Assembly (NCBI RefSeq): GCF_900104895.1
Contig: NZ_LT629742.1
Location: 3,038,001-3,102,000 of the forward strand
Length of the DNA: 64,000 bases
From: Microterricola viridarii
GTDB lineage: Bacteria > Actinomycetota > Actinomycetes > Actinomycetales > Microbacteriaceae
Reading direction: 5' to 3'
Of the stretch, positions 1 through 64,000 are shown one piece after another (within the stretch, counting starts at the first letter, position 1; the number at the start of each line of letters is the position of its first letter). Below the pieces are notes generated by a model that did not search any database, was not told the origin of the DNA, and saw only the letters and a program-made list of their open reading frames with translations. The translations under genes and the position numbers were made by a program.

Positions 1-867
1 GCCGTTGGCGGCGACGGCCGCCTGGATCTGGCCGACACCGACCGCGGCGATCTCCTCGAGGGCGGCAGCCAGCCGGGCCTCGGCGATGCCGTCCGGGTTG
101 GAGGTGCGGAACGCCCGGGCCCCGGCGCTCGGCGGCGGGGTCGGGATCGTGTCCCATATCTCGTCCTCGTCGGTGCCGGTGAACCCGGAGAAGACCGGCG
201 TCAGGCGGGCGAGGGCCCGCTCGCTGAGCGCCATCACACCCGTGCCCCAGCCGGCGCGGCACCACTTCTGGCCACCGCTGACGACGACATCCGCCAGTTC
301 GTAGGGGGCGTCCACGACGCCGAAGCCCTGGATGGCGTCGACGATGAGCAGCCGGTCGCCGATCACCTGGCGGATGCCCTCGAGGTCGGCCAGGTAGCCG
401 GTGCGCGAGTCGACCAGGCTCAGCGCGACGGCGGCCGTGCCGGCGCCGAGCTGCGCCTTGACCTGGCCGGGCGTGACTGTCCCGTGGTCGGTGCTCAGCC
501 ACTGCGGCTTCGCCACGTGCAGCGCCTCGTGTGCGCGGGAGGCGGCGATCGGCAGGCTGGGGAACTCCCCCGGCGAGAGCAGAACGTCGCCGGTCAGGCC
601 GAACATGGCGTGCAGCAGCCCGGTCGTGGTGTTCGGGATCGCGACGATCTGCTCGGCCGGCTGGCCGAGCAGCGTGCCGGCCGCGGCGCGCAGGCGCTCA
701 TCTTGGTCGAGGATCCCCTGCAGGCTGCCGAAACGCGCGCGGCCGAGGGTCTCGATGAGCCCGGTCGATTCCGCGGACGCCGCGGCGGAGATCGGCCCGA
801 TGCGGCCGTAGTCGAGGTAGCCGGGCTCTTCGCCGAAACCGGCGGTGTAGTCATCCCAGGTGGTCAT
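1..867 (-). CDS. PLP-dependent class V aminotransferase (partial, C-terminus outside window)
   Basis: Fold-type I PLP enzyme of the class V aminotransferase / cysteine desulfurase-like family. 289 residues are visible from the ATG at 867; the C-terminal part runs off the left edge. Seen: an NTTTG cofactor-phosphate segment near residues 79-83, an LLIVDAIQGFG segment with Asp177 that would contact the pyridine nitrogen, and SGGQKWCRAGWGTG with the likely Schiff-base Lys201. It starts 42 nt downstream of the Z-prenyl synthase on the same strand, so the two are probably co-transcribed. The substrate cannot be told; kynureninase-like or desulfurase-like roles are possible. Confidence 0.85.
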   Translation of the reverse strand, partial: MTTWDDYTAGFGEEPGYLDYGRIGPISAAASAESTGLIETLGRARFGSLQGILDQDERLRAAAGTLLGQPAEQIVAIPNTTTGLLHAMFGLTGDVLLSPGEFPSLPIAASRAHEALHVAKPQWLSTDHGTVTPGQVKAQLGAGTAAVALSLVDSRTGYLADLEGIRQVIGDRLLIVDAIQGFGVVDAPYELADVVVSGGQKWCRAGWGTGVMALSERALARLTPVFSGFTGTDEDEIWDTIPTPPPSAGARAFRTSNPDGIAEARLAAALEEIAAVGVGQIQAAVAANG

Positions 868-908
868 TGTTTCCTTTCGGCGGCCTCGGGTGGGCGCGCC
901 TGGTCGAG

Positions 909-1694
909 CTATCCGCCGAAGCGGCGGTTGCGCTTCGCGTAGTCACGCAGGGCGCGGAGGAAGTCCACCTGGCGCAGGTCCGGGCCGAGCGCCTCGACGA
1001 AGTAGAACTCGCTGTGCGCGCTCTGCCAGAGCATGAAGTCGCTGAGTCGTTGTTCGCCGGAGGTGCGGATGACGAGATCGGGGTCGGGCTGGCCACCGGT
1101 GTAGAGGTGCTCGCCGATCAGATCGGGGGTGAGCCGCTCGGCGAGGTCTTCGAGGCTGCCGCCGCCGGCGTGGTGATCGGCGACGATGCTGCGCATGGCA
1201 TCCGTGATCTCCTTGCGCCCGCCGTAGCCGACCGCGAGGTTCACGTGCAGGCCGGTCTTGTTCATGGTGCGGGTCTCGGCCGCGCCGAGCGCCGCGACGA
1301 GCGGCTCGGGCAGGCCGGCGGTGGAGCCGACGTGCTGCACCCGCCAGTCCCGGTAGCGGGAGAGGTCGTCGGCGAGCTCGGCGATGATCTCGATCAGCGC
1401 GGCGAGCTCATCGGAGGAGCGATTCGTGAGGTTGTCGCTGGAGAGCAGGTAGAGCGTGACCGTGGAGATACCCAGGTCGTCGCACCACTCCAGGAACTCG
1501 CGCATCTTCGCCGCGCCGGCCCGATGGCCGTGGGCGGCGGTGTCGTAACCGAGTTGTTTGGCCCAGCGACGGTTGCCGTCGATGATCATGGCGACGTGGC
1601 GTGGAAGGGTCTCCGCAGTGAGCCCCCGCCGTAGCCGGTTCTGGTAGAGGCCGTAGAGGATACCCCGGCCCAATGATTCATCGCGCGTGTGCAC
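909..1694 (-). CDS. uppS: Short-chain Z-isoprenyl diphosphate synthase (UppS family)
   Basis: Cis-prenyltransferase of 261 aa condensing isopentenyl diphosphate with an allylic diphosphate for the cell-wall lipid carrier. Seen: the substrate motif MIIDGNRRWAKQLG with catalytic Asp39, GHRAGA at about 55-60, NLAVGYGGRKEI, and the C-terminal PDLVIRTSGEQRLSDFMLWQ signature. The neighbouring hemolysin III gene matches mycobacterial Rv1085c/Rv1086, where the orthologue makes Z-farnesyl diphosphate, so this paralogue may make a short product rather than full undecaprenyl diphosphate. Divergent from the hemolysin III gene across about 70 bp. Confidence 0.93.
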   Translation of the reverse strand: MHTRDESLGRGILYGLYQNRLRRGLTAETLPRHVAMIIDGNRRWAKQLGYDTAAHGHRAGAAKMREFLEWCDDLGISTVTLYLLSSDNLTNRSSDELAALIEIIAELADDLSRYRDWRVQHVGSTAGLPEPLVAALGAAETRTMNKTGLHVNLAVGYGGRKEITDAMRSIVADHHAGGGSLEDLAERLTPDLIGEHLYTGGQPDPDLVIRTSGEQRLSDFMLWQSAHSEFYFVEALGPDLRQVDFLRALRDYAKRNRRFGG

Positions 1695-1765
1695 AGAATT
1701 ACGTTAGTGCACTCCCCTGCAGACACCCACATTTCTCGCGCTGATGTGTGTCGTATCCTGAGCAC

Positions 1766-2446
1766 ATGGCACTGCATGATCCCGCTGTGGACAGCCCCGT
1801 CGACGTCAAGCCGCTCTGGCGCGGGTGGATTCATGCCGGCACCTTCCCGGTGACGATCGCAGCCGGAATCGTGCTCATCTCCCTCGCCCAGGGCGCCCCG
1901 GCAAAGTGGGCGAGCGCCGTGTTCATGCTCACGTCGATGCTGCTGTTCGGCAACTCGGCGCTCTACCACCGCTTCAACTGGAAGCCGCGCACCAAGATGC
2001 TGCTCAAGCGCATCGACCACGCGAACATCTTCCTGCTGATCGCAGGCACCTACACACCGCTGGCCGTGCTCGCTCTGCCGCCGGAGAAGGGCTTGGTGCT
2101 GCTCGCCGTCGTCTGGGGCGGCGCGCTTCTCGGCATCTGCTTCCGCGTGTTCTGGATCAACGCCCCGCGCTGGCTCTACGTGGTCACCTACCTGGCGCTC
2201 GGCTGGGCGGCCGTCATGTACCTCGGCGACCTGCTCGCGGTGAGCGTGGCGATGATGGTGCTCGTGGCGGTCGGCGGGCTGCTCTACAGTGCGGGCGCCG
2301 TCGTCTACGCGCTGAAGAAGCCCAACCCGATTCCCGGGGTGTTCGGATTCCACGAGATCTTCCACGCGTGCACGGTGCTCGCGTTCCTCTGCCACTGGGT
2401 GGCGATGCTGATCATCGTGTTGCACCCGGCCTACCACGCCGGCTAG
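1766..2446 (+). CDS. trhA: Hemolysin III / PAQR family membrane protein
   Basis: 226-aa, seven-helix membrane protein of the YqfA/hemolysin III branch of the PAQR superfamily. Seen: alternating hydrophobic segments over nearly the whole length and the family metal-site motifs SALYHRFNW in the first third and HEIFHACTVLAFLCHW near the C-terminus. The ATG at 1766 is chosen; an in-frame GTG 18 nt upstream is possible. The physiological role is poorly defined (membrane lipid homeostasis is proposed for bacterial members). Position next to uppS is conserved in actinobacteria. Confidence 0.9.
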   Translation: MALHDPAVDSPVDVKPLWRGWIHAGTFPVTIAAGIVLISLAQGAPAKWASAVFMLTSMLLFGNSALYHRFNWKPRTKMLLKRIDHANIFLLIAGTYTPLAVLALPPEKGLVLLAVVWGGALLGICFRVFWINAPRWLYVVTYLALGWAAVMYLGDLLAVSVAMMVLVAVGGLLYSAGAVVYALKKPNPIPGVFGFHEIFHACTVLAFLCHWVAMLIIVLHPAYHAG

Positions 2447-2502
2447 TGGCGCCTGGCCCGGGAGCTGACCTGATCGGGTGCTACGCCACTTCCGTGGGAA
2501 TC

Positions 2503-2546
2503 GCGCCAGCTCAACTGGCGCTGTTCCGGTTCAACTGGCGCAGTTG
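2503..2546. terminator. Two adjacent hairpins between convergent genes
   Basis: GCGCCAG (2503-2509) pairs with CTGGCGC (2515-2521). A second perfect hairpin CAACTG-GCG-CAGTTG lies at 2532-2546. The decamer CAACTGGCGC occurs twice here. The location, between the ends of the hemolysin III gene and the small membrane protein gene, suggests bidirectional termination; there is no clear T-run. Confidence 0.5.
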
Positions 2547-2560
2547 CCCCGCGTGCCGAT

Positions 2561-2597
2561 CGGCTTCGGTCGCTGGAGCTCCCTCGAGCCAACGGGG
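2561..2597 (+). repeat. Dispersed repeat, module B copy
   Basis: Single diverged copy of the B module (GGCTTCGGTCGC near the start, CTCGAGCCAACGGG at the end) also found at 12.2, 43.2 and 51-52 kb. It sits in the 178-bp gap between two convergent genes, beside the hairpins at 2503-2546. Confidence 0.75.
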
Positions 2598-2624
2598 AGC
2601 GCGGAACGCGCGCCGGCGGGTTGG

Positions 2625-2909
2625 CTACTTGTCGTCGGGGGCGGATGCCGCAGTGCCGCCGTCGGTCGCTCCGGTCGCTCCGGCCTCGCGCTCGGCCAGC
2701 TCGGCCTCGAGTCGGGCGCTGATCTCGGCCTTGTAGTTGGTGCGGCGGATGCGGCGCACCATGTCGAAGCCGATGCCGACAACGGCGAGGGCGATCACCG
2801 CGGTGGCCACGAAGCCCCAGATTCCGGGGGTCACGGTGTCCGGATCGAACTCCTTGTCGCCCGTCGCCAGTGCGAAGCGCGTCGAGAGCTCCAGAATCGT
2901 CGTGTACAC
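2625..2909 (-). CDS. Small single-span membrane protein
   Basis: 94 aa with one hydrophobic segment at about residues 30-50, followed by a basic stretch (FDMVRRIRRTNYKAE) and an acidic, Ala/Gly-rich tail ending in DDK. No catalytic motif. In mycobacteria a small protein of this kind (Rv1083) follows mca, and this gene occupies the equivalent place, but no mca lies upstream here. Function unknown. Confidence 0.7.
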   Translation of the reverse strand: MYTTILELSTRFALATGDKEFDPDTVTPGIWGFVATAVIALAVVGIGFDMVRRIRRTNYKAEISARLEAELAEREAGATGATDGGTAASAPDDK

Positions 2910-3034
2910 GTGCGGAACTCCTCAGGATTGCCGGATAGCCTTAGACAAGCTTAAGCCACGTCGAGGCCGGGCTGTGCCCACCGGCCAGCCCCGTGCCGCG
3001 CCACAGAATTCCCGCCGATCAGGAGCCCCGCAGC

Positions 3035-3448
3035 ATGAGCACCGCCAACGCCCAGCCGGCCGATCTCGATCAGCGCTACGGCCGCAGCCCACGCAAGGGT
3101 CGCCGCGACCGCCTGACGCTGATCATCTCGGCCGCGATGTTCGCCGTCGTGCTCGTCGCCTGGGTGGTCTGGGCCGGCCTGGACGGCAGCAAGCCGATGG
3201 TCGAGGCCCGGGATGTCGCCCACACCGTGATCGACGACCAGACCGTCCGGGTCGACTACGAGGTGTCGATGCCGATCGGCGAGAGCGCCACCTGCGCGGT
3301 GCAGGCCCTCAACGAGGACTTTGCCGTCGTCGGCTGGAAGATCGTCGACGTACCGGCATCCGACCGCTTCACCCAGGCATTCAGCGACACCGTGCGCACC
3401 GCCCTCCCGGCCAACACAGGGTTGATTTTCGGCTGCTGGCTCGCCTAA
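3035..3448 (+). CDS. DUF4307 membrane protein
   Basis: 137 aa: a short basic cytoplasmic N-terminus (LDQRYGRSPRKGRRDR), one membrane helix at about 27-48, then an extracytoplasmic beta-rich domain with two cysteines (ATCAVQAL and IFGCWLA). Typical of the actinobacterial DUF4307 family that precedes greA. The ATG at 3035 is chosen because AGGAGCC lies just upstream; the reading frame is open further upstream without support. Function unknown. Confidence 0.82.
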   Translation: MSTANAQPADLDQRYGRSPRKGRRDRLTLIISAAMFAVVLVAWVVWAGLDGSKPMVEARDVAHTVIDDQTVRVDYEVSMPIGESATCAVQALNEDFAVVGWKIVDVPASDRFTQAFSDTVRTALPANTGLIFGCWLA

Positions 3449-3567
3449 AATAAGGGTTTCGCCCCGGCTGACCAGTCGGGGCGTCAGCTTTACCCCGCGC
3501 ACTATCACGAGCAACATTTCTGGCGATGCCCGGACTCCGTCCGCATCGCTCAATCCAAGGAGAAGCG

Positions 3568-4059
3568 ATGGCATCCGACACGAGCGTTACGTGGCTGACA
3601 CAGGAGGCCTTCGACCGCCTGAGCGCCGAGCTCGAGGCTCTCTCGACCACCGGCCGCGTCGAGATCGCCTCCAAGATTGAGTCTGCGCGCGAAGAGGGCG
3701 ACCTCAAGGAGAACAGCGGCTACCACGCCGCCAAGGACGAGCAGGGCAAGCAGGAGGCCCGCATCCGCCAGCTCAAGGATCTGCTCAAGCGCGCCGAGGT
3801 CGGCGACGCCCCCGAGAGCAAGGGCATCGTCGAGACCGGCACCGTGATCACCGCCGTGATCGCCGGCGACGAGACGGTGTTCCTGATCGGCGACCGCGAG
3901 ATCGCCGGCGACAGCGACTACGACGTGTACAGCCCGCAGAGCCCCCTCGGCGAGGCCATCCTCGGCCTCAAGGTCGGCGCGAGCACCAGCTACACGGCCC
4001 CGAATGGCAAGCAGATCGCCGTCGTGATCAACAACGTCGAGACCTGGTCCGGCCAGTAA
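3568..4059 (+). CDS. greA: Transcription elongation factor GreA
   Basis: 163 aa, normal length for GreA. It stimulates transcript cleavage by backtracked RNA polymerase. Seen: an N-terminal coiled coil carrying EEGDLKENSGYHAAKDEQ at about 41-58, whose acidic tip enters the polymerase secondary channel, and a C-terminal FKBP-like domain with the family-typical SPLGEAILGLKVG. The start is fixed by AAGGAGAAGCG immediately before the ATG at 3568. A strong terminator follows. Confidence 0.96.
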   Translation: MASDTSVTWLTQEAFDRLSAELEALSTTGRVEIASKIESAREEGDLKENSGYHAAKDEQGKQEARIRQLKDLLKRAEVGDAPESKGIVETGTVITAVIAGDETVFLIGDREIAGDSDYDVYSPQSPLGEAILGLKVGASTSYTAPNGKQIAVVINNVETWSGQ

Positions 4060-4077
4060 CGACCCGCACACGCGCAG

Positions 4078-4120
4078 AGCGCTGGGCGCCACCCCTCGGG
4101 GCGGCGCCCAGCGCTCTTCT
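4078..4120. terminator. Terminator after greA (probably bidirectional)
   Basis: Perfect 13-bp stem AGCGCTGGGCGCC / GGCGCCCAGCGCT (4078-4090 with 4103-4115), then CTTCT. It lies between the convergent greA and ilvA genes and can serve both. Confidence 0.8.
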
Positions 4121-4142
4121 CGTGTAACGGCTGCCGGAGCGG

Positions 4143-5402
4143 CTAGTTGCGGCGCTTGTCGAGCTTGGGCTCGTAGCCCTCCGCGCGGAGGGCCGCGACG
4201 ACCTCTTCGACGTGGGACGGCCCGCGGGTCTCGACGGTGATGTCGAGCTCCACCTCGGTGATCTGCAGGTCGGGGCCGTGCTGGGTGTGCAGCACCTCGA
4301 TCACGTTGGCGCGCACGCCGGCGAGGATGGCGGCGACGCGGGCGAGCTCGCCCGGGCGGTCCATCAGCATGACGCGCATGGTCAGGTAGCGGTCGGATGC
4401 CGCCAGGCCGTGGCTGATCACGCGCTGCATCAGCAGAGGGTCGATGTTGCCGCCGGAGAGGATCGCGACGGTGGTGCCGCTGTTCTTGATCTTGCCGGCC
4501 AGCATCGCGGCGACGGAGACGGCGCCGGCGGGCTCGACGACGAGCTTGGCCCGCTCCATCAGCACGAGCAGGGCGCGCGCGGCGTCGTCCTCGCTGACGG
4601 TGACGATCTCGTCGACGGCATCCCGGATCATCACGTAGTTCAGCTCACCCGGGCGGTACACGGCGATGCCGTCGGCGATGGTCGGCTTCACCGGGATGTT
4701 GACCGGGGTGCCGGCGTCGAGCGAGGCGATGTAGGAGGCGGCGTTCTCGGCCTGCACGCCGATGACCTTCACCTGGCGTCCGCCGGCTGCCGCGTGCTGC
4801 TTGAACGCGCTGGCGACGCCGGAGATCAGGCCCCCGCCGCCGATCGGCACGACGACGGTGTCGAGGTCGGGCACCTGCTCGAGCAGCTCGAGCGCGATGG
4901 TGCCCTGCCCGGCGACGACGTCGGGGTGGTCGTACGGCGGGATGAAGGTGCCGCCGGTCTCCTCGGCGAAGGCCGCGGCAGCAGCCAGCGTCTCGCCGAA
5001 GATCGAGCCGCTCAGCACCACCTCTGCACCGTAGTCGCGGGTGGCCTCGAGCTTGGGCAGCGGCACGTTGGTGGGCATGAAGATCGTCGCCTTGATGCCG
5101 AGCTCGCGCGCGCCGAGTGCGACGCCCTGGGCGTGGTTGCCGGCGGATGCCGCGACGACGCCGCGCGCACGCTCCTCTGCGGTGAGCGCGGAGAGCCGGT
5201 TGAAGGCGCCGCGGATCTTGTAGGAGCCGGTGCGCTGCAGGTTCTCGCACTTGAGCAGCACCGGCGAGCCGAGCACGTCGGAGAGGAAGCGCGAGGTCTC
5301 GACGGGCGTAATCTGAGCGACCGCCGCGACAGTTCCCCGAGCAATCTGCATCTCGGCCAGCGTGGGGCCGATCAGCGTGGAGGTTGTGGCGTTGTCAGTC
5401 AT
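4143..5402 (-). CDS. ilvA: Threonine ammonia-lyase (threonine dehydratase)
   Basis: 419-aa PLP enzyme deaminating threonine to 2-oxobutanoate, the first step of isoleucine synthesis. Seen: the PLP lysine in RTGSYKIRGAFNRL (Lys62), SAGNHAQGVA at about 87-96, the phosphate-binding PIGGGGLISG, and one C-terminal ACT domain beginning near MRVMLMDRPGELARVAAIL. The single ACT and the length fit the short actinobacterial IlvA type. Its start overlaps the stop of the AI-2E family gene by 8 nt, so it is translationally coupled to the ABC/AI-2E run upstream. Confidence 0.93.
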   Translation of the reverse strand: MTDNATTSTLIGPTLAEMQIARGTVAAVAQITPVETSRFLSDVLGSPVLLKCENLQRTGSYKIRGAFNRLSALTAEERARGVVAASAGNHAQGVALGARELGIKATIFMPTNVPLPKLEATRDYGAEVVLSGSIFGETLAAAAAFAEETGGTFIPPYDHPDVVAGQGTIALELLEQVPDLDTVVVPIGGGGLISGVASAFKQHAAAGGRQVKVIGVQAENAASYIASLDAGTPVNIPVKPTIADGIAVYRPGELNYVMIRDAVDEIVTVSEDDAARALLVLMERAKLVVEPAGAVSVAAMLAGKIKNSGTTVAILSGGNIDPLLMQRVISHGLAASDRYLTMRVMLMDRPGELARVAAILAGVRANVIEVLHTQHGPDLQITEVELDITVETRGPSHVEEVVAALRAEGYEPKLDKRRN

Positions 5403-6705
5403 TGCGTCGATTCTCTTGCGTGGGGGCGGACGGGGTGGATGTCACGGCGCGGCGGTAGCCGGGCCGGGTCTGTGGGACGGTACTCCAGAGCGGCGCGCTG
5501 GGCGCGGGTTGTGGGAGCGGCGGTGTGTTCCGCCAGGCCCCGCTGGAGATGTAGTGCACCATGACGTTGAGCACGGCGGCGACGGGCACGGCGAAGAGCG
5601 CGCCGGGGATGCCGGCGAGCATCGAGCCGGCGGCGACGACGAGCACCACGGCCAGCGGGTGCACCTTGACGGCGGTGCCCATGATGAGCGGCTGCAGCAC
5701 GTGGCCCTCGATCTGCTGCACCAGCAGCACGACGCCGAGCATGGCCAGCGCGATCGGCCAGCCGTTGTAGATCAGGGCGATGGCGACCGCGACAGCGCCG
5801 GTGGCGACGGCGCCGACGATCGGGATGAAGGAGCCGAGGAAGACGAGCACGGCGATCGGGATGGCCAGCGGCACCTGCAGCAGGGCCGCGCCCAGCCCGA
5901 TACCGACGGCGTCGATGGAGGCCACCAGCACCTGCACCTTGACGAAGTTGCCGAGCGTCGTCCAGCCGGCCTTGCCCGCGCCGTCGACGGCCGCACGGGC
6001 CCGGCGCGGGAAGATGCGCACGGCCCAGCCCCAGATGCCCTTGCCGTCGATCAGCATGAACAGGGTGGCGAACAGCGCGATCAGCAGGCCGGCGACGAAG
6101 TGGCCGAGCGAGGACCCAATGCTCAGCGCACCGCTGATGAAGATCTGGCTGTCCTGCTGGATGGCCTCGATGACCTGTGCCAGGAAGGCGTTGATCTGGG
6201 TCTCGGTCAGCTGCAACGGGGAATCCAGCAGAGCCTGCTTGAGCTGCGTGAACGACTCGATGGCTCGCTCGCTCAGCGCGCTCGAGCTGCGTGCGATCTG
6301 CGTGATGACGAGCACCATGAGCCCTGCGACGAGAGCCAGAATGCCGACCATCGCCACGGCGATGGAGAGACCGCGCGGCCAGCGGTGGCGGTGCAGGAAG
6401 TTCACCAGCGGGCTGAGCAGCGCCGTCAACAACACGGCCACCAGCACCGGGATCACGATCAGCCGCAGTTGGACGATCAGGAAGATGAGAACGGCGATCA
6501 TGGCGCCGATCAGCAGCAGACGCCACGACCAGGCCGCCCCGAGCCGCACGCCGGTCGGCAGCGACTGCGCGATCTGCTCCTCGCTCGGCAGCGCCTCCGC
6601 CGCCGGTGCTGCTGTTACCCCCGCCGAGAGCTGCACGGATTCTTTCCGTTTGGCACGCCACGGAAACCAACGCCCGCCCATGCGTTTACCCGTTGATTCG
6701 GTCAT
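5395..6705 (-). CDS. AI-2E family transporter
   Basis: 436 aa from the ATG at 6705 (a GTG two codons earlier is possible). Several long hydrophobic helices arranged as in the PF01594 family: a pair near the N-terminus (LLLIGAMIAVLIFLIVQLRL), a central soluble segment rich in Glu/Gln, then a C-terminal helical bundle with FLGSFIPIVGAVATGAVAV. Members export AI-2 or act as Na+/H+ antiporters, so the substrate is open. The C-terminal tail is Pro-rich and cytoplasmic. It lies 9 nt after the ABC ATPase gene and overlaps ilvA. Confidence 0.88.
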   Translation of the reverse strand: MTESTGKRMGGRWFPWRAKRKESVQLSAGVTAAPAAEALPSEEQIAQSLPTGVRLGAAWSWRLLLIGAMIAVLIFLIVQLRLIVIPVLVAVLLTALLSPLVNFLHRHRWPRGLSIAVAMVGILALVAGLMVLVITQIARSSSALSERAIESFTQLKQALLDSPLQLTETQINAFLAQVIEAIQQDSQIFISGALSIGSSLGHFVAGLLIALFATLFMLIDGKGIWGWAVRIFPRRARAAVDGAGKAGWTTLGNFVKVQVLVASIDAVGIGLGAALLQVPLAIPIAVLVFLGSFIPIVGAVATGAVAVAIALIYNGWPIALAMLGVVLLVQQIEGHVLQPLIMGTAVKVHPLAVVLVVAAGSMLAGIPGALFAVPVAAVLNVMVHYISSGAWRNTPPLPQPAPSAPLWSTVPQTRPGYRRAVTSTPSAPTQENRRND

Positions 6706-6714
6706 TCGCACAGT

Positions 6715-7797
6715 CTATTGCCGCGTATATGCCGTTTCGGTTGTGGAGCTGCGCGCGACGGCCCGACCGCTCCATCCAATACCGAGGGACTCCCCCGGTT
6801 GCGGGTTCTGTCCGACGGAATGCTGCACCACCAGCACGGTCCCGTCGCCGAGCCGCACACTCGTCCGGCGCATCGACCCGAGGAAGCTGGAGGCCAGCAC
6901 GACAGCGGGGATGCCGGCCGAGGACAGTTCGATGTCCTCCGGCCGCACCAGCACCTCGACGGCGCCCGCGGCATCCGCACTCTCCAGCAGCGGCACCTCG
7001 TGCCCGTAGAGGTCGACCATGCCGCCACGGGCGACACCGCGGACGCGGTTGCTCTGCCCGACGAAGCGCGCCACGAACGAGGTGGCCGGGCGGGTGTAGA
7101 GCTGTTCCGGCGAGCCGATCTGCTCGATGCCGCCCGCGTTCATCACGGCGACGCGGTCCGAGATCGCCAGCGCCTCTTCCTGGTCGTGGGTGACGAAGAC
7201 GGTGGTGATGCCGAGGCGCAGCTGGATGCGCCGGATCTCCTCGCGCAGTTGCTCCCGCACCTTCGCGTCGAGGGCCGAGAGCGGCTCGTCGAGCAGCAGC
7301 ACGCGGGGCTCGGTCACCAGCGCCCGCGCCAGGGCGACCCGCTGCTGCTGGCCGCCGGAGAGCTGGTGCGGGTAGCGCTCGGCATGCGCACCGAGGCCGA
7401 CCAGCTCCAGCATGGCCAGCGCCCGGCTCTCGGCCTCGCGCGCCCGCATCCGGCGCATCGCCAGCCCGAACATGACGTTCCGCACCGCGCTGAGGTGAGG
7501 GAAGAGCGAGTACGACTGGAACACCATGCCGATGTCGCGCTTGTTCGTCGGCTGCCGGGAGACGTCGACGCCGTTGACGAGCACGGCGCCGGAGGTGGCA
7601 TCCTCGAGGCCGGCCAGTACGCGCAGCGCGGTCGTCTTGCCGCAGCCGGAGGGCCCGAGCAGCGAGACGAGCTCGCCCGGGCCGACGGTGAGGTCGAAGC
7701 CGTGCAGTACCTGCTGCTTGCCGTAGCTCTTGGAGACGTCGGAGAACTCGACGGTGCTGCCGGTGTGCGCGTTCATGGGGTCACTTTCTCGGCTCAT
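6715..7797 (-). CDS. ABC importer ATPase (PotA/FbpC type)
   Basis: 360 aa. Walker A GPSGCGKTT at 48-56, Q-loop in MVFQSYSLFPHL, signature LSGGQQQRVALARAL, Walker B LLLDEPLSALD, switch FVTHDQEEALAISDR, then a C-terminal TOBE-like domain (EVLVRPEDIELS onward). This layout is that of polyamine, iron(III) and phosphonate importers. The ATG at 7797 forms an ATGA overlap with the permease upstream. The substrate is not determined. Confidence 0.92.
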   Translation of the reverse strand: MSRESDPMNAHTGSTVEFSDVSKSYGKQQVLHGFDLTVGPGELVSLLGPSGCGKTTALRVLAGLEDATSGAVLVNGVDVSRQPTNKRDIGMVFQSYSLFPHLSAVRNVMFGLAMRRMRAREAESRALAMLELVGLGAHAERYPHQLSGGQQQRVALARALVTEPRVLLLDEPLSALDAKVREQLREEIRRIQLRLGITTVFVTHDQEEALAISDRVAVMNAGGIEQIGSPEQLYTRPATSFVARFVGQSNRVRGVARGGMVDLYGHEVPLLESADAAGAVEVLVRPEDIELSSAGIPAVVLASSFLGSMRRTSVRLGDGTVLVVQHSVGQNPQPGESLGIGWSGRAVARSSTTETAYTRQ

Positions 7798-8624
7798 GAG
7801 GGCGGGCGGATGCCGCGGCGCCCGCCGATGGATGCGGTTCGGTCGATCACGAGCAGCAGCGCGAAGGCGAAGCCGAGCGCGAGCAGCGAGAGGATCACGG
7901 CCACGTAGGGGTCCTGTTTGTTGACGACGAAGAGCGCCGTCTGCAGGTTGGGTCGGTTCAGCAGCGACGCGATGGTGAACTCGCCGAGCACGACCGCGAC
8001 GGCGATGAGCAGAGAGGCGAGGATGCCGGTGCGGAGGTTCGGGGCGAGCACGCGCAGCAGCACCGTGCCCCAGCCGGCGCCGAGCGAGCGGGCGGCCTCG
8101 GCCAGGGTGGCGATGTCGACGGCGTCGATGTTGGCCTGGATGGCGCGGTAGGCGTAGGGCAGCACGGTGATGCCGTAGGCCAGGGAGAGCGGCCAGATGC
8201 CCGTGCCAATGGTGCGGCCGATCACGAGGTAGACCGGGGCCAGGCCGACCACCAGAACGATCGCGGGGATCGAGATGGGCAGCAGGCAGAGGAACTCGAA
8301 CGGCCGGCGGAGGCGCGGGAACCGCAGGGCGATCAACACCATCGTCGGCAGCACGAGCAGGAGCACGATCGCGGCGGCGCCGACGCAGAGCACCAGCGAG
8401 TTGCCGAGCCCGATCCAGATCGGGCTGTAGCTGGCCCGGTTCGCCGGGTCGAACAGCGCGAACCAGTGCACCAGGCTGTGGCCGCCGTCGCCGTCTCGCA
8501 GTGTGAACTCCGCCATCGAGACAAGCGGGATGGCGAAGAGCAGGCCGATCACGCCGACGATCATCCGGCTGCCGAGGGCGCCGGGGGCGAGAACGGGCGG
8601 ACGTTCCCGCATGGCGCCGCTCAC
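7794..8624 (-). CDS. ABC transporter permease
   Basis: 276 aa, about six membrane helices with the inner-membrane permease EAA loop (TLAEAARSLGAGWGTVLLRVLAPNL). It pairs with the neighbouring permease as a heterodimer of the PotB/PotC or AfuB type. The GTG at 8624 is chosen because it gives a GTGA overlap with the stop of the upstream permease; an ATG four codons later is possible. Confidence 0.88.
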   Translation of the reverse strand: MSGAMRERPPVLAPGALGSRMIVGVIGLLFAIPLVSMAEFTLRDGDGGHSLVHWFALFDPANRASYSPIWIGLGNSLVLCVGAAAIVLLLVLPTMVLIALRFPRLRRPFEFLCLLPISIPAIVLVVGLAPVYLVIGRTIGTGIWPLSLAYGITVLPYAYRAIQANIDAVDIATLAEAARSLGAGWGTVLLRVLAPNLRTGILASLLIAVAVVLGEFTIASLLNRPNLQTALFVVNKQDPYVAVILSLLALGFAFALLLVIDRTASIGGRRGIRPPS

Positions 8625-9550
8625 TTCTGCCACCGGGCCGCGCGGCCCTGCACGACGGCGTAGGCCCACATCACGAGGCCCATCACGATGATCATACCGA
8701 GGGCCAAAGCGCCGGCCAGGTTCTCCCGGCCGAGCACCGTCTCGCTGGTCAGCGCCGCCCGGATCTGCAGCGGCACGATCTGCGAGCCCTGGCTCGCCAG
8801 CGCGGCCGCGGTCGCGTAGGAGGAGAAGGCGTTGGCGAAGAGCAGCAGGAAGCTGGCCAGGAACGAGGGGGCGAGCACGGGGAGGGCCACCCGCCGCCAG
8901 AAGGCGGCGGGGGTGCCGCCGAGTGTCAGCGTCGCCTCCACCCAGGTGCCCTTCAACGCGGTCAGCGCCGGCATGAACGTGATCACCATGAGCGGCACCT
9001 GGAAGTAGATGTAGGGCAGCACCAGCCCGGGCAGGCCGTAGATCCAGGCGCCCTCCGCGAAGATGTCGATGCCCCAGCTGTCGCGCAGCCAGACGGTGAC
9101 GAGGCCCTGCAGCCCGATCGTCGCGACGAAGGCAAAGGCGAGCATGACGCCGCCGAACTGGGCCAGCACGCCGCTCAGCGCGGCGACCGTCGCACGCACG
9201 GAGCCGTCGGCGCGGAATCCGAGCAGCGCGTAGCAGAGCAGGGCGCCCAGCACCGCGCCGAGCACAGCGGTCAGCAGCGAGAGGCTGATCGAGTTGGCGA
9301 AGGTGGCGACGATGACCGGCTCCGCGAGGGCGGCCACGTTGTCCAGGGTGAAGCCGCCATCCGAATCGAAGAAGCCGCTGCCGACCGCGAGCACCGTCGG
9401 CACGGCGAGGAAGAGCAGCAGGTAGCTGGCGAACGGCAGCAGGCCGAGGATGTCGGCGCGGATGCGGCGCACCCGCGGGGCGGGGGGAACGCGCCGCAGG
9501 GGCTGGCCGGACTGGCCAGCCCCGACGGGCGTCGTTGTCAGTAACGACAT
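8621..9550 (-). CDS. ABC transporter permease
   Basis: 309 aa with an N-terminal Pro/Arg-rich cytoplasmic stretch and about six membrane helices. EAA-like loop ATLTLGGTPAAFWRRVALPVL. First permease of the importer; it follows the binding-protein gene by 53 nt, a gap holding short GTCAGTGAGTCTGAGTGTCA-like direct repeats. Confidence 0.88.
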   Translation of the reverse strand: MSLLTTTPVGAGQSGQPLRRVPPAPRVRRIRADILGLLPFASYLLLFLAVPTVLAVGSGFFDSDGGFTLDNVAALAEPVIVATFANSISLSLLTAVLGAVLGALLCYALLGFRADGSVRATVAALSGVLAQFGGVMLAFAFVATIGLQGLVTVWLRDSWGIDIFAEGAWIYGLPGLVLPYIYFQVPLMVITFMPALTALKGTWVEATLTLGGTPAAFWRRVALPVLAPSFLASFLLLFANAFSSYATAAALASQGSQIVPLQIRAALTSETVLGRENLAGALALGMIIVMGLVMWAYAVVQGRAARWQK

Positions 9551-9603
9551 GCGTGTCTGAGCGTCAGTGAGTCTGAGTGTCAGTGTGCCTGGGTGTCCGC
9601 GCG

Positions 9604-10728
9604 TCAGTTGACGGCCGCGGCCCAGACCTGGCCGAGCAGCGTGCCGGCTGCGGTGCTCTGCTTCTCGGTCGGCACCACGGTGTCGGCCGGGCTGTCCGGG
9701 AGGGCGGCGAAGAGCTTCTCGTCGATCGTTCCCGCATCGGCCATGGCGTCGGCGCGCACCGGGCGCGCACCGCCGGCGAGCCAGAGGTTCTGGCCCTCGT
9801 CGCTGTAGAGGAACTCCTGCCAGAGGCGGGCAGCGGCGGGGTGCGGGGCGTCCTTGTTGATCGCCTGGTTGTAGTAGCCGGCGTAGCCGGTGCCGGGCAG
9901 GATGACGACTTCCCAGTTCTTGTTGTCGGCCTTGTGCGCGGCGTTCAGGTAGTCCCAGTCGAAGACGACGGGGGTCTCACCGGATGCCACGGTGGCGGTG
10001 GTCACGTCGACCTTGAGCATGTTGCCCGCGGCGTTGAGCTCGCCGAAGAAGTCGATGCCGGGCTGGAAGTCGTCCAGGGTCCCGTCGCTCTGCACGGTGG
10101 CGAGCCCGACGGCAGCGAAGGCGGCGCCGGCCTGGGTCGGGTCGCCGTTGATCGCGACGGCGGCCTTGTAGTCCGCGCCGAGCAGGTCCTGGAGCGCGGC
10201 GGGGGCGTCGAACTTGGACGAGTCGTAGCCGATGGACATGTACCCGCCGTAGTCGCCGACGAAGAGGCCGGACGCCTCCTTGAGTGCATCGGGGATGTCA
10301 CCCCACGTGGCGACCTGGTACGGCGCGAACTGCGCCGTGTTCTGCAGGGCGACGGTGAGGCCGAGGTCGAACACGTCCGGCGCGGTGTCCAGGCCGGCGT
10401 TGGTCTTGGCCGCCTGGATCTCCTCGGCGCTGGAGACGTCCGGCGACTGCTCGGTGATGGTGATGCCCGGGTACTTGGCGCTGAAGGCGTCCAGCACGGC
10501 GCCGTAGTTGGCCCAGTCGCGCGGCAGGGCGATCACGTTGAGCGCGCCCTCCGCGTTCGCTGCCGCCTCCAGGTCGGCGAGGGTGCCGAAGCTGCTGAGG
10601 CTGGTGGCCGTTGCGGCGTCGGCCCCGCCGGCGCCCGCCGTCGAGGTCTCACCGGCACAGGCGGTGAGGGCCAGGGTCAGGGCTGCTGCGGTTGCGATGC
10701 CAGCGACCAAAGTGCGCTTGGTAAACAC
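9604..10728 (-). CDS. Extracellular solute-binding lipoprotein (type 2 PBP)
   Basis: 374 aa. Signal peptide with n-region FTKRT, hydrophobic core and lipobox LTACAGE, so membrane-anchored. The mature part begins LEAAANAEGALNVIALPRDW and contains PDVFDLGLTVA and VFDWDYLNAAHK, typical of iron(III)/polyamine/2-aminoethylphosphonate binding proteins. The GTG at 10728 is chosen because GGAGGA lies directly upstream and it starts the signal peptide; the frame is open further upstream without support. First gene of the four-gene importer. No nearby enzyme reveals the ligand. Confidence 0.87.
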   Translation of the reverse strand: MFTKRTLVAGIATAAALTLALTACAGETSTAGAGGADAATATSLSSFGTLADLEAAANAEGALNVIALPRDWANYGAVLDAFSAKYPGITITEQSPDVSSAEEIQAAKTNAGLDTAPDVFDLGLTVALQNTAQFAPYQVATWGDIPDALKEASGLFVGDYGGYMSIGYDSSKFDAPAALQDLLGADYKAAVAINGDPTQAGAAFAAVGLATVQSDGTLDDFQPGIDFFGELNAAGNMLKVDVTTATVASGETPVVFDWDYLNAAHKADNKNWEVVILPGTGYAGYYNQAINKDAPHPAAARLWQEFLYSDEGQNLWLAGGARPVRADAMADAGTIDEKLFAALPDSPADTVVPTEKQSTAAGTLLGQVWAAAVN

Positions 10729-10964
10729 GTGTCCTCCGGTGGGTCGCGGCGGCCGCTCCTGCTGTGTGGGGCGTTGGAACCGTTGCGAGCCTCTGCGAGA
10801 GTACGGAGGGCACATTTCCGCTTGGCTGTCGTGGCGTGAACGGCTGGTGAAGCGCGGATGGAGCGCGCGTGCGGGGCGGTTGCTGGGCAGTTTCGGGGCC
10901 GTTTCGGTGCCGCAGCCGGGGCGCGGTTCGATGCTGTCGGATGCCGGCGCTAGTGTCGTTTTTC

Positions 10965-12161
10965 ATGGTGAACACTGTCTCTGCGGCATCCTCCCGCCGC
11001 ATCGCCCTGGCCGCGCAGGGCTTCGCCCGGCCGCGCCCCGCCGCCGTCGGCAAGCGCCAGCTGAACGCGCTGATCGGGCGGATTGGGCTGCTGCAGCTCG
11101 ACTCGGTCAACGTCTTCGAGCGTTCGCACTACCTGCCGGTGTTCGCCCGGCTGGGCGCGTACGACAAGGCCGCGCTCGACGCGCTGACCTTTGCCCGGGG
11201 CGGCGACTACGTCGAGTACTGGGCGCATGAGGCGGCGGTGATCCCCGTGGAGACCTGGCCGCTGCTGCGCTGGCGGATGCAGCACTACCGCGACAAGCAC
11301 GTCGCCGATCTCTCGGCGTGGGCGCACGCGAACGGCCCCATGATCGACTGGCTGAAGGCGGAGCTCGCCGAGAAGGGGCCGATGCCGGCGAGCGCGATCG
11401 AGCACGACGCGAACAAGAGGAGCGGCCCGTGGTGGGGCTGGTCGGACGTGAAGATCGGGCTCGAGGTGCTGTTCCGCTGGGGCGAGCTGGCCTCGGCCGG
11501 CCGCACCCGGTTCGAGCGGAACTACGCGCTCCCGGAGCAGGTGCTGCCGGCCTCCGTGATCGAGAAGTCGGTGCCCCGCGCCGAGGCGCAGCGCGAGCTG
11601 GTGCGGCATGCGGCCGTGGCGCACGGCATCGGCACCGCCGGCGACTTCGCAGACTACTTCCGGATGGGGCGAGCTGACACGATGGCCGCCGTGCAGTCGC
11701 TGGCGGAGGAGGGCGTACTGCTGCCGGTGAGCGTGGAGGGCTGGAAGCAGCCGGCCTGGCTGCACCGGGACGCGCGCGTGCCGCGCCGGGTGGAGGCGGC
11801 CGCGCTGCTCTCGCCGTTCGACCCGGTGGTCTGGGACCGCAAGCGCGCGGAGCGACTGTTCGGCTTCCACTACCGGATCGAGATCTACACGCCGGCGCCG
11901 CAGCGGGTGTTCGGCTACTACTCGCTGCCGATCCTGCTCGGCGAGAGGGTGGTCGGCCGGATCGATCTGAAGAACGACAGGCAGGCCGGCGTGCTGCGGG
12001 TGCAGTCCGCCTGGCACGAGGAGGGCGTCTCCCCCGACATCGCCGCTCAGGTGGCACCGCTGGTGCGCGCCGCCGCCGAGTGGCAGGGACTCACCGACGT
12101 GACCGTGAACGACTGGGGCACGCTCGCGCTGCCCCTGGCCGCCGAGCTCGCCCGCGCCTGA
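10965..12161 (+). CDS. YcaQ-like winged-helix DNA glycosylase family protein
   Basis: 398 aa. Winged helix-turn-helix family (DUF1006, YcaQ/AlkZ), whose characterised members unhook interstrand crosslinks. Seen: the family start LIGRIGLLQLDSVNVFERSHYLPVFARLG, DYVEYWAHEAAVIP, WGWSDVKIGLEVLFRWGELA, and the C-terminal LLSPFDPVVWDRKRAERLFGF and GRIDLKNDRQAG. No neighbour clarifies whether it acts in crosslink repair or in self-resistance. Start ATG at 10965. Divergent from the ABC binding-protein gene over a 236-bp gap in which no clear regulatory site was seen. Confidence 0.88.
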   Translation: MVNTVSAASSRRIALAAQGFARPRPAAVGKRQLNALIGRIGLLQLDSVNVFERSHYLPVFARLGAYDKAALDALTFARGGDYVEYWAHEAAVIPVETWPLLRWRMQHYRDKHVADLSAWAHANGPMIDWLKAELAEKGPMPASAIEHDANKRSGPWWGWSDVKIGLEVLFRWGELASAGRTRFERNYALPEQVLPASVIEKSVPRAEAQRELVRHAAVAHGIGTAGDFADYFRMGRADTMAAVQSLAEEGVLLPVSVEGWKQPAWLHRDARVPRRVEAAALLSPFDPVVWDRKRAERLFGFHYRIEIYTPAPQRVFGYYSLPILLGERVVGRIDLKNDRQAGVLRVQSAWHEEGVSPDIAAQVAPLVRAAAEWQGLTDVTVNDWGTLALPLAAELARA

Positions 12162-12197
12162 GCGCGCCGGCGCGCCCCGATCGGTTGGGCTGCGGGT

Positions 12198-12353
12198 GTT
12201 GGCTTCGGTCGCTGGCGCTCCCTCGAGCCAACGGGAGTACTCGTCGGCTCGAGGGCGCCGCGCCGCGACGAAGGAGCAGCGCAGCGCCCGAAGCCGCGGA
12301 GCCAACGAGACCAGCGAGTTGGCTTCGGTCGCAAGCTCCCTCGAGCCAACGGG
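12198..12353. repeat. Dispersed repeat cluster, modules B-C-B
   Basis: B (12198-12235), C (12251-12294, core GCGACGAAGGAGCAGCGCAG) and a shorter B (12318-12353) fill the gap between the convergent YcaQ-like and FAD-oxidoreductase genes. The short B has TCGCAAGCTCC where the long B has TCGCTGGCGCTCC; both variants recur in the array at 51-52 kb. Module arms GTTGGCT and AGCCAAC can pair. Confidence 0.85.
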
Positions 12354-12365
12354 GGCGGGGGCCCG

Positions 12366-13790
12366 CTAGGAGTCGAAGCCGAGGCCCAGTGAGTCCAGCG
12401 TCTTCAGCAGCAGGTTGCGCTTGCCCTCGCGGTGGTCGGCCCGGTCGAGCGACCAGCGGGTGAGGTTGATGCCGATGGATGCCGCCGGCTCGGGCGGGAA
12501 GGGCATGCCGCGCTTCCGCACCATCTCGAGCTCGGTGCGCTCGGTCTTCTCCCCCGCCAGCTTGTCGAGCATGACATCCGCGCCGAAGCGGGCCGAGCCA
12601 ACGCCGAGGCCGGTGAAGCCGGCGGCATACGCCACCCGCCCCGTGCGCGCCACACCGTAGAACGCGCAGAAACGCGTGCTGGCGTCGATGGCCCCCGCCC
12701 AGCGGTGCGTGAACTTCACTCCCTCCAGCTGCGGGAAGGTGGTGAGGAAGTGGGAGGCCAGCTTCTCGAAGCTCTCCGGGCGGTCCTCGTACTCCGTCTT
12801 CACCTTGCGTCCGGAGTGGTAGATCGCGTCGTAGCCGCCGAACAGGATCCGGTTGTCGGCGCTCAGCCGGTAGTAGTGGAACTGGTTGGCCATGTCGGCC
12901 AGCCCCTGGCGCCGCGTCCAGCCGATGCTCTCCATCTGTGCCTCGCTGAGCGGCTCCGTCATCAGCACGTAGTCATAGACGGGCACGGTCATCAGCGCGT
13001 TGCGCTTGAGCAGCGACGGGAACACGTTGGTGGCCAGCGCCACCTGCGGCGCCCGCACGGTGCCGCGGTTGGTGACGAGCTCGATCAGCGCGCCCTCCTC
13101 GTCAATGCGTTGAACGGCCGTGTGCTCGTGGATCGTGACGCCGAGCTCGACGCAGACGCGGGCCAGCTCGGCGGCGAGCTTGGCCGGGTGCACCATCGCG
13201 CAGCCCTCCTTCTCCCAGTGGCCGGCCAGGAACGTCGGCGACGCGATCTCGGCCTGCATGGCCGCGCTGTCGGCGAACAGGTTCTCGTCGGTGCCGTCGC
13301 CGGCGATCCACTCGACCTGGTGCGGCTCCACGGCGACGGCGATCATGCCGGTGCGCTCGAAGTCGCAGTCCATGCCATAGCGGGTGATGGTCTCCTCGAT
13401 CGCGTCGAGGTTCTCCAGGCCGAGGCGGGTCAGCGTCTCCATCTCGTCCGGCCAGCGGGACTGCCCGTTCTCCTCGCCGTGGGTGAGGCTCGCCTCGCAG
13501 AACCCGCCGTTGCGCCCGGATGCCGCCCAGCCGATCGTCTCCGATTCGAGCAGCGTCACGGTGCGCCCCGGTGTGCGCTCCACCGCGCGGAGGGCCGTCC
13601 AGAGCCCGGTGTACCCGCCGCCGACGACCACGAGGTCGGCCGCGGCGTCGCCGGCGAGTGCCGGGTATTCCGTGCGCCCCTCTGCGATGTCGTCGAGCCA
13701 GAACGGCCGTGCCACAGCGCCCTCCAGCGCCTGCTTGACGGCGGCCCGGGAGGGGGCTGAACGTTCGAATACCGTGCGGTGCGCGGTCAC
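12366..13790 (-). CDS. FAD-dependent oxidoreductase (DAO family)
   Basis: 474 aa. N-terminal Rossmann dinucleotide motif DLVVVGGGYTGLWTA, then SGRNGGFCEASL and a C-terminal FTGLGVGSARFGADVMLDKL closing the FAD site, as in the D-amino-acid oxidase / gamma-glutamylputrescine oxidase family. It probably oxidises an amine or amino acid. The GTG start at 13790 is preceded by AAAAGGATGCACA. It lies 123 nt downstream of the oligopeptide-type transporter operon on the same strand and may work on its imported substrate. Confidence 0.85.
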   Translation of the reverse strand: MTAHRTVFERSAPSRAAVKQALEGAVARPFWLDDIAEGRTEYPALAGDAAADLVVVGGGYTGLWTALRAVERTPGRTVTLLESETIGWAASGRNGGFCEASLTHGEENGQSRWPDEMETLTRLGLENLDAIEETITRYGMDCDFERTGMIAVAVEPHQVEWIAGDGTDENLFADSAAMQAEIASPTFLAGHWEKEGCAMVHPAKLAAELARVCVELGVTIHEHTAVQRIDEEGALIELVTNRGTVRAPQVALATNVFPSLLKRNALMTVPVYDYVLMTEPLSEAQMESIGWTRRQGLADMANQFHYYRLSADNRILFGGYDAIYHSGRKVKTEYEDRPESFEKLASHFLTTFPQLEGVKFTHRWAGAIDASTRFCAFYGVARTGRVAYAAGFTGLGVGSARFGADVMLDKLAGEKTERTELEMVRKRGMPFPPEPAASIGINLTRWSLDRADHREGKRNLLLKTLDSLGLGFDS

Positions 13791-13840
13791 TGTGCATCCT
13801 TTTCGTTGTGTGCTTTGTTTTGTGTGCTTCGCTGTGTGGT

Positions 13841-13860
13841 GACGGGCGGACTCGCCCGTC
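13841..13860. terminator. Hairpin between transporter operon and FAD oxidoreductase
   Basis: Perfect 8-bp stem GACGGGCG / CGCCCGTC with a 4-nt loop, located after the stop of the fused ATPase gene. No T-run on the minus strand, so termination is uncertain; it may attenuate read-through into the oxidoreductase gene. Confidence 0.4.
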
Positions 13861-13913
13861 GGTGGGCGCTGCGAGGGTAAACCCCACAGCACCTGTCTAG
13901 CGGTCGGCGGCGC

Positions 13914-15572
13914 TCAGGCGTTCGCTGCGGCAGATTCCCGCGCGTCGCTCTCCCACGCCGGGCGCGGGATGGAGTCGAGCAGCAGGCGCGTGTACGGGTG
14001 CTGCGGGGCCGCCAGTAGCTGTACCGACTGCCCGCGTTCGACCACCTCGCCGGACTTCATGACCACCGTCTCCTCACACACCCGGCGTACAACAGCCAGG
14101 TCGTGGCTGATGAAGAGCACGGTCAGCCCACGCTCCGTGCGGATGTCGGCGACGAGGTCGAGCACCTGGGCCTGCACCGACACGTCGAGCGCGCTCGTCG
14201 CCTCGTCCATGACGAGGACATCGGGCTCGATGGCCAGCGCCCGGGCGATCGCAACTCGCTGGCGCTGCCCGCCGGAGAGGGTGCGCGGGCGGGCATCCGC
14301 ATACTGCGCGGCGAGCCCGACCTGGTCGAGCAGCTCGAGCACGCGGCTGCGGGCCGCGCGGGAATCGAGCTTGCTATGCAGGCGCAGGGCGTCCTCGATC
14401 GAACGGCCGGCCGCGATGCGCGGGTCCAGCGAGAGGTACGGGTCCTGGAACACCATTTGCACGGAGCGGGCGTGTGCCAACCGTTCCGCGCGGGTGTGCG
14501 GCACGGTTGTGCGGTCGCGGCCGTCGACCCGGATGCCGCCGGCGTCGGCGCTCTCGAGCCCGACGATCATGCGGGCCAGCGTCGACTTGCCCGAGCCGGA
14601 CTCGCCGACGACGCCGAGGGCGCCACCGCGCGGGATCGACACGGAGATCGACTTGACGGCATCCACCGGCGCCTTGCCGCGACGCCGGTAGGACTTGCAC
14701 AGTCCCTCGACCTCGAGCATGGGCTCGGCAGCCTGAGCGCCACCGGCCACAGCCGGCGCGCTCTCGCGCTGTGCGAGTTCTGCCGTCTCCGCCGCGCTCA
14801 GCGCGATGCTGGGCGTGGCCTCGATGAGCCGGCGGGTGTATGGCGTCTGCGGGCTGCCGAACACAGCGCGCGCGGTGCCGTGCTCTTCCACGCGGCCGGC
14901 CGACATGACGTACACCCGGTCGCAGAGGGAGGCCGCGAGGTTGAGGTCGTGGGTGATGAAGAGCATCCCCATGCCGCGGCTCGCCCGCTGTTCGGCCAGC
15001 ACGGCCACGATCTCCGCCTGCGTCGTGACGTCGAGCGCCGTGGTCGGCTCATCGCAGATCAGCAGCTGCGGCGAGCTGGTGAGGGCGCCCGCGATCATCA
15101 CGCGCTGCAGCATTCCGCCAGAGAGCTCGTGCGGGTACTGGTTCATGTGGTCGTCCGGTCGGGGAAGGCGCACGGCGGCGAGCAGCTCTGTGGCCCGGGT
15201 CTTGGCCTCGGCGGTCGACTTGCCCTCGCAGAGTCGCAGGGCCTCGGTGAGGTGGTCGCCGATGGTGCGCATCGGGTTGATCCCGGCCCTCGGGTCTTGG
15301 AAGATCATGGATGCCGTGTGTCGCCGCAGGTCGAGCAGCTGGGTGACGCTGGCGCCGAGCACCTCCGTCTGCCCGAGCCGCACCGATCCGCTGGTGCGGG
15401 CACCGTCGGGCAGCAGCCCAATCACGGCGCGCGCGGTGAGCGATTTGCCCGAGCCGGACTCGCCGACGAGGCCGACGGTCTCACCCGCGTCAATCCTCAG
15501 GCTGATGCCGTCGAGAAGGCGGTTGCCGTTCGGCAGGTCCAGCGTCAGCTCGCTGATATCCAAGAGCGTCAT
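13914..15572 (-). CDS. Oligopeptide-type ABC importer, fused double ATPase (DppD-DppF)
   Basis: 552 aa with two complete ATPase domains in one chain. Domain 1: Walker A GESGSGKSL near 37-45, signature LSGGMLQRVMIAGAL, Walker B LLICDEPTTALD. Domain 2: GESGSGKST, LSGGQRQRVAIARAL, LVMDEATSALD. Each ends with the oligopeptide-type tail (TPYTRRLIEATPS and HPYTRLLLDSIPR). The ATG at 15572 overlaps the permease stop by 4 nt. Such fusions occur in dipeptide, nickel and opine-like importers. Confidence 0.92.
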   Translation of the reverse strand: MTLLDISELTLDLPNGNRLLDGISLRIDAGETVGLVGESGSGKSLTARAVIGLLPDGARTSGSVRLGQTEVLGASVTQLLDLRRHTASMIFQDPRAGINPMRTIGDHLTEALRLCEGKSTAEAKTRATELLAAVRLPRPDDHMNQYPHELSGGMLQRVMIAGALTSSPQLLICDEPTTALDVTTQAEIVAVLAEQRASRGMGMLFITHDLNLAASLCDRVYVMSAGRVEEHGTARAVFGSPQTPYTRRLIEATPSIALSAAETAELAQRESAPAVAGGAQAAEPMLEVEGLCKSYRRRGKAPVDAVKSISVSIPRGGALGVVGESGSGKSTLARMIVGLESADAGGIRVDGRDRTTVPHTRAERLAHARSVQMVFQDPYLSLDPRIAAGRSIEDALRLHSKLDSRAARSRVLELLDQVGLAAQYADARPRTLSGGQRQRVAIARALAIEPDVLVMDEATSALDVSVQAQVLDLVADIRTERGLTVLFISHDLAVVRRVCEETVVMKSGEVVERGQSVQLLAAPQHPYTRLLLDSIPRPAWESDARESAAANA

Positions 15573-16435
15573 GCGGGAACTCCCCCACCGATTCGATCCG
15601 ACAATTCTTCTCCGATGATGTTGACGGCGACGACGACGATCACGACGGCCACGGCGGGCACGATCGCCGGCAGGAAGTACCCGCCGACGAGGCCGGCCTG
15701 GGCCTCGTTGATCATGGCTCCCCAGTCGGCGGTCGGCGCCTGCACGCCCAGGCCGAGGAAGGAGAGGCCGGCGAGCTCGGCGAGCACGTAGCCGAAGTTG
15801 AGCGTGGACTGCGCACCGACGATCGGCGTCACATTGGGCAGCACCCGGCGCAGCGCGATCCACGGACCGCTGAACCCCTGCACCCGGTAGGCGGACACGT
15901 AGGGGCGGCTGCGCTCAGAGAGGATGAGCTGCCGGGTGAGCCGCGCCACGAATGGCGCGTACGCGATGCTCATGGCGATGACCGGCGCGACCAGGCCCTT
16001 GCCGAACAGGGCGACCGCCATGATGGCGATCAGCAGCGAGGGGAACGCGAAGATCACGTCGAAGAAGCGACCGAGGACCGCGTCGAGCCAGCCGCCGCGC
16101 CAGCCGGCGACAAGCCCGAGCAGGATGCCCAGGATGGTGGAGAAGACGACGACGAGCAGTGGCCCGAGCAGGGCCGTCCGCGCCCCGAAGATCATCCGGC
16201 TCAGCGTGTCGCGCCCGAGGGAGTCGGTGCCCAGCCAGTGCGCGATGCTCGGCGACTGGTGCACCGCGCTCAGGTTGACGAGGTTCGGGTCGTACGGCGC
16301 AATGAACGGCGCGAAGACGGCGGCCAGCGTCATGACGGCGAGGACGCCGAGACTGACGAAGTACCAGCTGGCGGCCCGCTTCAGCCGCGGCCCACGCATC
16401 ATGCGCACGGCCAGTGTTGGTGTCGGTGCACTCAT
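15569..16435 (-). CDS. Oligopeptide-type ABC permease (DppC-like)
   Basis: 288 aa, N-terminal cytoplasmic stretch then about six helices. Typical DppC features: APYDPNLVNLSAVHQSPS, HWLGTDSLGRDTLSRMIFGAR and the EAA loop YRVQGFSGPWIALRRVLPNV. ATGA overlap with the upstream permease fixes the start at 16435. Confidence 0.92.
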   Translation of the reverse strand: MSAPTPTLAVRMMRGPRLKRAASWYFVSLGVLAVMTLAAVFAPFIAPYDPNLVNLSAVHQSPSIAHWLGTDSLGRDTLSRMIFGARTALLGPLLVVVFSTILGILLGLVAGWRGGWLDAVLGRFFDVIFAFPSLLIAIMAVALFGKGLVAPVIAMSIAYAPFVARLTRQLILSERSRPYVSAYRVQGFSGPWIALRRVLPNVTPIVGAQSTLNFGYVLAELAGLSFLGLGVQAPTADWGAMINEAQAGLVGGYFLPAIVPAVAVVIVVVAVNIIGEELSDRIGGGVPA

Positions 16436-17388
16436 CGTGCGCTCCCTCCTGCTGCCGATCGTGGGTCGATCCACGGCTCGAGCACATCGATGATGCCGTT
16501 CACGACGACGAAAGCGGCCACGACGAGCAACACGATCGCCTGCACGACGGGGAAGTCGAGCCGGTCGACGGATGCCACGAGGAGTGAGCCGATTCCCGCG
16601 AGGCCGAAGGCGGCCTCGACGATGGTGCTGGCCACGATCAGGCCGGCAACGAGCATGCCGCTGACAGTCAGGATCGGCCCGATGGCGTTCCGGAATACGT
16701 GACGGCGGATGACAACGGCCCGACGCAGCCCCCTGCTGGTGGCGACCTCGACGTGCTCGCGGCCCAGCTGCTCGACCATGGACGAGCGGGTGACCTTGCC
16801 GACCAGCACCACGAACACGAGGGCCAGGGCGATCGAGGGCAGCACCAAGTGGTAGATCCGGTCGAGGAATCCTTCGCCGGAGCCGAAGGTCGGGAACCAG
16901 CCCAGCTGCACGGCGAAGATGGCGATCAAGACGATGGAGCCGACGAACGACGGGATGGCGCCGAGCACCGTGAGACCGATCAGGATGCTGCGGTCCAACG
17001 GCTTGCCGCGGTTGAGTGAGGCGATGATGCCGGAGGCCAAACCGATCACCCCGATGAGGATTCCTGACATGACGACGAGCCCGAGTGTGACCGGCAGGCG
17101 TTCGCCGATCACGGTGGAGACGTCCTGGCGGTACTGCAGCGAACGGCCGAAGTCGCCCTGCAGCATGCCGGTGACCCAGTTGACGTATTGCTGCCAGACC
17201 GGCAGGTCGAGGCCGAACTGAGCCCGCACCAGCTCGATGGCCTCCGCGCTGGGCTTGCGCCCGCGCAGGAGGAAGCGGATGGGGTCGCCGGGCACCAGGA
17301 AGCGGGAGAAGAAGACGAGCAGTGAGGCGAGAAAGAGTGTGAGCAGCAGCCCACCCAGTTTTCCGCCGATCCGACGTGCCAGCATCAT
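16432..17388 (-). CDS. Oligopeptide-type ABC permease (DppB-like)
   Basis: 318 aa. N-terminal membrane helix (LLLTLFLASLLVFFSRFLVPGDP), the DppB family loop LGLDLPVWQQYVNWV-like segment (QFGLDLPVWQQY), and an EAA loop ATSRGLRRAVVIRRHVFRNA. Forms the channel with the DppC-like partner. Separated from the binding-protein gene by a 96-nt gap with a strong hairpin. Start ATG at 17388 or the adjacent ATG at 17385. Confidence 0.92.
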   Translation of the reverse strand: MMLARRIGGKLGGLLLTLFLASLLVFFSRFLVPGDPIRFLLRGRKPSAEAIELVRAQFGLDLPVWQQYVNWVTGMLQGDFGRSLQYRQDVSTVIGERLPVTLGLVVMSGILIGVIGLASGIIASLNRGKPLDRSILIGLTVLGAIPSFVGSIVLIAIFAVQLGWFPTFGSGEGFLDRIYHLVLPSIALALVFVVLVGKVTRSSMVEQLGREHVEVATSRGLRRAVVIRRHVFRNAIGPILTVSGMLVAGLIVASTIVEAAFGLAGIGSLLVASVDRLDFPVVQAIVLLVVAAFVVVNGIIDVLEPWIDPRSAAGGSAR

Positions 17389-17438
17389 CGTGCGCCTCCC
17401 TGGCTGAACGGTGTGGTGTGGATGGACGAGGTGAGACG

Positions 17439-17475
17439 CCCCGCCCTGCCGCGCACCAGGCGCGGCAGGGCGGGG
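17439..17475. terminator. Strong hairpin between binding-protein and permease genes
   Basis: Perfect 16-bp stem (17439-17454 CCCCGCCCTGCCGCGC with 17460-17475), 5-nt loop, starting 9 nt after the stop of the binding-protein gene. No T-run. Probably a partial terminator or 3' mRNA stabiliser that raises binding protein over permease. Confidence 0.7.
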
Positions 17476-17484
17476 ATGCGGCTG

Positions 17485-19149
17485 TTAGCGAGCGCCAATG
17501 GTTGCCGCCCAGGGGTAGTAGAGGTAGGCGACCGACGGTGCGACACCGGTGATGCGCTTGCCCAGGAACATGGTCGTCGGCCCGGTGAAGAGCGGCAGCC
17601 AGGGCAGCTCGGCATTGGCGAGCGCCTGCGCCTGTGCCGTCACCGCGGAACGCTCGGCCGGGTCGTCGATGCCGAGAGCCTCGGTGACCAGGGCGTCGAA
17701 CTCCGGGTTGGACCAGTTGCCGTAGTTGCTGAACTCACCGGTGCGCAGCACGCCGTACATCTCGAGCGGGTCGGGGCTGGAGAGGTACCAGGATGTGTAG
17801 AAGAGGTCGACGCCCTCGCGCGCGCTGGGGTCGGAGAACAGCGTGGTGTACGCGTTCGGCGTCACGGTCTGGATCGTGACCTTCAGACCGATCGCTGCAC
17901 CGGCGGCGGCGGTCGCCTGCGCGATCACGTTGAAGTCGTTGCCGATGGGCGCGGTGACGAAGACAAGCTCCTCGCCGGCGACCCCGGCATCCTCGACGAG
18001 CTTCTTCGCTGCCTCCAGGTCGTACGGGTAGTCTTCGACGCCGTCGAAGGCCGCGGTGACGGCGGCATCGCTGGCACCGACCCAGACCGACTTGGTGGTG
18101 TGCACGTCGGTCACCTCACCGACGCCCTTGTACGCCGCGTCGACGATGCCCTGGCGGTCGATGGCCATGAGGAGCGCCTTGCGCACGTTCGGATCGCCGA
18201 GCGGGCCGTCGAGGTTGCTGATGACGAGGTTGGAGACGGCGGTGTTCAGGCCGTAGTACATCTCTCCTGCCCCGGAGGACTGCAGCTGGGTGACTCCCTC
18301 CATCGGGATCATCCAGCTGCCGTCGACATCGCCGGACTTCAGGGCGTTGACGCGGGCGGTGGCGTCGTTGATGAAGACAATCTTGACCTCGGCCGACTTG
18401 GCGGTGAGGTCCGTGTCCCAGTAGTTGTCGTTGCGCTTGAGGGTGATGCTCTCACCCTGCTGCCACTTGTCCAGGCTGAACGGGCCGGTGCAGTTGACCC
18501 CGCCCGAGGAATTGCCGTAGTCGGTGCCGGCGGCCGCCAGGGTCGCTGCCGACTCGATGACACCGGCGGAGCCGCCCATGCCGAGGTTGAACTGCGAGTC
18601 GGGGATGCCCGTCTTCACCGTCACCTGCATGTCGCCGGTCTGCTCGATGGAGACGACGTTCTGGTAGACCGAGTACCACGATGCGCCCACCGCGGGGTCG
18701 ATGATGCGGCTCATCGAAGCGACGGCGTCGGCGGCGGTGAGCGGGGTGCCGTCGTGGAAGGTGACGCCCGGGCGGATGTTGTAGACCCAGGTCAGCGGGT
18801 CGGGGTGCTCGAACGACTCGGCGAGGCCGGGCGTCAGCGTGAAGTCGGGGTTGAGGCGGAGCAGCGACTCACAGACGTTGGCGAGCACCTGGTTGTCGGC
18901 GTAGTCGAAGGCGTAGGCGTAGTCGAGGGTGTACGGCTCGGCGTAGCTCGCCCAGCTGAACGAGTCGATGTCACCGGACGGCGCTGCCGTCTGGGTGGTC
19001 ATCTCCCACTCGATCCCGCCGCCCCCTTCTTCCTGGGCGGCCGGGGCCGAGCAGGCGGTGAGGGCGAGTGCGGAGGCAACTCCGACCGCGATGACGGCGG
19101 TGCGCCGACGCGCCGCCCGGCGCGTTGAGGCTGTGCGTGAGGTGGACAT
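17485..19149 (-). CDS. Oligopeptide-type ABC solute-binding lipoprotein (family 5)
   Basis: 554 aa. Basic n-region (TSRTASTRRAARRRTAV), hydrophobic core and lipobox LTACSAP. The mature part has the SBP family-5 hallmarks: LLRLNPDFTLTPGLAESFEH, YNIRPGVTFHDGTPLTAADAV and the late segment ELPWLPLFTGPTTMFLGKRI. Ligand not predictable. It follows the amidohydrolase gene by 17 nt in one operon. Confidence 0.93.
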   Translation of the reverse strand: MSTSRTASTRRAARRRTAVIAVGVASALALTACSAPAAQEEGGGGIEWEMTTQTAAPSGDIDSFSWASYAEPYTLDYAYAFDYADNQVLANVCESLLRLNPDFTLTPGLAESFEHPDPLTWVYNIRPGVTFHDGTPLTAADAVASMSRIIDPAVGASWYSVYQNVVSIEQTGDMQVTVKTGIPDSQFNLGMGGSAGVIESAATLAAAGTDYGNSSGGVNCTGPFSLDKWQQGESITLKRNDNYWDTDLTAKSAEVKIVFINDATARVNALKSGDVDGSWMIPMEGVTQLQSSGAGEMYYGLNTAVSNLVISNLDGPLGDPNVRKALLMAIDRQGIVDAAYKGVGEVTDVHTTKSVWVGASDAAVTAAFDGVEDYPYDLEAAKKLVEDAGVAGEELVFVTAPIGNDFNVIAQATAAAGAAIGLKVTIQTVTPNAYTTLFSDPSAREGVDLFYTSWYLSSPDPLEMYGVLRTGEFSNYGNWSNPEFDALVTEALGIDDPAERSAVTAQAQALANAELPWLPLFTGPTTMFLGKRITGVAPSVAYLYYPWAATIGAR

Positions 19150-19166
19150 GCTGTGTGCTCCCTTGG

Positions 19167-20828
19167 TCAGTCGTTGCGTGCGTAGGCGAGGGTGCCGTCG
19201 ATCCAGGTGGAGACCACGCTTGCGCTGTAGATCTCCTCCAGGGGAAGGCTGAACGGGTTGGGCTCGATCACGACCAGGTTGGCGAGGTAGCCCTCGCGCA
19301 CAGAGCCGGTGTCGTGGTCGCGGTGGTTCACGTAGGCGGTGCCGGACGTGTACGCGGCCATGGCCTCCGCGAGGCTGATGCGCTGGTGGGCGCCGCCGAG
19401 TGGTTCTGAATCCGAGCCGGGCACGACACGGTTCACGGCGATGTGGATCGCCTCGAGCGGGTTCGCGCTGGAGACGGGCCAGTCGCTGCCGGCCGCGAGG
19501 CGGGCGCCGCCCCGCACCAGGTCGCCGAAGGGGTACTGGCGGGCGACGGCCCCCTCCTGCATGAACGGCAGGGTGAGCTGGTCGAGCTGGTCCTCGTGCG
19601 TCGCCCACAGCGCCTGGATGTTCGCGACGGCTCCGAGCGGAGCGAAGCGGGCGGCGTCGGCCTCCGCAACGACCTGCAGGTGGGCGAGGTGGTGCCGGCC
19701 GTCGGTCTCGCCGTTGGCGCCGCGCGCGGCATCCAGAGCGTCCAGGGCCTCCTTGACCGCCCGGTCGCCGAGTGCGTGGAAGTGCACCTGGAAGTCGTCG
19801 GCGTCGAGCGCGGTCACGATTTCGCGCAGCTTCTCGGGGTCGATGAAGGAGAGCCCGCTGTTGGCGGTGTCGTGACCGCAGCTGTCGCGGTACGGGGTGA
19901 GCATGGCCGCCGTCTGGTTCTCGGCGACGCCGTCGACCATGATCTTGACGGTTCCGAGGGAAAAGCGGTCCTCGTGGCCGAGGGCCCTCACGGCTTCGCG
20001 GCGCTCACGCATCTCCGCGGCCTGCTCGATGCCGCCGGAGCGCTCCCACCACTGCGCGCCGACGACGTGGGCGCGGAGGGTGCCCTCGCGCAGTGCGCGC
20101 TCGTAGATGCCCTGCACGTCTTGCACGCCGCTGACGGCGCCGCCGATCATGGCGTCCTGCCAGCCGGTGATGCCGAGGGAGATGAGTGCGTCCTGCGCGG
20201 CCATCAGGCCGGCGTAGGCGACATCATCGCTGATGATCGGGCGGACGTGGGCGAAGAGTGCCTCTGCCCCCTCGTGGAAGGTGCCGGCCGGGGTGCCGTC
20301 GGCCTCGCGCTCGATCCGACCGTCGGCGGGGTCGGGGGTGTTGGCGTCGATGCCGGCCAATGCGATGGCGGCGGAGTTCGCCCAGGCGCTGTGGTGGTCA
20401 CGGCTGTTCAGCAGCACGGGCACGTCGGGAACGATCGCGTCCAGCAGCGCGCGCACGGGTGCGCCACCGGGGAAGTGGTCCATCGACCAGCCGCCGCCGC
20501 CGATCCATTCGATGCCGGGGTTCGCGTCGTAGTAGGCCTTGACCGTGGCGACCGACTCCTCTGCGCTCTCCGAACCGCTGAGATCGCAGGTGAGCATCTC
20601 GACGCCGCCGCCGGCGGGGTGCACGTGTGCGTCCTGGAAACCGGGGGCCAGTAGGGCACCGCCGAGCTCGATGACCTGCGTGTGCTCGCCGATGAGGGCC
20701 GCGGCTTCCTCGTGGGGCACGACGGCGACGATGCGCCCGCCGGTCACGGCAACGGCGTGACCCGACACCGGTTCACCGGTCCCGGTGAACACCGCACCAC
20801 CTTGGAAAAGAATCTCTACAGCACTCAC
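19167..20828 (-). CDS. YtcJ-like amidohydrolase
   Basis: 553 aa, metal-dependent hydrolase of the YtcJ/amidohydrolase_3 type. Seen: GGALLAPGFQDAHVHPAGGG with the first metal-binding HxH (about residues 68-70), HFHALGDRAV and HLAHLQVV supplying later histidines, and AAGSDWPVSSANPLEAIHIA with the catalytic Asp. First gene of the transporter operon, so it probably cleaves the amide, or related bond, of the imported compound. GTG start at 20828. Divergent from the TetR gene at 21013. Confidence 0.9.
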   Translation of the reverse strand: MSAVEILFQGGAVFTGTGEPVSGHAVAVTGGRIVAVVPHEEAAALIGEHTQVIELGGALLAPGFQDAHVHPAGGGVEMLTCDLSGSESAEESVATVKAYYDANPGIEWIGGGGWSMDHFPGGAPVRALLDAIVPDVPVLLNSRDHHSAWANSAAIALAGIDANTPDPADGRIEREADGTPAGTFHEGAEALFAHVRPIISDDVAYAGLMAAQDALISLGITGWQDAMIGGAVSGVQDVQGIYERALREGTLRAHVVGAQWWERSGGIEQAAEMRERREAVRALGHEDRFSLGTVKIMVDGVAENQTAAMLTPYRDSCGHDTANSGLSFIDPEKLREIVTALDADDFQVHFHALGDRAVKEALDALDAARGANGETDGRHHLAHLQVVAEADAARFAPLGAVANIQALWATHEDQLDQLTLPFMQEGAVARQYPFGDLVRGGARLAAGSDWPVSSANPLEAIHIAVNRVVPGSDSEPLGGAHQRISLAEAMAAYTSGTAYVNHRDHDTGSVREGYLANLVVIEPNPFSLPLEEIYSASVVSTWIDGTLAYARND

Positions 20829-20867
20829 TCAGTTCCCGCTTCCTCGTCGAATGGGCCAGACGAGCCG

Positions 20868-20933
20868 AGACTATTCAGTGCGAGTCGCTATTGTCAACAG
20901 TGTTGACAACGGTGCTGTTCAACTCGTTATGCT
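20868..20933. promoter_or_regulatory. Divergent promoter pair sharing one palindromic operator
   Basis: The palindrome TTGTCAACA-G-TGTTGACAA (20891-20909) contains a TTGACA on each strand. Plus strand: TTGACA 20903-20908, then TTATGC/TATGCT at 20927-20933 (spacer 18-19). Minus strand: TTGACA 20897-20892, then TAGTCT at 20873-20868 (spacer 18). One bound TetR dimer would cover both -35 boxes, controlling the tetR gene and the amidohydrolase/transporter operon together. Confidence 0.75.
20891..20909. promoter_or_regulatory. Perfect 19-bp palindromic TetR operator
   Basis: Nine-bp arms TTGTCAACA / TGTTGACAA around a single G, between the start of the amidohydrolase gene (20828) and the TetR gene (21013). 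Geometry is typical of TetR-family sites. Confidence 0.8.
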
Positions 20934-21012
20934 GACTGCGTGCCACACCCCGCCATCGCTGCCGATGGGCGAGCGAGCATGCCAGCATGGAACGACGACA
21001 GTTGACGATCGG

Positions 21013-21723
21013 ATGGCGACTATGGCAACAGCGGTGAAGCGCACGAGCACGCGCCCCAAAACGAGCGGTGCGACACGGGTACCGCTCGATCGCGAGCGGA
21101 TCATCGCCGTGGGCCTGGAGCTCGCGGCGGAACCGGGCAGCCTGTCGATCTCGGTCCGCGAGCTCGGCACGCGCCTCGGCACAGACCCGACCGCGATCTA
21201 CCGCCACTTCCGCAACAAAGAGCAGTTGATGCAGGCGTTGCTGGACGAGGTCATCCACCGCAGCGTCATCGACGTGACGGCCGACCCCGCGGAGTGGCAG
21301 GAGCGGCTGCGGCAGCTTGCTGCAGCGACACTCCACCACTTCGTGCTCTACCCGGCGATCGCCATCGAGGCGACGGTGCTCACCACGCAGGGGCCGGGCG
21401 AGTTGGCGGCCGTCGAGCTGATGCTCGACGCCTTCTCCCGCGCCGGCCTCGACGAGGACGAGGTGGTGCACCAGTACGCCCTGATGGCCTCGCTCGTGCT
21501 CTCCACCGCAGCCGGTATCGCGCGGGCCCGCGGGGAGCGCGCCCCCGTCAGCGGCGAGAAGAGCCCCTGGATCGAGGGCCCGCTGCTCGCGGACCCGCGC
21601 AAGTATCCCCTCGTCGCTTCCCTGGCCGGCAAGCTCGCCGACCTGGAGGACCAGACGCTGTTCATTTTCGGCGTCGATGCCCTGATCGAATCGGCCGAGC
21701 GCCGTGCAGCCACGCCGCGCTGA
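21013..21723 (+). CDS. TetR family transcriptional regulator
   Basis: 236 aa from the ATG at 21013 (another ATG at 21022). N-terminal HTH: RERIIAVGLELAAEPGSLSI, then VRELGTRLGTDPTAIYRHFRNKEQLMQALLDEV, the classic TetR recognition helix. A TetR_C-like ligand domain follows. The frame is open upstream through the operator, which argues against earlier starts. Likely represses itself and the divergent amidohydrolase-dpp-type operon. Confidence 0.92.
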   Translation: MATMATAVKRTSTRPKTSGATRVPLDRERIIAVGLELAAEPGSLSISVRELGTRLGTDPTAIYRHFRNKEQLMQALLDEVIHRSVIDVTADPAEWQERLRQLAAATLHHFVLYPAIAIEATVLTTQGPGELAAVELMLDAFSRAGLDEDEVVHQYALMASLVLSTAAGIARARGERAPVSGEKSPWIEGPLLADPRKYPLVASLAGKLADLEDQTLFIFGVDALIESAERRAATPR

Positions 21724-21730
21724 GGCCCGG

Positions 21731-22024
21731 GTGGTGCAGCTCCGCCGCTACCAGTTGGCCCCCGGCAGCTACGCGGAGTTCACCCAGTGGTGGGCCGAGC
21801 GGATGCGGCCGCTGCGCCTCGCGGCCGGCTTCGACATCGAGCTCGCCTACGGGCTGCCCTCGTCGGAAGAGTTCGTCTGGGCGGTGAGCGCCCCCGGCGA
21901 CCTGGCGGCGTTCCTCGCCCTCGAGGCCGCCTACCTGGCATCGGAGGCGCGCGCCGAGGTCATGCGGACGCAGCCGGAGCCGGCGCTGTCGATGCAGGTC
22001 GAGTTCGTCGAGCAGATCGGCTAA
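21731..22024 (+). CDS. NIPSNAP-like small protein
   Basis: 97 aa from GTG 21731, beginning VVQLRRYQLAPGSYAEFTQWW, the typical start of NIPSNAP/dimeric alpha-beta-barrel proteins; ends with ALSMQVEFVEQIG. It follows tetR directly; a GTG at 21704 would give a 20-nt overlap with tetR. Possibly co-transcribed with it. Function unknown. Confidence 0.75.
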   Translation: MVQLRRYQLAPGSYAEFTQWWAERMRPLRLAAGFDIELAYGLPSSEEFVWAVSAPGDLAAFLALEAAYLASEARAEVMRTQPEPALSMQVEFVEQIG

Positions 22025-22100
22025 TCGCCGGCATCCGCTGACCCGTCCGAATGCTGCGGGAAACGCCGCGGGAAACGCCGCGCAGGACGTGGCGCGGAGC

Positions 22101-22979
22101 CTAGAAGCTGCCGCCCATGGTGCGCAGTCGCTCGACCCGGTCGGCGATCGGCGGGTGGGTGCTGAACAGGCGGTCCATGATGCCGGGCTTCAGCGGGTCG
22201 GCGATCCAGAGGTGCGCCATCGACGAGTTCTGGCGCTGCATCGGCCGACCGTAGGCCTCCAGCTTGAGCAGCGCGTTGGCGAGGGCCTCCGGGTGCCGGG
22301 TGGTCATCGCGCCCGTCGCATCGGCCAGGTACTCGCGCTGCCGGGAGACGGCCATCTGCACCATGCCGGCCACGAGCGGGGCGACCAGCATGGCCACGAG
22401 GCCGAAGACCATGACAATCGGGTTGCTGTTGTTGTTGCTGTTGCGGCTGAAGAAGGCCATCCGCATCAGCATGTCGGCGATGAAGCCGACGGCCACGACG
22501 AGCCCGAAGACGACCATCGAGAGGCGGATGTCGTAGTTGCGCACGTGGCCGAGCTCGTGCGCCATGACGCCCTCCAGCTCGGAGTCGTCCATGATCTCGA
22601 GCAGCCCCGTCGTCGCGGCGACGATGGCGTGCTCTGGGTCGCGCCCGGTGGCGAACGCGTTCGGCGCCGGGTCGTTGATGATGTAGACCTTCGGCATGGG
22701 CGTGCCGGTGGTGATCGAGAGGTTCTCGACGACGCGCCAGAGCCGGGGGTGGTCGGTCACCGAGGTGACCTCGATGCCGCCGCTCATGGCCACGGCCTGC
22801 CTGCTGGCCAGGAAGTACTGGAACACGGCGTACAGCGTCGCCACGACGAGCGTCGTCACCACGATCGACGGGCTCTGGTAAATGGCCCCGGCCAACCAGC
22901 CCAGGCCGCCGATGATCAGCAGAAAGAAGATGATGATGAAGACGGTGTTGCGCTTGTTGCGGGCTATCGCGCTATACAT
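22101..22979 (-). CDS. htpX: HtpX-like membrane M48 metalloprotease
   Basis: 292 aa. Two N-terminal helices, then zinc motif VMAHELGHVRNYDIR (HExxH), two further helices around SMVVFGLVVAVGFIADML and NPIVMVFGLVAMLVAPLVAG, and the third ligand region SRQREYLADATGA. Membrane quality-control protease. The catalytic HELGH is intact. It sits downstream of a LemA gene on the same strand, a pairing common in bacteria. Confidence 0.93.
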   Translation of the reverse strand: MYSAIARNKRNTVFIIIFFLLIIGGLGWLAGAIYQSPSIVVTTLVVATLYAVFQYFLASRQAVAMSGGIEVTSVTDHPRLWRVVENLSITTGTPMPKVYIINDPAPNAFATGRDPEHAIVAATTGLLEIMDDSELEGVMAHELGHVRNYDIRLSMVVFGLVVAVGFIADMLMRMAFFSRNSNNNSNPIVMVFGLVAMLVAPLVAGMVQMAVSRQREYLADATGAMTTRHPEALANALLKLEAYGRPMQRQNSSMAHLWIADPLKPGIMDRLFSTHPPIADRVERLRTMGGSF

Positions 22980-23047
22980 GTTTCCTGATCACGGAGTCCT
23001 GGGCAGAGGCGGGTGCGTGTGTGCGGTTCGTTCTAGAGCGGTGCGTT

Positions 23048-23614
23048 CTAGAACTGCACGCGGGGCGGCTCGGCAATCGCCGCGGCATCCGCCACCTCGA
23101 AGAACTGACGCTCGCCGAAGCCGAGCTTGCCCGCGAAGAAGTTGTTCGGGAACACCTTGATCTTGGTGTTCATCTCGCGCACGCCACCGTTGTAGAAGCG
23201 GCGCGCGGCCTGGATCTTGTCCTCGGTGTCGACGAGCTCACCCTGCAGCTGCAGGTAGTTCTGGCTGGCCTGGAGCTGCGGGTAGGCCTCGGCCACCGCG
23301 AAGATGCTCTTCAGCGCGCTCTGCATGTGGTTCTCAGCGATGGTCGCATCGGCCGGCGTCTGCACCGAGAGGCTCTCGGCGCGGGCCTTGGTCACACTCT
23401 CGAACACGCCACGCTCGTGGGCGGCGTAGCCCTTGACGGTCTCGATCAGGTTCGGGATCAAGTCGGCACGGCGCTTCAGCTGCACGGTGATGTCACTCCA
23501 CGCCTCGTCGACGCGCACATTCAGCGTGACCAACGAGTTGTACGTCGCCCAGAGGTAGATGCCGACGATGGCAGCGAGGACGACGACGATAAGAATCGGG
23601 ATGAGCCATTCCAT
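23048..23614 (-). CDS. LemA family protein
   Basis: 188 aa: one N-terminal membrane helix (LIPILIVVVLAAIVGIYLW) and a helical domain with the family core VDEAWSDITVQLKRRADLIP, NLIETVKGYA and FPNNFFAGKLGFGER. The ATG at 23614 is preceded by AAGGAG at correct spacing. Upstream of htpX in the same orientation, 68 nt apart. Function of LemA is not well defined. Confidence 0.92.
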   Translation of the reverse strand: MEWLIPILIVVVLAAIVGIYLWATYNSLVTLNVRVDEAWSDITVQLKRRADLIPNLIETVKGYAAHERGVFESVTKARAESLSVQTPADATIAENHMQSALKSIFAVAEAYPQLQASQNYLQLQGELVDTEDKIQAARRFYNGGVREMNTKIKVFPNNFFAGKLGFGERQFFEVADAAAIAEPPRVQF

Positions 23615-23822
23615 GGCAGATGCTCCTTGAGAACGCGTGTTTGTGGTGCGGGACTTGCTTGGGTGCTTCTCCATACTATGGGTCGGTTTCCGGCATTCAT
23701 GGCGTTCCCACCAGACTCCAAGGCGCCCCGCCGCATACTCCCGGCCTGCCGCCGCGACGCGCCGCGAAAACGACCCCGGTTCGGGGGTATCTGCGCGGCG
23801 GGAAGGGGCGAATAATACGAGC

Positions 23823-24623
23823 ATGACAATCACTGCGGATGTCGCCGACGTCGCGATCAGCATCGACGGGCTGCATGTGCGGCGAGGGAAGAGCCCCGTG
23901 CTGCACGGGTTGCGGCTCTCCGTTCCGCGCGGCCAGGTGGTCGGCCTGCTCGGCCCGAGCGGATGCGGCAAGACCACCCTGATGCGCTCGATCGTCGGGG
24001 TGCAGCAGATCGAGTCGGGAACGGTCACGGTGCTCGGCCAGCCCGGCGGCAGCGCCGGGCTCCGGCACAGGATCGGCTACGTCACCCAGGCGGCCAGCGT
24101 CTACGACGATCTCACGGTGCGGCAGAACCTCGACTACTTCCGACGCGTGCTCGGGGCTCCGGCCGGGGACACGCAACGCGTGCTCGAGGCGACCGCGCTC
24201 ACCCCGCAGGCCGAGCGCCTCGCCGGCGATCTCTCGGGCGGCCAGCGCAGCCGGGTGTCGCTGGCGACGGCGCTCCTCGGCTCCCCCGAGCTGCTGGTGC
24301 TCGACGAGCCGACGGTGGGCCTCGACCCGGTGCTGCGGGTCGAGTTGTGGGGGATGTTCCACCGGCTCGCGGCATCCGGGGTCAGCCTGCTCGTCTCCAG
24401 CCACGTGATGGACGAGGCCACCCGCTGCGACCGGCTGCTGCTCATGCGCGACGGCGAGATCCTCTTCGACGACACCCCGGCGGCGCTGCTCGCCAGCGCC
24501 GGCAAGAGCGACGCCGAGGGCGCCTTCCTCGAGGTGATCACGCGGCAGGGCCCGCCGACGCCCGCCCGGCATGTGCTGCCGCGCAAGCGCCCGGGCCACG
24601 GCGCGCGGAGGGAGCACTCGTGA
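23823..24623 (+). CDS. ABC exporter ATPase (ABC-2 type)
   Basis: 266 aa. Walker A GPSGCGKTT, Q-loop GYVTQAASVYDDLTV, signature LSGGQRSRVSLATALL, Walker B LLVLDEPTVGLDP and switch SSHVMDEATRCDR, as in DrrA/NatA-type exporters. The C-terminal 25 residues are Arg/Pro-rich. The stop overlaps the permease start (GTGA). Substrate unknown; efflux of a hydrophobic compound is possible. Confidence 0.9.
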   Translation: MTITADVADVAISIDGLHVRRGKSPVLHGLRLSVPRGQVVGLLGPSGCGKTTLMRSIVGVQQIESGTVTVLGQPGGSAGLRHRIGYVTQAASVYDDLTVRQNLDYFRRVLGAPAGDTQRVLEATALTPQAERLAGDLSGGQRSRVSLATALLGSPELLVLDEPTVGLDPVLRVELWGMFHRLAASGVSLLVSSHVMDEATRCDRLLLMRDGEILFDDTPAALLASAGKSDAEGAFLEVITRQGPPTPARHVLPRKRPGHGARREHS

Positions 24624-25354
24624 ACGCGCGGAGGCTGTTCGCGACCACGGGCCGGGTGCTCACCCAGATCCGGCACGACCCCCGCACCATCGCGCTGCTC
24701 CTGCTCGTGCCGACGCTGCTGATCGGCCTCGTGGCGTGGATCTTCTCCGACACGACGGTCTTCGACACGATCGGGCCGGCGATGATCGCACTGTTCCCGT
24801 TCATCGTCATGTTCCTGGTGACCAGCATCGCCACGCTACGGGAGCGCCGCACCGGTACCCTGGAGCGGCTGCTGGCGATGCCGCTCGGCCGCGGCGACTT
24901 CCTGGCCGGCTACACGCTCGCCTTCGGCGGGCTCGCCGTGGTGCAGGCCAGCATCGCCGTCGCCTTCGCTGTCTGGGTGTGCGGTCTGGAGATCTCCGGA
25001 CCAATCGGCCTGCTGCTGGTGGTGGCGGTGATGGACGCCGTGCTCGGCACCACGCTCGGCCTGCTGGCGAGTGCGTTCGCCCGCACCGAGTTTCAGGTCG
25101 TGCAGTTCATGCCGGTGATCGTGTTCCCGCAGATCCTGCTCGGCGGCATCTTCCTGCCGCGCGACCAACTGCCCGATGTGCTGCGCGCGATCAGCGACTG
25201 GCTGCCGCTCTCGCACGCGATCGACGCGCTGAACGACGTCGCGGCCGGCGTCGCCGACTACGGCCCCGTTTGGGTCGATGTTGCCATCATCGCCGCGTGG
25301 GCGATCGGTGCGGTTGTGCTCGGCTCGCTGACGCTGCGGCGACGGACGCCCTAG
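24620..25354 (+). CDS. ABC-2 type permease (DrrB-like)
   Basis: 244 aa, about six helices. Family features: TSIATLRERRTGTLERLLAMPL in the first cytoplasmic loop and IVFPQILLGGIFLPRDQLPDVLRAISDWLPLSHAIDAL near the C-terminus. GTG start overlapping the ATPase stop. The gene ends just before the 7-bp tandem repeat at 25361. Confidence 0.9.
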   Translation: MNARRLFATTGRVLTQIRHDPRTIALLLLVPTLLIGLVAWIFSDTTVFDTIGPAMIALFPFIVMFLVTSIATLRERRTGTLERLLAMPLGRGDFLAGYTLAFGGLAVVQASIAVAFAVWVCGLEISGPIGLLLVVAVMDAVLGTTLGLLASAFARTEFQVVQFMPVIVFPQILLGGIFLPRDQLPDVLRAISDWLPLSHAIDALNDVAAGVADYGPVWVDVAIIAAWAIGAVVLGSLTLRRRTP

Positions 25355-25360
25355 CCCCGG

Positions 25361-25453
<93 letters not shown>

Positions 25454-25474
25454 CAAAACCGACCACGGTGCGGG

Positions 25475-25799
25475 GTCTCGATACGCTCGTTCCTCGCTAC
25501 TCGACCAACGGAAGCCGGCAACCTCCGTTGGCTCGAGGAAGCGCCAGCAACCGAAGCCACCCCCGCCTCCGCGCCACTTCCCGCCATCTCCGCCGCCGCG
25601 GCGGGACGCAGAGCGCAGAAAGTGGCGCGGAGCGCGCCCTCCCCGCTGGTCGAGTAGGCCCGCCAGGGCCGTATCGAGACCCGGCATCCGGCCGGAAACC
25701 AAGCCCCCCACGAGGTCTCGATACGCTCGTTCCTCGCTACTCGACCAACGGAAGCGGGCAATTCCCCGCTGGCTGGAGGGAGCACCAGCGACCGAAGCC
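25475..25799. repeat. Dispersed repeat cluster on the 3' side of the DUF222/HNH gene
   Basis: Module A copies at 25475-25511 and 25715-25751 (GTCTCGATACGCTCGTTCC start, CGACCAACGG end), inverted B-type copies at 25525-25558 and 25766-25799, a 13-bp inverted repeat CTCCGCGCCACTT / AAGTGGCGCGGAG (25567-25579 with 25621-25633) and an inverted A variant at 25647-25681. With the 7-bp array it fills the 495-bp gap between the convergent DrrB-like and HNH genes; no gene is seen in it. Confidence 0.88.
25647..25681 (-). repeat. Hairpin variant of module A
   Basis: Inverted relative to the neighbouring A copies: same ends (CTGGTCGAGTA ... GTATCGAGAC) but the middle is replaced by GGCCC-GCCA-GGGCC, which gives a perfect short stem. 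Shows that the ends of A are kept while the centre varies. Confidence 0.75.
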
Positions 25800-25849
25800 C
25801 GGAGCGTGTGCGCGATCAGGTTGGAGGGGTTTCCTTGTGGCCGCGGCTC

Positions 25850-27268
25850 CTACTCGACCAGCACCGGCTGGCGCTCGCGCTGCTGTTCGAGCAGGTCGGC
25901 GAGCTGGGTGCGGGACTTTGTCGATCTTCGCCAGGGCGTCTCGACCTCGCTGCGGCCGTTCCGCAGCCAGGGCGGGGGTTTCACGTCCGGGACGCCGTCG
26001 ATCATCAGGATCCGCCAGCCGCTCGTCTCGATGGTGCGGTGGTGGTACCAGCAGAGGAGGACTCCGTTGCAGGTCTCGGTTTCGCCGCCGTCGCGATAGG
26101 CGATGACGTGGTGGATCTCGGACCAGGCGGCCGGGATGGAGCAGCCGGGGATGATGCAGCCGCCGTCGCGCAGGCTGATGGCCCGGCGCTGGACGGCGTT
26201 GAACACCCGATCGGTCGTGCTCAGGCTGACCAGGCGCCCGTCGTCGCCGATCAATGCATGCTGGAGGCCGCCCGCGCAGGCGAACTGCTCGACGGCGCGC
26301 AGGGACAGCGGTGCCTCGCAGCCCTCGATGAACCCGGACCCGTTGTGGGCGGCGAGGTCGGCCTGCCGCACCGAGACCAGCACCGTCGGGGCGGCCCCGC
26401 CCAGGGTTGGGGCGGCGGCGCTGCGGGCGGCGCCGTCGATCAGGCTCGCGAACACATCGTGCCGGGCCTGCGCGGTCGCCCGCGGGTCCTTCGGCTGGTC
26501 CGGGTCGGCGTCAGCGAAGGTGGGCTTCGAGCGCGGGCTGAGGTACGCGTTCAGCAGGGTCTCGAACTTCGCGTCGATCTCCGGCAACAGCGCCATCCTG
26601 CGGTGGACCAGGCCGCCCCGGGTGAGGCCGCCGCTGATGCCGCGGGCGGCCATCGCCCGCTCCTCAATCGGTTCGGTGCCGTCCTCATCGCGCACGCTCT
26701 CCCAGACCCGGGCCTGCCCGCGCACCTCGTCCGCCGCGAACGGCAGCGCGGACTCGATCGTGGGGCCGGTCGCCGCGGCCACGAGGGCGGTCTCGGCGTG
26801 TTCGACGTTGAGGTCGCCGACCCGGCCGCGGATCGGGTCGAGAGTGTCGATGATCGCCAGAGCGCTGTCGTAGCCGAGCGAACCGGCACGGAGGGCGTCG
26901 GCAACCTGCTCGAAGCGGGCCGGCATCGTGTCCCCGGTGAGCGCGGTGCGGGGCCGGACGGCCGCCCCGAGCCGCATCCGCTGCGTGAGGGTGCGCTCGG
27001 ACGCCAGCGTCACCCGGGCGAGGAGTTCGACCCCGTTCCGGCAGCCCTTCCTGGCCGAGAGGCGTTCCTCGCCGAGCTCGCGGCGGGAGCGGAACGCGAC
27101 CTCCCCAGCGGCCCGGATGCGGAGAGCGTCGGCGAGCCGGCCGACGGCCTCGGCCGTCGCAGTGAGCTCGAGCAGGGCGTCATCGCGCAGCATCCGCTCA
27201 TCGGATCCGGCGAGGGCGGCGGCGAGGAGGGACTGTGCCTCTGCCAGCTGCCCCGTCGCGATTCCCAT
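25850..27268 (-). CDS. DUF222 / HNH endonuclease domain protein
   Basis: 472 aa. The N-terminal two-thirds are the helical DUF222 region (LLELTATAEAVGRLADALRIRAA, DALRAGSLGYDSALAIIDTL, GGLVHRRMALLPEIDAKFETLL). The C-terminal HNH domain reads RDGGCIIPGCS, then SEIHHVIAYRDGGETETCNG and LLCWYHHRTIE, with all metal and catalytic His/Asn positions intact, so it looks active. The family is greatly expanded in actinobacteria and its role is not established. Flanked on both sides by module A repeats. Confidence 0.9.
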   Translation of the reverse strand: MGIATGQLAEAQSLLAAALAGSDERMLRDDALLELTATAEAVGRLADALRIRAAGEVAFRSRRELGEERLSARKGCRNGVELLARVTLASERTLTQRMRLGAAVRPRTALTGDTMPARFEQVADALRAGSLGYDSALAIIDTLDPIRGRVGDLNVEHAETALVAAATGPTIESALPFAADEVRGQARVWESVRDEDGTEPIEERAMAARGISGGLTRGGLVHRRMALLPEIDAKFETLLNAYLSPRSKPTFADADPDQPKDPRATAQARHDVFASLIDGAARSAAAPTLGGAAPTVLVSVRQADLAAHNGSGFIEGCEAPLSLRAVEQFACAGGLQHALIGDDGRLVSLSTTDRVFNAVQRRAISLRDGGCIIPGCSIPAAWSEIHHVIAYRDGGETETCNGVLLCWYHHRTIETSGWRILMIDGVPDVKPPPWLRNGRSEVETPWRRSTKSRTQLADLLEQQRERQPVLVE

Positions 27269-27346
27269 GACACCATTTTACGGCGGAAAGCAAGGGCGTG
27301 ACGAAGAAAATCCCTGATGTGGATAACTTTCTGTTCGTGCGGCGGG

Positions 27347-27576
27347 GTCTCGATACGCTCGTTCCTCGCTACTCGACCAACGGGTTGCGGCAGGGCCTGT
27401 TGCCGGTTCCGACGGGCTCGACCAGAGGGCTTCGGTCGCTCGTTCCTCGCTCCCTCAGCCGACGTGGGGAGGGAAGCTCAGCCGACGTGGGGAGAGGGAC
27501 ACGCGAGTCGCACGCTGACTGGAGGCGGGGCGCGGGAGTCGCACGCTGGCTGGAGGGAGCGCCAGCGACCGAAGCC
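27347..27576. repeat. Dispersed repeat cluster upstream of the DUF222/HNH gene
   Basis: Module A at 27347-27383, degenerate B-like sequence around 27429-27458, an 18-bp direct repeat starting CTCAGCCGACGTGG (27454-27471 and 27477-27494), a 20-bp near-identical pair (27505-27524 and 27536-27555, GAGTCGCACGCTG start) and an inverted B end at 27552-27576. The whole gap 27269-27661 holds no gene. The two A copies at 25715 and 27347 have the same orientation and identical sequence, bracketing the HNH gene. Confidence 0.85.
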
Positions 27577-27661
27577 CTGACACAGCAGGAGACGGGCGGG
27601 GTGTCGACACGCTCAACCAACGGAGCCCTTTGGACGGGCGGCGCGGAGGAGCGAGCGGCGC

Positions 27662-28990
27662 TCAGTCGCCGAGCACCCGGCGCAGGTACGGGTTCGCGAA
27701 GACGCGGTCCGGGTCCAGCTGGTCGCGCACGGCGAGGAAGTCGTCGAATCGCGGGTACACCGTGCGCAGCGACTCGGCGTCGCGGTAGTGCATTTTGCCC
27801 CAGTGCGGCCGGCCGTCGTGCGCGATCATGATCTGCTCGACGGCGCGGAAGTACTCCTCCGGGTCCTCGCGGAAGAAGCGGTGCACTGCGATATAGCCGC
27901 TCTCGCGGCCGTACGCCGTCGACAGCCAGTTGTCGTCGGCGGCCGCCGCGCGCACCTCCAACGGGAACGAGATCTTCCAGCCCCTGCGCTCGATCAGCGC
28001 GCGCACCTCGGCGAGCGCGGCCGGCACCGCCGCGAGCGGCACCGCATACTCCATCTCGCGGAAGCGCACCGTCCTGCTGGTGGTGAAGACCGACGGCGAG
28101 AGGTCGGTGAAATCGCGATTGCCGGTGACCTTGTCGGCCAGCCGGCTGAGCCGTGGGATGGTCGCCGGCGCGAGGCGGCCGAGGTTGCACAGCGCCCGGT
28201 ACAGGGTGTTGCCGACGAGCTCGTCGTCGACCCAGCGCTTGAACGGCGGGATCGGGGCGAGCACGGCGTCCCCCGGCAGCCGGGTGTTGGTCTTGGTCAG
28301 CGCCGTCTCGGTGTGCGGGAACCAATAGAACTCGAAGTGGTCGACGGATGCCGTGCGCTCCAGGAACCCGTCCATGACGGCGGCCAGCGGCTCCGGCCGC
28401 TCGACGGCCTGCAACGCGAAGGCGGGCACCAGTTGCATCGTGATGTCGACGATCACGCCGAGCGCGCCGAGTCCGAGCCGGGCGGCCGGCAGCAGCTCGG
28501 CGTTCGATGTGTCGCCGTTGCAGTCGGTGCCGATCCGCATCAGCTCGCCGCGGCCCGTCACCAGCGTCAGCCCGATGATCTGGGTGGCGAGCCCCCCGAG
28601 CTTCAGGCCGGTGCCGTGCGTGCCCGTCGAGGTGGCGCCGGCGATGGTCTGCTTGTCGACATCGCCCATGTTCGGCAGGGCCAGCCCCAGCGGGGCGAGC
28701 AACCCGGGCAGCTGGTACAGATTCGTCCCGGCCGCGAGGGTCACCTGGTGCTTCGCCACGTTGTGGGCGATGACGCCGCGCAGCCCGGAGAGCTCCAGCT
28801 GCACGCCGGGCGCCACCGCGATGCCGGTGAAGCTGTGCCCGGCTCCGATCGCCTTGATCGGGAGCCCGGCGGACGCGGCCGCCTGCACGGCGCGCTGCAC
28901 GGCGCCGACGCTGGCCGGGCGTTCGACGCGCACCGGGCGCACCGACTCGCTGCGGCCCCAATTGCGCCAGATCGCCCCGGTCGCGGCCAT
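27662..28990 (-). CDS. FAD-linked oxidase, D-arabinono-1,4-lactone / alditol oxidase family
   Basis: 442 aa. N-terminal FAD_binding_4 domain with GAGHSFTGIAVAPG, whose His52 is the usual covalent flavin site, and NMGDVDKQTIAGATSTGTHGTG; the C-terminal ALO domain ends HWGKMHYRDAESLR and DPDRVFANPYLRRVLGD. Family members oxidise sugar lactones or polyols with O2. The ATG at 28990 is preceded by GGGGGAG; a GTG at 29065 overlapping the upstream stop would add 25 residues. Last gene of a four-gene operon. Confidence 0.88.
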   Translation of the reverse strand: MAATGAIWRNWGRSESVRPVRVERPASVGAVQRAVQAAASAGLPIKAIGAGHSFTGIAVAPGVQLELSGLRGVIAHNVAKHQVTLAAGTNLYQLPGLLAPLGLALPNMGDVDKQTIAGATSTGTHGTGLKLGGLATQIIGLTLVTGRGELMRIGTDCNGDTSNAELLPAARLGLGALGVIVDITMQLVPAFALQAVERPEPLAAVMDGFLERTASVDHFEFYWFPHTETALTKTNTRLPGDAVLAPIPPFKRWVDDELVGNTLYRALCNLGRLAPATIPRLSRLADKVTGNRDFTDLSPSVFTTSRTVRFREMEYAVPLAAVPAALAEVRALIERRGWKISFPLEVRAAAADDNWLSTAYGRESGYIAVHRFFREDPEEYFRAVEQIMIAHDGRPHWGKMHYRDAESLRTVYPRFDDFLAVRDQLDPDRVFANPYLRRVLGD

Positions 28991-29061
28991 CGTTGCTCCC
29001 CCACTGCTCGTTCCAGTCCCTGCCGCTCCCGGGGCGTGGCCCTCGCGGGTGCTCTCTCCAC

Positions 29062-30333
29062 TCACAGGAATGCCTTTCCCTCGCCGCGATAGCTGGGCAT
29101 CATGCCCACCACCTGGTCGCCGTCGACCAGCGCGAATTCGTTGACGTGCTCGGCGAGTTCGCCGGACTTCGTGTGCCGCAGCCACACCCGGTCGCCGGGC
29201 CGCAGTCGGCGGGCCGCCTCCCCGGTGAGCGGGCTCTGCACCTCGCCGGCCATCTCGCGCGACACGTAGCTCAGGCCCTCCGGCCAGACCAGTTGCGGCA
29301 GCCTGTCGACGTTGGGCGGGCCGGATGCCACCCACCCGCCGCCCAGCATGGTGGCGGTGTCCCCCGTGGCCTTGCGCACGATCGGCAGCGCGAACGCGGC
29401 GGCCGGCGCCGGCGCGAAGTGCTCGTAGTTGTCGAAGAGGTGCCCGCCGAAGATCCCGCTGCCGGCGGCGATCTCGGTGACGGACGGGTCACTCGCCGTG
29501 CTCTCCAGCGAGCCGGTGCCGCCGCCGTTGACGAACTGCAGCGGTGCGATGGCGCGCACAGCGGCCACCGCGGCGCCGCGGCGCTCGTGCAGCTCGGCGA
29601 CGGACTGCCTCTGCATCCACCGGTTGACCGCGCCGTCGACGGGCTTGCCGATTGGCCGGTTGCCGACGCCGGCGATCTGCGCCTCGTACGCCATCATGCC
29701 GACGAGCTCGAAACCGGGCCGGGCGACGATGTAGCCGGCGAGTGCGCGGGTGTCCTCGACGCTGTGCACCGGGGACCGCCAGACGCCGAGGTGGCCCAGC
29801 ACGGGCGCGTTCCAGGAGGCGTCGAGTTCCAGGCACACCCGGATGCTCTCCCGCTCCCCCGGCTTCAGCACCGCGTCGATGACGTTCAGCTGGTCTGGCG
29901 AGTCGACCATCAGCGTGACGCGGGCGGCCAGCTCCGGCGAGGTGGCCAGGCGCCGGATGGCGGCGCGGTCCACGCTCGGGTAGCCGACGACGACGTCGTC
30001 GACCGTCTCGGCCAGCCAGAGTGCCTCGGCCAGCGTGTAGGCGAGCACTCCGTGGTAGCCGGGCAGGGCGAGCAGCTGCTCGATCACCCCGCGCACGCGG
30101 AGCGATTTGCTGGCCACCCGGATCGGCGTGCCGGCGGCCCGGCGCAGCATGTCGCTGGCGTTGTGCCGCAGCGCGTCCAGCGCCAGCACGGCGAAGGGCG
30201 GGTCCAGCTCGGCCGTGGCGGCGTCGAGGGCGCGCCAGTAGTCGGCGCCGTCGAAGCGGGCGGGCAGCGCGGACGCCGCCATGCCGGCATCCGGCAGCTC
30301 GAAGCCCGAGCGCAGCAGGAGCTCTGTCGTCAT
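29062..30333 (-). CDS. Alanine racemase / D-threonine aldolase-like PLP enzyme
   Basis: 423 aa, fold-type III PLP enzyme. The Schiff-base lysine is in TPIRVASKSLRVRGV (Lys76); barrel motifs DSPDQLNVIDAV, VCLELDASWNAPVLGHLGVW and GGGTGSLESTASDPSVTEI follow; the C-terminal beta domain ends GDRVWLRHTKSGELAEHVNEF with the metal-type histidines of the D-threonine aldolase branch. Known relatives act as D-threonine aldolases or D-serine deaminases. Start ATG at 30333 shares its A with the MFS stop (TGATG). Confidence 0.85.
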   Translation of the reverse strand: MTTELLLRSGFELPDAGMAASALPARFDGADYWRALDAATAELDPPFAVLALDALRHNASDMLRRAAGTPIRVASKSLRVRGVIEQLLALPGYHGVLAYTLAEALWLAETVDDVVVGYPSVDRAAIRRLATSPELAARVTLMVDSPDQLNVIDAVLKPGERESIRVCLELDASWNAPVLGHLGVWRSPVHSVEDTRALAGYIVARPGFELVGMMAYEAQIAGVGNRPIGKPVDGAVNRWMQRQSVAELHERRGAAVAAVRAIAPLQFVNGGGTGSLESTASDPSVTEIAAGSGIFGGHLFDNYEHFAPAPAAAFALPIVRKATGDTATMLGGGWVASGPPNVDRLPQLVWPEGLSYVSREMAGEVQSPLTGEAARRLRPGDRVWLRHTKSGELAEHVNEFALVDGDQVVGMMPSYRGEGKAFL

Positions 30334-31625
30334 CAGCGCACTCCCTTCACTCGCGAGACGGCCAGTGCCCCGGCGAAGGCGAAGACGGCCGACATGAGGA
30401 ACAGCCCTTGGAAGCTGCCGAGCATCGCCACGGTCGCGGCGCCCAGCATCGGGGCGATGGCCTGCGGCACGGTGGTGGCGATGTTCATGATGCCGAGGTC
30501 CTTGCCGCGGCTGGCCGGGTCGGGCAGCACCTGGGTGGCCAGCGCCTGGTCGACCGAGAGGAAGCAGCCGTAGCCGAGCCCGAGCAGCCCGGCGGCGACC
30601 ATGGCAACGGGCAGGCTGGGGAAGAACGCCAGCATCAGCGCGGCGACGGCCTGGGCACTCGACGACATGAACACGAAGGACTTGCGCCGGCCCAAGCGGT
30701 CTGAGAGCCGGCCGAGCACGAGCGAGGCGAGCACGACGAAGACCATGTAGATCAGGGTGAGCAGGATCAGGTTCTCTTCGGCGTTCGCATCCTTCAGCTG
30801 GAACATCAGAAAGTAGAGCAGCAGGCTCGTGCCGAAGGCGTTGCCGAAGTTCACCAGGATGCGGCTGAGCAGCGTCCAGCCGAAGTCGGGGTAGCGACGT
30901 GGGCTGATCCACAGGCTGGCCAGAATGCCGCGGGTGCTGAGCGGCTCGCGCTGTGTCGGCAGCAGCACGGCCTCCGGCTTGAGCAGGAAGGGGATCATCA
31001 GCAGCACCAGCAGCACGGCCATCGAGAGGTAGCCGAGCAGCTGGCCGGTGAACACGGTGAGCACCAACACAAGGCCGAGGATGGTGCCGACGGCCTGCGG
31101 CGCCGACATCCAGCCAGACACGTAGCCGCGCTGGTTCACCGGCACCTGGTCCGAGATGGTCGCGGTCAGCGCGGCCGTGAGCACGCAGAAGCCGGTGCTG
31201 GCGATGATCCAACAGATCGCGATGCCCACCAGCTGGGTCTGGAAGCCGAGTGCGACCAGCGCGGCCGCGAACATCGCCGTGCCGACGGCGATCCACGGTC
31301 GGCGGCGGCCGAAGCGGGAGGTGGTGCGGTCGCTCAGCGCGCCGGTCAGCGGGAAGGCGAGCATCGCGATCAGCCCGGCGATGCCGGAGATCACGCCGAA
31401 CGCGACGACGCTGTCCGTCCACTGCGCCGGCTTGAGCTGGGCGTCGATCTGCAGGGGCAGCAGCATCTGCACGGGTGTCAGCTGCGCCATCCAGATGCCG
31501 AGCCAGGCGCTGCCGAAGGCCGCGATCCAGCGGCCGGGAACCCGCTGGGTCGGTTCGGCGAAGACGCCGGGCAGCGTCGGGGCGCCACCGGCGCTCGTGG
31601 CCGTGGTCGTGGGGTCGCCGCTCAT
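30333..31625 (-). CDS. Major facilitator superfamily transporter
   Basis: 430 aa with about 12 membrane helices in two halves. Loop 2-3 motif GALSDRTTSRFGRRRPWIAVG and the equivalent LGRLSDRLGRRKSFVFMSS in the second half are clear MFS A-motifs. The GRRRPW form recalls the sugar:cation symporter-like branch (GPH/sucrose-type). The ATG overlaps the TetR stop by 4 nt. It probably moves the substrate or product of the downstream enzymes. Confidence 0.9.
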   Translation of the reverse strand: MSGDPTTTATSAGGAPTLPGVFAEPTQRVPGRWIAAFGSAWLGIWMAQLTPVQMLLPLQIDAQLKPAQWTDSVVAFGVISGIAGLIAMLAFPLTGALSDRTTSRFGRRRPWIAVGTAMFAAALVALGFQTQLVGIAICWIIASTGFCVLTAALTATISDQVPVNQRGYVSGWMSAPQAVGTILGLVLVLTVFTGQLLGYLSMAVLLVLLMIPFLLKPEAVLLPTQREPLSTRGILASLWISPRRYPDFGWTLLSRILVNFGNAFGTSLLLYFLMFQLKDANAEENLILLTLIYMVFVVLASLVLGRLSDRLGRRKSFVFMSSSAQAVAALMLAFFPSLPVAMVAAGLLGLGYGCFLSVDQALATQVLPDPASRGKDLGIMNIATTVPQAIAPMLGAATVAMLGSFQGLFLMSAVFAFAGALAVSRVKGVR

Positions 31626-32218
31626 GACTGCCTGCCCAATCCTGCGAGCGCATCCGCCGCAAAGTCCATCACGGATGCCGCGGCCGCGTCGTCGCGGTCG
31701 ACCAGCCAGGAGACGGTCAACCCGTCGGTCAGCACCACCAGCAGGCGGGCCACCTCCTCGACGGGAAGGATCCAGGTCGTGCCCGTGTGCTCGGCCGCCG
31801 TCGTCAGCGCGGCCGCGGCGAGCGTGTAGTAGTGGTCGTATTGCAGCCGGGCGAGCTGTTCCATGCCTTCCGAGCGCAGCGCCTGCTGGGTGAGTTCGAG
31901 CATCGCCTGCTCGCGCAGCGGGTCGGCGCGCAGCAGGTCGGCGTAGCGCTGCAGCCCGGCGCGGATGATGTCGCGCAGGGAGGCGTCGCCGTAGGGCCCG
32001 GGCAGCACGGCCGCCTCCTCGTGCGCGACGACGAAGGAGATGAGCTCGTGCATGAGCTCGTCGCGGGAGGAGAACGCGTAGTGGAAGCTGGCCAGCGACA
32101 TGCCGGCCTCGGCGACGATGGCCCGCGTGGTGGCCGCCGCGACGCCCTGGGTGGCGACGACGCGCAGCGCCGCCTGGACAAGTGCCGCACGGCGTTCCGC
32201 CGCGGGGATGCGGGGCAT
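31622..32218 (-). CDS. TetR family transcriptional regulator
   Basis: 198 aa. HTH region ALVQAALRVVATQGVAAATTRAIVAEAGMSLASFHYAFSSRDELMHELI. The start at 32218 is fixed by a near-perfect Shine-Dalgarno AAGGAGGTCCAG. First gene of the four-gene operon, so it is likely autoregulatory through the inverted repeats at 32283-32304. Confidence 0.92.
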   Translation of the reverse strand: MPRIPAAERRAALVQAALRVVATQGVAAATTRAIVAEAGMSLASFHYAFSSRDELMHELISFVVAHEEAAVLPGPYGDASLRDIIRAGLQRYADLLRADPLREQAMLELTQQALRSEGMEQLARLQYDHYYTLAAAALTTAAEHTGTTWILPVEEVARLLVVLTDGLTVSWLVDRDDAAAASVMDFAADALAGLGRQS

Positions 32219-32282
32219 CTGGACCTCCTTACACGACACTGAGCAAGTTTGTTCTCCGCCGCGCAATCGTGCGACGTTTCAG

Positions 32283-32304
32283 AAGTGGGACATTCGACCC
32301 ACTT
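32283..32304. promoter_or_regulatory. Inverted repeat, candidate operator of the TetR-led operon
   Basis: AAGTGGG (32283-32289) and CCCACTT (32298-32304) separated by 8 nt, inside a larger imperfect dyad with GTTTCA on the left and TGAAAC on the right. Located between the divergent tetR (32218) and ppx (32388) genes. Confidence 0.6.
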
Positions 32305-32387
32305 GTTGAATGTGAAACAGTATGCACCATCGGCGTCCAAACCGCGCCATGTTCGCCGTGGTTGCCGCCGCGCACTATCGTTCGAGA

Positions 32388-33314
32388 ATGCGACTTGGAG
32401 TTCTCGACGTCGGTTCGAACACCGTCCACCTGCTGATCGTCGACGCCCACGTGGGGGCCGCGCCCGTGCCGATGGCCTCGCACAAATCGGTGCTGCGCCT
32501 GATGCGCTATCTGCTGCCGGACGGCTCGATCAGCGCGGAGGGCATCGACGCGATCCTCGAATCGGTGCGCTCGGCCGCCGCCGTCGCCCGCCAGAACAAC
32601 ATCGACGAGCTCCTGCCGATGGCGACGTCGGCGCTCCGCGAGGCCACCAACGGCCAACAGGTGCTCGACCTGATCGCCGCGGAGACGGGCGTGGAGCTGC
32701 ACGTGCTCTCGGGCGACGACGAGGCCCGGCTCACCTTCTTCGCCGTGCGCCGCTGGTACGGCTGGTCTGCCGCCGACACGCTGCTCTTCGACATCGGCGG
32801 CGGTTCGCTGGAGATCGCGGCCGGGGCGGACGAGTTCCCCGCCGTCTCGCTGTCGCTGCCGCTCGGCGCCGGCCGCAGCACGATCGCCTTCCTGCACGAT
32901 GACCCGCCGACATCCGCCCAGATGAACGCGCTGCGCGAGCACGCCCGCTCCGTGCTCGAGGAGGCGCTGCCCGCGTTCGCCGAGCTGCCCGCACCGGTGC
33001 ACGTCGTCGGCTCGTCCAAGACGATCCGTTCGCTGGCCCGTCTGGCCGGCTCGCTGGTGGACGGCGTCGGCGCGCTGGACCGCTCGCTGCTGCGCCGCTC
33101 GCAGCTGGAGGACTGGATCCCCCGCCTGGCGAGGATCCCCGCGGATGCCAGGCCCGCGCTGCCCGGCATCACCGCCGACCGCACCTTCCAGATCGTGGCC
33201 GGCGGCATCGTGCTCGCCGAGGCGATGGCGGTTTTCAAGGTGAAGGAGCTCGAGGTCTCGCCGTGGGCACTGCGCGAGGGCGTGCTGCTGCGCTACCTCG
33301 ACCGGCTGGGCTAA
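32388..33314 (+). CDS. Ppx/GppA phosphatase family protein
   Basis: 308 aa, actin-like ATPase fold. Seen: N-terminal LGVLDVGSNTVHLLIVDA (phosphate 1 loop), ATSALREATNG, DTLLFDIGGGSLEIA (phosphate 2 loop) and VVGSSKTIRSLAR. Cleaves polyphosphate or pppGpp. The length matches the short actinobacterial exopolyphosphatase type lacking the C-terminal HD-like domains. Start at ATG 32388; an upstream in-frame ATG would run through the candidate operator. Confidence 0.92.
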   Translation: MRLGVLDVGSNTVHLLIVDAHVGAAPVPMASHKSVLRLMRYLLPDGSISAEGIDAILESVRSAAAVARQNNIDELLPMATSALREATNGQQVLDLIAAETGVELHVLSGDDEARLTFFAVRRWYGWSAADTLLFDIGGGSLEIAAGADEFPAVSLSLPLGAGRSTIAFLHDDPPTSAQMNALREHARSVLEEALPAFAELPAPVHVVGSSKTIRSLARLAGSLVDGVGALDRSLLRRSQLEDWIPRLARIPADARPALPGITADRTFQIVAGGIVLAEAMAVFKVKELEVSPWALREGVLLRYLDRLG

Positions 33315-33390
33315 CCGCCCGCTGGACCGGCCTCCTGCTCGACCCCGCTGTCGATGCGTGTGCCGTCGCCGCGGCGCGAATTCTTCTCGG

Positions 33391-33464
33391 TACCCCCACA
33401 GGGACTCGAACCCTGACTCGGACGATTTTAAGTCGTCTGCCTCTACCGATTGGGCTATAGGGGC
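33391..33464 (-). tRNA. tRNA-Leu (UAA anticodon)
   Basis: 74 nt. Acceptor GCCCCTA pairs with TGGGGGT, with discriminator A. D-arm GCC/GGC with loop CAATCGGTAGA. Anticodon stem GACGA/TCGTC with loop CTTAAAA, giving anticodon TAA. T-arm CAGGG-TTCGAGT-CCCTG. The variable region is only 5 nt (CGAGT), whereas bacterial tRNA-Leu normally has a long variable arm. 3' CCA is not encoded in full. Confidence 0.88.
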
Positions 33465-33488
33465 GCGCTGTGCAGTCTAGCCGCGAAC

Positions 33489-33523
33489 AGAACGGCCCCG
33501 AGGCGATGCCTCGGGGCCGTTCT
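33489..33523. terminator. Terminator of the NADH dehydrogenase gene
   Basis: Perfect 16-bp stem AGAACGGCCCCGAGGC / GCCTCGGGGCCGTTCT with a GAT loop, lying 25 nt past the NDH-2 stop and before the tRNA gene on the same strand. Confidence 0.8.
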
Positions 33524-33547
33524 TCAACACGTGTGCCGAGGCACCGC

Positions 33548-35119
33548 CTACTTGGCGGCGACGGCCTCTGCAACCTCGACGACCTCGGCGGCGACCTTCT
33601 TGGGTGCGCGCGCCTTGGCGGGGGCCTTGGCCTTCGCCGGAGCCGCGTCGGCCGGGGCCACGTCGGACGTGGCCGCAGCGGTCTTGGCTGCAGGGGTCTT
33701 GGCCGCAGCGGTCTTGGCCGCAACAGTCTTCGCCGCGGGCTTGGCGGCCGCTGCCTTGGCCGGGGCCTTCGCCGCGGCGACCGGAGCAGCCTCGACGGCG
33801 GGCTTCGGGCGGGAGGCGAACTCCTCGAACGCGGCGCGCGGGGTGGTCACCGCAGCCAGCGAGACGATGTCGCGACCGAGGAAGAAGTTGTTGATCCAGC
33901 CCCAGATCACGCGGATCTTGCGCTCCCAGGTCGGCATGGCCAGACCGTGGTAGCCGCGGTGCGCGAACCAGGCCGGGAGGCCCTTGATCGCGATCTTGCC
34001 GGACTGGAACACGCCGTAACCGATGCCGAGGCCGGCAACAGCGCCCATGTTCTTGTGCAGGTACTCCTTGGGGCCCTCGCCACGCAGAACGGCGACGATG
34101 TTCTTCGCGAGCAGCTTGCCCTGACGAACGGCGTGCTGGGCGTTCGGAACGCAGTAGCCGCCGACGCCGCCGCCGGAGAGGTCGGGGACGGCGGTGATGT
34201 CACCGGCGGCCCAGGCACCCTCGACGATGTCGTCTTCGGTTCCGATGCGCAGGTCGGCGCGCACCTGCAGGCGGCCGCGCTCCTCCACGGGGAAGTCGGA
34301 GCCGCGCACGACGGCGGGGTTCGCCATCACGCCGGCGGTCCAGACGATGAGGTCGCTCTCGAAGCTCTCGCCGGTCGACAGCTCGATGACGCCGCCGACA
34401 GCCGACTTGAGCTGCGTGTCCAGGTGTACTTCTGCACCGCGCTGGGCGAGGTTCTTGAGCACCCAGTGGCTGGTCTCGAGGGACACCTCGGGCATGATGC
34501 GGCCCATCGCCTCGATGAGGTGGAAGTGCGTGTCGTCGAAGGTCAGCTGCGGGTACGAGCTGAGCAGCGAGCTGGCGAAGGAGCGCAGCTCGGCGAAGAC
34601 CTCGATGCCGGCGAAGCCGCCGCCGACGACCGTGAAGGTGAGCAGGCGGTCGCGCTCGGGCCCGGCGGGCATGGCCGCGGCCTTGTCGAAGTTGGTGAGC
34701 ACGCGGTCGCGGATCGCGACGGCCTCCTCGATCGTCTTGAGGCCGATGGCCTCATCCGCGACGCCCGGGATCGGGAACGTGCGGGAGACGGCACCGGCAG
34801 TGACGACGATGATGTCGTAGTCGAAGGTGTAGGGGTCTCCGACGGGCGGCGTGATCGTCGCCTGCTTGGTGGCGTGGTTGATTCCGGTGACCTTGGCGGT
34901 CAGGACGGTGGTCTTCTTGAGGTGCCGGCGCAGCGCGACGACGGAGTGGCGCGGCTCGATGGAGCCGGCGGCAACCTCGGGGAGGAAGGGCTGGTACGTC
35001 ATGTACGGCAGCGGGTCTACGACAGTGACGTCAGCTTCGCCCTTGCGCAGCCACTTCTCGAGCTTCCATGCGGTGTAAAAGCCGGCGTAGCCGCCACCGA
35101 CGATGAGGATTTTGGGCAC
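33548..35119 (-). CDS. ndh: Type II NADH dehydrogenase with Ala/Lys/Pro-rich C-terminal tail
   Basis: 523 aa. Single-subunit NADH:quinone oxidoreductase. Two dinucleotide folds: ILIVGGGYAGFYTA at 4-17 and FTVVGGGFAGIEVFAEL at about 163-179; quinone/FAD motif GAWAAGDITAVPDLSGGG and GGYCVPNAQHAVRQG. Membrane-binding C-terminal helices lie around WFAHRGYHGLAMPTWERKIR and VIWGWINNFFLGRD. The usual protein ends near residue 435; here about 90 more residues follow, rich in AAKTPAAKT- and AKAPAKA-type repeats, like histone H1/HU tails. This tail is unusual for the enzyme. Confidence 0.92.
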   Translation of the reverse strand: MPKILIVGGGYAGFYTAWKLEKWLRKGEADVTVVDPLPYMTYQPFLPEVAAGSIEPRHSVVALRRHLKKTTVLTAKVTGINHATKQATITPPVGDPYTFDYDIIVVTAGAVSRTFPIPGVADEAIGLKTIEEAVAIRDRVLTNFDKAAAMPAGPERDRLLTFTVVGGGFAGIEVFAELRSFASSLLSSYPQLTFDDTHFHLIEAMGRIMPEVSLETSHWVLKNLAQRGAEVHLDTQLKSAVGGVIELSTGESFESDLIVWTAGVMANPAVVRGSDFPVEERGRLQVRADLRIGTEDDIVEGAWAAGDITAVPDLSGGGVGGYCVPNAQHAVRQGKLLAKNIVAVLRGEGPKEYLHKNMGAVAGLGIGYGVFQSGKIAIKGLPAWFAHRGYHGLAMPTWERKIRVIWGWINNFFLGRDIVSLAAVTTPRAAFEEFASRPKPAVEAAPVAAAKAPAKAAAAKPAAKTVAAKTAAAKTPAAKTAAATSDVAPADAAPAKAKAPAKARAPKKVAAEVVEVAEAVAAK

Positions 35120-35161
35120 GGTTGAGGATCTCCTACGTGATCATGGATGTGCGAAAACCGC

Positions 35162-36427
35162 TTACCTGCGCAGTATTCGCCTGAAATGCCGTGTGGCCCC
35201 TATGCCCAGCAGCACAATAAGGATAGCAAATCCTGCGAGCACAAGAATCGGCACGACGACGGTGGTCATCGTGAAACTGTTCGGGATGATGGATGCGAAC
35301 GAGCCCTGCTCCGGCGCGGGAGGGTCTGCCTTCGCCACGATCGGCTCGCGGGTGGCCGGCTCTTCCTCGCTCGGGGCCACCGCCGCGCGGCGGTGCAGGT
35401 GCACCCACTCTTTGAGCTGGGTCTCCGGGTCGGTGCTGGCGGCGGCGACCTCGGCGTTGACGGCGGCATCCGCGTCGATCAGCCCGTTGCCGTAGATCTG
35501 CACGGCTCCACGCGGAACCGCCGTGGAGACGACTCGGTTGATGACGTCGGCCGCGCCGAGCTCCGGGTAGGCGGAGCGCACCAGCGCGACCAGACCGGAG
35601 ACGATCGGGGCGGCGCCGCTGGTGCCGTCCCACTTTGCGTAGCCGCCGCCCGGCACCACGCCGACGAGGTCCTCGCTCGGGGCCGCGACCGAGATCGTGA
35701 TGCCCTGCGAGGAGGCGTCGAAGCTGGCGTCACCGTCGCGGTCGACCCCGGCGACCGTGAGCACGCCGGGAATCGTCGCGGGAGCGCCGACTGCTGCCGT
35801 CCCGGCGCCGCGGTTGCCGGCGGCCGCCACGACGACGACATCGTGCTCGAAGGCGTAGAGGAAGGCGTCATCCCAGCTCTGCGGCCAGTCCAGGGTGTTG
35901 CGCGTGAGGGACATGTTGATCACGTCGGCGCCGTTGTCGACAGCCCAGCGCACCGCGGTGGCGATCTGATCGTCGTTGCTGACCGTCGAGCCGGTATTCG
36001 TGCCGAACGCCACGGATGCCGCAAGCAGCTCCGCCTCCGGGGCGACGCCGATCACGCCGCTGCCCGGCACCGGGCCGCGGCCGCGCCCGGCGAGCAGGGA
36101 AGCCACCATGGTGCCGTGCTGGCTGTTGTCGCCGACCGGGGTCTGCCCGTTCTGGGTACCGATGCCCGAGGCGTCCATGCCGCCGACGATGGCGCCCTTG
36201 AGCTCGGCGACGGAGCCGTCGATGCCGGTGTCGATGACGGCGACGGTCACGCCGGCGCCCTTCGTGCTCAGCCAGGCCTCGTCGAAGCCGTAGTCGGCGA
36301 GCCAGTACTGCATGTCTCGGATCTGGTCGGCCTGTGCCGGCGGGGCATCGATCACCGTGGTGCCCAGTGTGACGGCGGCGACGATCGCCACCGCCGCTGC
36401 AGTTCCCCACCGCCCCCAGCGCCGCAT
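35162..36427 (-). CDS. Mycosin-like subtilisin family (S8) serine protease, membrane anchored
   Basis: 421 aa from ATG 36427. Signal peptide (RRWGRWGTAAAVAIVAAVTL), the catalytic triad Asp in VAVIDTGIDG, His in NSQHGTMVASLLAG, Ser in WDGTSGAAPIVSGLVA, and oxyanion Asn in VVAAAGNRGAG. A C-terminal membrane helix (VVVPILVLAGFAILIVLLGIG) and basic tail anchor it facing outward, as in MycP of type VII secretion, but no ESX genes are near. A TTG at 36469, one base after the DUF501 stop, is an alternative start. Confidence 0.9.
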   Translation of the reverse strand: MRRWGRWGTAAAVAIVAAVTLGTTVIDAPPAQADQIRDMQYWLADYGFDEAWLSTKGAGVTVAVIDTGIDGSVAELKGAIVGGMDASGIGTQNGQTPVGDNSQHGTMVASLLAGRGRGPVPGSGVIGVAPEAELLAASVAFGTNTGSTVSNDDQIATAVRWAVDNGADVINMSLTRNTLDWPQSWDDAFLYAFEHDVVVVAAAGNRGAGTAAVGAPATIPGVLTVAGVDRDGDASFDASSQGITISVAAPSEDLVGVVPGGGYAKWDGTSGAAPIVSGLVALVRSAYPELGAADVINRVVSTAVPRGAVQIYGNGLIDADAAVNAEVAAASTDPETQLKEWVHLHRRAAVAPSEEEPATREPIVAKADPPAPEQGSFASIIPNSFTMTTVVVPILVLAGFAILIVLLGIGATRHFRRILRR

Positions 36428-36470
36428 CAGCGAGTGGCCGCCGCTCGCCCGAACGTCAGTCGTCTGCAAC

Positions 36471-36992
36471 TCACTCGTCGATCCCGGGATAGACCACGCA
36501 CTCGCAGACTGCGGGCGACCAGGTGGAGCGGGCCAGGGCGAGGTCGCCTATCGGGTTGACGCCGGGGCCAGCCGCGAGGGCGTGGCCGGCGAGGGCGTGC
36601 AGGCACTTGACGCGCACCGGCATGCCTCCGGCGGAGAAGTTCTCGAGCTCCGGCACGACCAGGATGCTGTTGCGGTCGGCCAGGTAGGCCTCGTGGGCGC
36701 GGCCATAGGCGGCACGCAGCTCCTCGTCCTCGCCGAGCATCTCGTTGAACTCGTTCATCACCTGGGTGGCCTCGAGGAAGGACATCGCCGCCGTGGCAGC
36801 CGGGTGGGACAGGTAGTAGAGCGTGGGGAACGGGGTTCCGTCGGCCAGGCGCGGCGCCGTGGAGACCACGGTGGGAGCGCCGCAGACGCAGCGTGCGGCG
36901 ATGCCGATCACGTTGCGCGCCGGGCGGCCGAGCTGCGCCGAAACGATGGCGATGTCCCGCTCGGAGGCCGGATCGAAGGGGGGTGTCGTCAT
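36471..36992 (-). CDS. DUF501 family protein
   Basis: 173 aa: RDIAIVSAQLGRPARNVIGIAARCVCGAP near the start, FPTLYYLSHPAATAAMSFLEA, and a late VKCLHALAGHALAAGPGVNPIGD with conserved Cys/His. Found beside eno and divIC in many actinobacteria. Function unknown. Start fixed by an ATGA overlap with the divIC-like gene at 36992. Confidence 0.92.
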   Translation of the reverse strand: MTTPPFDPASERDIAIVSAQLGRPARNVIGIAARCVCGAPTVVSTAPRLADGTPFPTLYYLSHPAATAAMSFLEATQVMNEFNEMLGEDEELRAAYGRAHEAYLADRNSILVVPELENFSAGGMPVRVKCLHALAGHALAAGPGVNPIGDLALARSTWSPAVCECVVYPGIDE

Positions 36993-37474
36993 GGTGCTGG
37001 TGCGCTTTCTGCAAGGCCCGCCGTCATCACGGAGGCGAACATTGACTGTAACCAATCAAGCTGGGTGTTTTGAATTTCGGCGGTGACGGGGGCCTGCGCG
37101 CTCTCCTCCACCTGCGCCGGGAGGTCGATCACGAGGAAGCTCACCTCGCCCGGCATCACGTAGTAGAGCCGGTCCCTGGCCTGCGTGATGACGAAGGTCC
37201 GGTCGTTCCAGCGCTCGCGCTCTGCATGCAGGGAGTCCACCTCCTCGCGCTGTGCCTCAACGGTGGCGCTGAGCGCGGCGATCTCCTGGCGCTGCTCGAC
37301 GAGCACGCGGAGGCCCGGCGCCAGCACGACAACGGCGAGCACGAGGATCACCATCATGATCAGGGAGAAGCCGGAAAAACGGATGCCGCGCAGCCAGCCC
37401 CCGCTCGGGGAGTCGCCGGTGGCCATGGCCACCGGCACCTTCCGAGTGTGCGTCTTCGTCGAGGTGTCAGGCAT
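36989..37474 (-). CDS. Septum formation initiator (FtsB/DivIC family)
   Basis: 161 aa: basic cytoplasmic N-terminus, one membrane helix (FSLIMMVILVLAVVVLAPGL at about 36-55), then a coiled coil (EQRQEIAALSATVEAQREEV and DSLHAERERWND) and the family segment FVITQARDRLYYVMPGE. Divisome component. Lies 63 nt downstream of eno on the same strand, the usual arrangement. Confidence 0.92.
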   Translation of the reverse strand: MPDTSTKTHTRKVPVAMATGDSPSGGWLRGIRFSGFSLIMMVILVLAVVVLAPGLRVLVEQRQEIAALSATVEAQREEVDSLHAERERWNDRTFVITQARDRLYYVMPGEVSFLVIDLPAQVEESAQAPVTAEIQNTQLDWLQSMFASVMTAGLAESAPAP

Positions 37475-37537
37475 TGCCCTGATCCTCCATTCGAAACGCC
37501 GGGTGCGTGCTGCGCGGCAGAAACCGCGGGGAGCGAG

Positions 37538-38917
<1,380 letters not shown>

Positions 38918-38935
38918 TCAGCCCTGCTGCCTGGC

Positions 38936-40192
38936 CTAGCCGCCGAGCGGCTTGAACTCCAGCTGGCCGGCATCCGTCACGCCGTGGCCGAGCAGCGCGA
39001 AGCGGGTGAAGCCGTCGGCCTCCGCCCGCTCGAGCAGCGCCTTGAGGTTCTTGCTGCGCTTCTCGAGGCGCACCCGCGTTCCGGATGCCACCAGCTGGCG
39101 CTTGAGCGCCATCAGCTCGGCCGGCAGGGCGTCCTTCTCGTGCACGATGACGGCGGCATCCGCCGTGCTCGTGGCGTCCTCCGGCAGCAGGTCGACGATG
39201 CGCTCGAAGCCGATCGAGAAGCCGCAGGCGGGCACGTCGGTGCCGAGGAAGCGGCCGATCATGCCGTCGTAGCGGCCGCCGCCGCCGAGCGAGTAGCCGA
39301 GGTCGGGGTGGGCGATCTCGAAGATGGTGCCGGTGTAGTAACCCATGCCGCGCACGAGGGTCGGGTCGAAGACGAGCTCGACCTCCGGCAGCGCGGAGCG
39401 CAGGGTGAGCAGCTCGGCGTATGCCTCCTGGTCGAGCCAGGCGGGCACGCCGCCGTCCAGCAGCTCCCAGCCGGCGTTCGCGATGCTCTCGAGCGTCTCG
39501 GCGATGCCCTCGGCTGCGATGCCGAGGCCGGCCAGCTCCTCGGCCACTCCCCCGGCGCCGATCTTGTCGAGCTTGTCGATGGTGATGAGCGCCCGCTCGT
39601 ACTGCGTCTCCGGAACGCCCCAGTGGGCGAGCAGGGCCGCCAGGATGCGACGGTCGTTGATGCGGATACTGCAGCCGGTCAGGCCGAGCGCGTCCAGTGT
39701 GCCGGCGGTGGCGCCGATCAGCTCGATCTCGGCCAGCTGGCCGGCCTCGCCGATGATGTCGATGTCGCACTGCACGAACTGGCGGTAGCGGCCCTTCTGC
39801 GGGCGCTCGGCACGCCAGACGGGCGCGATCTGGATGGCACGGAAGACGCCGGGCAGCGCGGAGCGGTGAGTGGCGTAGAAACGGGCCAGCGGAACGGTGA
39901 GGTCGAAGCGCAGGCCGAGGTCGGCCAGGGCGAGCACGTCGCCGGAGGCCGCGGCGGCGGCCAGGTCTTCCGCGCCGAGGCCGCGCTTCATGACGGCGAA
40001 GGCGAGCTTCTCGTTGTCGCCGCCGAGGCCGGAGTGCAGCCGGGCCGCGTCCTCCATGACCGGCGTCTCGATCTCGTCGAAGCCGTGCGCGGCGTAGCTG
40101 GCGCGGATGATGCCGAGCGCGTGCTCGCGACGGGCCTTGTCGGCGGGGAGGAAATCGCGCATGCCGCGGGGCGGGGTGACAGTCTGAGCCAT
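38936..40192 (-). CDS. hisS: Histidyl-tRNA synthetase
   Basis: 418 aa, class II synthetase. N-terminal TPPRGMRDFLPADKARRE, LRFDLTVPLARFYA, motif 2 APVWRAERPQKGRYRQFVQC, the histidine motif LVRGMGYYTGTIFEI, motif 3 GRYDGMIG to CGFSIGFERI and a C-terminal anticodon-binding domain. Start ATG at 40192. Confidence 0.96.
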   Translation of the reverse strand: MAQTVTPPRGMRDFLPADKARREHALGIIRASYAAHGFDEIETPVMEDAARLHSGLGGDNEKLAFAVMKRGLGAEDLAAAAASGDVLALADLGLRFDLTVPLARFYATHRSALPGVFRAIQIAPVWRAERPQKGRYRQFVQCDIDIIGEAGQLAEIELIGATAGTLDALGLTGCSIRINDRRILAALLAHWGVPETQYERALITIDKLDKIGAGGVAEELAGLGIAAEGIAETLESIANAGWELLDGGVPAWLDQEAYAELLTLRSALPEVELVFDPTLVRGMGYYTGTIFEIAHPDLGYSLGGGGRYDGMIGRFLGTDVPACGFSIGFERIVDLLPEDATSTADAAVIVHEKDALPAELMALKRQLVASGTRVRLEKRSKNLKALLERAEADGFTRFALLGHGVTDAGQLEFKPLGG

Positions 40193-40300
40193 GCCCCCAT
40201 TCTTTCAGAACGGCCGGGGGTGCTCCGCGCGCTCGGCCGCCCGCGGCATCCGCCCCTCCCCTTTCGCCCGGCCCTCCCCTCGAGAGCCGCCGAGACGACA

Positions 40301-40337
40301 GTTGAGCGTGTTCCCGGCGGCCGGGAACACGCTCAAC
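40301..40337. terminator. Long palindromic terminator downstream of ferritin gene
   Basis: Perfect 17-bp arms GTTGAGCGTGTTCCCGG (40301-40317) and CCGGGAACACGCTCAAC (40321-40337) around CGG. Lies 52 nt beyond the ferritin stop, in the 196-bp gap before hisS. Either a terminator or, less likely, a protein-binding site for hisS. Confidence 0.65.
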
Positions 40338-40388
40338 GGTCCTGTCGATGCGGGGCGCTGCCCGCTGGCGCTAGTTAGAGGGCGCCGG

Positions 40389-40922
40389 TTAGTGGGCGCC
40401 GCCGGCGGCCTCTGGCGCGTCGGAGTCGACGCCGCCGTCGCCGATCGTCTCGCGGGCGACGAAGTTCTCGATGTCGAACAGGTTGTCCTTGGCCCGCTCG
40501 GCGATCGTCAGCAGCGTGCTCATCGAGGCGACCTCCTCGACCTGCTCCTTGAGGAACCAGAGCATGGCCTGCTCGCCGAGGGCGTCGCCGTCGCGGCGGG
40601 CGGCCTTGAACAGCTCCTCGATCTGGGTGGTCACCTGCTTCTCCTGCGCGAGCGCGAGCGCGACCGGCTCGACGACGTTGGCGAACTCGTTCTGCACGGC
40701 CGGCACACCGGGGATCGTGATGGGCAGGCCGCGGTCGAGGCTGTACTGCACGAGCATCATGGCGTGGTTGCGCTCCTCCACCGACTGGCGGTAGAAGTGG
40801 GCGGCCAGCTGGGGAAGGTCGTGCCCGTCGAACCACACCGCGATCGCGATGTACTGCTGCGAGGCGGCAAACTCGTTGCCGATCTGGATGGTCAGGAGTT
40901 CGTTGAAGGTCTTCTCGCTCAT
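40389..40922 (-). CDS. Ferritin (BfrB-like iron storage protein)
   Basis: 177 aa four-helix bundle. Ferroxidase ligands: Glu17 (IQIGNEFAASQQY), Glu50 and His53 (SVEERNHAMM), Glu94 (LAQEKQVTTQIEELF) and Gln127/Glu129-130 (FLKEQVEEVAS). No heme-binding Met pattern is evident, so non-heme ferritin. Oxidises and stores Fe(II). Divergent from the ABC ATPase at 41007 across about 85 bp; no clear iron-regulator box was seen. Confidence 0.93.
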   Translation of the reverse strand: MSEKTFNELLTIQIGNEFAASQQYIAIAVWFDGHDLPQLAAHFYRQSVEERNHAMMLVQYSLDRGLPITIPGVPAVQNEFANVVEPVALALAQEKQVTTQIEELFKAARRDGDALGEQAMLWFLKEQVEEVASMSTLLTIAERAKDNLFDIENFVARETIGDGGVDSDAPEAAGGAH

Positions 40923-41006
40923 GAGGCGACGTTACCGCCGCGAATGCCGCGCTGGCTAGGGAGGGCAGGCTAGCCTGAGCACACACTCGCGATCGATGGG
41001 GGCACG

Positions 41007-41975
41007 ATGAGCGCAGCACCGGTGGGAATCAGCGTGAGCGGCGTCAGCCGCAGCTTCGGGGCGGTGCACGCGGTGCGCGACGCATCGCTCGAGGTGCGTC
41101 CGGGGTCGGTCACCGGGTTGATCGGCCCGAACGGTTCCGGCAAGACCACGCTGCTGCTCATGCTCGCCACCTTGCTGCAGCCGGATGCCGGCAGCATCCG
41201 CATCGCCGGGTTCGACCCGATCGGCGACACGACAGAGGTGCGCGCCCGGATGGGCTGGATGCCGGACGTGCTCGGCGCCTGGCCGACACTCACCGTGCGC
41301 CAGGCGGTCGAGACCACGGGCCGGCTGTACCGGATGCCGCAAGAGCAGGCGGCGCGGCGCACCGAGGAGCTGCTCGCCATAACCGGCCTCACCGCTCTCG
41401 CCGGCCAGTCGACCCGCGTGCTCTCCCGCGGGCAGAAGCAGCGATTGAGCCTCGCCCGCGCCCTCGTGCACGACCCGGCGGTGCTGCTGCTGGACGAGCC
41501 GGCCTCCGGCCTCGACCCGGCCGCCCGGGCCGACCTCCGCACTCTGGTGCGGCGGCTGGCCGGTGAGGGCACCGCGATCCTGGTGTCCAGCCACGTGCTC
41601 TCCGAGCTCGACGAGATGGCGGATGCGGCCGTGTACATGTCCGCGGGCGTCACGGCGAGCGCCGAGGAGGTGGCCCGGGCGCAGAGCAGCCTGCGGCAGT
41701 GGCGGGTGCGCGCCCTGGACCGCGCGGTGCTGGCATCCGCGATCGCCACCATCGGGATGCCGGCCGAGCGCGTGGCCCTGGACAACGTGGGCGCGCTGCT
41801 CTCGTTCACCGACGAGGCCGAGGCCGCCGCGGCGCTCGGCCGGCTCGTCGGCGCGGGCGCGGCCATCAGCGACTTCGGGCCGGCCGTCGGGGTGATGGAG
41901 CACACCTTCCTCGATCTGAACCGCGACGTGAACCGCCCGCAACCACTGCCGACCGAGGGAGGGAGCGCAGCATGA
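41007..41975 (+). CDS. ABC-2 exporter ATPase
   Basis: 322 aa. Walker A GPNGSGKTT, MGWMPDVLGAWPTLTVRQAV, signature LSRGQKQRLSLARAL, Walker B LLLDEPASGLDP, switch SSHVLSELDEMADA. About 100 C-terminal residues form an extra domain as in BcrA/CcmA-type exporters. ATGA overlap with its permease. Confidence 0.9.
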   Translation: MSAAPVGISVSGVSRSFGAVHAVRDASLEVRPGSVTGLIGPNGSGKTTLLLMLATLLQPDAGSIRIAGFDPIGDTTEVRARMGWMPDVLGAWPTLTVRQAVETTGRLYRMPQEQAARRTEELLAITGLTALAGQSTRVLSRGQKQRLSLARALVHDPAVLLLDEPASGLDPAARADLRTLVRRLAGEGTAILVSSHVLSELDEMADAAVYMSAGVTASAEEVARAQSSLRQWRVRALDRAVLASAIATIGMPAERVALDNVGALLSFTDEAEAAAALGRLVGAGAAISDFGPAVGVMEHTFLDLNRDVNRPQPLPTEGGSAA

Positions 41976-43081
41976 GCACGACGATGACCACCCACACGGC
42001 CGCCGGCCCGACCGATTTCTGGGCCGGCATCCGCCTGATCATCGGGCTCGAACTGCGCCAACGTGTGCGGGGCGTGGCCTGGTACGTGTTGCTCGGCGTC
42101 TTCTTCGTGATCGTCGGGCTCGTGACCCTGCTGCTCTGGTTCGCCACGAACGCGATCGATTCCGGCGGCGGCGGCATGTTCTCCACCATCATCTTCTTCG
42201 TGCTGTTGCTCGGCTCGCTGGTGTCTCCGGCGCTCAGCGGCAACGCGATCAACGGCGACCGGGAGACTGGGGTGCTCGCCACCACGCAGGTGACGCTGAC
42301 CAGCACCTGGCAGTTGGTGCTCGGCAAGTTCGTGGCGGCCTGGCTGACGGCGCTCGCCTTCCTGGCCGCCGCGCTGCCGTTCCTGCTATTCGCCGTGGTG
42401 CTCGGCCAGGTGTCGATCGGCACCATCGCGGTCTCGACGCTCGTGCTCGCCCTGGAGCTGGGCGTGATCGCCGCGATCGGTGTCGGGCTGAGCGGCATCC
42501 AGACCCGGCCGCTGTTCTCCATCGTCACCACATACCTGGTGATCGCGGCGCTCAGCGTCGGCACCCCGATCCTGTTCGGCCTGGCCGGGTTGGCGACGCA
42601 GTCCACGGCGACGAACACCTCGATCGACTACAACTGGGACGAGCAGGCAAACGGGGAGGCGGGCGACCAGTGGACCTGCGCCGCGCCCGTCGTGATGGAG
42701 TACTCGGTTCCGCGCTTCGACTACTACTGGGGAGTGCTGGCCGCGAACCCCTACGTGGTGCTGGCGGATGCCGCTCCCGGCACCTTTGACGACAACGGCA
42801 ACCCGCGCGACCTGTTCGGCTGGATCGCGGTCGCCGTGCGCGGCGCCCAGCATCCGCCGGAGCTGAACAGCGTGTACGACGCCTGTGCCGATGGGCTGGG
42901 GCCGAACGACCCGCGCCCGAACGACTACGAGACGGCCGAGCAGATCTACAACCGTTCGGTGCCGTCCTGGTTCGTCGGGCTCACGGTGCACCTGCTGCTC
43001 GGCGCGGGCGCGCTGTTCTGGGCGGTGCGCCGCACCGACACCCCGGCGAAGCGCCTGCCCACCGGCAGCCGGGTGGCGTAG
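41972..43081 (+). CDS. ABC-2 type permease
   Basis: 369 aa, about six helices with a large extracytoplasmic loop between the fifth and sixth (roughly residues 205-335) that contains two cysteines (WTCAAPVV and YDACADGLG) and many Asp/Asn. Cytoplasmic loop ALSGNAINGDRETGVLATTQVTLTST matches ABC-2 permeases. Substrate unknown. Ends before a repeat cluster. Confidence 0.87.
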   Translation: MSTTMTTHTAAGPTDFWAGIRLIIGLELRQRVRGVAWYVLLGVFFVIVGLVTLLLWFATNAIDSGGGGMFSTIIFFVLLLGSLVSPALSGNAINGDRETGVLATTQVTLTSTWQLVLGKFVAAWLTALAFLAAALPFLLFAVVLGQVSIGTIAVSTLVLALELGVIAAIGVGLSGIQTRPLFSIVTTYLVIAALSVGTPILFGLAGLATQSTATNTSIDYNWDEQANGEAGDQWTCAAPVVMEYSVPRFDYYWGVLAANPYVVLADAAPGTFDDNGNPRDLFGWIAVAVRGAQHPPELNSVYDACADGLGPNDPRPNDYETAEQIYNRSVPSWFVGLTVHLLLGAGALFWAVRRTDTPAKRLPTGSRVA

Positions 43082-43179
43082 TCACGGCGAAGCCAGCGAA
43101 ACACAGGACCAGAGCGGGGCGAGCCCCGCGGAGCGACCCGGCACCACTCTGCTCCTGCTTTTTCGGCAAGGTGGGCGCT

Positions 43180-43308
43180 GTTGGCTTCGGTCGCTGGCGC
43201 TCCCTCGAGCCAACGGGAGAAGCCACGTCGGCTGGAAAGCGCCGCGCCCTCACGCCGGCTGGAGGGCGCCGCGCCGCGACGAAGGAGCAGCGCAGCGCCC
43301 GAAGCCCG
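43180..43308. repeat. Dispersed repeat cluster, modules B-C
   Basis: B at 43180-43217 (identical start and end to 12198-12235), then a C module whose 5' part is duplicated (CGTCGGCTGGAAAGCGCCGCG and CACGCCGGCTGGAGGGCGCC), continuing to about 43308. Fills the 256-bp gap between the convergent ABC permease and mazG genes. Confidence 0.85.
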
Positions 43309-43337
43309 GGAGTCGACGCGCAACCGCCGCGGTGCGG

Positions 43338-44045
43338 CTACTCCGTGCCCTCGGCCTCTCGGATCTCCGCCTGGAAGTCGCGCAGCGTGCTGCGCAGCGC
43401 CCGCTCCGCGTCGAGGCCGCGCGCCTTGGCGCTGGCGACGATGGCCAGCAGCATCGGGCCGAGCTCGTCCTCCGTGCTGAAGGCGGCGCTGAGCGGCGAG
43501 CCGGCATCCGCGCCGTCGTCGATCAGGCCGAGCTTCGCCGCCTTGCCGAGCAGCTTGTCGGCGAGCCCGAGCGAGGGCATGCCCTGCGGGATGCCGTCGA
43601 GCACGCTCGTGCGCTCCGGCTTCTCCGCGGCTTTCAAGTCGTCCCAGAACGCGACGACGTCCTCGGAGGTCTCGGCGACGACGTCGCCGAAGACATGCGG
43701 GTGCCGGCCGATGAGCTTCGCGTTCAGGGTGGCGGCGACATCCTGCACGGTGAAATCCTCGCCCGCGGTGTGCGCGGCGATGTCGCTGTGCAGGATCACC
43801 TGGTAGAGCACGTCGCCGAGCTCCTCGATCATCTCGTCGCGGCTGCCGGCCTCGATCGCGTCGACCAGCTCGTGTGTCTCCTCGACGAGGTACTGCACCA
43901 GCGAGGCGTGCGTCTGCTCCGCGTCCCACGGGCAGCCGCCCGGTCCGCGCAGCTTCGCCACGGTCGCGATGAGCGCGTCCAGCGGGGTGCCCGCGGCCTC
44001 CGCGGGCGTCGTCGGGGCGGATGCGGCAGCGGCGGTTTCACTCAT
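43338..44045 (-). CDS. mazG: MazG-type nucleoside triphosphate pyrophosphohydrolase
   Basis: 235 aa. All-alpha NTP pyrophosphatase domain with GGCPWDAEQTHASLVQYLVEETHELVDAIE (EExxE metal site) and EELGDVLYQVILHSDIA (ExxD), then HPHVFGDV. The second MazG half is degenerate (FSTEDELGPMLLAIVASAKARGLDAE), as usual in actinobacteria. House-cleaning enzyme. Start ATG at 44045, 9 nt after the DUF1648 gene. Confidence 0.92.
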   Translation of the reverse strand: MSETAAAASAPTTPAEAAGTPLDALIATVAKLRGPGGCPWDAEQTHASLVQYLVEETHELVDAIEAGSRDEMIEELGDVLYQVILHSDIAAHTAGEDFTVQDVAATLNAKLIGRHPHVFGDVVAETSEDVVAFWDDLKAAEKPERTSVLDGIPQGMPSLGLADKLLGKAAKLGLIDDGADAGSPLSAAFSTEDELGPMLLAIVASAKARGLDAERALRSTLRDFQAEIREAEGTE

Positions 44046-44054
44046 GCGCCCAGC

Positions 44055-44636
44055 CTAAGCGCCGACCTTGTAGGTCTCGGCGCGCTCGCTGCGGACGATT
44101 CCGACGACGCCGAACGCCAGCACGCCGAGGAACCCGCCCATCAGCAGGATGAACGCCCACGGCGCCGCCCAGCCGGGCACGCCGAACCAGGTCAGCAGGG
44201 CGACCGTGCCGATGAGCAGTGCGACACTCAGCGCGAGGCGTTCCAGCATGCGCCGGGTGAGCAGCAGCGTCTGCGTCGTGGCGGGGGCGCGCGGGGAGAG
44301 CTGCATTCCGGCGGCCGGATGCGGCTGGCTCCCGCCGAGTGCGTCGAGCACCGGCAACAGCGCGGCCAGCACCCACATCAGCAGGGTGGCCCCGAGGCCG
44401 ATGAACACAGGTAACAGGAAGCCGCCCACGCTCTTGGCCGCCCAGGCGTCCGGCTGGAAGGCGGCGTCGAAGTGCACGGGCATCGGGTCGGGCACGGCCG
44501 GGTAGTGCGCGATGCCGATGCCGGCCACGGCGAGCAGATAGCCGAACCCAGCGAGGATCGGCCAGAGCCGGATCCGCGCCGGCGGCGCCGCCTGGGCCGC
44601 GCTTTGTGCGCCCTGCTCGCTCTGTGTCTCCCCCAC
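44055..44636 (-). CDS. DUF1648 domain membrane protein
   Basis: 193 aa with about four helices. The first membrane segment and loop AHYPAVPDPMPVHFDAAFQPDAWAAKS carries the DUF1648 signature (PDxIPxHxxxxG-like). Later helices around ALSVALLIGTVALLTWFGVPGWAAPW and AFILLMGGFLGVLAFGVVGIV. Function unknown; related proteins are SdpI-like. Probably co-transcribed with mazG. Confidence 0.82.
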   Translation of the reverse strand: MGETQSEQGAQSAAQAAPPARIRLWPILAGFGYLLAVAGIGIAHYPAVPDPMPVHFDAAFQPDAWAAKSVGGFLLPVFIGLGATLLMWVLAALLPVLDALGGSQPHPAAGMQLSPRAPATTQTLLLTRRMLERLALSVALLIGTVALLTWFGVPGWAAPWAFILLMGGFLGVLAFGVVGIVRSERAETYKVGA

Positions 44637-44787
44637 GCCTCGACCCTATCGCGGCAGCCCTCATCCTTCGCGGGACCGACGGCATCCGCCCCACGACCGG
44701 TACACTGATTCACGGTGAGCCGGGAAGTCTGGTCGGCGGGCACATGTGCTCTATGACGTCGACTGAACCCAATCTGGAGGGCCATCT

Positions 44788-46005
44788 GTGGCTATTTTCC
44801 GTTCCGAACGCTACGCCGCGATGCTGCTCCTGGGCGCGGCCGTCCTCGGCCTTGTGCTCGCCAACAGCGCGATCGGCCCCGAGCTGCTCGCCCTGAAGAC
44901 CGCCCACCTCGAGCTGCCCTGGCTCGGCCTCGATCTCTCGCTCGGGCATTTCGTCAGCGACGGCCTGCTCGCCATCTTCTTCTTCATTGTCGCCGTCGAG
45001 CTCAAGCGCGAGCTGGCGATCGGCGAGCTGAACAGCCTGAGCAAGGCCGCCCTGCCGGCCATCGCGGCGCTGGGCGGCGTCGTCGTGCCCGCCGGCATCT
45101 TCCTGTTGATCACCGCCGGATCGGGCTGGGAGAACGGCTGGCCGGTGCCGACGGCGACCGACATCGCCTTCGCGCTCGGCCTGCTCGCCATCTTCGGGCG
45201 GGGCATCCCGACCCGGGTGCGGGTGTTCCTGATGGCCCTGGCCGTGCTCGACGACCTGGTCGCCATCCTCATCATCGCCTTCTTCTTCACCAGCGACGTG
45301 CAGCTGAGCTCGCTCGGCTTCGCCGCCGTCACCCTGCTGCTGTTCTCCGGCGTCAGCCGGCTGCTGCGGCCGCGCTCCGGCTACATCCTCAGCCGCAAGG
45401 CGCAGTGGCCGCTCATGCTGGCGATGTGGGTGCTCGCGATCCTCACCTGGTACTTCGTGTTCCAGTCCGGTGTGCACGCCACGATCGCCGGTGTGCTTCT
45501 CGGCCTTGTCATGGCGCGCCGCCCGGGCAGCCGCGCCGTGCACGGGCTCGAGCCGTGGTCGAACGGCCTGATCCTGCCGCTGTTCGCGTTCTCGGCGGCG
45601 CTCGTCGCCATCCCCACCGTGAGCCTCACCCAGCTGAGCCCGGCGTTCTGGGGCATCCTCATCGCCCTGCCGGTCGGGAAGCTCATCGGCATCACGCTGG
45701 CCGGCGGGCTCAGCGGGCTCGTCGCCCGCCGCTTCGGCGGAATCTCGCTGCGGATCGGCGACCTCCTCGTCGTCGCCTCGCTCGGCGGCGTCGGTTTCAC
45801 CGTCTCACTGCTGATGAATGAGCTTGCCTTCGCGAGCAGCCAGGAGGTCGTCGACGAGGGCACCATCGCCGTGCTGCTCGGCTCGGCCGTCGCCATGGTC
45901 TGCTCCGCGGCGTTCGTCAGCTGGCGTGCGGCCCAGTACCGGGCCGGCAAGCTGGCCGCGACGCCGACGGACGAGCCGGCGCCGGGCACGGCGCCGCTGT
46001 TCTAG
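44788..46005 (+). CDS. nhaA: Na+/H+ antiporter NhaA
   Basis: 405 aa. Hallmarks: LSLGHFVSDGLLAIFFFIVAVELKRE at the start, GWPVPTATDIAFALGLLAIFG, and ALAVLDDLVAILIIAFFF with the two transport aspartates (the adjacent Asp pair). C-terminal FGGISLRIGDLLVVASLGGVGFTVSLLM. Exports Na+ and helps pH homeostasis. The GTG start at 44788 is preceded by GGAGGGCCATCT. Confidence 0.96.
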   Translation: MAIFRSERYAAMLLLGAAVLGLVLANSAIGPELLALKTAHLELPWLGLDLSLGHFVSDGLLAIFFFIVAVELKRELAIGELNSLSKAALPAIAALGGVVVPAGIFLLITAGSGWENGWPVPTATDIAFALGLLAIFGRGIPTRVRVFLMALAVLDDLVAILIIAFFFTSDVQLSSLGFAAVTLLLFSGVSRLLRPRSGYILSRKAQWPLMLAMWVLAILTWYFVFQSGVHATIAGVLLGLVMARRPGSRAVHGLEPWSNGLILPLFAFSAALVAIPTVSLTQLSPAFWGILIALPVGKLIGITLAGGLSGLVARRFGGISLRIGDLLVVASLGGVGFTVSLLMNELAFASSQEVVDEGTIAVLLGSAVAMVCSAAFVSWRAAQYRAGKLAATPTDEPAPGTAPLF

Positions 46006-46015
46006 GCTGACGGGC

Positions 46016-46336
46016 ATGCACTCTCACGGCGGCGACGACTCCGCATCGACCGAGCCCGCGTCTGCGCACCTGACGGCGGAACTCCGCCCGCGGGAGAGAC
46101 CGCGCGGCATCCGGGGCGTCATTCACACCGTCGCCTACCTGGCCGGCACAGCCCTCAGCCTCGGCAGCCCGTCGGTGGCCGACATCATCGTGGTGCGCAC
46201 CGCAACGGGCAACGAGGTGCTGCGCAGCAGCGCCGGGGATCTCGTCGAGGCCGACATGCTGCTGCAGCGAATCCACGGCGACCTCGAGTCGATGACGGTG
46301 AGCGAGTTCCTCCGCGAGTGGGGTCACATCAGCTGA
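46016..46336 (+). CDS. Small conserved hypothetical protein
   Basis: 106 aa, no signal peptide. N-terminus His/Ser/Glu-rich and disordered; the rest reads IHTVAYLAGTALSLGSPSVADIIVVRTATGNEVLRSSAGDL and ends MTVSEFLREWGHIS. No recognised motif. Starts 10 nt after nhaA and is likely co-transcribed. Confidence 0.65.
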   Translation: MHSHGGDDSASTEPASAHLTAELRPRERPRGIRGVIHTVAYLAGTALSLGSPSVADIIVVRTATGNEVLRSSAGDLVEADMLLQRIHGDLESMTVSEFLREWGHIS

Positions 46337-46359
46337 GCGGCCGGGGTGGCCCCGGCCGC
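46337..46359. terminator. Bidirectional terminator between nhaA unit and mfd
   Basis: Perfect 10-bp stem GCGGCCGGGG / CCCCGGCCGC with TGG loop, directly after the stop at 46336 and 21 nt before the mfd stop. Confidence 0.7.
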
Positions 46360-46379
46360 CGCGCCGGCCACTCCGCCCG

Positions 46380-49300
46380 CTATTCGGCCTGCTTCCCCGG
46401 AGCCTTCTCCTGCACCTTCTCCTGCACGACGACGGGCGGCGGGAAGATGGCGGTGAGCAGCTGGCTCACCCACTCCAGCAGCGCGGCATCCGGGTTCTCG
46501 TTGTCGGAGAGGTCCGGCAGCGGCACCGAGAGCACGCCCTGCTGCGCGAAGTAGCGCGAGCCCAGGTACATGCGCTGCAGGCGCACCTGGATCGAGTCCG
46601 GCAGCGTGGCCTGCGCGATGCGCAGCTTGTCGCCCATCGCGACGACCTCGCTGAGCCCGGCCCGCTGGGCCTGCCGGCGCAGCTTCGACACCTCGATGAG
46701 CGTCTGCACGGGTGCCGGCGGCTCGCCGTAGCGGTCGACGAGCTCCTCCAACACGAGGCCGATGGTCTCGTCCTTGGCGGTGATCGAGCTGGCCGTGGCC
46801 AGCTTCTGGTAGGCCTCGAGGCGCAGTCGCTCGCTGTCGACGTACTCCTCCGGGATGTGCGCGTCGACCGGCAGCTCGAGCCGCAGCTCGGTCTGCCCCT
46901 CTGCGACGTCGCCGCGGAACGTCGACACCGCCTCGCCGATCATCCGCAGGTAGAGGTCGAAGCCGACGCCAGCGATGTGCCCGGCCTGCTCGCCGCCGAG
47001 CAGGTTGCCGGCGCCGCGGATCTCGAGGTCCTTCAGCGCCACCTGCATGCCGCTGCCGAGCTCGTTGTTCGCGGCGATCGTCGCCAGCCGGTCGTGCGCG
47101 GTCTCGCTGAGCGGGGTGTTCTCGTCATAGAGGAAGTAGGCATAGGCGCGCTCGCGGCCACGCCCGACGCGGCCGCGCAGCTGGTGCAGCTGGCTGAGGC
47201 CGTACTTGTCGGCGCGGTCGATGATGATGGTGTTCGCGTTGGCGATGTCGAGGCCGGTCTCGATGATCGTCGTCGAGACGAGCACGTCGAACTTGCGCTC
47301 CCAGAAGTCGGAGACGACCTGTTCGAGCACCGCCTCGGAGAGCTTGCCGTGGGCGACGGCGATGCGTGCCTCCGGCACCAGCTCGGCCAAATGGGCGGCC
47401 ACCTTGTTGATGCTGGACACCCGGTTGTGCACGAAGAAGACCTGGCCCTCGCGCAGCAGCTCGCGCTTGATCGCGGCTGCAACCTGCTTGTCCGAGTACG
47501 GCCCGACAAAGGTGAGGATCGGATGCCGGTCCTCCGGCGGCGTGGCCAGCGTCGACATCTCACGGATGCCGGTGACAGCCATCTCGAGGGTGCGCGGAAT
47601 CGGCGTCGCACTCATCGCGAGGATGTCGACGTTGGTCTTCATCTTCTTCAGCGAGTCCTTGTGCTCGACGCCGAAGCGCTGCTCCTCGTCGATGATGACG
47701 AGGCCGAGGTCCTTGAAGACGATCGAGTTGGAGAACAGCCGGTGGGTGCCGATGACGACGTCGACGGTCCCGTCCAGCAGGCCGGAGATCACCTCGGCCG
47801 ACTCCTTCTCGGTCTGGAACCGGCTGAGCGCGCGCAGGTGCACCGGGAAGCCGGCGAAGCGCTCCTGGAACGTCTCGAAGTGCTGCTTCACGAGCAGCGT
47901 GGTCGGCACCAGCATTGCGACCTGCTTGCCGTCCTGCACCGCCTTGAAAGCCGCCCGCACGGCGACCTCGGTCTTGCCGAAGCCGACGTCGCCGGAGAGC
48001 AGCCGGTCCATCGGGATCGGCCGTTCCATGTCGGCCTTGACCTCGTCGATGGTCTGCAGCTGGTCGGGCGTCTCGGCGTAGGGGAACGCCTCCTCCAGCT
48101 CGCGCTGCCAGGGCGTGTCCGGCCCGAAGGCGTGGCCCTTGGCCGCCATCCGCGCGGAGTAGAGCTTGACCAGCTCGACGGCGATGTCGCGCACCGCCTT
48201 GCGCGCCTTGCTCTTGGCGTTGGCCCAGTCGCTGCCGCCCATCTTGCTGAGCGCGGGCGCCTCGCCGCCAACGTAGCGGGAGAGCTGGTCGAGCTGGTCG
48301 GTGGGCACGTAGACCCGGTCGCCCGGTTGGCCGCGCTTCGACGGCGCGAACTCCAGCACCAGGTAGTCGCGCACGATCGTCGGCGCCGCGGCGATGCCGG
48401 CCGTGCGGGAGGGCCCCTTGGGCCGGCTGCCTGCGGCGACGGTGCGCTGGGTCATCTCGATGAAACGGCCGATGCCGTGGGTCTGGTGCACCACGTGGTC
48501 GCCGGGCTCCAGCTGCAGCGGGTCGACCACGTTCTTGCGGCGGCTGGCGAGCTTCTTGACCTGGCGCGAGTCGTAGCCGACGGCGCGACCGTAGAACTCG
48601 CTCTCGCTGATCAGGGCGAGCTTGGCATCCGACAGCTCGAAGCCGTGTGCGGCCTCGGCCTGCACCAGATAGGCGACGCCGGGCTCGGGCTCGGCCGGGA
48701 ACGAGTCGACGATCTGGGCGGCGAGCCCGCGCTCGGCGAGCACGTCGTTGGCGCGCTCGACAAGGCCGCGACCGCCGGCGACGATGGCCAGGCTCCAGCC
48801 GTCGGCCAGCCGGGTGGCGACGTGCTCGATGGCGCCGCCGACATTGCCCTGGAAGCTCGGAACGGCCTGGCTCTGCACCCGCACCGTGGTGCCAACCTCG
48901 AGGCCGGCCACGAGCTCGGCGATGCTCTCGTCCGTCAGCTCCGCCAGGGCGTCGCCAGAGTCAAACACGGAGAAGGTCCACCACGGGTGGTCCGGCGTCT
49001 TGTGCCCCGGCGCCCCGAGGCGCACCGCATCCCGCACGGCGTTGAGGGTGAGGAAGTCGCCGGATGCCAGGTCGATCGGGGTCTCGGCACCGAAGGTCGC
49101 CGCGCTCCAGGCCGCCGAGAGGAACTCCCGGTTCGTCTCGGCCAGGCTGACGGCGCGGCTGGCGACCCGCTCGGGCGAGAGCACGGCGACGGCGGCGCCG
49201 TCCGGCAGGTAGTCCGTCATCGGGACGAGCTTGTCGACGAGGGCGGGCGCGAGACTTTCCATCCCTTCGACCGGGATTCCCTCGGCGATCTTGGCGAGCA

Positions 49301-50111
49301 TCTGCGACAGGCTCGGGAACTCGTGCTGCATCTCGCGGGCCCGCTGGCGCACCGGCTCGCTGAGCAGCAGCTCGCGGCTCGGCGGCAACAGCACGCTCGT
49401 CACCGCATCCGGCAGCGAGCGCTGGTCGGCCACCGAGAAGGCGCGCATCTGCTCGATCTCGTCGCCGAAGAAGTCGACGCGCACCGGGTGCTCGGCGACG
49501 GCGGGGAACACGTCGAGGATGCCGCCGCGCACGGCGAACTCGCCGCGCCGGGTCACCATGTCGACGCGGGTGTAGGCCAAGTCGACGAGCTGGCCGGCGA
49601 GCTTGCCGAGCTGGTAGCCGCGGCCGCCGGCGACGAGCTCGATCGGTTCGAAGTCGGTGAGGTTGTCAGCGACGGGCTGCAGGGCGGCCCGCACGGAGGC
49701 GACGACGATGAGCGGATGCGGCGGCGCGGCGGCGGCAGCCTCTCCCCCGGCCCATTCCTCGCCCCACGTGCGCATCCGGCGCAGCGCGAACAGGCGCCGA
49801 CCGACGATCTCTGCGCTCGGGCTCAACCGCTCGTGCGGGAGCGTCTCCCACGCGGGGAAGTCGATGATCTCGGCATCCGGGACATAGGCGGCGAGGTTGG
49901 AGCGCAGCGTCTCTGACTCGCGCCCGGTCGCCGTGACGATGAAGAGCACGGGCGGTTTGCCCGCCTCCCGGCGGCGTTCGAGCAAGGCAGCCAGCAGCGG
50001 CGGGTTGAGCCCCTCGGCGAGCGAGAAGTCGGCATCTCTGGAGTACTCGGCCAGGGCCGCTTCGAATGTGGAGGCGCGCGAAAGCGCACGAGACAAGCCC
50101 TGAAGTATCAC
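46380..50111 (-). CDS. mfd: Transcription-repair coupling factor Mfd
   Basis: 1243 aa, full length. Displaces stalled RNA polymerase and recruits UvrA. Domains in order: UvrB-homology module (residues 1-350; PPVLFIVTATGRESE, AYVPDAEIIDFPAWETLPHE), RNA-polymerase interacting domain near LEPGDHVVHQTHGIGRFIEM, translocase with Walker A LLSGDVGFGKTEVAVRAAFK, Walker B LVIIDEEQRFGVEHK, and SATPIPRTLEMAVTGIREMS; the C-terminal TRCF domain ends with a Lys/Gln/Pro-rich tail. Codon use is uniform with the neighbours. Confidence 0.97.
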   Translation of the reverse strand: MILQGLSRALSRASTFEAALAEYSRDADFSLAEGLNPPLLAALLERRREAGKPPVLFIVTATGRESETLRSNLAAYVPDAEIIDFPAWETLPHERLSPSAEIVGRRLFALRRMRTWGEEWAGGEAAAAAPPHPLIVVASVRAALQPVADNLTDFEPIELVAGGRGYQLGKLAGQLVDLAYTRVDMVTRRGEFAVRGGILDVFPAVAEHPVRVDFFGDEIEQMRAFSVADQRSLPDAVTSVLLPPSRELLLSEPVRQRAREMQHEFPSLSQMLAKIAEGIPVEGMESLAPALVDKLVPMTDYLPDGAAVAVLSPERVASRAVSLAETNREFLSAAWSAATFGAETPIDLASGDFLTLNAVRDAVRLGAPGHKTPDHPWWTFSVFDSGDALAELTDESIAELVAGLEVGTTVRVQSQAVPSFQGNVGGAIEHVATRLADGWSLAIVAGGRGLVERANDVLAERGLAAQIVDSFPAEPEPGVAYLVQAEAAHGFELSDAKLALISESEFYGRAVGYDSRQVKKLASRRKNVVDPLQLEPGDHVVHQTHGIGRFIEMTQRTVAAGSRPKGPSRTAGIAAAPTIVRDYLVLEFAPSKRGQPGDRVYVPTDQLDQLSRYVGGEAPALSKMGGSDWANAKSKARKAVRDIAVELVKLYSARMAAKGHAFGPDTPWQRELEEAFPYAETPDQLQTIDEVKADMERPIPMDRLLSGDVGFGKTEVAVRAAFKAVQDGKQVAMLVPTTLLVKQHFETFQERFAGFPVHLRALSRFQTEKESAEVISGLLDGTVDVVIGTHRLFSNSIVFKDLGLVIIDEEQRFGVEHKDSLKKMKTNVDILAMSATPIPRTLEMAVTGIREMSTLATPPEDRHPILTFVGPYSDKQVAAAIKRELLREGQVFFVHNRVSSINKVAAHLAELVPEARIAVAHGKLSEAVLEQVVSDFWERKFDVLVSTTIIETGLDIANANTIIIDRADKYGLSQLHQLRGRVGRGRERAYAYFLYDENTPLSETAHDRLATIAANNELGSGMQVALKDLEIRGAGNLLGGEQAGHIAGVGFDLYLRMIGEAVSTFRGDVAEGQTELRLELPVDAHIPEEYVDSERLRLEAYQKLATASSITAKDETIGLVLEELVDRYGEPPAPVQTLIEVSKLRRQAQRAGLSEVVAMGDKLRIAQATLPDSIQVRLQRMYLGSRYFAQQGVLSVPLPDLSDNENPDAALLEWVSQLLTAIFPPPVVVQEKVQEKAPGKQAE

Positions 50112-50195
50112 CCTCAGATTCTACGCAACCACCCGGGCGCGGCGTCGGCCGGGCGGCGGTGCCGAGAGCGAACGCACTCGTGACCCAGAACCCAG

Positions 50196-50230
50196 TCGTG
50201 GCCCAGAACCGGGGAGGCCCTGGGCCACGA
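50196..50230. terminator. Hairpin downstream of PAP2 phosphatase gene
   Basis: TCGTGGCCCAG (50196-50206) pairs with CTGGGCCACGA (50220-50230), an 11-bp perfect stem, 29 nt past the stop of the PAP2 gene and upstream of mfd. Confidence 0.6.
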
Positions 50231-50259
50231 CGAGGCGGTGCGCGGCAGCGCAGCTCCGG

Positions 50260-50970
50260 CTAGGCGGCGCGCTCGCCTGCGCGTGCCCTGGGCTGGCGAG
50301 GCTTGGGCTGGCGCGCGATCGCCTGCGCGAAGAGTGGCCAGAGCAGCAGTGCGACGGCGGCGCCGAGCGCGATGCCGGCGAACGTGTCGCTCAGCCAGTG
50401 CGCCGAGAGGTAGGTGCGGTTCAGCACGGTGACGATCACCAGGACGAGAGCGGTGATCCAGGCCCAGCGCCGGTTGATCAGGAGGCAGAGCACGACGACG
50501 AACAGGGTGAACCCGGTGAGGTGCCCGGAGGGGAAGGAGCCGAAGTCGACCGTGACGAGCGGGTCGTTCGGTCGTTCCCGGCTGACGACGGCCTTGACCA
50601 CCTGGGCGAGCGTGGACGCCAGCATCGTGGCCACGAAGAAGTACAGCGCGGCCCACCAGCGGCGCAGCACGAGCAGCGCGACGAGCGGGATCAGGATCGT
50701 GAAGATGGATCCGATCGGCCCGCCGGTCGTGTGGTCGACGACGACGTTGAACGCGGTGAACGCGTCGTTGCGCGGCGCGAGGACGACGTCGTGCCACCAC
50801 TGGTCCATGGCGACGAACCAGGGAGAGTTCGCACTGGCCAGCACGCTGGCGAACAGCACGGCGAACACGGCCAGGCTGATGAGCCCCCAGGCGACCGCGA
50901 GGCGTGCGGGCAGCTGCGCGCGGCGCGGGGGCGCCTCGGCCAGGGGCGTGGTGTCGGACGAGATCGCCAT
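50260..50970 (-). CDS. PAP2 superfamily membrane phosphatase
   Basis: 236 aa with about six helices. Phosphatase motifs: KAVVSRERPND (KxxxxxxRP), SFPSGHLTG (PSGH) and NRTYLSAHWLSDTFAG (SRxxxxxHxxxD with Asn-Arg in place of Ser-Arg). Probably acts on lipid phosphates such as undecaprenyl diphosphate. The tandem repeat array lies just upstream of its start. Confidence 0.9.
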   Translation of the reverse strand: MAISSDTTPLAEAPPRRAQLPARLAVAWGLISLAVFAVLFASVLASANSPWFVAMDQWWHDVVLAPRNDAFTAFNVVVDHTTGGPIGSIFTILIPLVALLVLRRWWAALYFFVATMLASTLAQVVKAVVSRERPNDPLVTVDFGSFPSGHLTGFTLFVVVLCLLINRRWAWITALVLVIVTVLNRTYLSAHWLSDTFAGIALGAAVALLLWPLFAQAIARQPKPRQPRARAGERAA

Positions 50971-51150
50971 TGATGCTCCTTCTCGGTGCGCCGCTCAACA
51001 CCGAGCGGCATTCGGTTTCTAGAGACTATAGCGTCGCGGGCAGCTCGGGGGTCAACACGGGCGCGGGGCGGCGTCTCCCCCACCGGAGGGCGGGCATGCC
51101 AGGACCGTGTCGAGACCACACCTCCCGCGGGCAATCGCGCCGCGTGCGGG
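50971..51150. other. Upstream region of PAP2 gene, no gene seen
   Basis: Together with the array this makes a 1290-bp non-coding stretch. The part next to PAP2 contains the start-site region (GAAGGAGCATCA before the ATG on the minus strand) and GAGACTATAGCGTCG at about 51021-51035, which may hold a -10 element. Confidence 0.4.
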
Positions 51151-52258
51151 GTCTCGATACGCTCGTCCCTCGCTCCTCGACCAGCGGGAGATTCACGCCG
51201 GCTGGAGGGGGCCGCGCCGCGACGACGGAGCAGCGCAGCGCCCGAAGCCCCGGAGCCAACGGGAAACCGTTTCGGGTGCGGGTCTCGATACGCTCGTCCC
51301 TCGCTACTCGACCAACGGTGTCCGCGGCGTTGGCTTCGGTCGCAAGCTCCCTCGAGCCAACGGGAGATTCACGCCGGCTGGAGGGGGCCGCGCCGCGACG
51401 AAGGAGCAGCGCAGCACCCGAAGCCCCGGAGCCAACGGGAAACCCAGCCGCGTGCGGGGTCTCGATACGCTCGTCCCTCGCTACTCGACCAACGGTGTTG
51501 GCGGCGTTGGCTTCGGTCGCAAGCTCCCTCAAGCCAACGGGAGATTCACGCCGGCTGGAGGGGGCCGCGCCGCGACGAAGGAGCAGCGCAGCACCCGAAG
51601 CCCCGGAGCCAACGGGAAACCCAGCCGCGTGCGAGGTCTCGATACGCTCGTTCCTCGCTACTCGACCAGCGGTGTCTGCGGCGTTGGCTTCGGTCGCAAG
51701 CTGCCTCGAGCCAACGGGAGACTCACGCCGGCTGGAGGGGGCCGCGCCGCGACGAAGGAGCAGCGCAGCACCCGAAGCCCCGGAGCCAACGGGAAACCGC
51801 ACCGCGTGCGAGGTCTCGATACGCTCGTTCCTCGCTACTCGACCAACGGCGTCGGCAGGGTTGGCTTCGGTCGCTGGCGCTCCCTCGAGCCAACGGGAGA
51901 TTCACGCCGGCTGGAGGGCGCCGCGCCGCGACGAAGGAGCAGCGCAGCGCCCGAAGCCCCGGAGCCAACGGGAAACCGCGCCACGTGCGGGGTCTCGATA
52001 CGCTCGTTCCTCGCTACTCGACCAACGGCGTCGGCAGGGTTGGCTTCGGTCGCTGGCGCTCCCTCGAGCCAACGGGAGATTCACGCCGGCTGGAGGGCGC
52101 CGCGCCGCGACGAAGGAGCAGCGCAGCGCCCGAAGCCCCGGAGCCAGCGAGAAACCCAGCCACGTGCGGGGTCTCGATACGCTCGTTCCTCGCTACTCGA
52201 CCAACGGTGTCGGCGGCGTTGGCTTCGGTCGCAAGCCCCTCGAGCCAACGGGCAACGG
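51151..52258 (+). repeat. Tandem array of ~177-bp composite repeats (modules A-B-C)
   Basis: Seven unit starts (GTCTCGATACGCTCG) at 51151, 51282, 51459, 51636, 51813, 51992 and 52171: periods 131, 177, 177, 177, 179, 179. Structure AC, then ABC five times, then AB. A is about 37 nt, B 36-38 nt, C about 70 nt with core GCGACGAAGGAGCAGCGCAG. Complete modules end in CCAACGG or a near variant. Neighbouring units differ at few positions; the 177/179 change reflects TCGCAAGCTCC versus TCGCTGGCGCTCC in B. It sits between pth (its stop adjoins the array) and the PAP2 gene. Confidence 0.95.
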
Positions 52259-52260
52259 CG

Positions 52261-52857
52261 CTACGCGGAGGGGGCGTGCACCTTCTGCTGGGCAGCGAGG
52301 AGCCCGTCGGTGATCACGAGCTCGACGGCATCCGCCGCATCGGAGAGCAGATTCGGCAGCACGGAGCGCTCGGTGGACGAGAAGCCCTGCAGCACGAAGT
52401 CGGCCGGGTCCTGCCGGCCGGGAGGGCGCCCGACGCCGACGCGCACGCGCACATACTCGGGCGAGTTGGCGGCCTTGGCGATGTCGCGCAGGCCGTTGTG
52501 GCCGCCGTGCCCGCCGCCGATCTTCAGCTTGATCGTGTCGAACGGGATGTCGAGCTCGTCGTGCACGACGATGAGGCGCTCCAGCGGCAGCGAGTAGAAC
52601 TTGAGCAGCGCGGCGACCGGGCCGCCCGAGGTGTTCATGTAGCTGTTCGACTTCGCCAGCACGAGCTTGGGCCCGCCGGGACGCAGGAATCCCTCGGCCA
52701 CCTGGGCGGGAGTCTTGTGTTTCTTAAAGGTGGCACCGATGCGCGAGGCGAGCTCGTCGACGACCATCTGGCCCACATTGTGGCGGTGGTTGGCGTAGCC
52801 GGGCCCGGGGTTGCCGAGCCCGACCACCAACCAAGTGTTGCCGGGCACAGAATTCAC
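52261..52857 (-). CDS. pth: Peptidyl-tRNA hydrolase
   Basis: 198 aa. Releases peptide from stalled peptidyl-tRNA. Seen: [19 protein letters not shown] with catalytic His26, [24 protein letters not shown] with catalytic Asp and [15 protein letters not shown]. Follows rplY by 41 nt on the same strand, the common ctc-pth pair. The stop lies 2 nt from the end of the repeat array, so the transcript enters the array. Confidence 0.96.
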
Positions 52858-52898
52858 AGAGTGCTCCTTCTGCGCCCGGCGAAACAGGGTGAAAATGA

Positions 52899-53471
52899 TT
52901 ACTCGGCTGCCTCGGTGCCCTCGGCCTTGGCGGCGGCGAGAGCGTAGATGCTGAGGACCAGAGCGTTGGGCTCCTCGACCAGGGTCGAGCCGGCGGGCAG
53001 CGTGACGTCCTTGGCCAGGATCTGAGCACCCTCGGTGAGGCCGTCGACGTTCACGACAACGCTGGTCGGGATCGCGGTGGCGAGGGCCTCGAGGCGGAGG
53101 GTGTGCAGGTCCTGGTCGACCTGGTTGCCCGAGAAGGGCTCGCCCTCGACGTGCACGGGGATCTCGACCTCGACCTTTTCGCCCTTCTTGATGACGAGGA
53201 GGTCGATGTGCTCGATGATCTGGCGGACCGGGTCCTTCTGAACGTCCTTGACCAGGACGAGCTCGCTCTTGCCGGCGATGTCGAGGTCGAGCAGCGCGTT
53301 GGTCTTGCGCAGGATCAGGCCGATCTGGTGGGCGGGCAGGGTGACGTGCTGCGGCTCGGTGCCGTGGCCGTAGATGACGGCGGGGATCTTGCCCACGGCG
53401 CGGATCTTGCGGGCAGCGCCCTTGCCGAAGGACTCGCGGACCTCTGCTACAACCTTGTCAACGTCGCTCAT
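52899..53471 (-). CDS. rplY: 50S ribosomal protein L25/general stress protein Ctc
   Basis: 190 aa: N-terminal L25 domain binding 5S rRNA ([54 protein letters not shown]) and C-terminal TL5/Ctc domain ([30 protein letters not shown]) with an Ala/Glu tail. The start at 53471 is preceded by AAGGAGAATCATC. The frame is open a few codons upstream without support. Confidence 0.95.
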
Positions 53472-53709
53472 GATGATTCTCCTTGTGGGCAAAGCCCATT
53501 GTGGGCGCTGGGCCCAGATCGATGTCCGTCCAGACCGGGGGCCTGGATCGTCAACTCGAACGCATGTCAGCGTGAGGACAAGCCGCGAAGCCCCTCCACC
53601 GCGTCGATAACGGATGCCAGATTCGCCGGTGTCGGCTGGTCTGCGGCATCCCTCGCCGAAGTTCAGTCGCCAAGCTTAGCAGGCCCCGCCTGAGTGCGCC
53701 GCGACAGCC

Positions 53710-54948
53710 CTACCAGTCGTGGACGGTGCCGTCCGCGAGGCGGTTGTAGGGCAGGTAGGCCTGCTCGTACGGGTACTTCCCCGCCTCGTCGACGTTGAGC
53801 TTGACGCCGATGCCGGGCTCCTCCCCCGGGTGCAGCAGGCCGTTCGACCAGGTGAACGACTGCTCGAACACGCTGTTGGTCCGGGCGCCGTGCTGCATGT
53901 ACTCCTGGATGCCGAAGTTGTGGATGGCCAGCCCGAGGTGCATGGCCGCCGCCATGCCGACCGGCGAGATGTCGGTCGGCCCGTGCATGCCCGACTTGAT
54001 CTGGTACTGCGCCGCATAGTCCAGCACCCGGCGCAGGTGCGTGATGCCGCCCGTGTGTGTGACGGCGCTCCGCACGTAGTCGATCAGCTGTTCCCGGATG
54101 ATCTGCTGGTAGTCCCAGACGGTGTTGAAGATCTCGCCGATCGCCAGCGGCGTCGTCGTGTGCTGGCGCACGAGGCGCAGCGCCTCCTGGTTCTCGGCCG
54201 GCGTGCAGTCCTCCAGCCAGAACAGGTCGTATGGCTCCAGCGACTTGCCGAGCTTGGCCGCCTGGATCGGTGTCATCCGGTGATGGCCGTCGTGCAGCAG
54301 GGGGATGTCCGGGCCGAACTCGTTGCGCACCGCTTCGAAGACGCCGGGCAGGTGCCGGAGGTAGGCGCGGGTGTCCCAGTCCTCCTCGGCCGGGTGCGCG
54401 CCGCGTTGGGCCGGCTCGTGGTCGTAGCGCACACCCTCGTTGCCGGCCAGCCCCTCGTTGGAGGCGATGCCGTAGATGGCCTTGAGGCCGGGCACCCCGG
54501 TCTGGATGCGGATGGCCTGGTAGCCCTGCTCCTGGTGGGCGCGCACGCTGTCGAAGAGCTCGGGCAGGGTCTTGCCGGAGGCGTGGCCATAGGCCAGCAG
54601 CCCGGTGCGGGAGGCGCCGCCGAGCAGCTGGTAGAGCGGCATCCCCGCCGCCTGCGCCTTGATGTCCCAGAGCGCGACGTCGACGGCGGCGATGGCCGCC
54701 ATCGTCACGGGGCCGCGGCGCCAGTAGGCGCTGCGGTAGAGGAACTGCCAGGTGTCCTCGATGCGGTGCGCGTCGCGGCCGATCAGCAGCGGCACGACAT
54801 GCTCGGAGAGGTAGGAGACAACGGCGAGCTCCCGCCCGTTGAGCGTCGCGTCGCCCAGGCCGACGAGCCCGTCGTCGGTGGTGAGCCGCAGGGTGACGAA
54901 GTTGCGGTCGGGGCTGGTCACGATGACCTCGGCTTTGTCGATCTTCAC
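53710..54948 (-). CDS. manD: Enolase-superfamily dehydratase, D-mannonate dehydratase (ManD/RspA) type
   Basis: 412 aa. Converts D-mannonate (or D-gluconate) to 2-keto-3-deoxygluconate. Metal ligands in [11 protein letters not shown] (Asp), [12 protein letters not shown] (Glu) and [14 protein letters not shown] (Glu); [22 protein letters not shown] and the C-terminal [20 protein letters not shown] are ManD signatures. Last gene of the hexonate island. Substrate could be mannonate, gluconate or both; low-activity members exist. Confidence 0.9.
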
Positions 54949-55003
54949 AGGGTGTTCCTTTGCTTCGGTTAAGTTCGTGTCATTCGGGCGCGGATGCCGC
55001 GGG

Positions 55004-56149
55004 CTACCACTCGGCGAACGAGCCGTCGGCGTGCCGCCAGAGCGGTGTGCGCCAGGCGTTGCCGACGGCGTCCGCGGCGCGGACGGCCGCCTCGTCGACT
55101 TCGATGCCGAGGCCGGGCCCGGTGAGGCGTTCGATGGAGCCGTCGACGAAGCGCAGCGGCGTCTTGTCGACCACGTAGTCGAGCACCTCGGCGCCCTGGT
55201 TGTAGTGGATGCCGATGCTCTGTTCCTGGATCAGGTAGTTCGGGGTCGCGAAGCCGACCTGCAGGCAGGCGGCCAGCGCGATCGGGCCGAGCGGGCAGTG
55301 CGGCGCCAGCTGCACGTCGTAGGCCTCGGCGAGGGCCGCGATGCGGCGCACCTCCGAGATGCCGCCGGCGTGCGAGAGGTCGGGCTGGGCGACGGCGATG
55401 CCGGACTGGAGCACCGGCAGGAACTCCTGCCGGTTGTACAGCCGCTCCCCCGTCGCCACCGGCACGGACGTGCCCTGCACGAGCTGCCCGATCAGGTGCG
55501 AGTTCTCCGGCACGACCGGCTCCTCGATGAAGAAGGGGCGCAGCGGCTCGAGCAGCGGCGCGATGCGGCGCGCGTTGGCCAGGGTGAAGCGGCCGTGGAA
55601 GTCCACGGCGACGTCGCGGTCGGGCCCGAGCACCTCCCGGGCGGCCTGCACCCGTTCCAGCACCCCGTCGATCTCGGCGACGGTGCCGATCCGGCCCATC
55701 ACTCCGGAGGCGTTCATCTTGACCGCGGTGAGGCCGACGGCCATCTGCGCCGCGATCGCGTCGGCGACCCCGCTCGGGTCATCGCCGCCGACCCAGCCGT
55801 AGACGCGGATCCGGTCGCGCACGGCACCGCCGAGCAGCTCGTGCACCGGCACGCCGAGGGCCTTGCCCTTGATGTCCCAGAGTGCCTGGTCGATGCCGGA
55901 GACGGCACTGGCGAGCACGGCGCCGCCGCGGTAGAAGCCCGCCTTGGTGAGCACCTGCCAGTGGTCCTCGATGCGCGAGGCATCCTTGCCGATGAGGTAT
56001 TCGGCGTGTTGCTCGACGGCGGCCCGGACGATGCCGGAGTTGCCCTCCAGGCTCGCCTCGCCCCAGCCGACAATGCCCTCATCCGTCTCGATGCGCACGA
56101 AGAGCCAGCGCGGCGCGACCGCGAAGGTCTCGACTCTAGAGATCAGCAC
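55004..56149 (-). CDS. dgoD: Enolase-superfamily dehydratase, D-galactonate dehydratase (DgoD) type
   Basis: 381 aa. Mandelate racemase-like barrel. Metal/catalytic residues: [14 protein letters not shown] (Asp and His), [10 protein letters not shown] (Glu), [13 protein letters not shown] (Glu) and [15 protein letters not shown] (His), the DgoD pattern. Product would be 2-keto-3-deoxy-D-galactonate. GTG start at 56149 overlaps the gluconokinase stop by 14 nt. DgoK/DgoA-type enzymes for the next steps are not in the window. Confidence 0.9.
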
Positions 56150-56717
56150 CGGTGCGCTCCGTCCTTGTTCCTGTTGCCAGGGTTCCTGTTGCCAGGGTTC
56201 CTATTGCCGCGGTGGCCGCGCCGAGTGCGGCGACGACCGCCTCGACGAGCTCCTGCGGTGTGCGGGCGATGTCGATGGTGACCCCGCGCTCGCCGGCCGC
56301 GAGCGGCTCGAGCGTGTCGAACTGCGACTGCAGCAGCGCGGCCGGCATGTACTGGTGTGAGCGCTGGCCGATCCGTTCGGCGACCAGCTGCATCGACCCG
56401 GCCGGGTGGACGACGAAGAGGCCGGGCACGCTCTCCCGGAGGAGGTCGCGGTAGCGCTGCTTCAGCGCGGAGCAGGCGACGACGATCCCGTCGTCGGCCC
56501 CGGCGCTGAGCGTGCTGCCGACGGTGCGGAGCCAGGGCTCGCGTTGCGCGTCGGTGAGCGCGCGGCCCGCCGCCATCGCCGCCACGTTCTCCGGCGTGTG
56601 CAGGTCGTCGCCGTCGACGAATCGGTAGCCGAGTCGCTCGGCCAGGAGCTGTCCCAGCGTGGATTTGCCCGCGCCTTGGACGCCCATCACGACGATGGGC
56701 GTGGTGTTCTCGCCCAC
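56136..56717 (-). CDS. gntK: Gluconokinase
   Basis: 193 aa. P-loop IVVMGVQGAGKSTLGQLLA at 8-26, GYRFVDGDDLHTPENVAAM, PWLRTVGS, and VVACSALKQRYRDLLRE, the standard GntK features; makes 6-phosphogluconate. The tail has a repeated GTLATGTLATGT segment. GTG start at 56717, 2 nt after the permease stop. Encoded inside the sugar transporter/dehydratase operon. Confidence 0.92.
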   Translation of the reverse strand: MGENTTPIVVMGVQGAGKSTLGQLLAERLGYRFVDGDDLHTPENVAAMAAGRALTDAQREPWLRTVGSTLSAGADDGIVVACSALKQRYRDLLRESVPGLFVVHPAGSMQLVAERIGQRSHQYMPAALLQSQFDTLEPLAAGERGVTIDIARTPQELVEAVVAALGAATAAIGTLATGTLATGTRTERTGADL

Positions 56718-56719
56718 GA

Positions 56720-57604
56720 TTACCCCTTCGTCGCCCCGGCGGTGAGGCCGGAGACGATGTATTTCTGTGTGAAGAGTGCGATGACCATGATCGGCAGCGT
56801 GATCACCACGGCGGCCGCCATCAGTCCGCCCCAGTCGATGCTGGCGTAGGCGACGAAGTCGAAGATGGCCACCGGGAGCGTCTTCGTCTTGGAACCGGAG
56901 AGCACCAGGGCGAACATGAAGTTGTTCCAGGAGAAGATGAACGAGAGGATGCCGGCCGTGGCGATGCCGGGCACAGAGAGCGGCAGTGCGATCCGGAGGA
57001 ACGCGCCGATCGGGGTGAGCCCGTCGACCAGTGCCTGCTCCTCCAGCTCGAGCGGCAGCGAGTCGAAGAACGACATCATGATGTAGACCACCAGCGGCAG
57101 GGCGACGAACATGTGCGAGAGGATCAGCACCTCGTAGCCGCCGACCATGCGCAGGTTGGAGAAGATGAAGTACCACGGCACGAGCAGGCTGACGCCCGGG
57201 ATGATGCGGGCCAGCAGCACGAGCGCCGCCGACTTGTTCATCACGAAGCGGCTCATCGAGTACGCGGCCGGCACACCCAGCAGCAGCGAGAGCCCGGTCG
57301 AGGCGAAGCCGACCCAGAAGCTGTTGAAGATGTACTCCAGGTAGTTGGCCTGGCCGAAGACCGTGCCGTAGTTCTGCAGCGTCGGCTCGAAGATGAATGA
57401 CTTCGACGAGTCGTAGATGTCGACGTTCGTCTTGAGCGAGGCGAGCACCATCCAGGCGATCGGCGCGACGAAGGTCAGCACGATCAGGACGAGCATGACG
57501 GCGCGGAAGACGTCGTAGGGGCGCTTCGCGCGCTTGCGGGTGACCAGCTCGACGGGCGTTTCCCGCTCGGCGGCGCTGGCGGTCTGGGTCGTGGTCATGG
57601 TCAT
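56720..57604 (-). CDS. Sugar ABC permease (MalG type)
   Basis: 294 aa, six helices. CUT1 EAA loop ELEEQALVDGLTPIGAFLRIALPLSVPGI; N-terminal RPYDVFRAVMLVLIVLTFVAPIAWMVLAS. ATGA overlap with the MalF-type partner fixes the start at 57604. Ends 2 nt before the gluconokinase start. Confidence 0.92.
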   Translation of the reverse strand: MTMTTTQTASAAERETPVELVTRKRAKRPYDVFRAVMLVLIVLTFVAPIAWMVLASLKTNVDIYDSSKSFIFEPTLQNYGTVFGQANYLEYIFNSFWVGFASTGLSLLLGVPAAYSMSRFVMNKSAALVLLARIIPGVSLLVPWYFIFSNLRMVGGYEVLILSHMFVALPLVVYIMMSFFDSLPLELEEQALVDGLTPIGAFLRIALPLSVPGIATAGILSFIFSWNNFMFALVLSGSKTKTLPVAIFDFVAYASIDWGGLMAAAVVITLPIMVIALFTQKYIVSGLTAGATKG

Positions 57605-58524
57605 GACTTGTCCTTCTTGCGGCTGGCGGTGAGGATCCAGATGCAGGCGATGATCATCGCGAAGAAGATGATCAGCACGGTCGACGAGAGGCCGTACTTG
57701 TTGTAGTCGAAGCTCAGTCCGTAGGCGTAGATGTTCAGCGTCTCGACCTCGTGGAAGGACCCGCCTCCCTTGCCCTTGGTGGCATAGAGGATGTCGAAGG
57801 TCTTCAGCGCGTCGATTCCGCGGAGCAGGATCGCGGTGATCACCGTGGCCCGCATCAGCGGCAGGGTGACGTACCAGAAGCGCTGCCAGGCGGTCGCGCC
57901 GTCGACGCGGGCCGCCTCGTCCGGCTCGTCGGAGAGCGACGTGAGGCCGGCCAGCAGAATCAGGACGACCATGGGGGTCCACTGCCAGATGTCCACGAAC
58001 ATGAGGGTGGTCAGCGCGGTCGCCTCGCTGGAGAGCCAGGGTTGTGCCGGGATGCCGAACCAGGCGAGCGCCTGGTTCGCGAAGCCGATGTTCGGCTCCA
58101 GGATGAGCCGCCACATCATGCCCACCGCGACGGGGGTGGCCACGAGGGGCAGCAGGATCGCGATGCGCACCCAGCGCTCGCCCCGGAAGGCGCGGCGCAG
58201 CAGCAGTGCGATGGCCATGCCGAGCGCCAGCTCGAAGAAGAGCGCTCCGGCGGTGAAGTAGACGGTGCGGCCGACGGCCGGCCAGAACCGGGTGAAGTCG
58301 CCCAGAACCGTGAAGTAGTTCTCCAGGCCGATGAAGTTGGACTCGGCGCGGACGGAGCCGCGGGCATCCGTCATGCTCAGGTACAGGGTCCACACCACCG
58401 GGAAGGCGATGAGGAGTGCGGTGAAGACCATCGCCGGTGCGGCGAAGACCCACTTGCGGTTCGTGTTGGCCCAGCGGGAGAACTGCTCCCCCTGGCCGAT
58501 TTTCTTCTCGAGTACGGCGCTCAT
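57601..58524 (-). CDS. Sugar ABC permease (MalF type)
   Basis: 307 aa, six helices. WVFAAPAMVFTALLIAFPVVWTLYLSMTD at the start; EAA loop DEPDEAARVDGATAWQRFWYVTLPLM. Partner of the MalG-type permease. No ATPase gene is present in this operon; a shared MsiK-like ATPase encoded elsewhere would be needed, as is common in actinobacteria. Confidence 0.92.
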   Translation of the reverse strand: MSAVLEKKIGQGEQFSRWANTNRKWVFAAPAMVFTALLIAFPVVWTLYLSMTDARGSVRAESNFIGLENYFTVLGDFTRFWPAVGRTVYFTAGALFFELALGMAIALLLRRAFRGERWVRIAILLPLVATPVAVGMMWRLILEPNIGFANQALAWFGIPAQPWLSSEATALTTLMFVDIWQWTPMVVLILLAGLTSLSDEPDEAARVDGATAWQRFWYVTLPLMRATVITAILLRGIDALKTFDILYATKGKGGGSFHEVETLNIYAYGLSFDYNKYGLSSTVLIIFFAMIIACIWILTASRKKDKS

Positions 58525-58546
58525 GTGAATTCTCCTGTGGAGGGGT

Positions 58547-58577
58547 GCGGCCGGCCCCGCAGGGCGGGGCCGGCCGC
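58547..58577. terminator. Strong hairpin between sugar-binding-protein and permease genes
   Basis: Perfect 14-bp stem GCGGCCGGCCCCGC / GCGGGGCCGGCCGC with AGG loop, 12 nt after the binding-protein stop. Same placement as the hairpin at 17439-17475. Confidence 0.7.
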
Positions 58578-58589
58578 GTTCTCGAGTGG

Positions 58590-59888
58590 TTACTTCTCGT
58601 CGTCCAGGAACGCCTGGAACTCGGCCTGCGCCTCGGTGATGGCGGCCGCGACGTCACCGCCGGTGATGGAGACCACGATCGGCTTGCCGACGATCTCGCG
58701 GGCCTGCGGCACGCTGATCACGATCGGGCGGTCGTAGCCGACGCCGACCTTGCCGCTGCCCTTGATCGCCTCGGCGAGGTCGGCGGGGAAGGATTCGATG
58801 CCGGCCGGGTTGTCCCAGACCGAGGTGCGCGGGCCGGGGACGCCGGCCTGCTGGATCTGCAGCGTCATGTCGGCGCTGGTGAAGTACTCGATGAACTTCC
58901 ACGCGCTGTCGTAGTTCGGCGAGTCGGCGTTGACGCCGAGCGCCCACGCGGCCACGTTGTACGGGCGCGATCCGTCCGGGCCGGCCGGGAACTGGGCGAA
59001 GCCGACGGTGTCGGAGATGGTCGAGTTCGCCGGGTCGGTCGCGTTCTTGTAGAGGCTGTCCGCCTCCGTGTAGAACGCGGCGTTGCCCTGGGTGAAGATG
59101 GCCATGGCCTCGGGCCAGCTCATGTCGGTCGAGACGTTCTCCGGGCCGTACTCGCGGATCAGCGTGCCGTAGATCTCGTACGCCTCGGCCGCCTCGGCGG
59201 TGTCGATGGTGGCGTTGCCGTCCTTGTCGAACCAGTCGCCGCCGCTGCTGTAGAGGAAGCTGCTGAACTGGGTGACGGCGGCGGAGACCGCGGTGCGGGC
59301 CACGAATCCGGCCACACCCGGGTTGCTCTCGCTGATCGTCTTGGCTGCCGCCTGCAGCTCGTCGAGGGTCTGCGGAACCTCAAGCCCTGCGGCCTCGAGC
59401 AGGTCGGTGCGGTAGTAGAGCACCTCGCGCTCGGTGATGATCGGCACGCCGACGACCTGGCCGTCGATGGTGGTGAGCGAGACCGGGCCCTCCTGGAAGT
59501 CGTTCCAGTCCCACTCCGCGTTCTCGTCCACCGAGCCGGAGAGGTCGGCGACCCACCCGTTCTGGGCGAAGAGCTTGGCCTCCTGCAGCGGCCGGAACAT
59601 CATGACGTCGATCTCGTCGGTGCCGGCGTTGAGCTTGACGTTGTACTGGTCGGAGAGCTGGTCCTCGCCCAGCTGGGTGAGGTTGACCTTGATGCCGGTC
59701 TCCTCCTCGAAAGCCGGGAGCGACTTCTTGACGATGTCCGTCCAGACGTGGTTCGCGAGGGTGACGTTGAGGGTTGCGGACTCGGAGCCCGCCTCCGGTG
59801 CTGAGGAACTGCACGAGGCGAGGGCTGCCACGGCCATAACGGCGGCTGTGGCGACTCCGGCGGCTCGCAGGATGCTGTGTCGCTGCAT
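58590..59888 (-). CDS. Sugar ABC solute-binding lipoprotein (family 1)
   Basis: 432 aa. Signal peptide (QRHSILRAAGVATAAVMAVA) with lipobox LASCSSS. Mature protein: LNVTLANHVWTDIVKKSLPAFEEETGIKVN, YNVKLNAGTDEIDVMMFRPLQEA, and EAMAIFTQGNAAFYTEADS, typical of CUT1 oligosaccharide/hexuronate binding proteins. Start ATG at 59888. Divergent from the FadR-type regulator. The ligand is presumably a hexonate or glycoside feeding ManD/DgoD/GntK. Confidence 0.92.
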   Translation of the reverse strand: MQRHSILRAAGVATAAVMAVAALASCSSSAPEAGSESATLNVTLANHVWTDIVKKSLPAFEEETGIKVNLTQLGEDQLSDQYNVKLNAGTDEIDVMMFRPLQEAKLFAQNGWVADLSGSVDENAEWDWNDFQEGPVSLTTIDGQVVGVPIITEREVLYYRTDLLEAAGLEVPQTLDELQAAAKTISESNPGVAGFVARTAVSAAVTQFSSFLYSSGGDWFDKDGNATIDTAEAAEAYEIYGTLIREYGPENVSTDMSWPEAMAIFTQGNAAFYTEADSLYKNATDPANSTISDTVGFAQFPAGPDGSRPYNVAAWALGVNADSPNYDSAWKFIEYFTSADMTLQIQQAGVPGPRTSVWDNPAGIESFPADLAEAIKGSGKVGVGYDRPIVISVPQAREIVGKPIVVSITGGDVAAAITEAQAEFQAFLDDEK

Positions 59889-59933
59889 TGTGTGTCTCCA
59901 ATTCCGAGCCAACGCCACTTTGCGCTGACCCCA

Positions 59934-59993
59934 CAGACGCGTCTTTACGTCTGCCTAATCACCGACCCTAGTCAGAATGATCTGATTTATACA
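59934..59993. promoter_or_regulatory. Divergent control region with two dyads
   Basis: Dyad 1: CAGACG (59934-59939) and CGTCTG (59948-59953), overlapping the palindrome AGACGCGTCT (59936-59945). Dyad 2: TCAGA-ATGA-TCTGA (59972-59985), just before TATACA (59988-59993), a candidate -10 for the regulator gene at 60025. Dyad 2 would suit binding by the FadR-type repressor. Confidence 0.5.
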
Positions 59994-60024
59994 AGAGTCC
60001 CCTCGAGATGGATATGATTTGCTC

Positions 60025-60843
60025 GTGGTCACCAATGTCGAACTCTCCGCCTCGCCGCCGTTGCACGGCTCGGTCGCCGCGCGCACGAGCGATGGCGAGG
60101 GTTTGCACTCCCAGGTTCTCGATGAAATCGGCCAGGCCATCTGCGAGGGCCGGATGCCGGCAGGCATGACAATCAGGAGCGAAGAGCTCGAGAATCGCTA
60201 CCAGGTGTCCCGCTCGGTGATCCGCGAGAGCCTGCGCGCCCTCGAGGCCATGGGGATGATCGCGTCCAAGCGCCGCGTCGGCATCCGGATCCTGCCGATC
60301 AGCGAGTGGAACGTCTACGACCTCAGCGTGATCCGCTGGCGCCTGGCCGGACACGGCCGCATCGCGCAACTGCGCTCGCTCACCCAATTGCGCTCGGCCA
60401 TCGAGCCGGAGGCGGCCAAGCTCGCCGCCAGCCGCGGCGCGCTGGGCGAGGCCAGCGACCTGATGGGGCTGGCCGGCCGGCTCTGGGCGGCGGGCCGGAG
60501 CGGCAACGAGCGCGAGTTCCTCACCCTCGACGTCGAGTTCCACTCGCTGATTCTGCACATGAGCGGCAATGAGATGTTCGCCAGGTTGAGCAACCTCGTC
60601 TCCGAGGTGCTCATCGGCCGCACCCACTACGGGCTCATGCCGAAGTACCCGCACGACGAGGCGCTGCAGCTGCACGTGAATGTTGCCAACGCGATTCAGA
60701 GCGGCAACACCGAGATGGCCGGGCAGTCGATGCTGCGCATCATGTCGCGCACCATCGACGAGATGGGCGAACTCTGGGACATGGACCTGATTGCGGACAG
60801 CGCGGTCGAGCCGCACGAAGGCACGGCGATGCACGAGCACTGA
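60025..60843 (+). CDS. FadR/GntR family regulator (FCD domain)
   Basis: 272 aa. Winged helix LHSQVLDEIGQAICEGRMPAG and RYQVSRSVIRESLRALEAMGMI; C-terminal FCD domain with Asp/His ligands in FLTLDVEFHSLILHMSGN and later histidines (DEALQLHVNVANAI). FCD regulators usually sense sugar acids, fitting a repressor of the divergent hexonate operon. GTG at 60025 chosen; a TTG two codons earlier is possible. Confidence 0.9.
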   Translation: MVTNVELSASPPLHGSVAARTSDGEGLHSQVLDEIGQAICEGRMPAGMTIRSEELENRYQVSRSVIRESLRALEAMGMIASKRRVGIRILPISEWNVYDLSVIRWRLAGHGRIAQLRSLTQLRSAIEPEAAKLAASRGALGEASDLMGLAGRLWAAGRSGNEREFLTLDVEFHSLILHMSGNEMFARLSNLVSEVLIGRTHYGLMPKYPHDEALQLHVNVANAIQSGNTEMAGQSMLRIMSRTIDEMGELWDMDLIADSAVEPHEGTAMHEH

Positions 60844-60914
60844 CGCCCGCGTCCCCCGGCGGATGACGGACGTGCCGCCGCCATCCGCTCTCATCGCCCG
60901 CACCGATTCTGCGC

Positions 60915-61955
60915 CTACACGGCCGAGTCGGCGCCGAGGATCACGGTCTTGATGCCCTCGCCAGCCTGCGCCGCATCGAATGCCAGCTGCCAGTCCGTGA
61001 TCTCCACCCTGCGCGTGACGAGCGGCGCCAACCGCACGGCGCCCTGCGCGAGCAGCGCCATCGCCCGCCGCCAGGACTGGGCGGTGGAGGCGAAGCCGCT
61101 GCTGACGGTGAGCTCCTTGTAGAGCACGAGGTCGATCGGCAGCGTGACGTCGCGGCCGAAGATGCCTACCTGCACGTAGCGGGCACCGCGCTTGGCCGCG
61201 CGCAGCGCGGCGGCCGCACCCGGTGCGCTGCCCGAACACTCAATCACCACGTCGAAGCTGTCGGCCGGCGGCGTCTCCGCGGTTGTCGTGATGCCGAGCT
61301 CGGCCGCGATGGCGAGGCGCTCGCTGTCGCGCGCGAGGCCGGCGAGCGTGACACGGCCGCCCATCGCCTGCGCCACCTGGGCGGCGATCTGCCCCATCGC
61401 TCCCGGGCCGGTCACGAGCACGCTGTCGCCGGCGTCGATCACGGGCGGGTCGAGCAGGCACTGGGCCACGCAGGCGAGGGGCTCGGAGAGCACGCCGTCG
61501 AGCGGGCCAAGCGTGGCCGGCAGGCGGTGCAGATTCAGCACCGGCATCCGCACGAATGCGGCAAAGCCGCCGTCCTCGAAGGACCCGAGCGAGCGCCGAG
61601 TCGGGCACAGGTTGCGCCGGCCGGCCCGACACCACTCACACACCTCGCAGGTGGAGTAGTACGTTTCGCAGGCGACGCGCGCACCGATCCAGGCCACGTC
61701 CTCCGGATCGCCGACCTCGACCACCTCGCCGAGGATCTCGTGGCCCATGGCGACGGGCGCCTCGTAGCCGTACTCGTCGTGGGCGATGTGCACGTCGGTT
61801 CCGCAGATCCCCGTTGCGATCACCCGCACGACCGCAGTGCCCGGCAGCGCTCGCGGCCGGGCGATGGCCTGCAGCACCACATTGTCGGCACCGGGGCCGG
61901 TCTTGACGACGGCGAGCATCTCGTGCTCGGTGAGTGCGGGCGGTGTGCTGGGCAA
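60915..61955 (-). CDS. Zinc-dependent alcohol/sugar-acid dehydrogenase (MDR family)
   Basis: 346 aa. Catalytic zinc: GICGTDVHIAHDE and GHEILGEVVEVG; structural-zinc cysteines in YYSTCEVCEWCRAGRRNLC; Rossmann VLVTGPGAMGQIAAQVAQAMGG. Resembles the polyol/idonate/threonine dehydrogenase branch. TTG start at 61955 is supported by GAGGAG upstream; an internal ATG at 61919 is possible. Lies between the hexonate regulator and the GntR/UTRA regulator; which of them controls it is open. Confidence 0.88.
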   Translation of the reverse strand: MPSTPPALTEHEMLAVVKTGPGADNVVLQAIARPRALPGTAVVRVIATGICGTDVHIAHDEYGYEAPVAMGHEILGEVVEVGDPEDVAWIGARVACETYYSTCEVCEWCRAGRRNLCPTRRSLGSFEDGGFAAFVRMPVLNLHRLPATLGPLDGVLSEPLACVAQCLLDPPVIDAGDSVLVTGPGAMGQIAAQVAQAMGGRVTLAGLARDSERLAIAAELGITTTAETPPADSFDVVIECSGSAPGAAAALRAAKRGARYVQVGIFGRDVTLPIDLVLYKELTVSSGFASTAQSWRRAMALLAQGAVRLAPLVTRRVEITDWQLAFDAAQAGEGIKTVILGADSAV

Positions 61956-62098
61956 AAGACTCTCCTCGTGGCGGACAGCGCGGCCCCACGTCGGGCCTCG
62001 GCGCTCCTCCTCTCCGACACTAGCAGGGCATATGTTGTATTGTCAGAACAAAGTCACGGTCGTTTGCCCCTCGTCGGGCAGCAGAAGGCGAGCTCAGC

Positions 62099-62848
62099 AT
62101 GGCCATCGCAACGCGAGATCTGTTCCTCGACCTGGACCGCTCCAGCCCCGTCCCGCTCTACTTCCAGTTGGCCGAGCGCCTCCGCGCCGCCATCGAGGGC
62201 GGCGTGCTCGAACCCGGCGCCCGCATCGAGAACGAGGTGGCGCTCGCGGCCCAGATCGGGATGTCGCGCCCCACCGTGCGCCGCGCGATCCAGGAGCTCG
62301 TCGACCAGGGCCTCCTCGTGCGCCGGCGCGGGGTCGGCACCCAGGTGGTGCGCGGGCGGTTCGCCCGCGAGGTCCAGCTGTCCAGCCTGCACGACGACCT
62401 GGTGCGGGGCAATCGAGAGCCGAGCACGCGTGTTCTGGAGTACCGAGTCGTCGCCGCCGACGCCGAGCTCGCCGCACAGCTCGGCGTCGAACCGGGCACC
62501 GAGCTGCTTTCCCTCGAACGGCTGCGCTCCGCCGACGGCGTGCCGATCGGCCACCTGCGCAACCACCTGGCCCCCGAGTATTCGGACATCCCGCGCGAAG
62601 CCCTCGAGCGTTTCGGCCTCTACCAACTGCTCCGTGGGCGCGGTGCCAGCATGCGTGTCGCCAAGCAGAGCATCGGTGCGCGGGCCGCGAGCGCCCGCGA
62701 GGCCGAGCTGCTCGAGACCGAGGTGGGGGCCCCACTGCTCACCATGTCCCGGTCGCTCTACGACGACACAGGGCGGGCGGTCGAGTACGGCTCGCACTGC
62801 TACCGCCCGGACCTGTACTCCTTCGAGGTCACGCTGGTCGAGAAGTAG
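62099..62848 (+). CDS. GntR/HutC family regulator (UTRA domain)
   Basis: 249 aa. Winged helix VPLYFQLAERLRAAIEGGVLEPGARIENEVALAAQIGMSRPTVRRAIQELVDQGLLVRRRGVGTQV; C-terminal UTRA domain with ERLRSADGVPIGHLRNHLAPE and YDDTGRAVEYGSHCYRPDLYSFEV. Probably controls the inositol-type operon next to it. Convergent with the aldolase gene, overlapping it by 20 nt. ATG start at 62099. Confidence 0.92.
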   Translation: MAIATRDLFLDLDRSSPVPLYFQLAERLRAAIEGGVLEPGARIENEVALAAQIGMSRPTVRRAIQELVDQGLLVRRRGVGTQVVRGRFAREVQLSSLHDDLVRGNREPSTRVLEYRVVAADAELAAQLGVEPGTELLSLERLRSADGVPIGHLRNHLAPEYSDIPREALERFGLYQLLRGRGASMRVAKQSIGARAASAREAELLETEVGAPLLTMSRSLYDDTGRAVEYGSHCYRPDLYSFEVTLVEK

Positions 62849-63731
62849 CCGCGGCGCCGTGCACCAGCCCGGCGGCGGAGTCGACGGCCGACGCGACGTC
62901 CCCGCCGCGCGGGTAGAGCAGGGTGCGCCCGACGACCAACCCGCGCACACCCGGCTGGGCGAGGGCGGCGGCCCAACTGGCGTAGACCTCGTCCGGTTGT
63001 GCGTTCGGGTCGCCGCCGAGCAGGAGCGTCGGCAGCGTGGTCGCGGCCATCACGCGCTCCATCTCAGGCACGACGGGAAGCTTCATCCAGCTGTAGGCCG
63101 AGCTCGTCCCGAGCGCCGAGGCGATCGCGATCGAGCGGATGACGGCATCCGTGCTCAGATCGTTCACGATCGCGCCGTCGCGCCACTCGCTGAGGAACGG
63201 CTCGAGCATGATCGGCAGCCGGGCGGACGCGGCTTGGCCGACGGCGCCGGCGGCTGACTCGAGGGTCGGCGCGGTTGCCGGGTCGGCGAGGTTGACCCGG
63301 AGCAACAGCTTGGCGGCGTCGAGGCCGGAGGCGACGGCGCCCGCCACGTCGTACCCGGTGAAGCGGTCGTCCATCTCGAAGGCCGCGCCGCGCAGGCCGC
63401 CCCGGTTCATGGAGCCGACGACGACCTTGCCGTCGAGGGCGCCCAGCAGGGCAAGGTCATCGATGATGTCAGGCGTCGCGAGCATGCCGTCCACGCCGGG
63501 GCGGGCGAGCGCGACGACCAGGCGCGCGAGCAGCTCGGTGCGGTCGGCCATCGCGCGCGGGTCCGCCCCGACGGCCAGTGCGCCCCGCCCGGGGTGGTCA
63601 GCAGCGATGAGCAGCAGCCGGTTGTCGCCCTGCAGGAGCGGGCGTCGCGCGCGGGAGGCCAGGGCCTCGGCGATGGCGGCGGGGTTGACCGCACGCGTCT
63701 CGCGCAGCCCGGCGAGGTCGAGCGCGCTCAT
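62829..63731 (-). CDS. Cgl0159-like (beta/alpha)8 aldolase family protein
   Basis: 300 aa TIM-barrel of the deoxyribose-phosphate aldolase/LacD-like type. Seen: RLLLIAADHPGRGALAVG, GMLATPDIIDDLALLGAL, GLDAAKLLLRVNLADP, LPIMLEPFLSEWRDG and SAYSWMKLPVVPEMERVM with the probable Schiff-base Lys. In actinobacterial inositol operons a protein of this type lies beside iolC and may cleave 2-deoxy-5-keto-gluconate-6-phosphate. ATGA overlap with the IolC-like gene fixes the start. Confidence 0.85.
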   Translation of the reverse strand: MSALDLAGLRETRAVNPAAIAEALASRARRPLLQGDNRLLLIAADHPGRGALAVGADPRAMADRTELLARLVVALARPGVDGMLATPDIIDDLALLGALDGKVVVGSMNRGGLRGAAFEMDDRFTGYDVAGAVASGLDAAKLLLRVNLADPATAPTLESAAGAVGQAASARLPIMLEPFLSEWRDGAIVNDLSTDAVIRSIAIASALGTSSAYSWMKLPVVPEMERVMAATTLPTLLLGGDPNAQPDEVYASWAAALAQPGVRGLVVGRTLLYPRGGDVASAVDSAAGLVHGAAATSRPA

Positions 63732-64000
63732 ACGAGGGCCGCCATCATCGCCTCGACCTCGGCGCTCGTCGGCATGGCCGTCGAGCACTCCAAGCGGGTG
63801 GCCACGATCGCGCCGGCCGTGTTGGCGAAGTGCAGCGTGCGCTCGAGTGGCCACCCAGAGAGCAGGCCATGGCAGAGCGCTCCGCCGAATCCGTCTCCGG
63901 CGCCGAGCCCGTTGACGACCTCGACCGGGATGGGCAGCGCCTCGACGGTCTCGGTCCGGGTCTTGGCGAGCACGCCCTTCGGCCCCTGCTTGACGATGGC
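63728..64000 (-). CDS. iolC: PfkB-family kinase, probable 5-dehydro-2-deoxygluconokinase (partial)
   Basis: C-terminal 90 residues only; the N-terminus lies beyond the right edge. PfkB signature VEVVNGLGAGDGFGGALCHGLL with the catalytic Asp, then LHFANTAGAIVATRLECSTAMPT. IVKQGPKGVL precedes it as in IolC. Assignment to inositol catabolism rests on the adjoining Cgl0159-like aldolase gene. Confidence 0.8.
   Translation of the reverse strand, partial: AIVKQGPKGVLAKTRTETVEALPIPVEVVNGLGAGDGFGGALCHGLLSGWPLERTLHFANTAGAIVATRLECSTAMPTSAEVEAMMAALV

Follow-up and report, generated by a model that had tools for sequence, protein, structure and literature searches.

REPs rank with the most frequent repeats of bacterial genomes, and RAYT, the Y1 transposase that usually accompanies them, is the enzyme class with which they have been linked. 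In the BIME-2 elements of E. coli, composite palindromic units have been multiplied in tandem between genes, and in Neisseria the GIY-YIG single-strand nucleases called Ssn are paired with NTS repeats. For RAYT-type REPs, the available part of one study reports a correlation between copy number and whether the transposase gene is present (PMC2817692), and the portion available of a study of Pseudomonas fluorescens SBW25 describes composite tandem REP arrays (112 + 72 bp) that lie in opposite orientation on the two sides of the genome (PMC3116915). A 2013 survey states, in its available text, that the CGTC-tagged class of REPs has no dedicated transposase, and there leaves open what serves REP families without RAYT (PMC3733652); the word “Actinobacteria” is absent from its main text.

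Here we describe a family of short repeats in the soil actinobacterium Microterricola viridarii (G000) that is, close to certainly, REP-like with BIME-like arrays. The window, by which we mean the whole stretch of 64,000 nucleotides analysed, covers positions 3,038,001-3,102,000 of a 3.84-Mb genome assembled as a single contig. Directly after the stop codon of pth it carries an array (51150-52251) whose modules, read from the sequence, are arranged as one A C, five consecutive A B C and a closing A B. Given the composite arrays of SBW25, as far as these are described in the available text (PMC3116915), such an array is a known kind of object. The array and its flanking genes are laid out as follows:

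50260..50970, minus strand: flanking gene, putative PAP2 (name from the initial annotation)
51150..51187, plus strand: module A, unit 1 (3 mismatches)
51188..51262, plus strand: module C, unit 1 (unit without B)
51281..51318, plus strand: module A, unit 2
51329..51363, plus strand: module B, unit 2 (exact)
51364..51438, plus strand: module C, unit 2
51458..51495, plus strand: module A, unit 3
51506..51540, plus strand: module B, unit 3
51541..51615, plus strand: module C, unit 3
51635..51672, plus strand: module A, unit 4
51683..51717, plus strand: module B, unit 4
51718..51792, plus strand: module C, unit 4
51812..51849, plus strand: module A, unit 5 (exact)
51860..51896, plus strand: module B, unit 5, 37-nt variant (read from the sequence)
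51897..51971, plus strand: module C, unit 5
51991..52028, plus strand: module A, unit 6 (exact)
52039..52075, plus strand: module B, unit 6, 37-nt variant (read from the sequence)
52076..52150, plus strand: module C, unit 6
52170..52207, plus strand: module A, unit 7 (exact)
52218..52251, plus strand: module B, unit 7, one base short (unit without C)
52261..52857, minus strand: pth, flanking gene

Module A starts at 51150, 51281, 51458, 51635, 51812, 51991 and 52170, giving periods of 131, 177, 177, 177, 179 and 179, and TRF calls a repeat of period 177 at 51175-52252 with 6.1 copies and 94% matches; the unit periods given in the initial annotation are reproduced by the A starts, and its module order by reading of the sequence. 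The sequence also bears out that the first unit lacks B and the last lacks C, that modules end in CCAACGG or a close variant, and that B begins with GTTGG. Module sizes, previously given as about 37, 37 and 70 nt, are corrected to 33 nt plus AACGG (38 nt) for A, 34-37 nt for B and 75 nt for C. CRISPR had been dismissed on the ground that there are no spacers: unique spacers are indeed absent from the array and no CRISPR family reaches the gathering score in the window (Rfam), but linkers of 10 nt separate A from B and of ∼19 nt separate C from the next A. A tRNA is the sole Rfam match in the window; of two matches below threshold in the array region, CcsR1 falls within the array and a CRISPR model beyond it. 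In line with the claim that the array is non-coding, a coding-potential gene call puts no gene in it, though long ORFs cross it because 177 is a multiple of three. Its units had been called nearly identical; pairwise identity is 90-98%, with units 5 and 6 at 97.8% and units 2 and 3 at 97.7%, which means that the array is not built of identical copies of a single unit. The highest similarities include those between close neighbours, a pattern that would be expected from stepwise tandem duplication.

The modules recur well beyond this locus, as had been proposed. At up to 3 mismatches the 3.84-Mb genome holds 89 places for A, 53 for B and 48 for the core of C, against 0 for the reversed patterns; the 89 copies of A carry 0, 1, 2 or 3 mismatches in 73, 10, 5 and 1 cases, and no further match appears until chance level at 11. 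With 33 nt, A is a high-copy palindrome within the 20-40 bp size range of REPs. A further hairpin, D, is absent from the pth array and occurs elsewhere in the window, where the dispersed elements and a gene lying among them are:

12234..12308, plus strand: C-like module
12318..12352, plus strand: single module B (exact)
25474..25511, plus strand: single module A (exact)
25648..25681, minus strand: D hairpin, inverted, 32 bp from the next A
25714..25751, plus strand: module A (exact)
25850..27268, minus strand: DUF222-HNH nuclease gene, between A modules
27346..27383, plus strand: module A, ∼77-78 bp before the DUF222-HNH gene start
43245..43319, plus strand: C-like module

Beside the A-D-A cluster, a 7-bp CCGGTCT tract is repeated 13.9 times (25357-25453).

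Five Microterricola genomes contain 89, 98, 15, 38 and 92 copies of A (range 15-98) and one further genome of the family contains 51, with any A found in 11 of the 149 genomes searched. Among the matches listed (at least 80 stretches), exact A comes from records labelled Microterricola, Leifsonia, Agreia, Cryobacterium and Flexivirga; of the named relatives in the data, Microterricola pindariensis (G004, NZ_MPZN records) is the closest. A and D share a common frame, GGTCTCGATAC...TACTCGACC, and differ in their middles, and this frame pattern is present in 25 of 394 genomes of the class, with a maximum of 299 in one genome; reversed frame controls gave 0, except for single matches in 3 genomes without the frame. 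At the loci examined, the outer 4-mers are complementary in 313/332 frames (GGTC/GACC 302, GATC/GATC 8, GGTT/AACC 3). The inner stems covary across genomes: over the 92 distinct inner forms among the frame matches listed, the mean terminal run of pairs is 3.97 against 1.88 for permuted halves (maximum of 1000 permutations 2.28), and 2.97 against 0.88 (maximum 1.26) without the first pair, which the pattern forces. Recurring apices include TCGTTCCTC, TCCTTCGTC and TCGCTGCGCTC. On the complementary strand A, B, C and D all start CCG(T/C)TGG, and the complementary strand of A and D reads GGTCGA-GTAG followed by a stem-loop, with GTAG inside the outer paired frame and the CGTC tag absent.

Taken alone, A forms a weak hairpin, interrupted by mismatches, and does not fold better than shuffled sequences, so that stability alone does not account for its conservation. 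Across 51 paired copies the 33-nt core shows 9 differences in 1683 positions against 502 in 4387 in the flanks, ∼20-fold less, a ratio inflated to some degree because the G004 loci were fetched by exact A match, which favours identical cores.

Within loci of M. viridarii, neighbouring frames in minus-then-plus orientation lie 31-32 bp apart in 39 of 44 cases, all 39 of which pair A with D. This inverted A-D pair with its set spacer is REPIN-like and is the commonest dispersed unit. Arrays of other make-up occur at other loci (five A at 60-bp steps; six A plus a C; alternating A and B), and unit numbers differ between sister species, which upholds the earlier view of an interspersed family able to form local arrays: at orthologous sites of G000 and G004 we counted five against three A, one against three B and spans of 1341 against 544 bp, and some sites agree. 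The pth spacer itself is 171 bp in G004, 89 bp in G001 and ∼1.2 kb in M. viridarii, and the four congeners (G001-G004) are free of modules for 1.5 kb around pth. Comparison by eye of two sites against G001, G002 and G004, and of ten sites against G004, yielded no clean single-module empty site with a definable insertion boundary or target duplication, because the spacers compared were either diverged or common to the genomes. A single gene pair (window 46005-46415) encloses hairpins, with forms such as GGTTTCGACAAGCTCAACC among them, in G001 (L202 3596-4066) and G002 (L205 9179-9368), and other sequence in G000 and G004. The term “undescribed” holds for the sequences, for which no bacterial-repeat paper matched in open full text, but not for the kind, as REPs, BIMEs and REPINs are well known.

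Placement of the repeats follows that of REPs. Among 55 repeat clusters in G000, at loci chosen for containing A, 34 are in convergent spacers, 17 in tandem spacers, 2 in divergent spacers and 2 inside called genes; relative to 143 background junctions (spacers of at least 60 bp), convergent spacers are favoured (34/55 against 28/143, p 3.5e-8) and divergent ones avoided (2/55 against 46/143, p 5e-6). The 38 clusters of G001 are divided into 28 convergent, 8 tandem, 0 divergent and 2 in called genes, and both species therefore show the location mainly between convergent and unidirectional ORFs by which REPs are recognised. Taking dnaA to mark the origin and assuming that the terminus lies opposite, we find a modest strand bias of A: it runs opposite to the replication fork in 35/50 clusters of G000 (p 0.0066), 26/39 of G001 (p 0.053) and 10/15 of G002 (counted by eye), so that the CCGTTGG strand tends towards the lagging-strand template. 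By spacer type in G000, the A clusters opposite to the fork number 13/15 in tandem spacers, 20/31 in convergent spacers, 0/2 in divergent spacers and 2/2 in called genes. The species share sites, and the genomes are accordingly not independent in these placement and strand counts. Clusters of A also thin towards the terminus, with 2/50 in the ter-most quarter of G000 (12.5 expected) and 3/39 in that of G001 (9.8 expected); for G000 the corresponding figures are 2/29 for B (7.2 expected) and 6/33 for C (8.2 expected). The region from 1.77 to 2.63 Mb around the presumed terminus of G000 contains no A or B at up to 3 mismatches, and four clusters of the C core.

The initial annotation had offered termination or RNA structure as a function, and as the main role this is not supported: the fold of the 177-nt unit is no more stable than those of its shuffles (z -0.7 and 0.06), a scan for a hairpin followed by a T-run found no terminator-like site inside the array, and A ignores the direction of transcription, lying on the gene strand in 7/15 tandem sites of G000. 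The exception is the complement of C, which alone folds well as RNA (z -3.1).

RAYT was considered as the partner and rejected. The Y1 transposase family PF01797 has no match in the M. viridarii genome and 5 matches among 149 relatives, none of them among the 11 genomes with A; it is found in 0 of a chosen set of 39 genomes, a set that includes 24 repeat-bearing ones from several families (19 of the 25 frame-bearing genomes, G001-G004 and G095). The Y1 transposase of E. coli was found as a control.

At 1.222 Mb, flanked by A modules, lies the gene (L046 3021-3323) for a 100-aa protein with a GIY-YIG domain (E 4.3e-19). A profile derived from this protein detects the gene in all five Microterricola genomes and in G377, G401, G260 and G208, the last from another family, and all nine small proteins match PF01541 (E 4.4e-14 to 4.3e-19). 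The GIY-YIG protein matches PDB 1zg2 (UPF0213) with E 1e-13, its AlphaFold model has a pLDDT of 79.9, and residues Y5, Y15, G17, R25, H29 and E62, putative catalytic positions among them, are invariant in the nine. We take Ssn-type enzymes to be defined by a small GIY-YIG protein, a gene near copies of a genome-wide repeat and site-specific cleavage of that repeat in ssDNA; the first two features are seen here, the second at loci chosen for repeats. A frame lies within 300 bp of 9/9 GIY-YIG genes compared with 425/1946 called genes (Fisher p 1.1e-6; p 4.9e-4 with lineages collapsed to 5); as the loci were mostly chosen for repeats and some overlap, the 9/9 takes in GIY-YIG genes near repeats, and the background of 1946 includes overlapping loci. 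Frames flank the gene on both sides in six of nine genomes and on one side only in G002 and G401, and G401 has three frames in its genome, two of them 163 and 296 bp from the gene. The two flanks share at least 23 nt in 8/9 cases compared with 18/2588 control windows. In G000, G001, G002 and G004, though not in G003, the final codons of the gene with its TAG stop form the hairpin head CCGYYGGTCGAGTAG. The apex of this gene-end hairpin resembles that of D in G000 and G004 and that of A in G001 and G002 (L046, L136, L280, L316), as if it had been swapped within a kept frame. By profile, no GIY-YIG gene was found at any frame of G499 (10/10), G076 (3/3), G317 (3/3) and G258 (1/1), nor at the sampled part of the frames of G105, G106, G025, G013, G445, G344, G173, G281, G491, G367, G483 and G095; in these 16 genomes either the repeats stand without a nearby gene or the profile missed it.

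The association was also followed beyond actinobacteria. Using tblastn, we found GIY-YIG relatives on 39 plasmid records, and the flanks share a repeat of at least 16 nt in 6 of the 13 distant relatives examined, compared with 16/2328 overlapping control windows from the same six records at a threshold of at least 15 nt set after the 6/13 result. The six are on plasmids of Sphingomonas parapaucimobilis, Novosphingobium, Methylobacterium, Sinorhizobium, Shinella and Planktothrix, and the repeats are hairpin-like in most (L270, L271, L272, L335, L338, L341); in the other 7/13, including B. subtilis yazA, no shared flanking repeat was found. The hairpins that precede the S. parapaucimobilis gene are arranged as an inverted pair with 31 nt between them, and a related 32-mer occurs at 36 places on the plasmid (E up to 1). 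The flanking palindromes of Novosphingobium and Shinella start with CGTC.

Considering these observations together, we read A, B, C and D as one family of REP-like extragenic palindromes, each with a CCG(T/C)TGG head on the complementary strand followed by a hairpin, and the pth array as a BIME-like tandem multiplication of the A-B-C block by recombination or slippage. Associated with the family is a small resident GIY-YIG nuclease of the Ssn/UPF0213 type, encoded amid the hairpins, and the modules are probably REP-like target sites of that enzyme. The close surround of the gene by repeats suggests that the enzyme recognises them; it would bind head and hairpin where the DNA is single-stranded, chiefly in the template of the lagging strand, and then nick. 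Such recognition and nicking would explain why a mismatched hairpin is conserved, why the strand bias follows replication and not transcription, why decayed copies of A are lacking and why arrays change by whole units. Whether the nuclease also spreads or multiplies the repeats is more doubtful, and we put this forward tentatively. Recognition, cutting and any such role in spreading are what we infer from the association of gene and repeats; among the functions suggested in the initial annotation, “targets for a nuclease” is nonetheless the best supported, given a nuclease gene embedded in the repeats.

Several other readings were weighed against this one. The modules might be binding sites or RNA or termination elements under selection at gene ends, with the GIY-YIG gene nearby by chance or carrying its own copies, which we regard as unlikely: selection would account for the strong constraint on A, for the thinning near the terminus and for how well the complement of C folds on its own as RNA (z -3.1), and a position between convergent genes would suit termination, but the strand of A does not track transcription (7/15), the unit folds like shuffled sequence, the array has no terminator-like site, and all nine GIY-YIG genes sit by a frame. 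Absence of PF01797 from the 24 repeat-bearing genomes of several families speaks against orphan REPs or REPINs that were once spread by a RAYT or another transposase, since lost or unrecognised, and A is undecayed where decay would be expected after loss of the enzyme; we hold this origin to be distinctly unlikely, even though it would accommodate the REPIN-like A-D pairs, the REP-like placement and a strand bias of the kind expected of single-strand mobility. Functionless tandem duplication, or an assembly error, is highly improbable. Slippage by itself can generate tandem repeats, which are common, yet the units carry their own differences and arrays of other make-up are found at many sites, in separately assembled species.

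Genes that recur beside the repeats were also sought. An all-against-all BLAST of 100 flanking proteins returned a handful of pairs at 29-49% identity and one at 92%, the latter formed by DUF222-HNH nucleases, which we take to be 13E12-like. Their gene occurs twice in the genome (window 25850-27268 and L049 3045-4463), each copy is preceded by an A ∼78 bp from its start, and inspection by eye suggests that the two share upstream hairpins over a few hundred bp; in G001 the stretch homologous to the window copy is too short to hold the gene. That these nucleases are the partner is improbable in our estimation. Their case draws on a frame within ∼105 bp in 6/7 homologous ORFs at the loci examined, on the duplication with A upstream of the copies, and on the sole frame of G258, 78 bp from such a gene; against this, four of the six ORFs represent one pair of paralogues present in each of two sister species, the A of the paralogue pair may have been duplicated along with the gene, one of the seven (L242) has no Pfam family at 1e-3, and the association was examined within actinobacteria.

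A wider proposition, which we offer as a possibility and tentatively, is that small GIY-YIG single-strand nucleases are the missing partner of RAYT-less REP families (those with the actinobacterial CCGTTGG frame and, judging by the distant examples, CGTC REPs), and would form a second, unrelated enzyme class maintaining, spreading and tandemly multiplying REPs by nicking hairpins on the lagging-strand template. Among the literature matches listed, we found no paper linking GIY-YIG with REPs. With a protein and its likely DNA targets now named, in a soil genus with 15-98 copies of A per genome, the question of a partner for RAYT-less REPs becomes directly testable. If confirmed, REPs and GIY-YIG nucleases would belong to a single system spanning phyla, which would bear on the instability of arrays, on rearrangement of the genome and perhaps on natural transformation.

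Each known system shares part of what is seen in M. viridarii. The Ssn/NTS pairing of Neisseria likewise joins a small GIY-YIG protein to a genome-wide family of short repeats, and the enzyme-repeat principle is for that reason probably not new; the repeats described here differ in sequence, form A-D pairs and long composite arrays, and belong to a soil actinobacterium, for which cutting is a proposal drawn from the association of gene and repeats. In E. coli BIME-2, intergenic palindromic units of composite make-up have likewise been multiplied locally in tandem, but their orientation alternates, and E. coli has a Y1 transposase whereas the M. viridarii family is without one. SBW25, in the available account (PMC3116915), has REPINs that are inverted REP pairs with a spacer, as here; its REPs go with RAYT genes, in contrast to a family lacking a Y1 transposase, whose modules share another head, CCGTTGG, and whose array unit consists of three modules in one orientation. 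The CGTC-tagged REPs, to the extent covered by the available text of the survey (PMC3733652), are also short palindromes, placed in several REP-rich genomes mainly between convergent and unidirectional ORFs; the present repeats differ from them in sequence, in a longer frame with outer and inner stem and in their actinobacterial hosts, while the CGTC tag itself is the one found on the palindromes flanking the GIY-YIG genes of Novosphingobium and Shinella.
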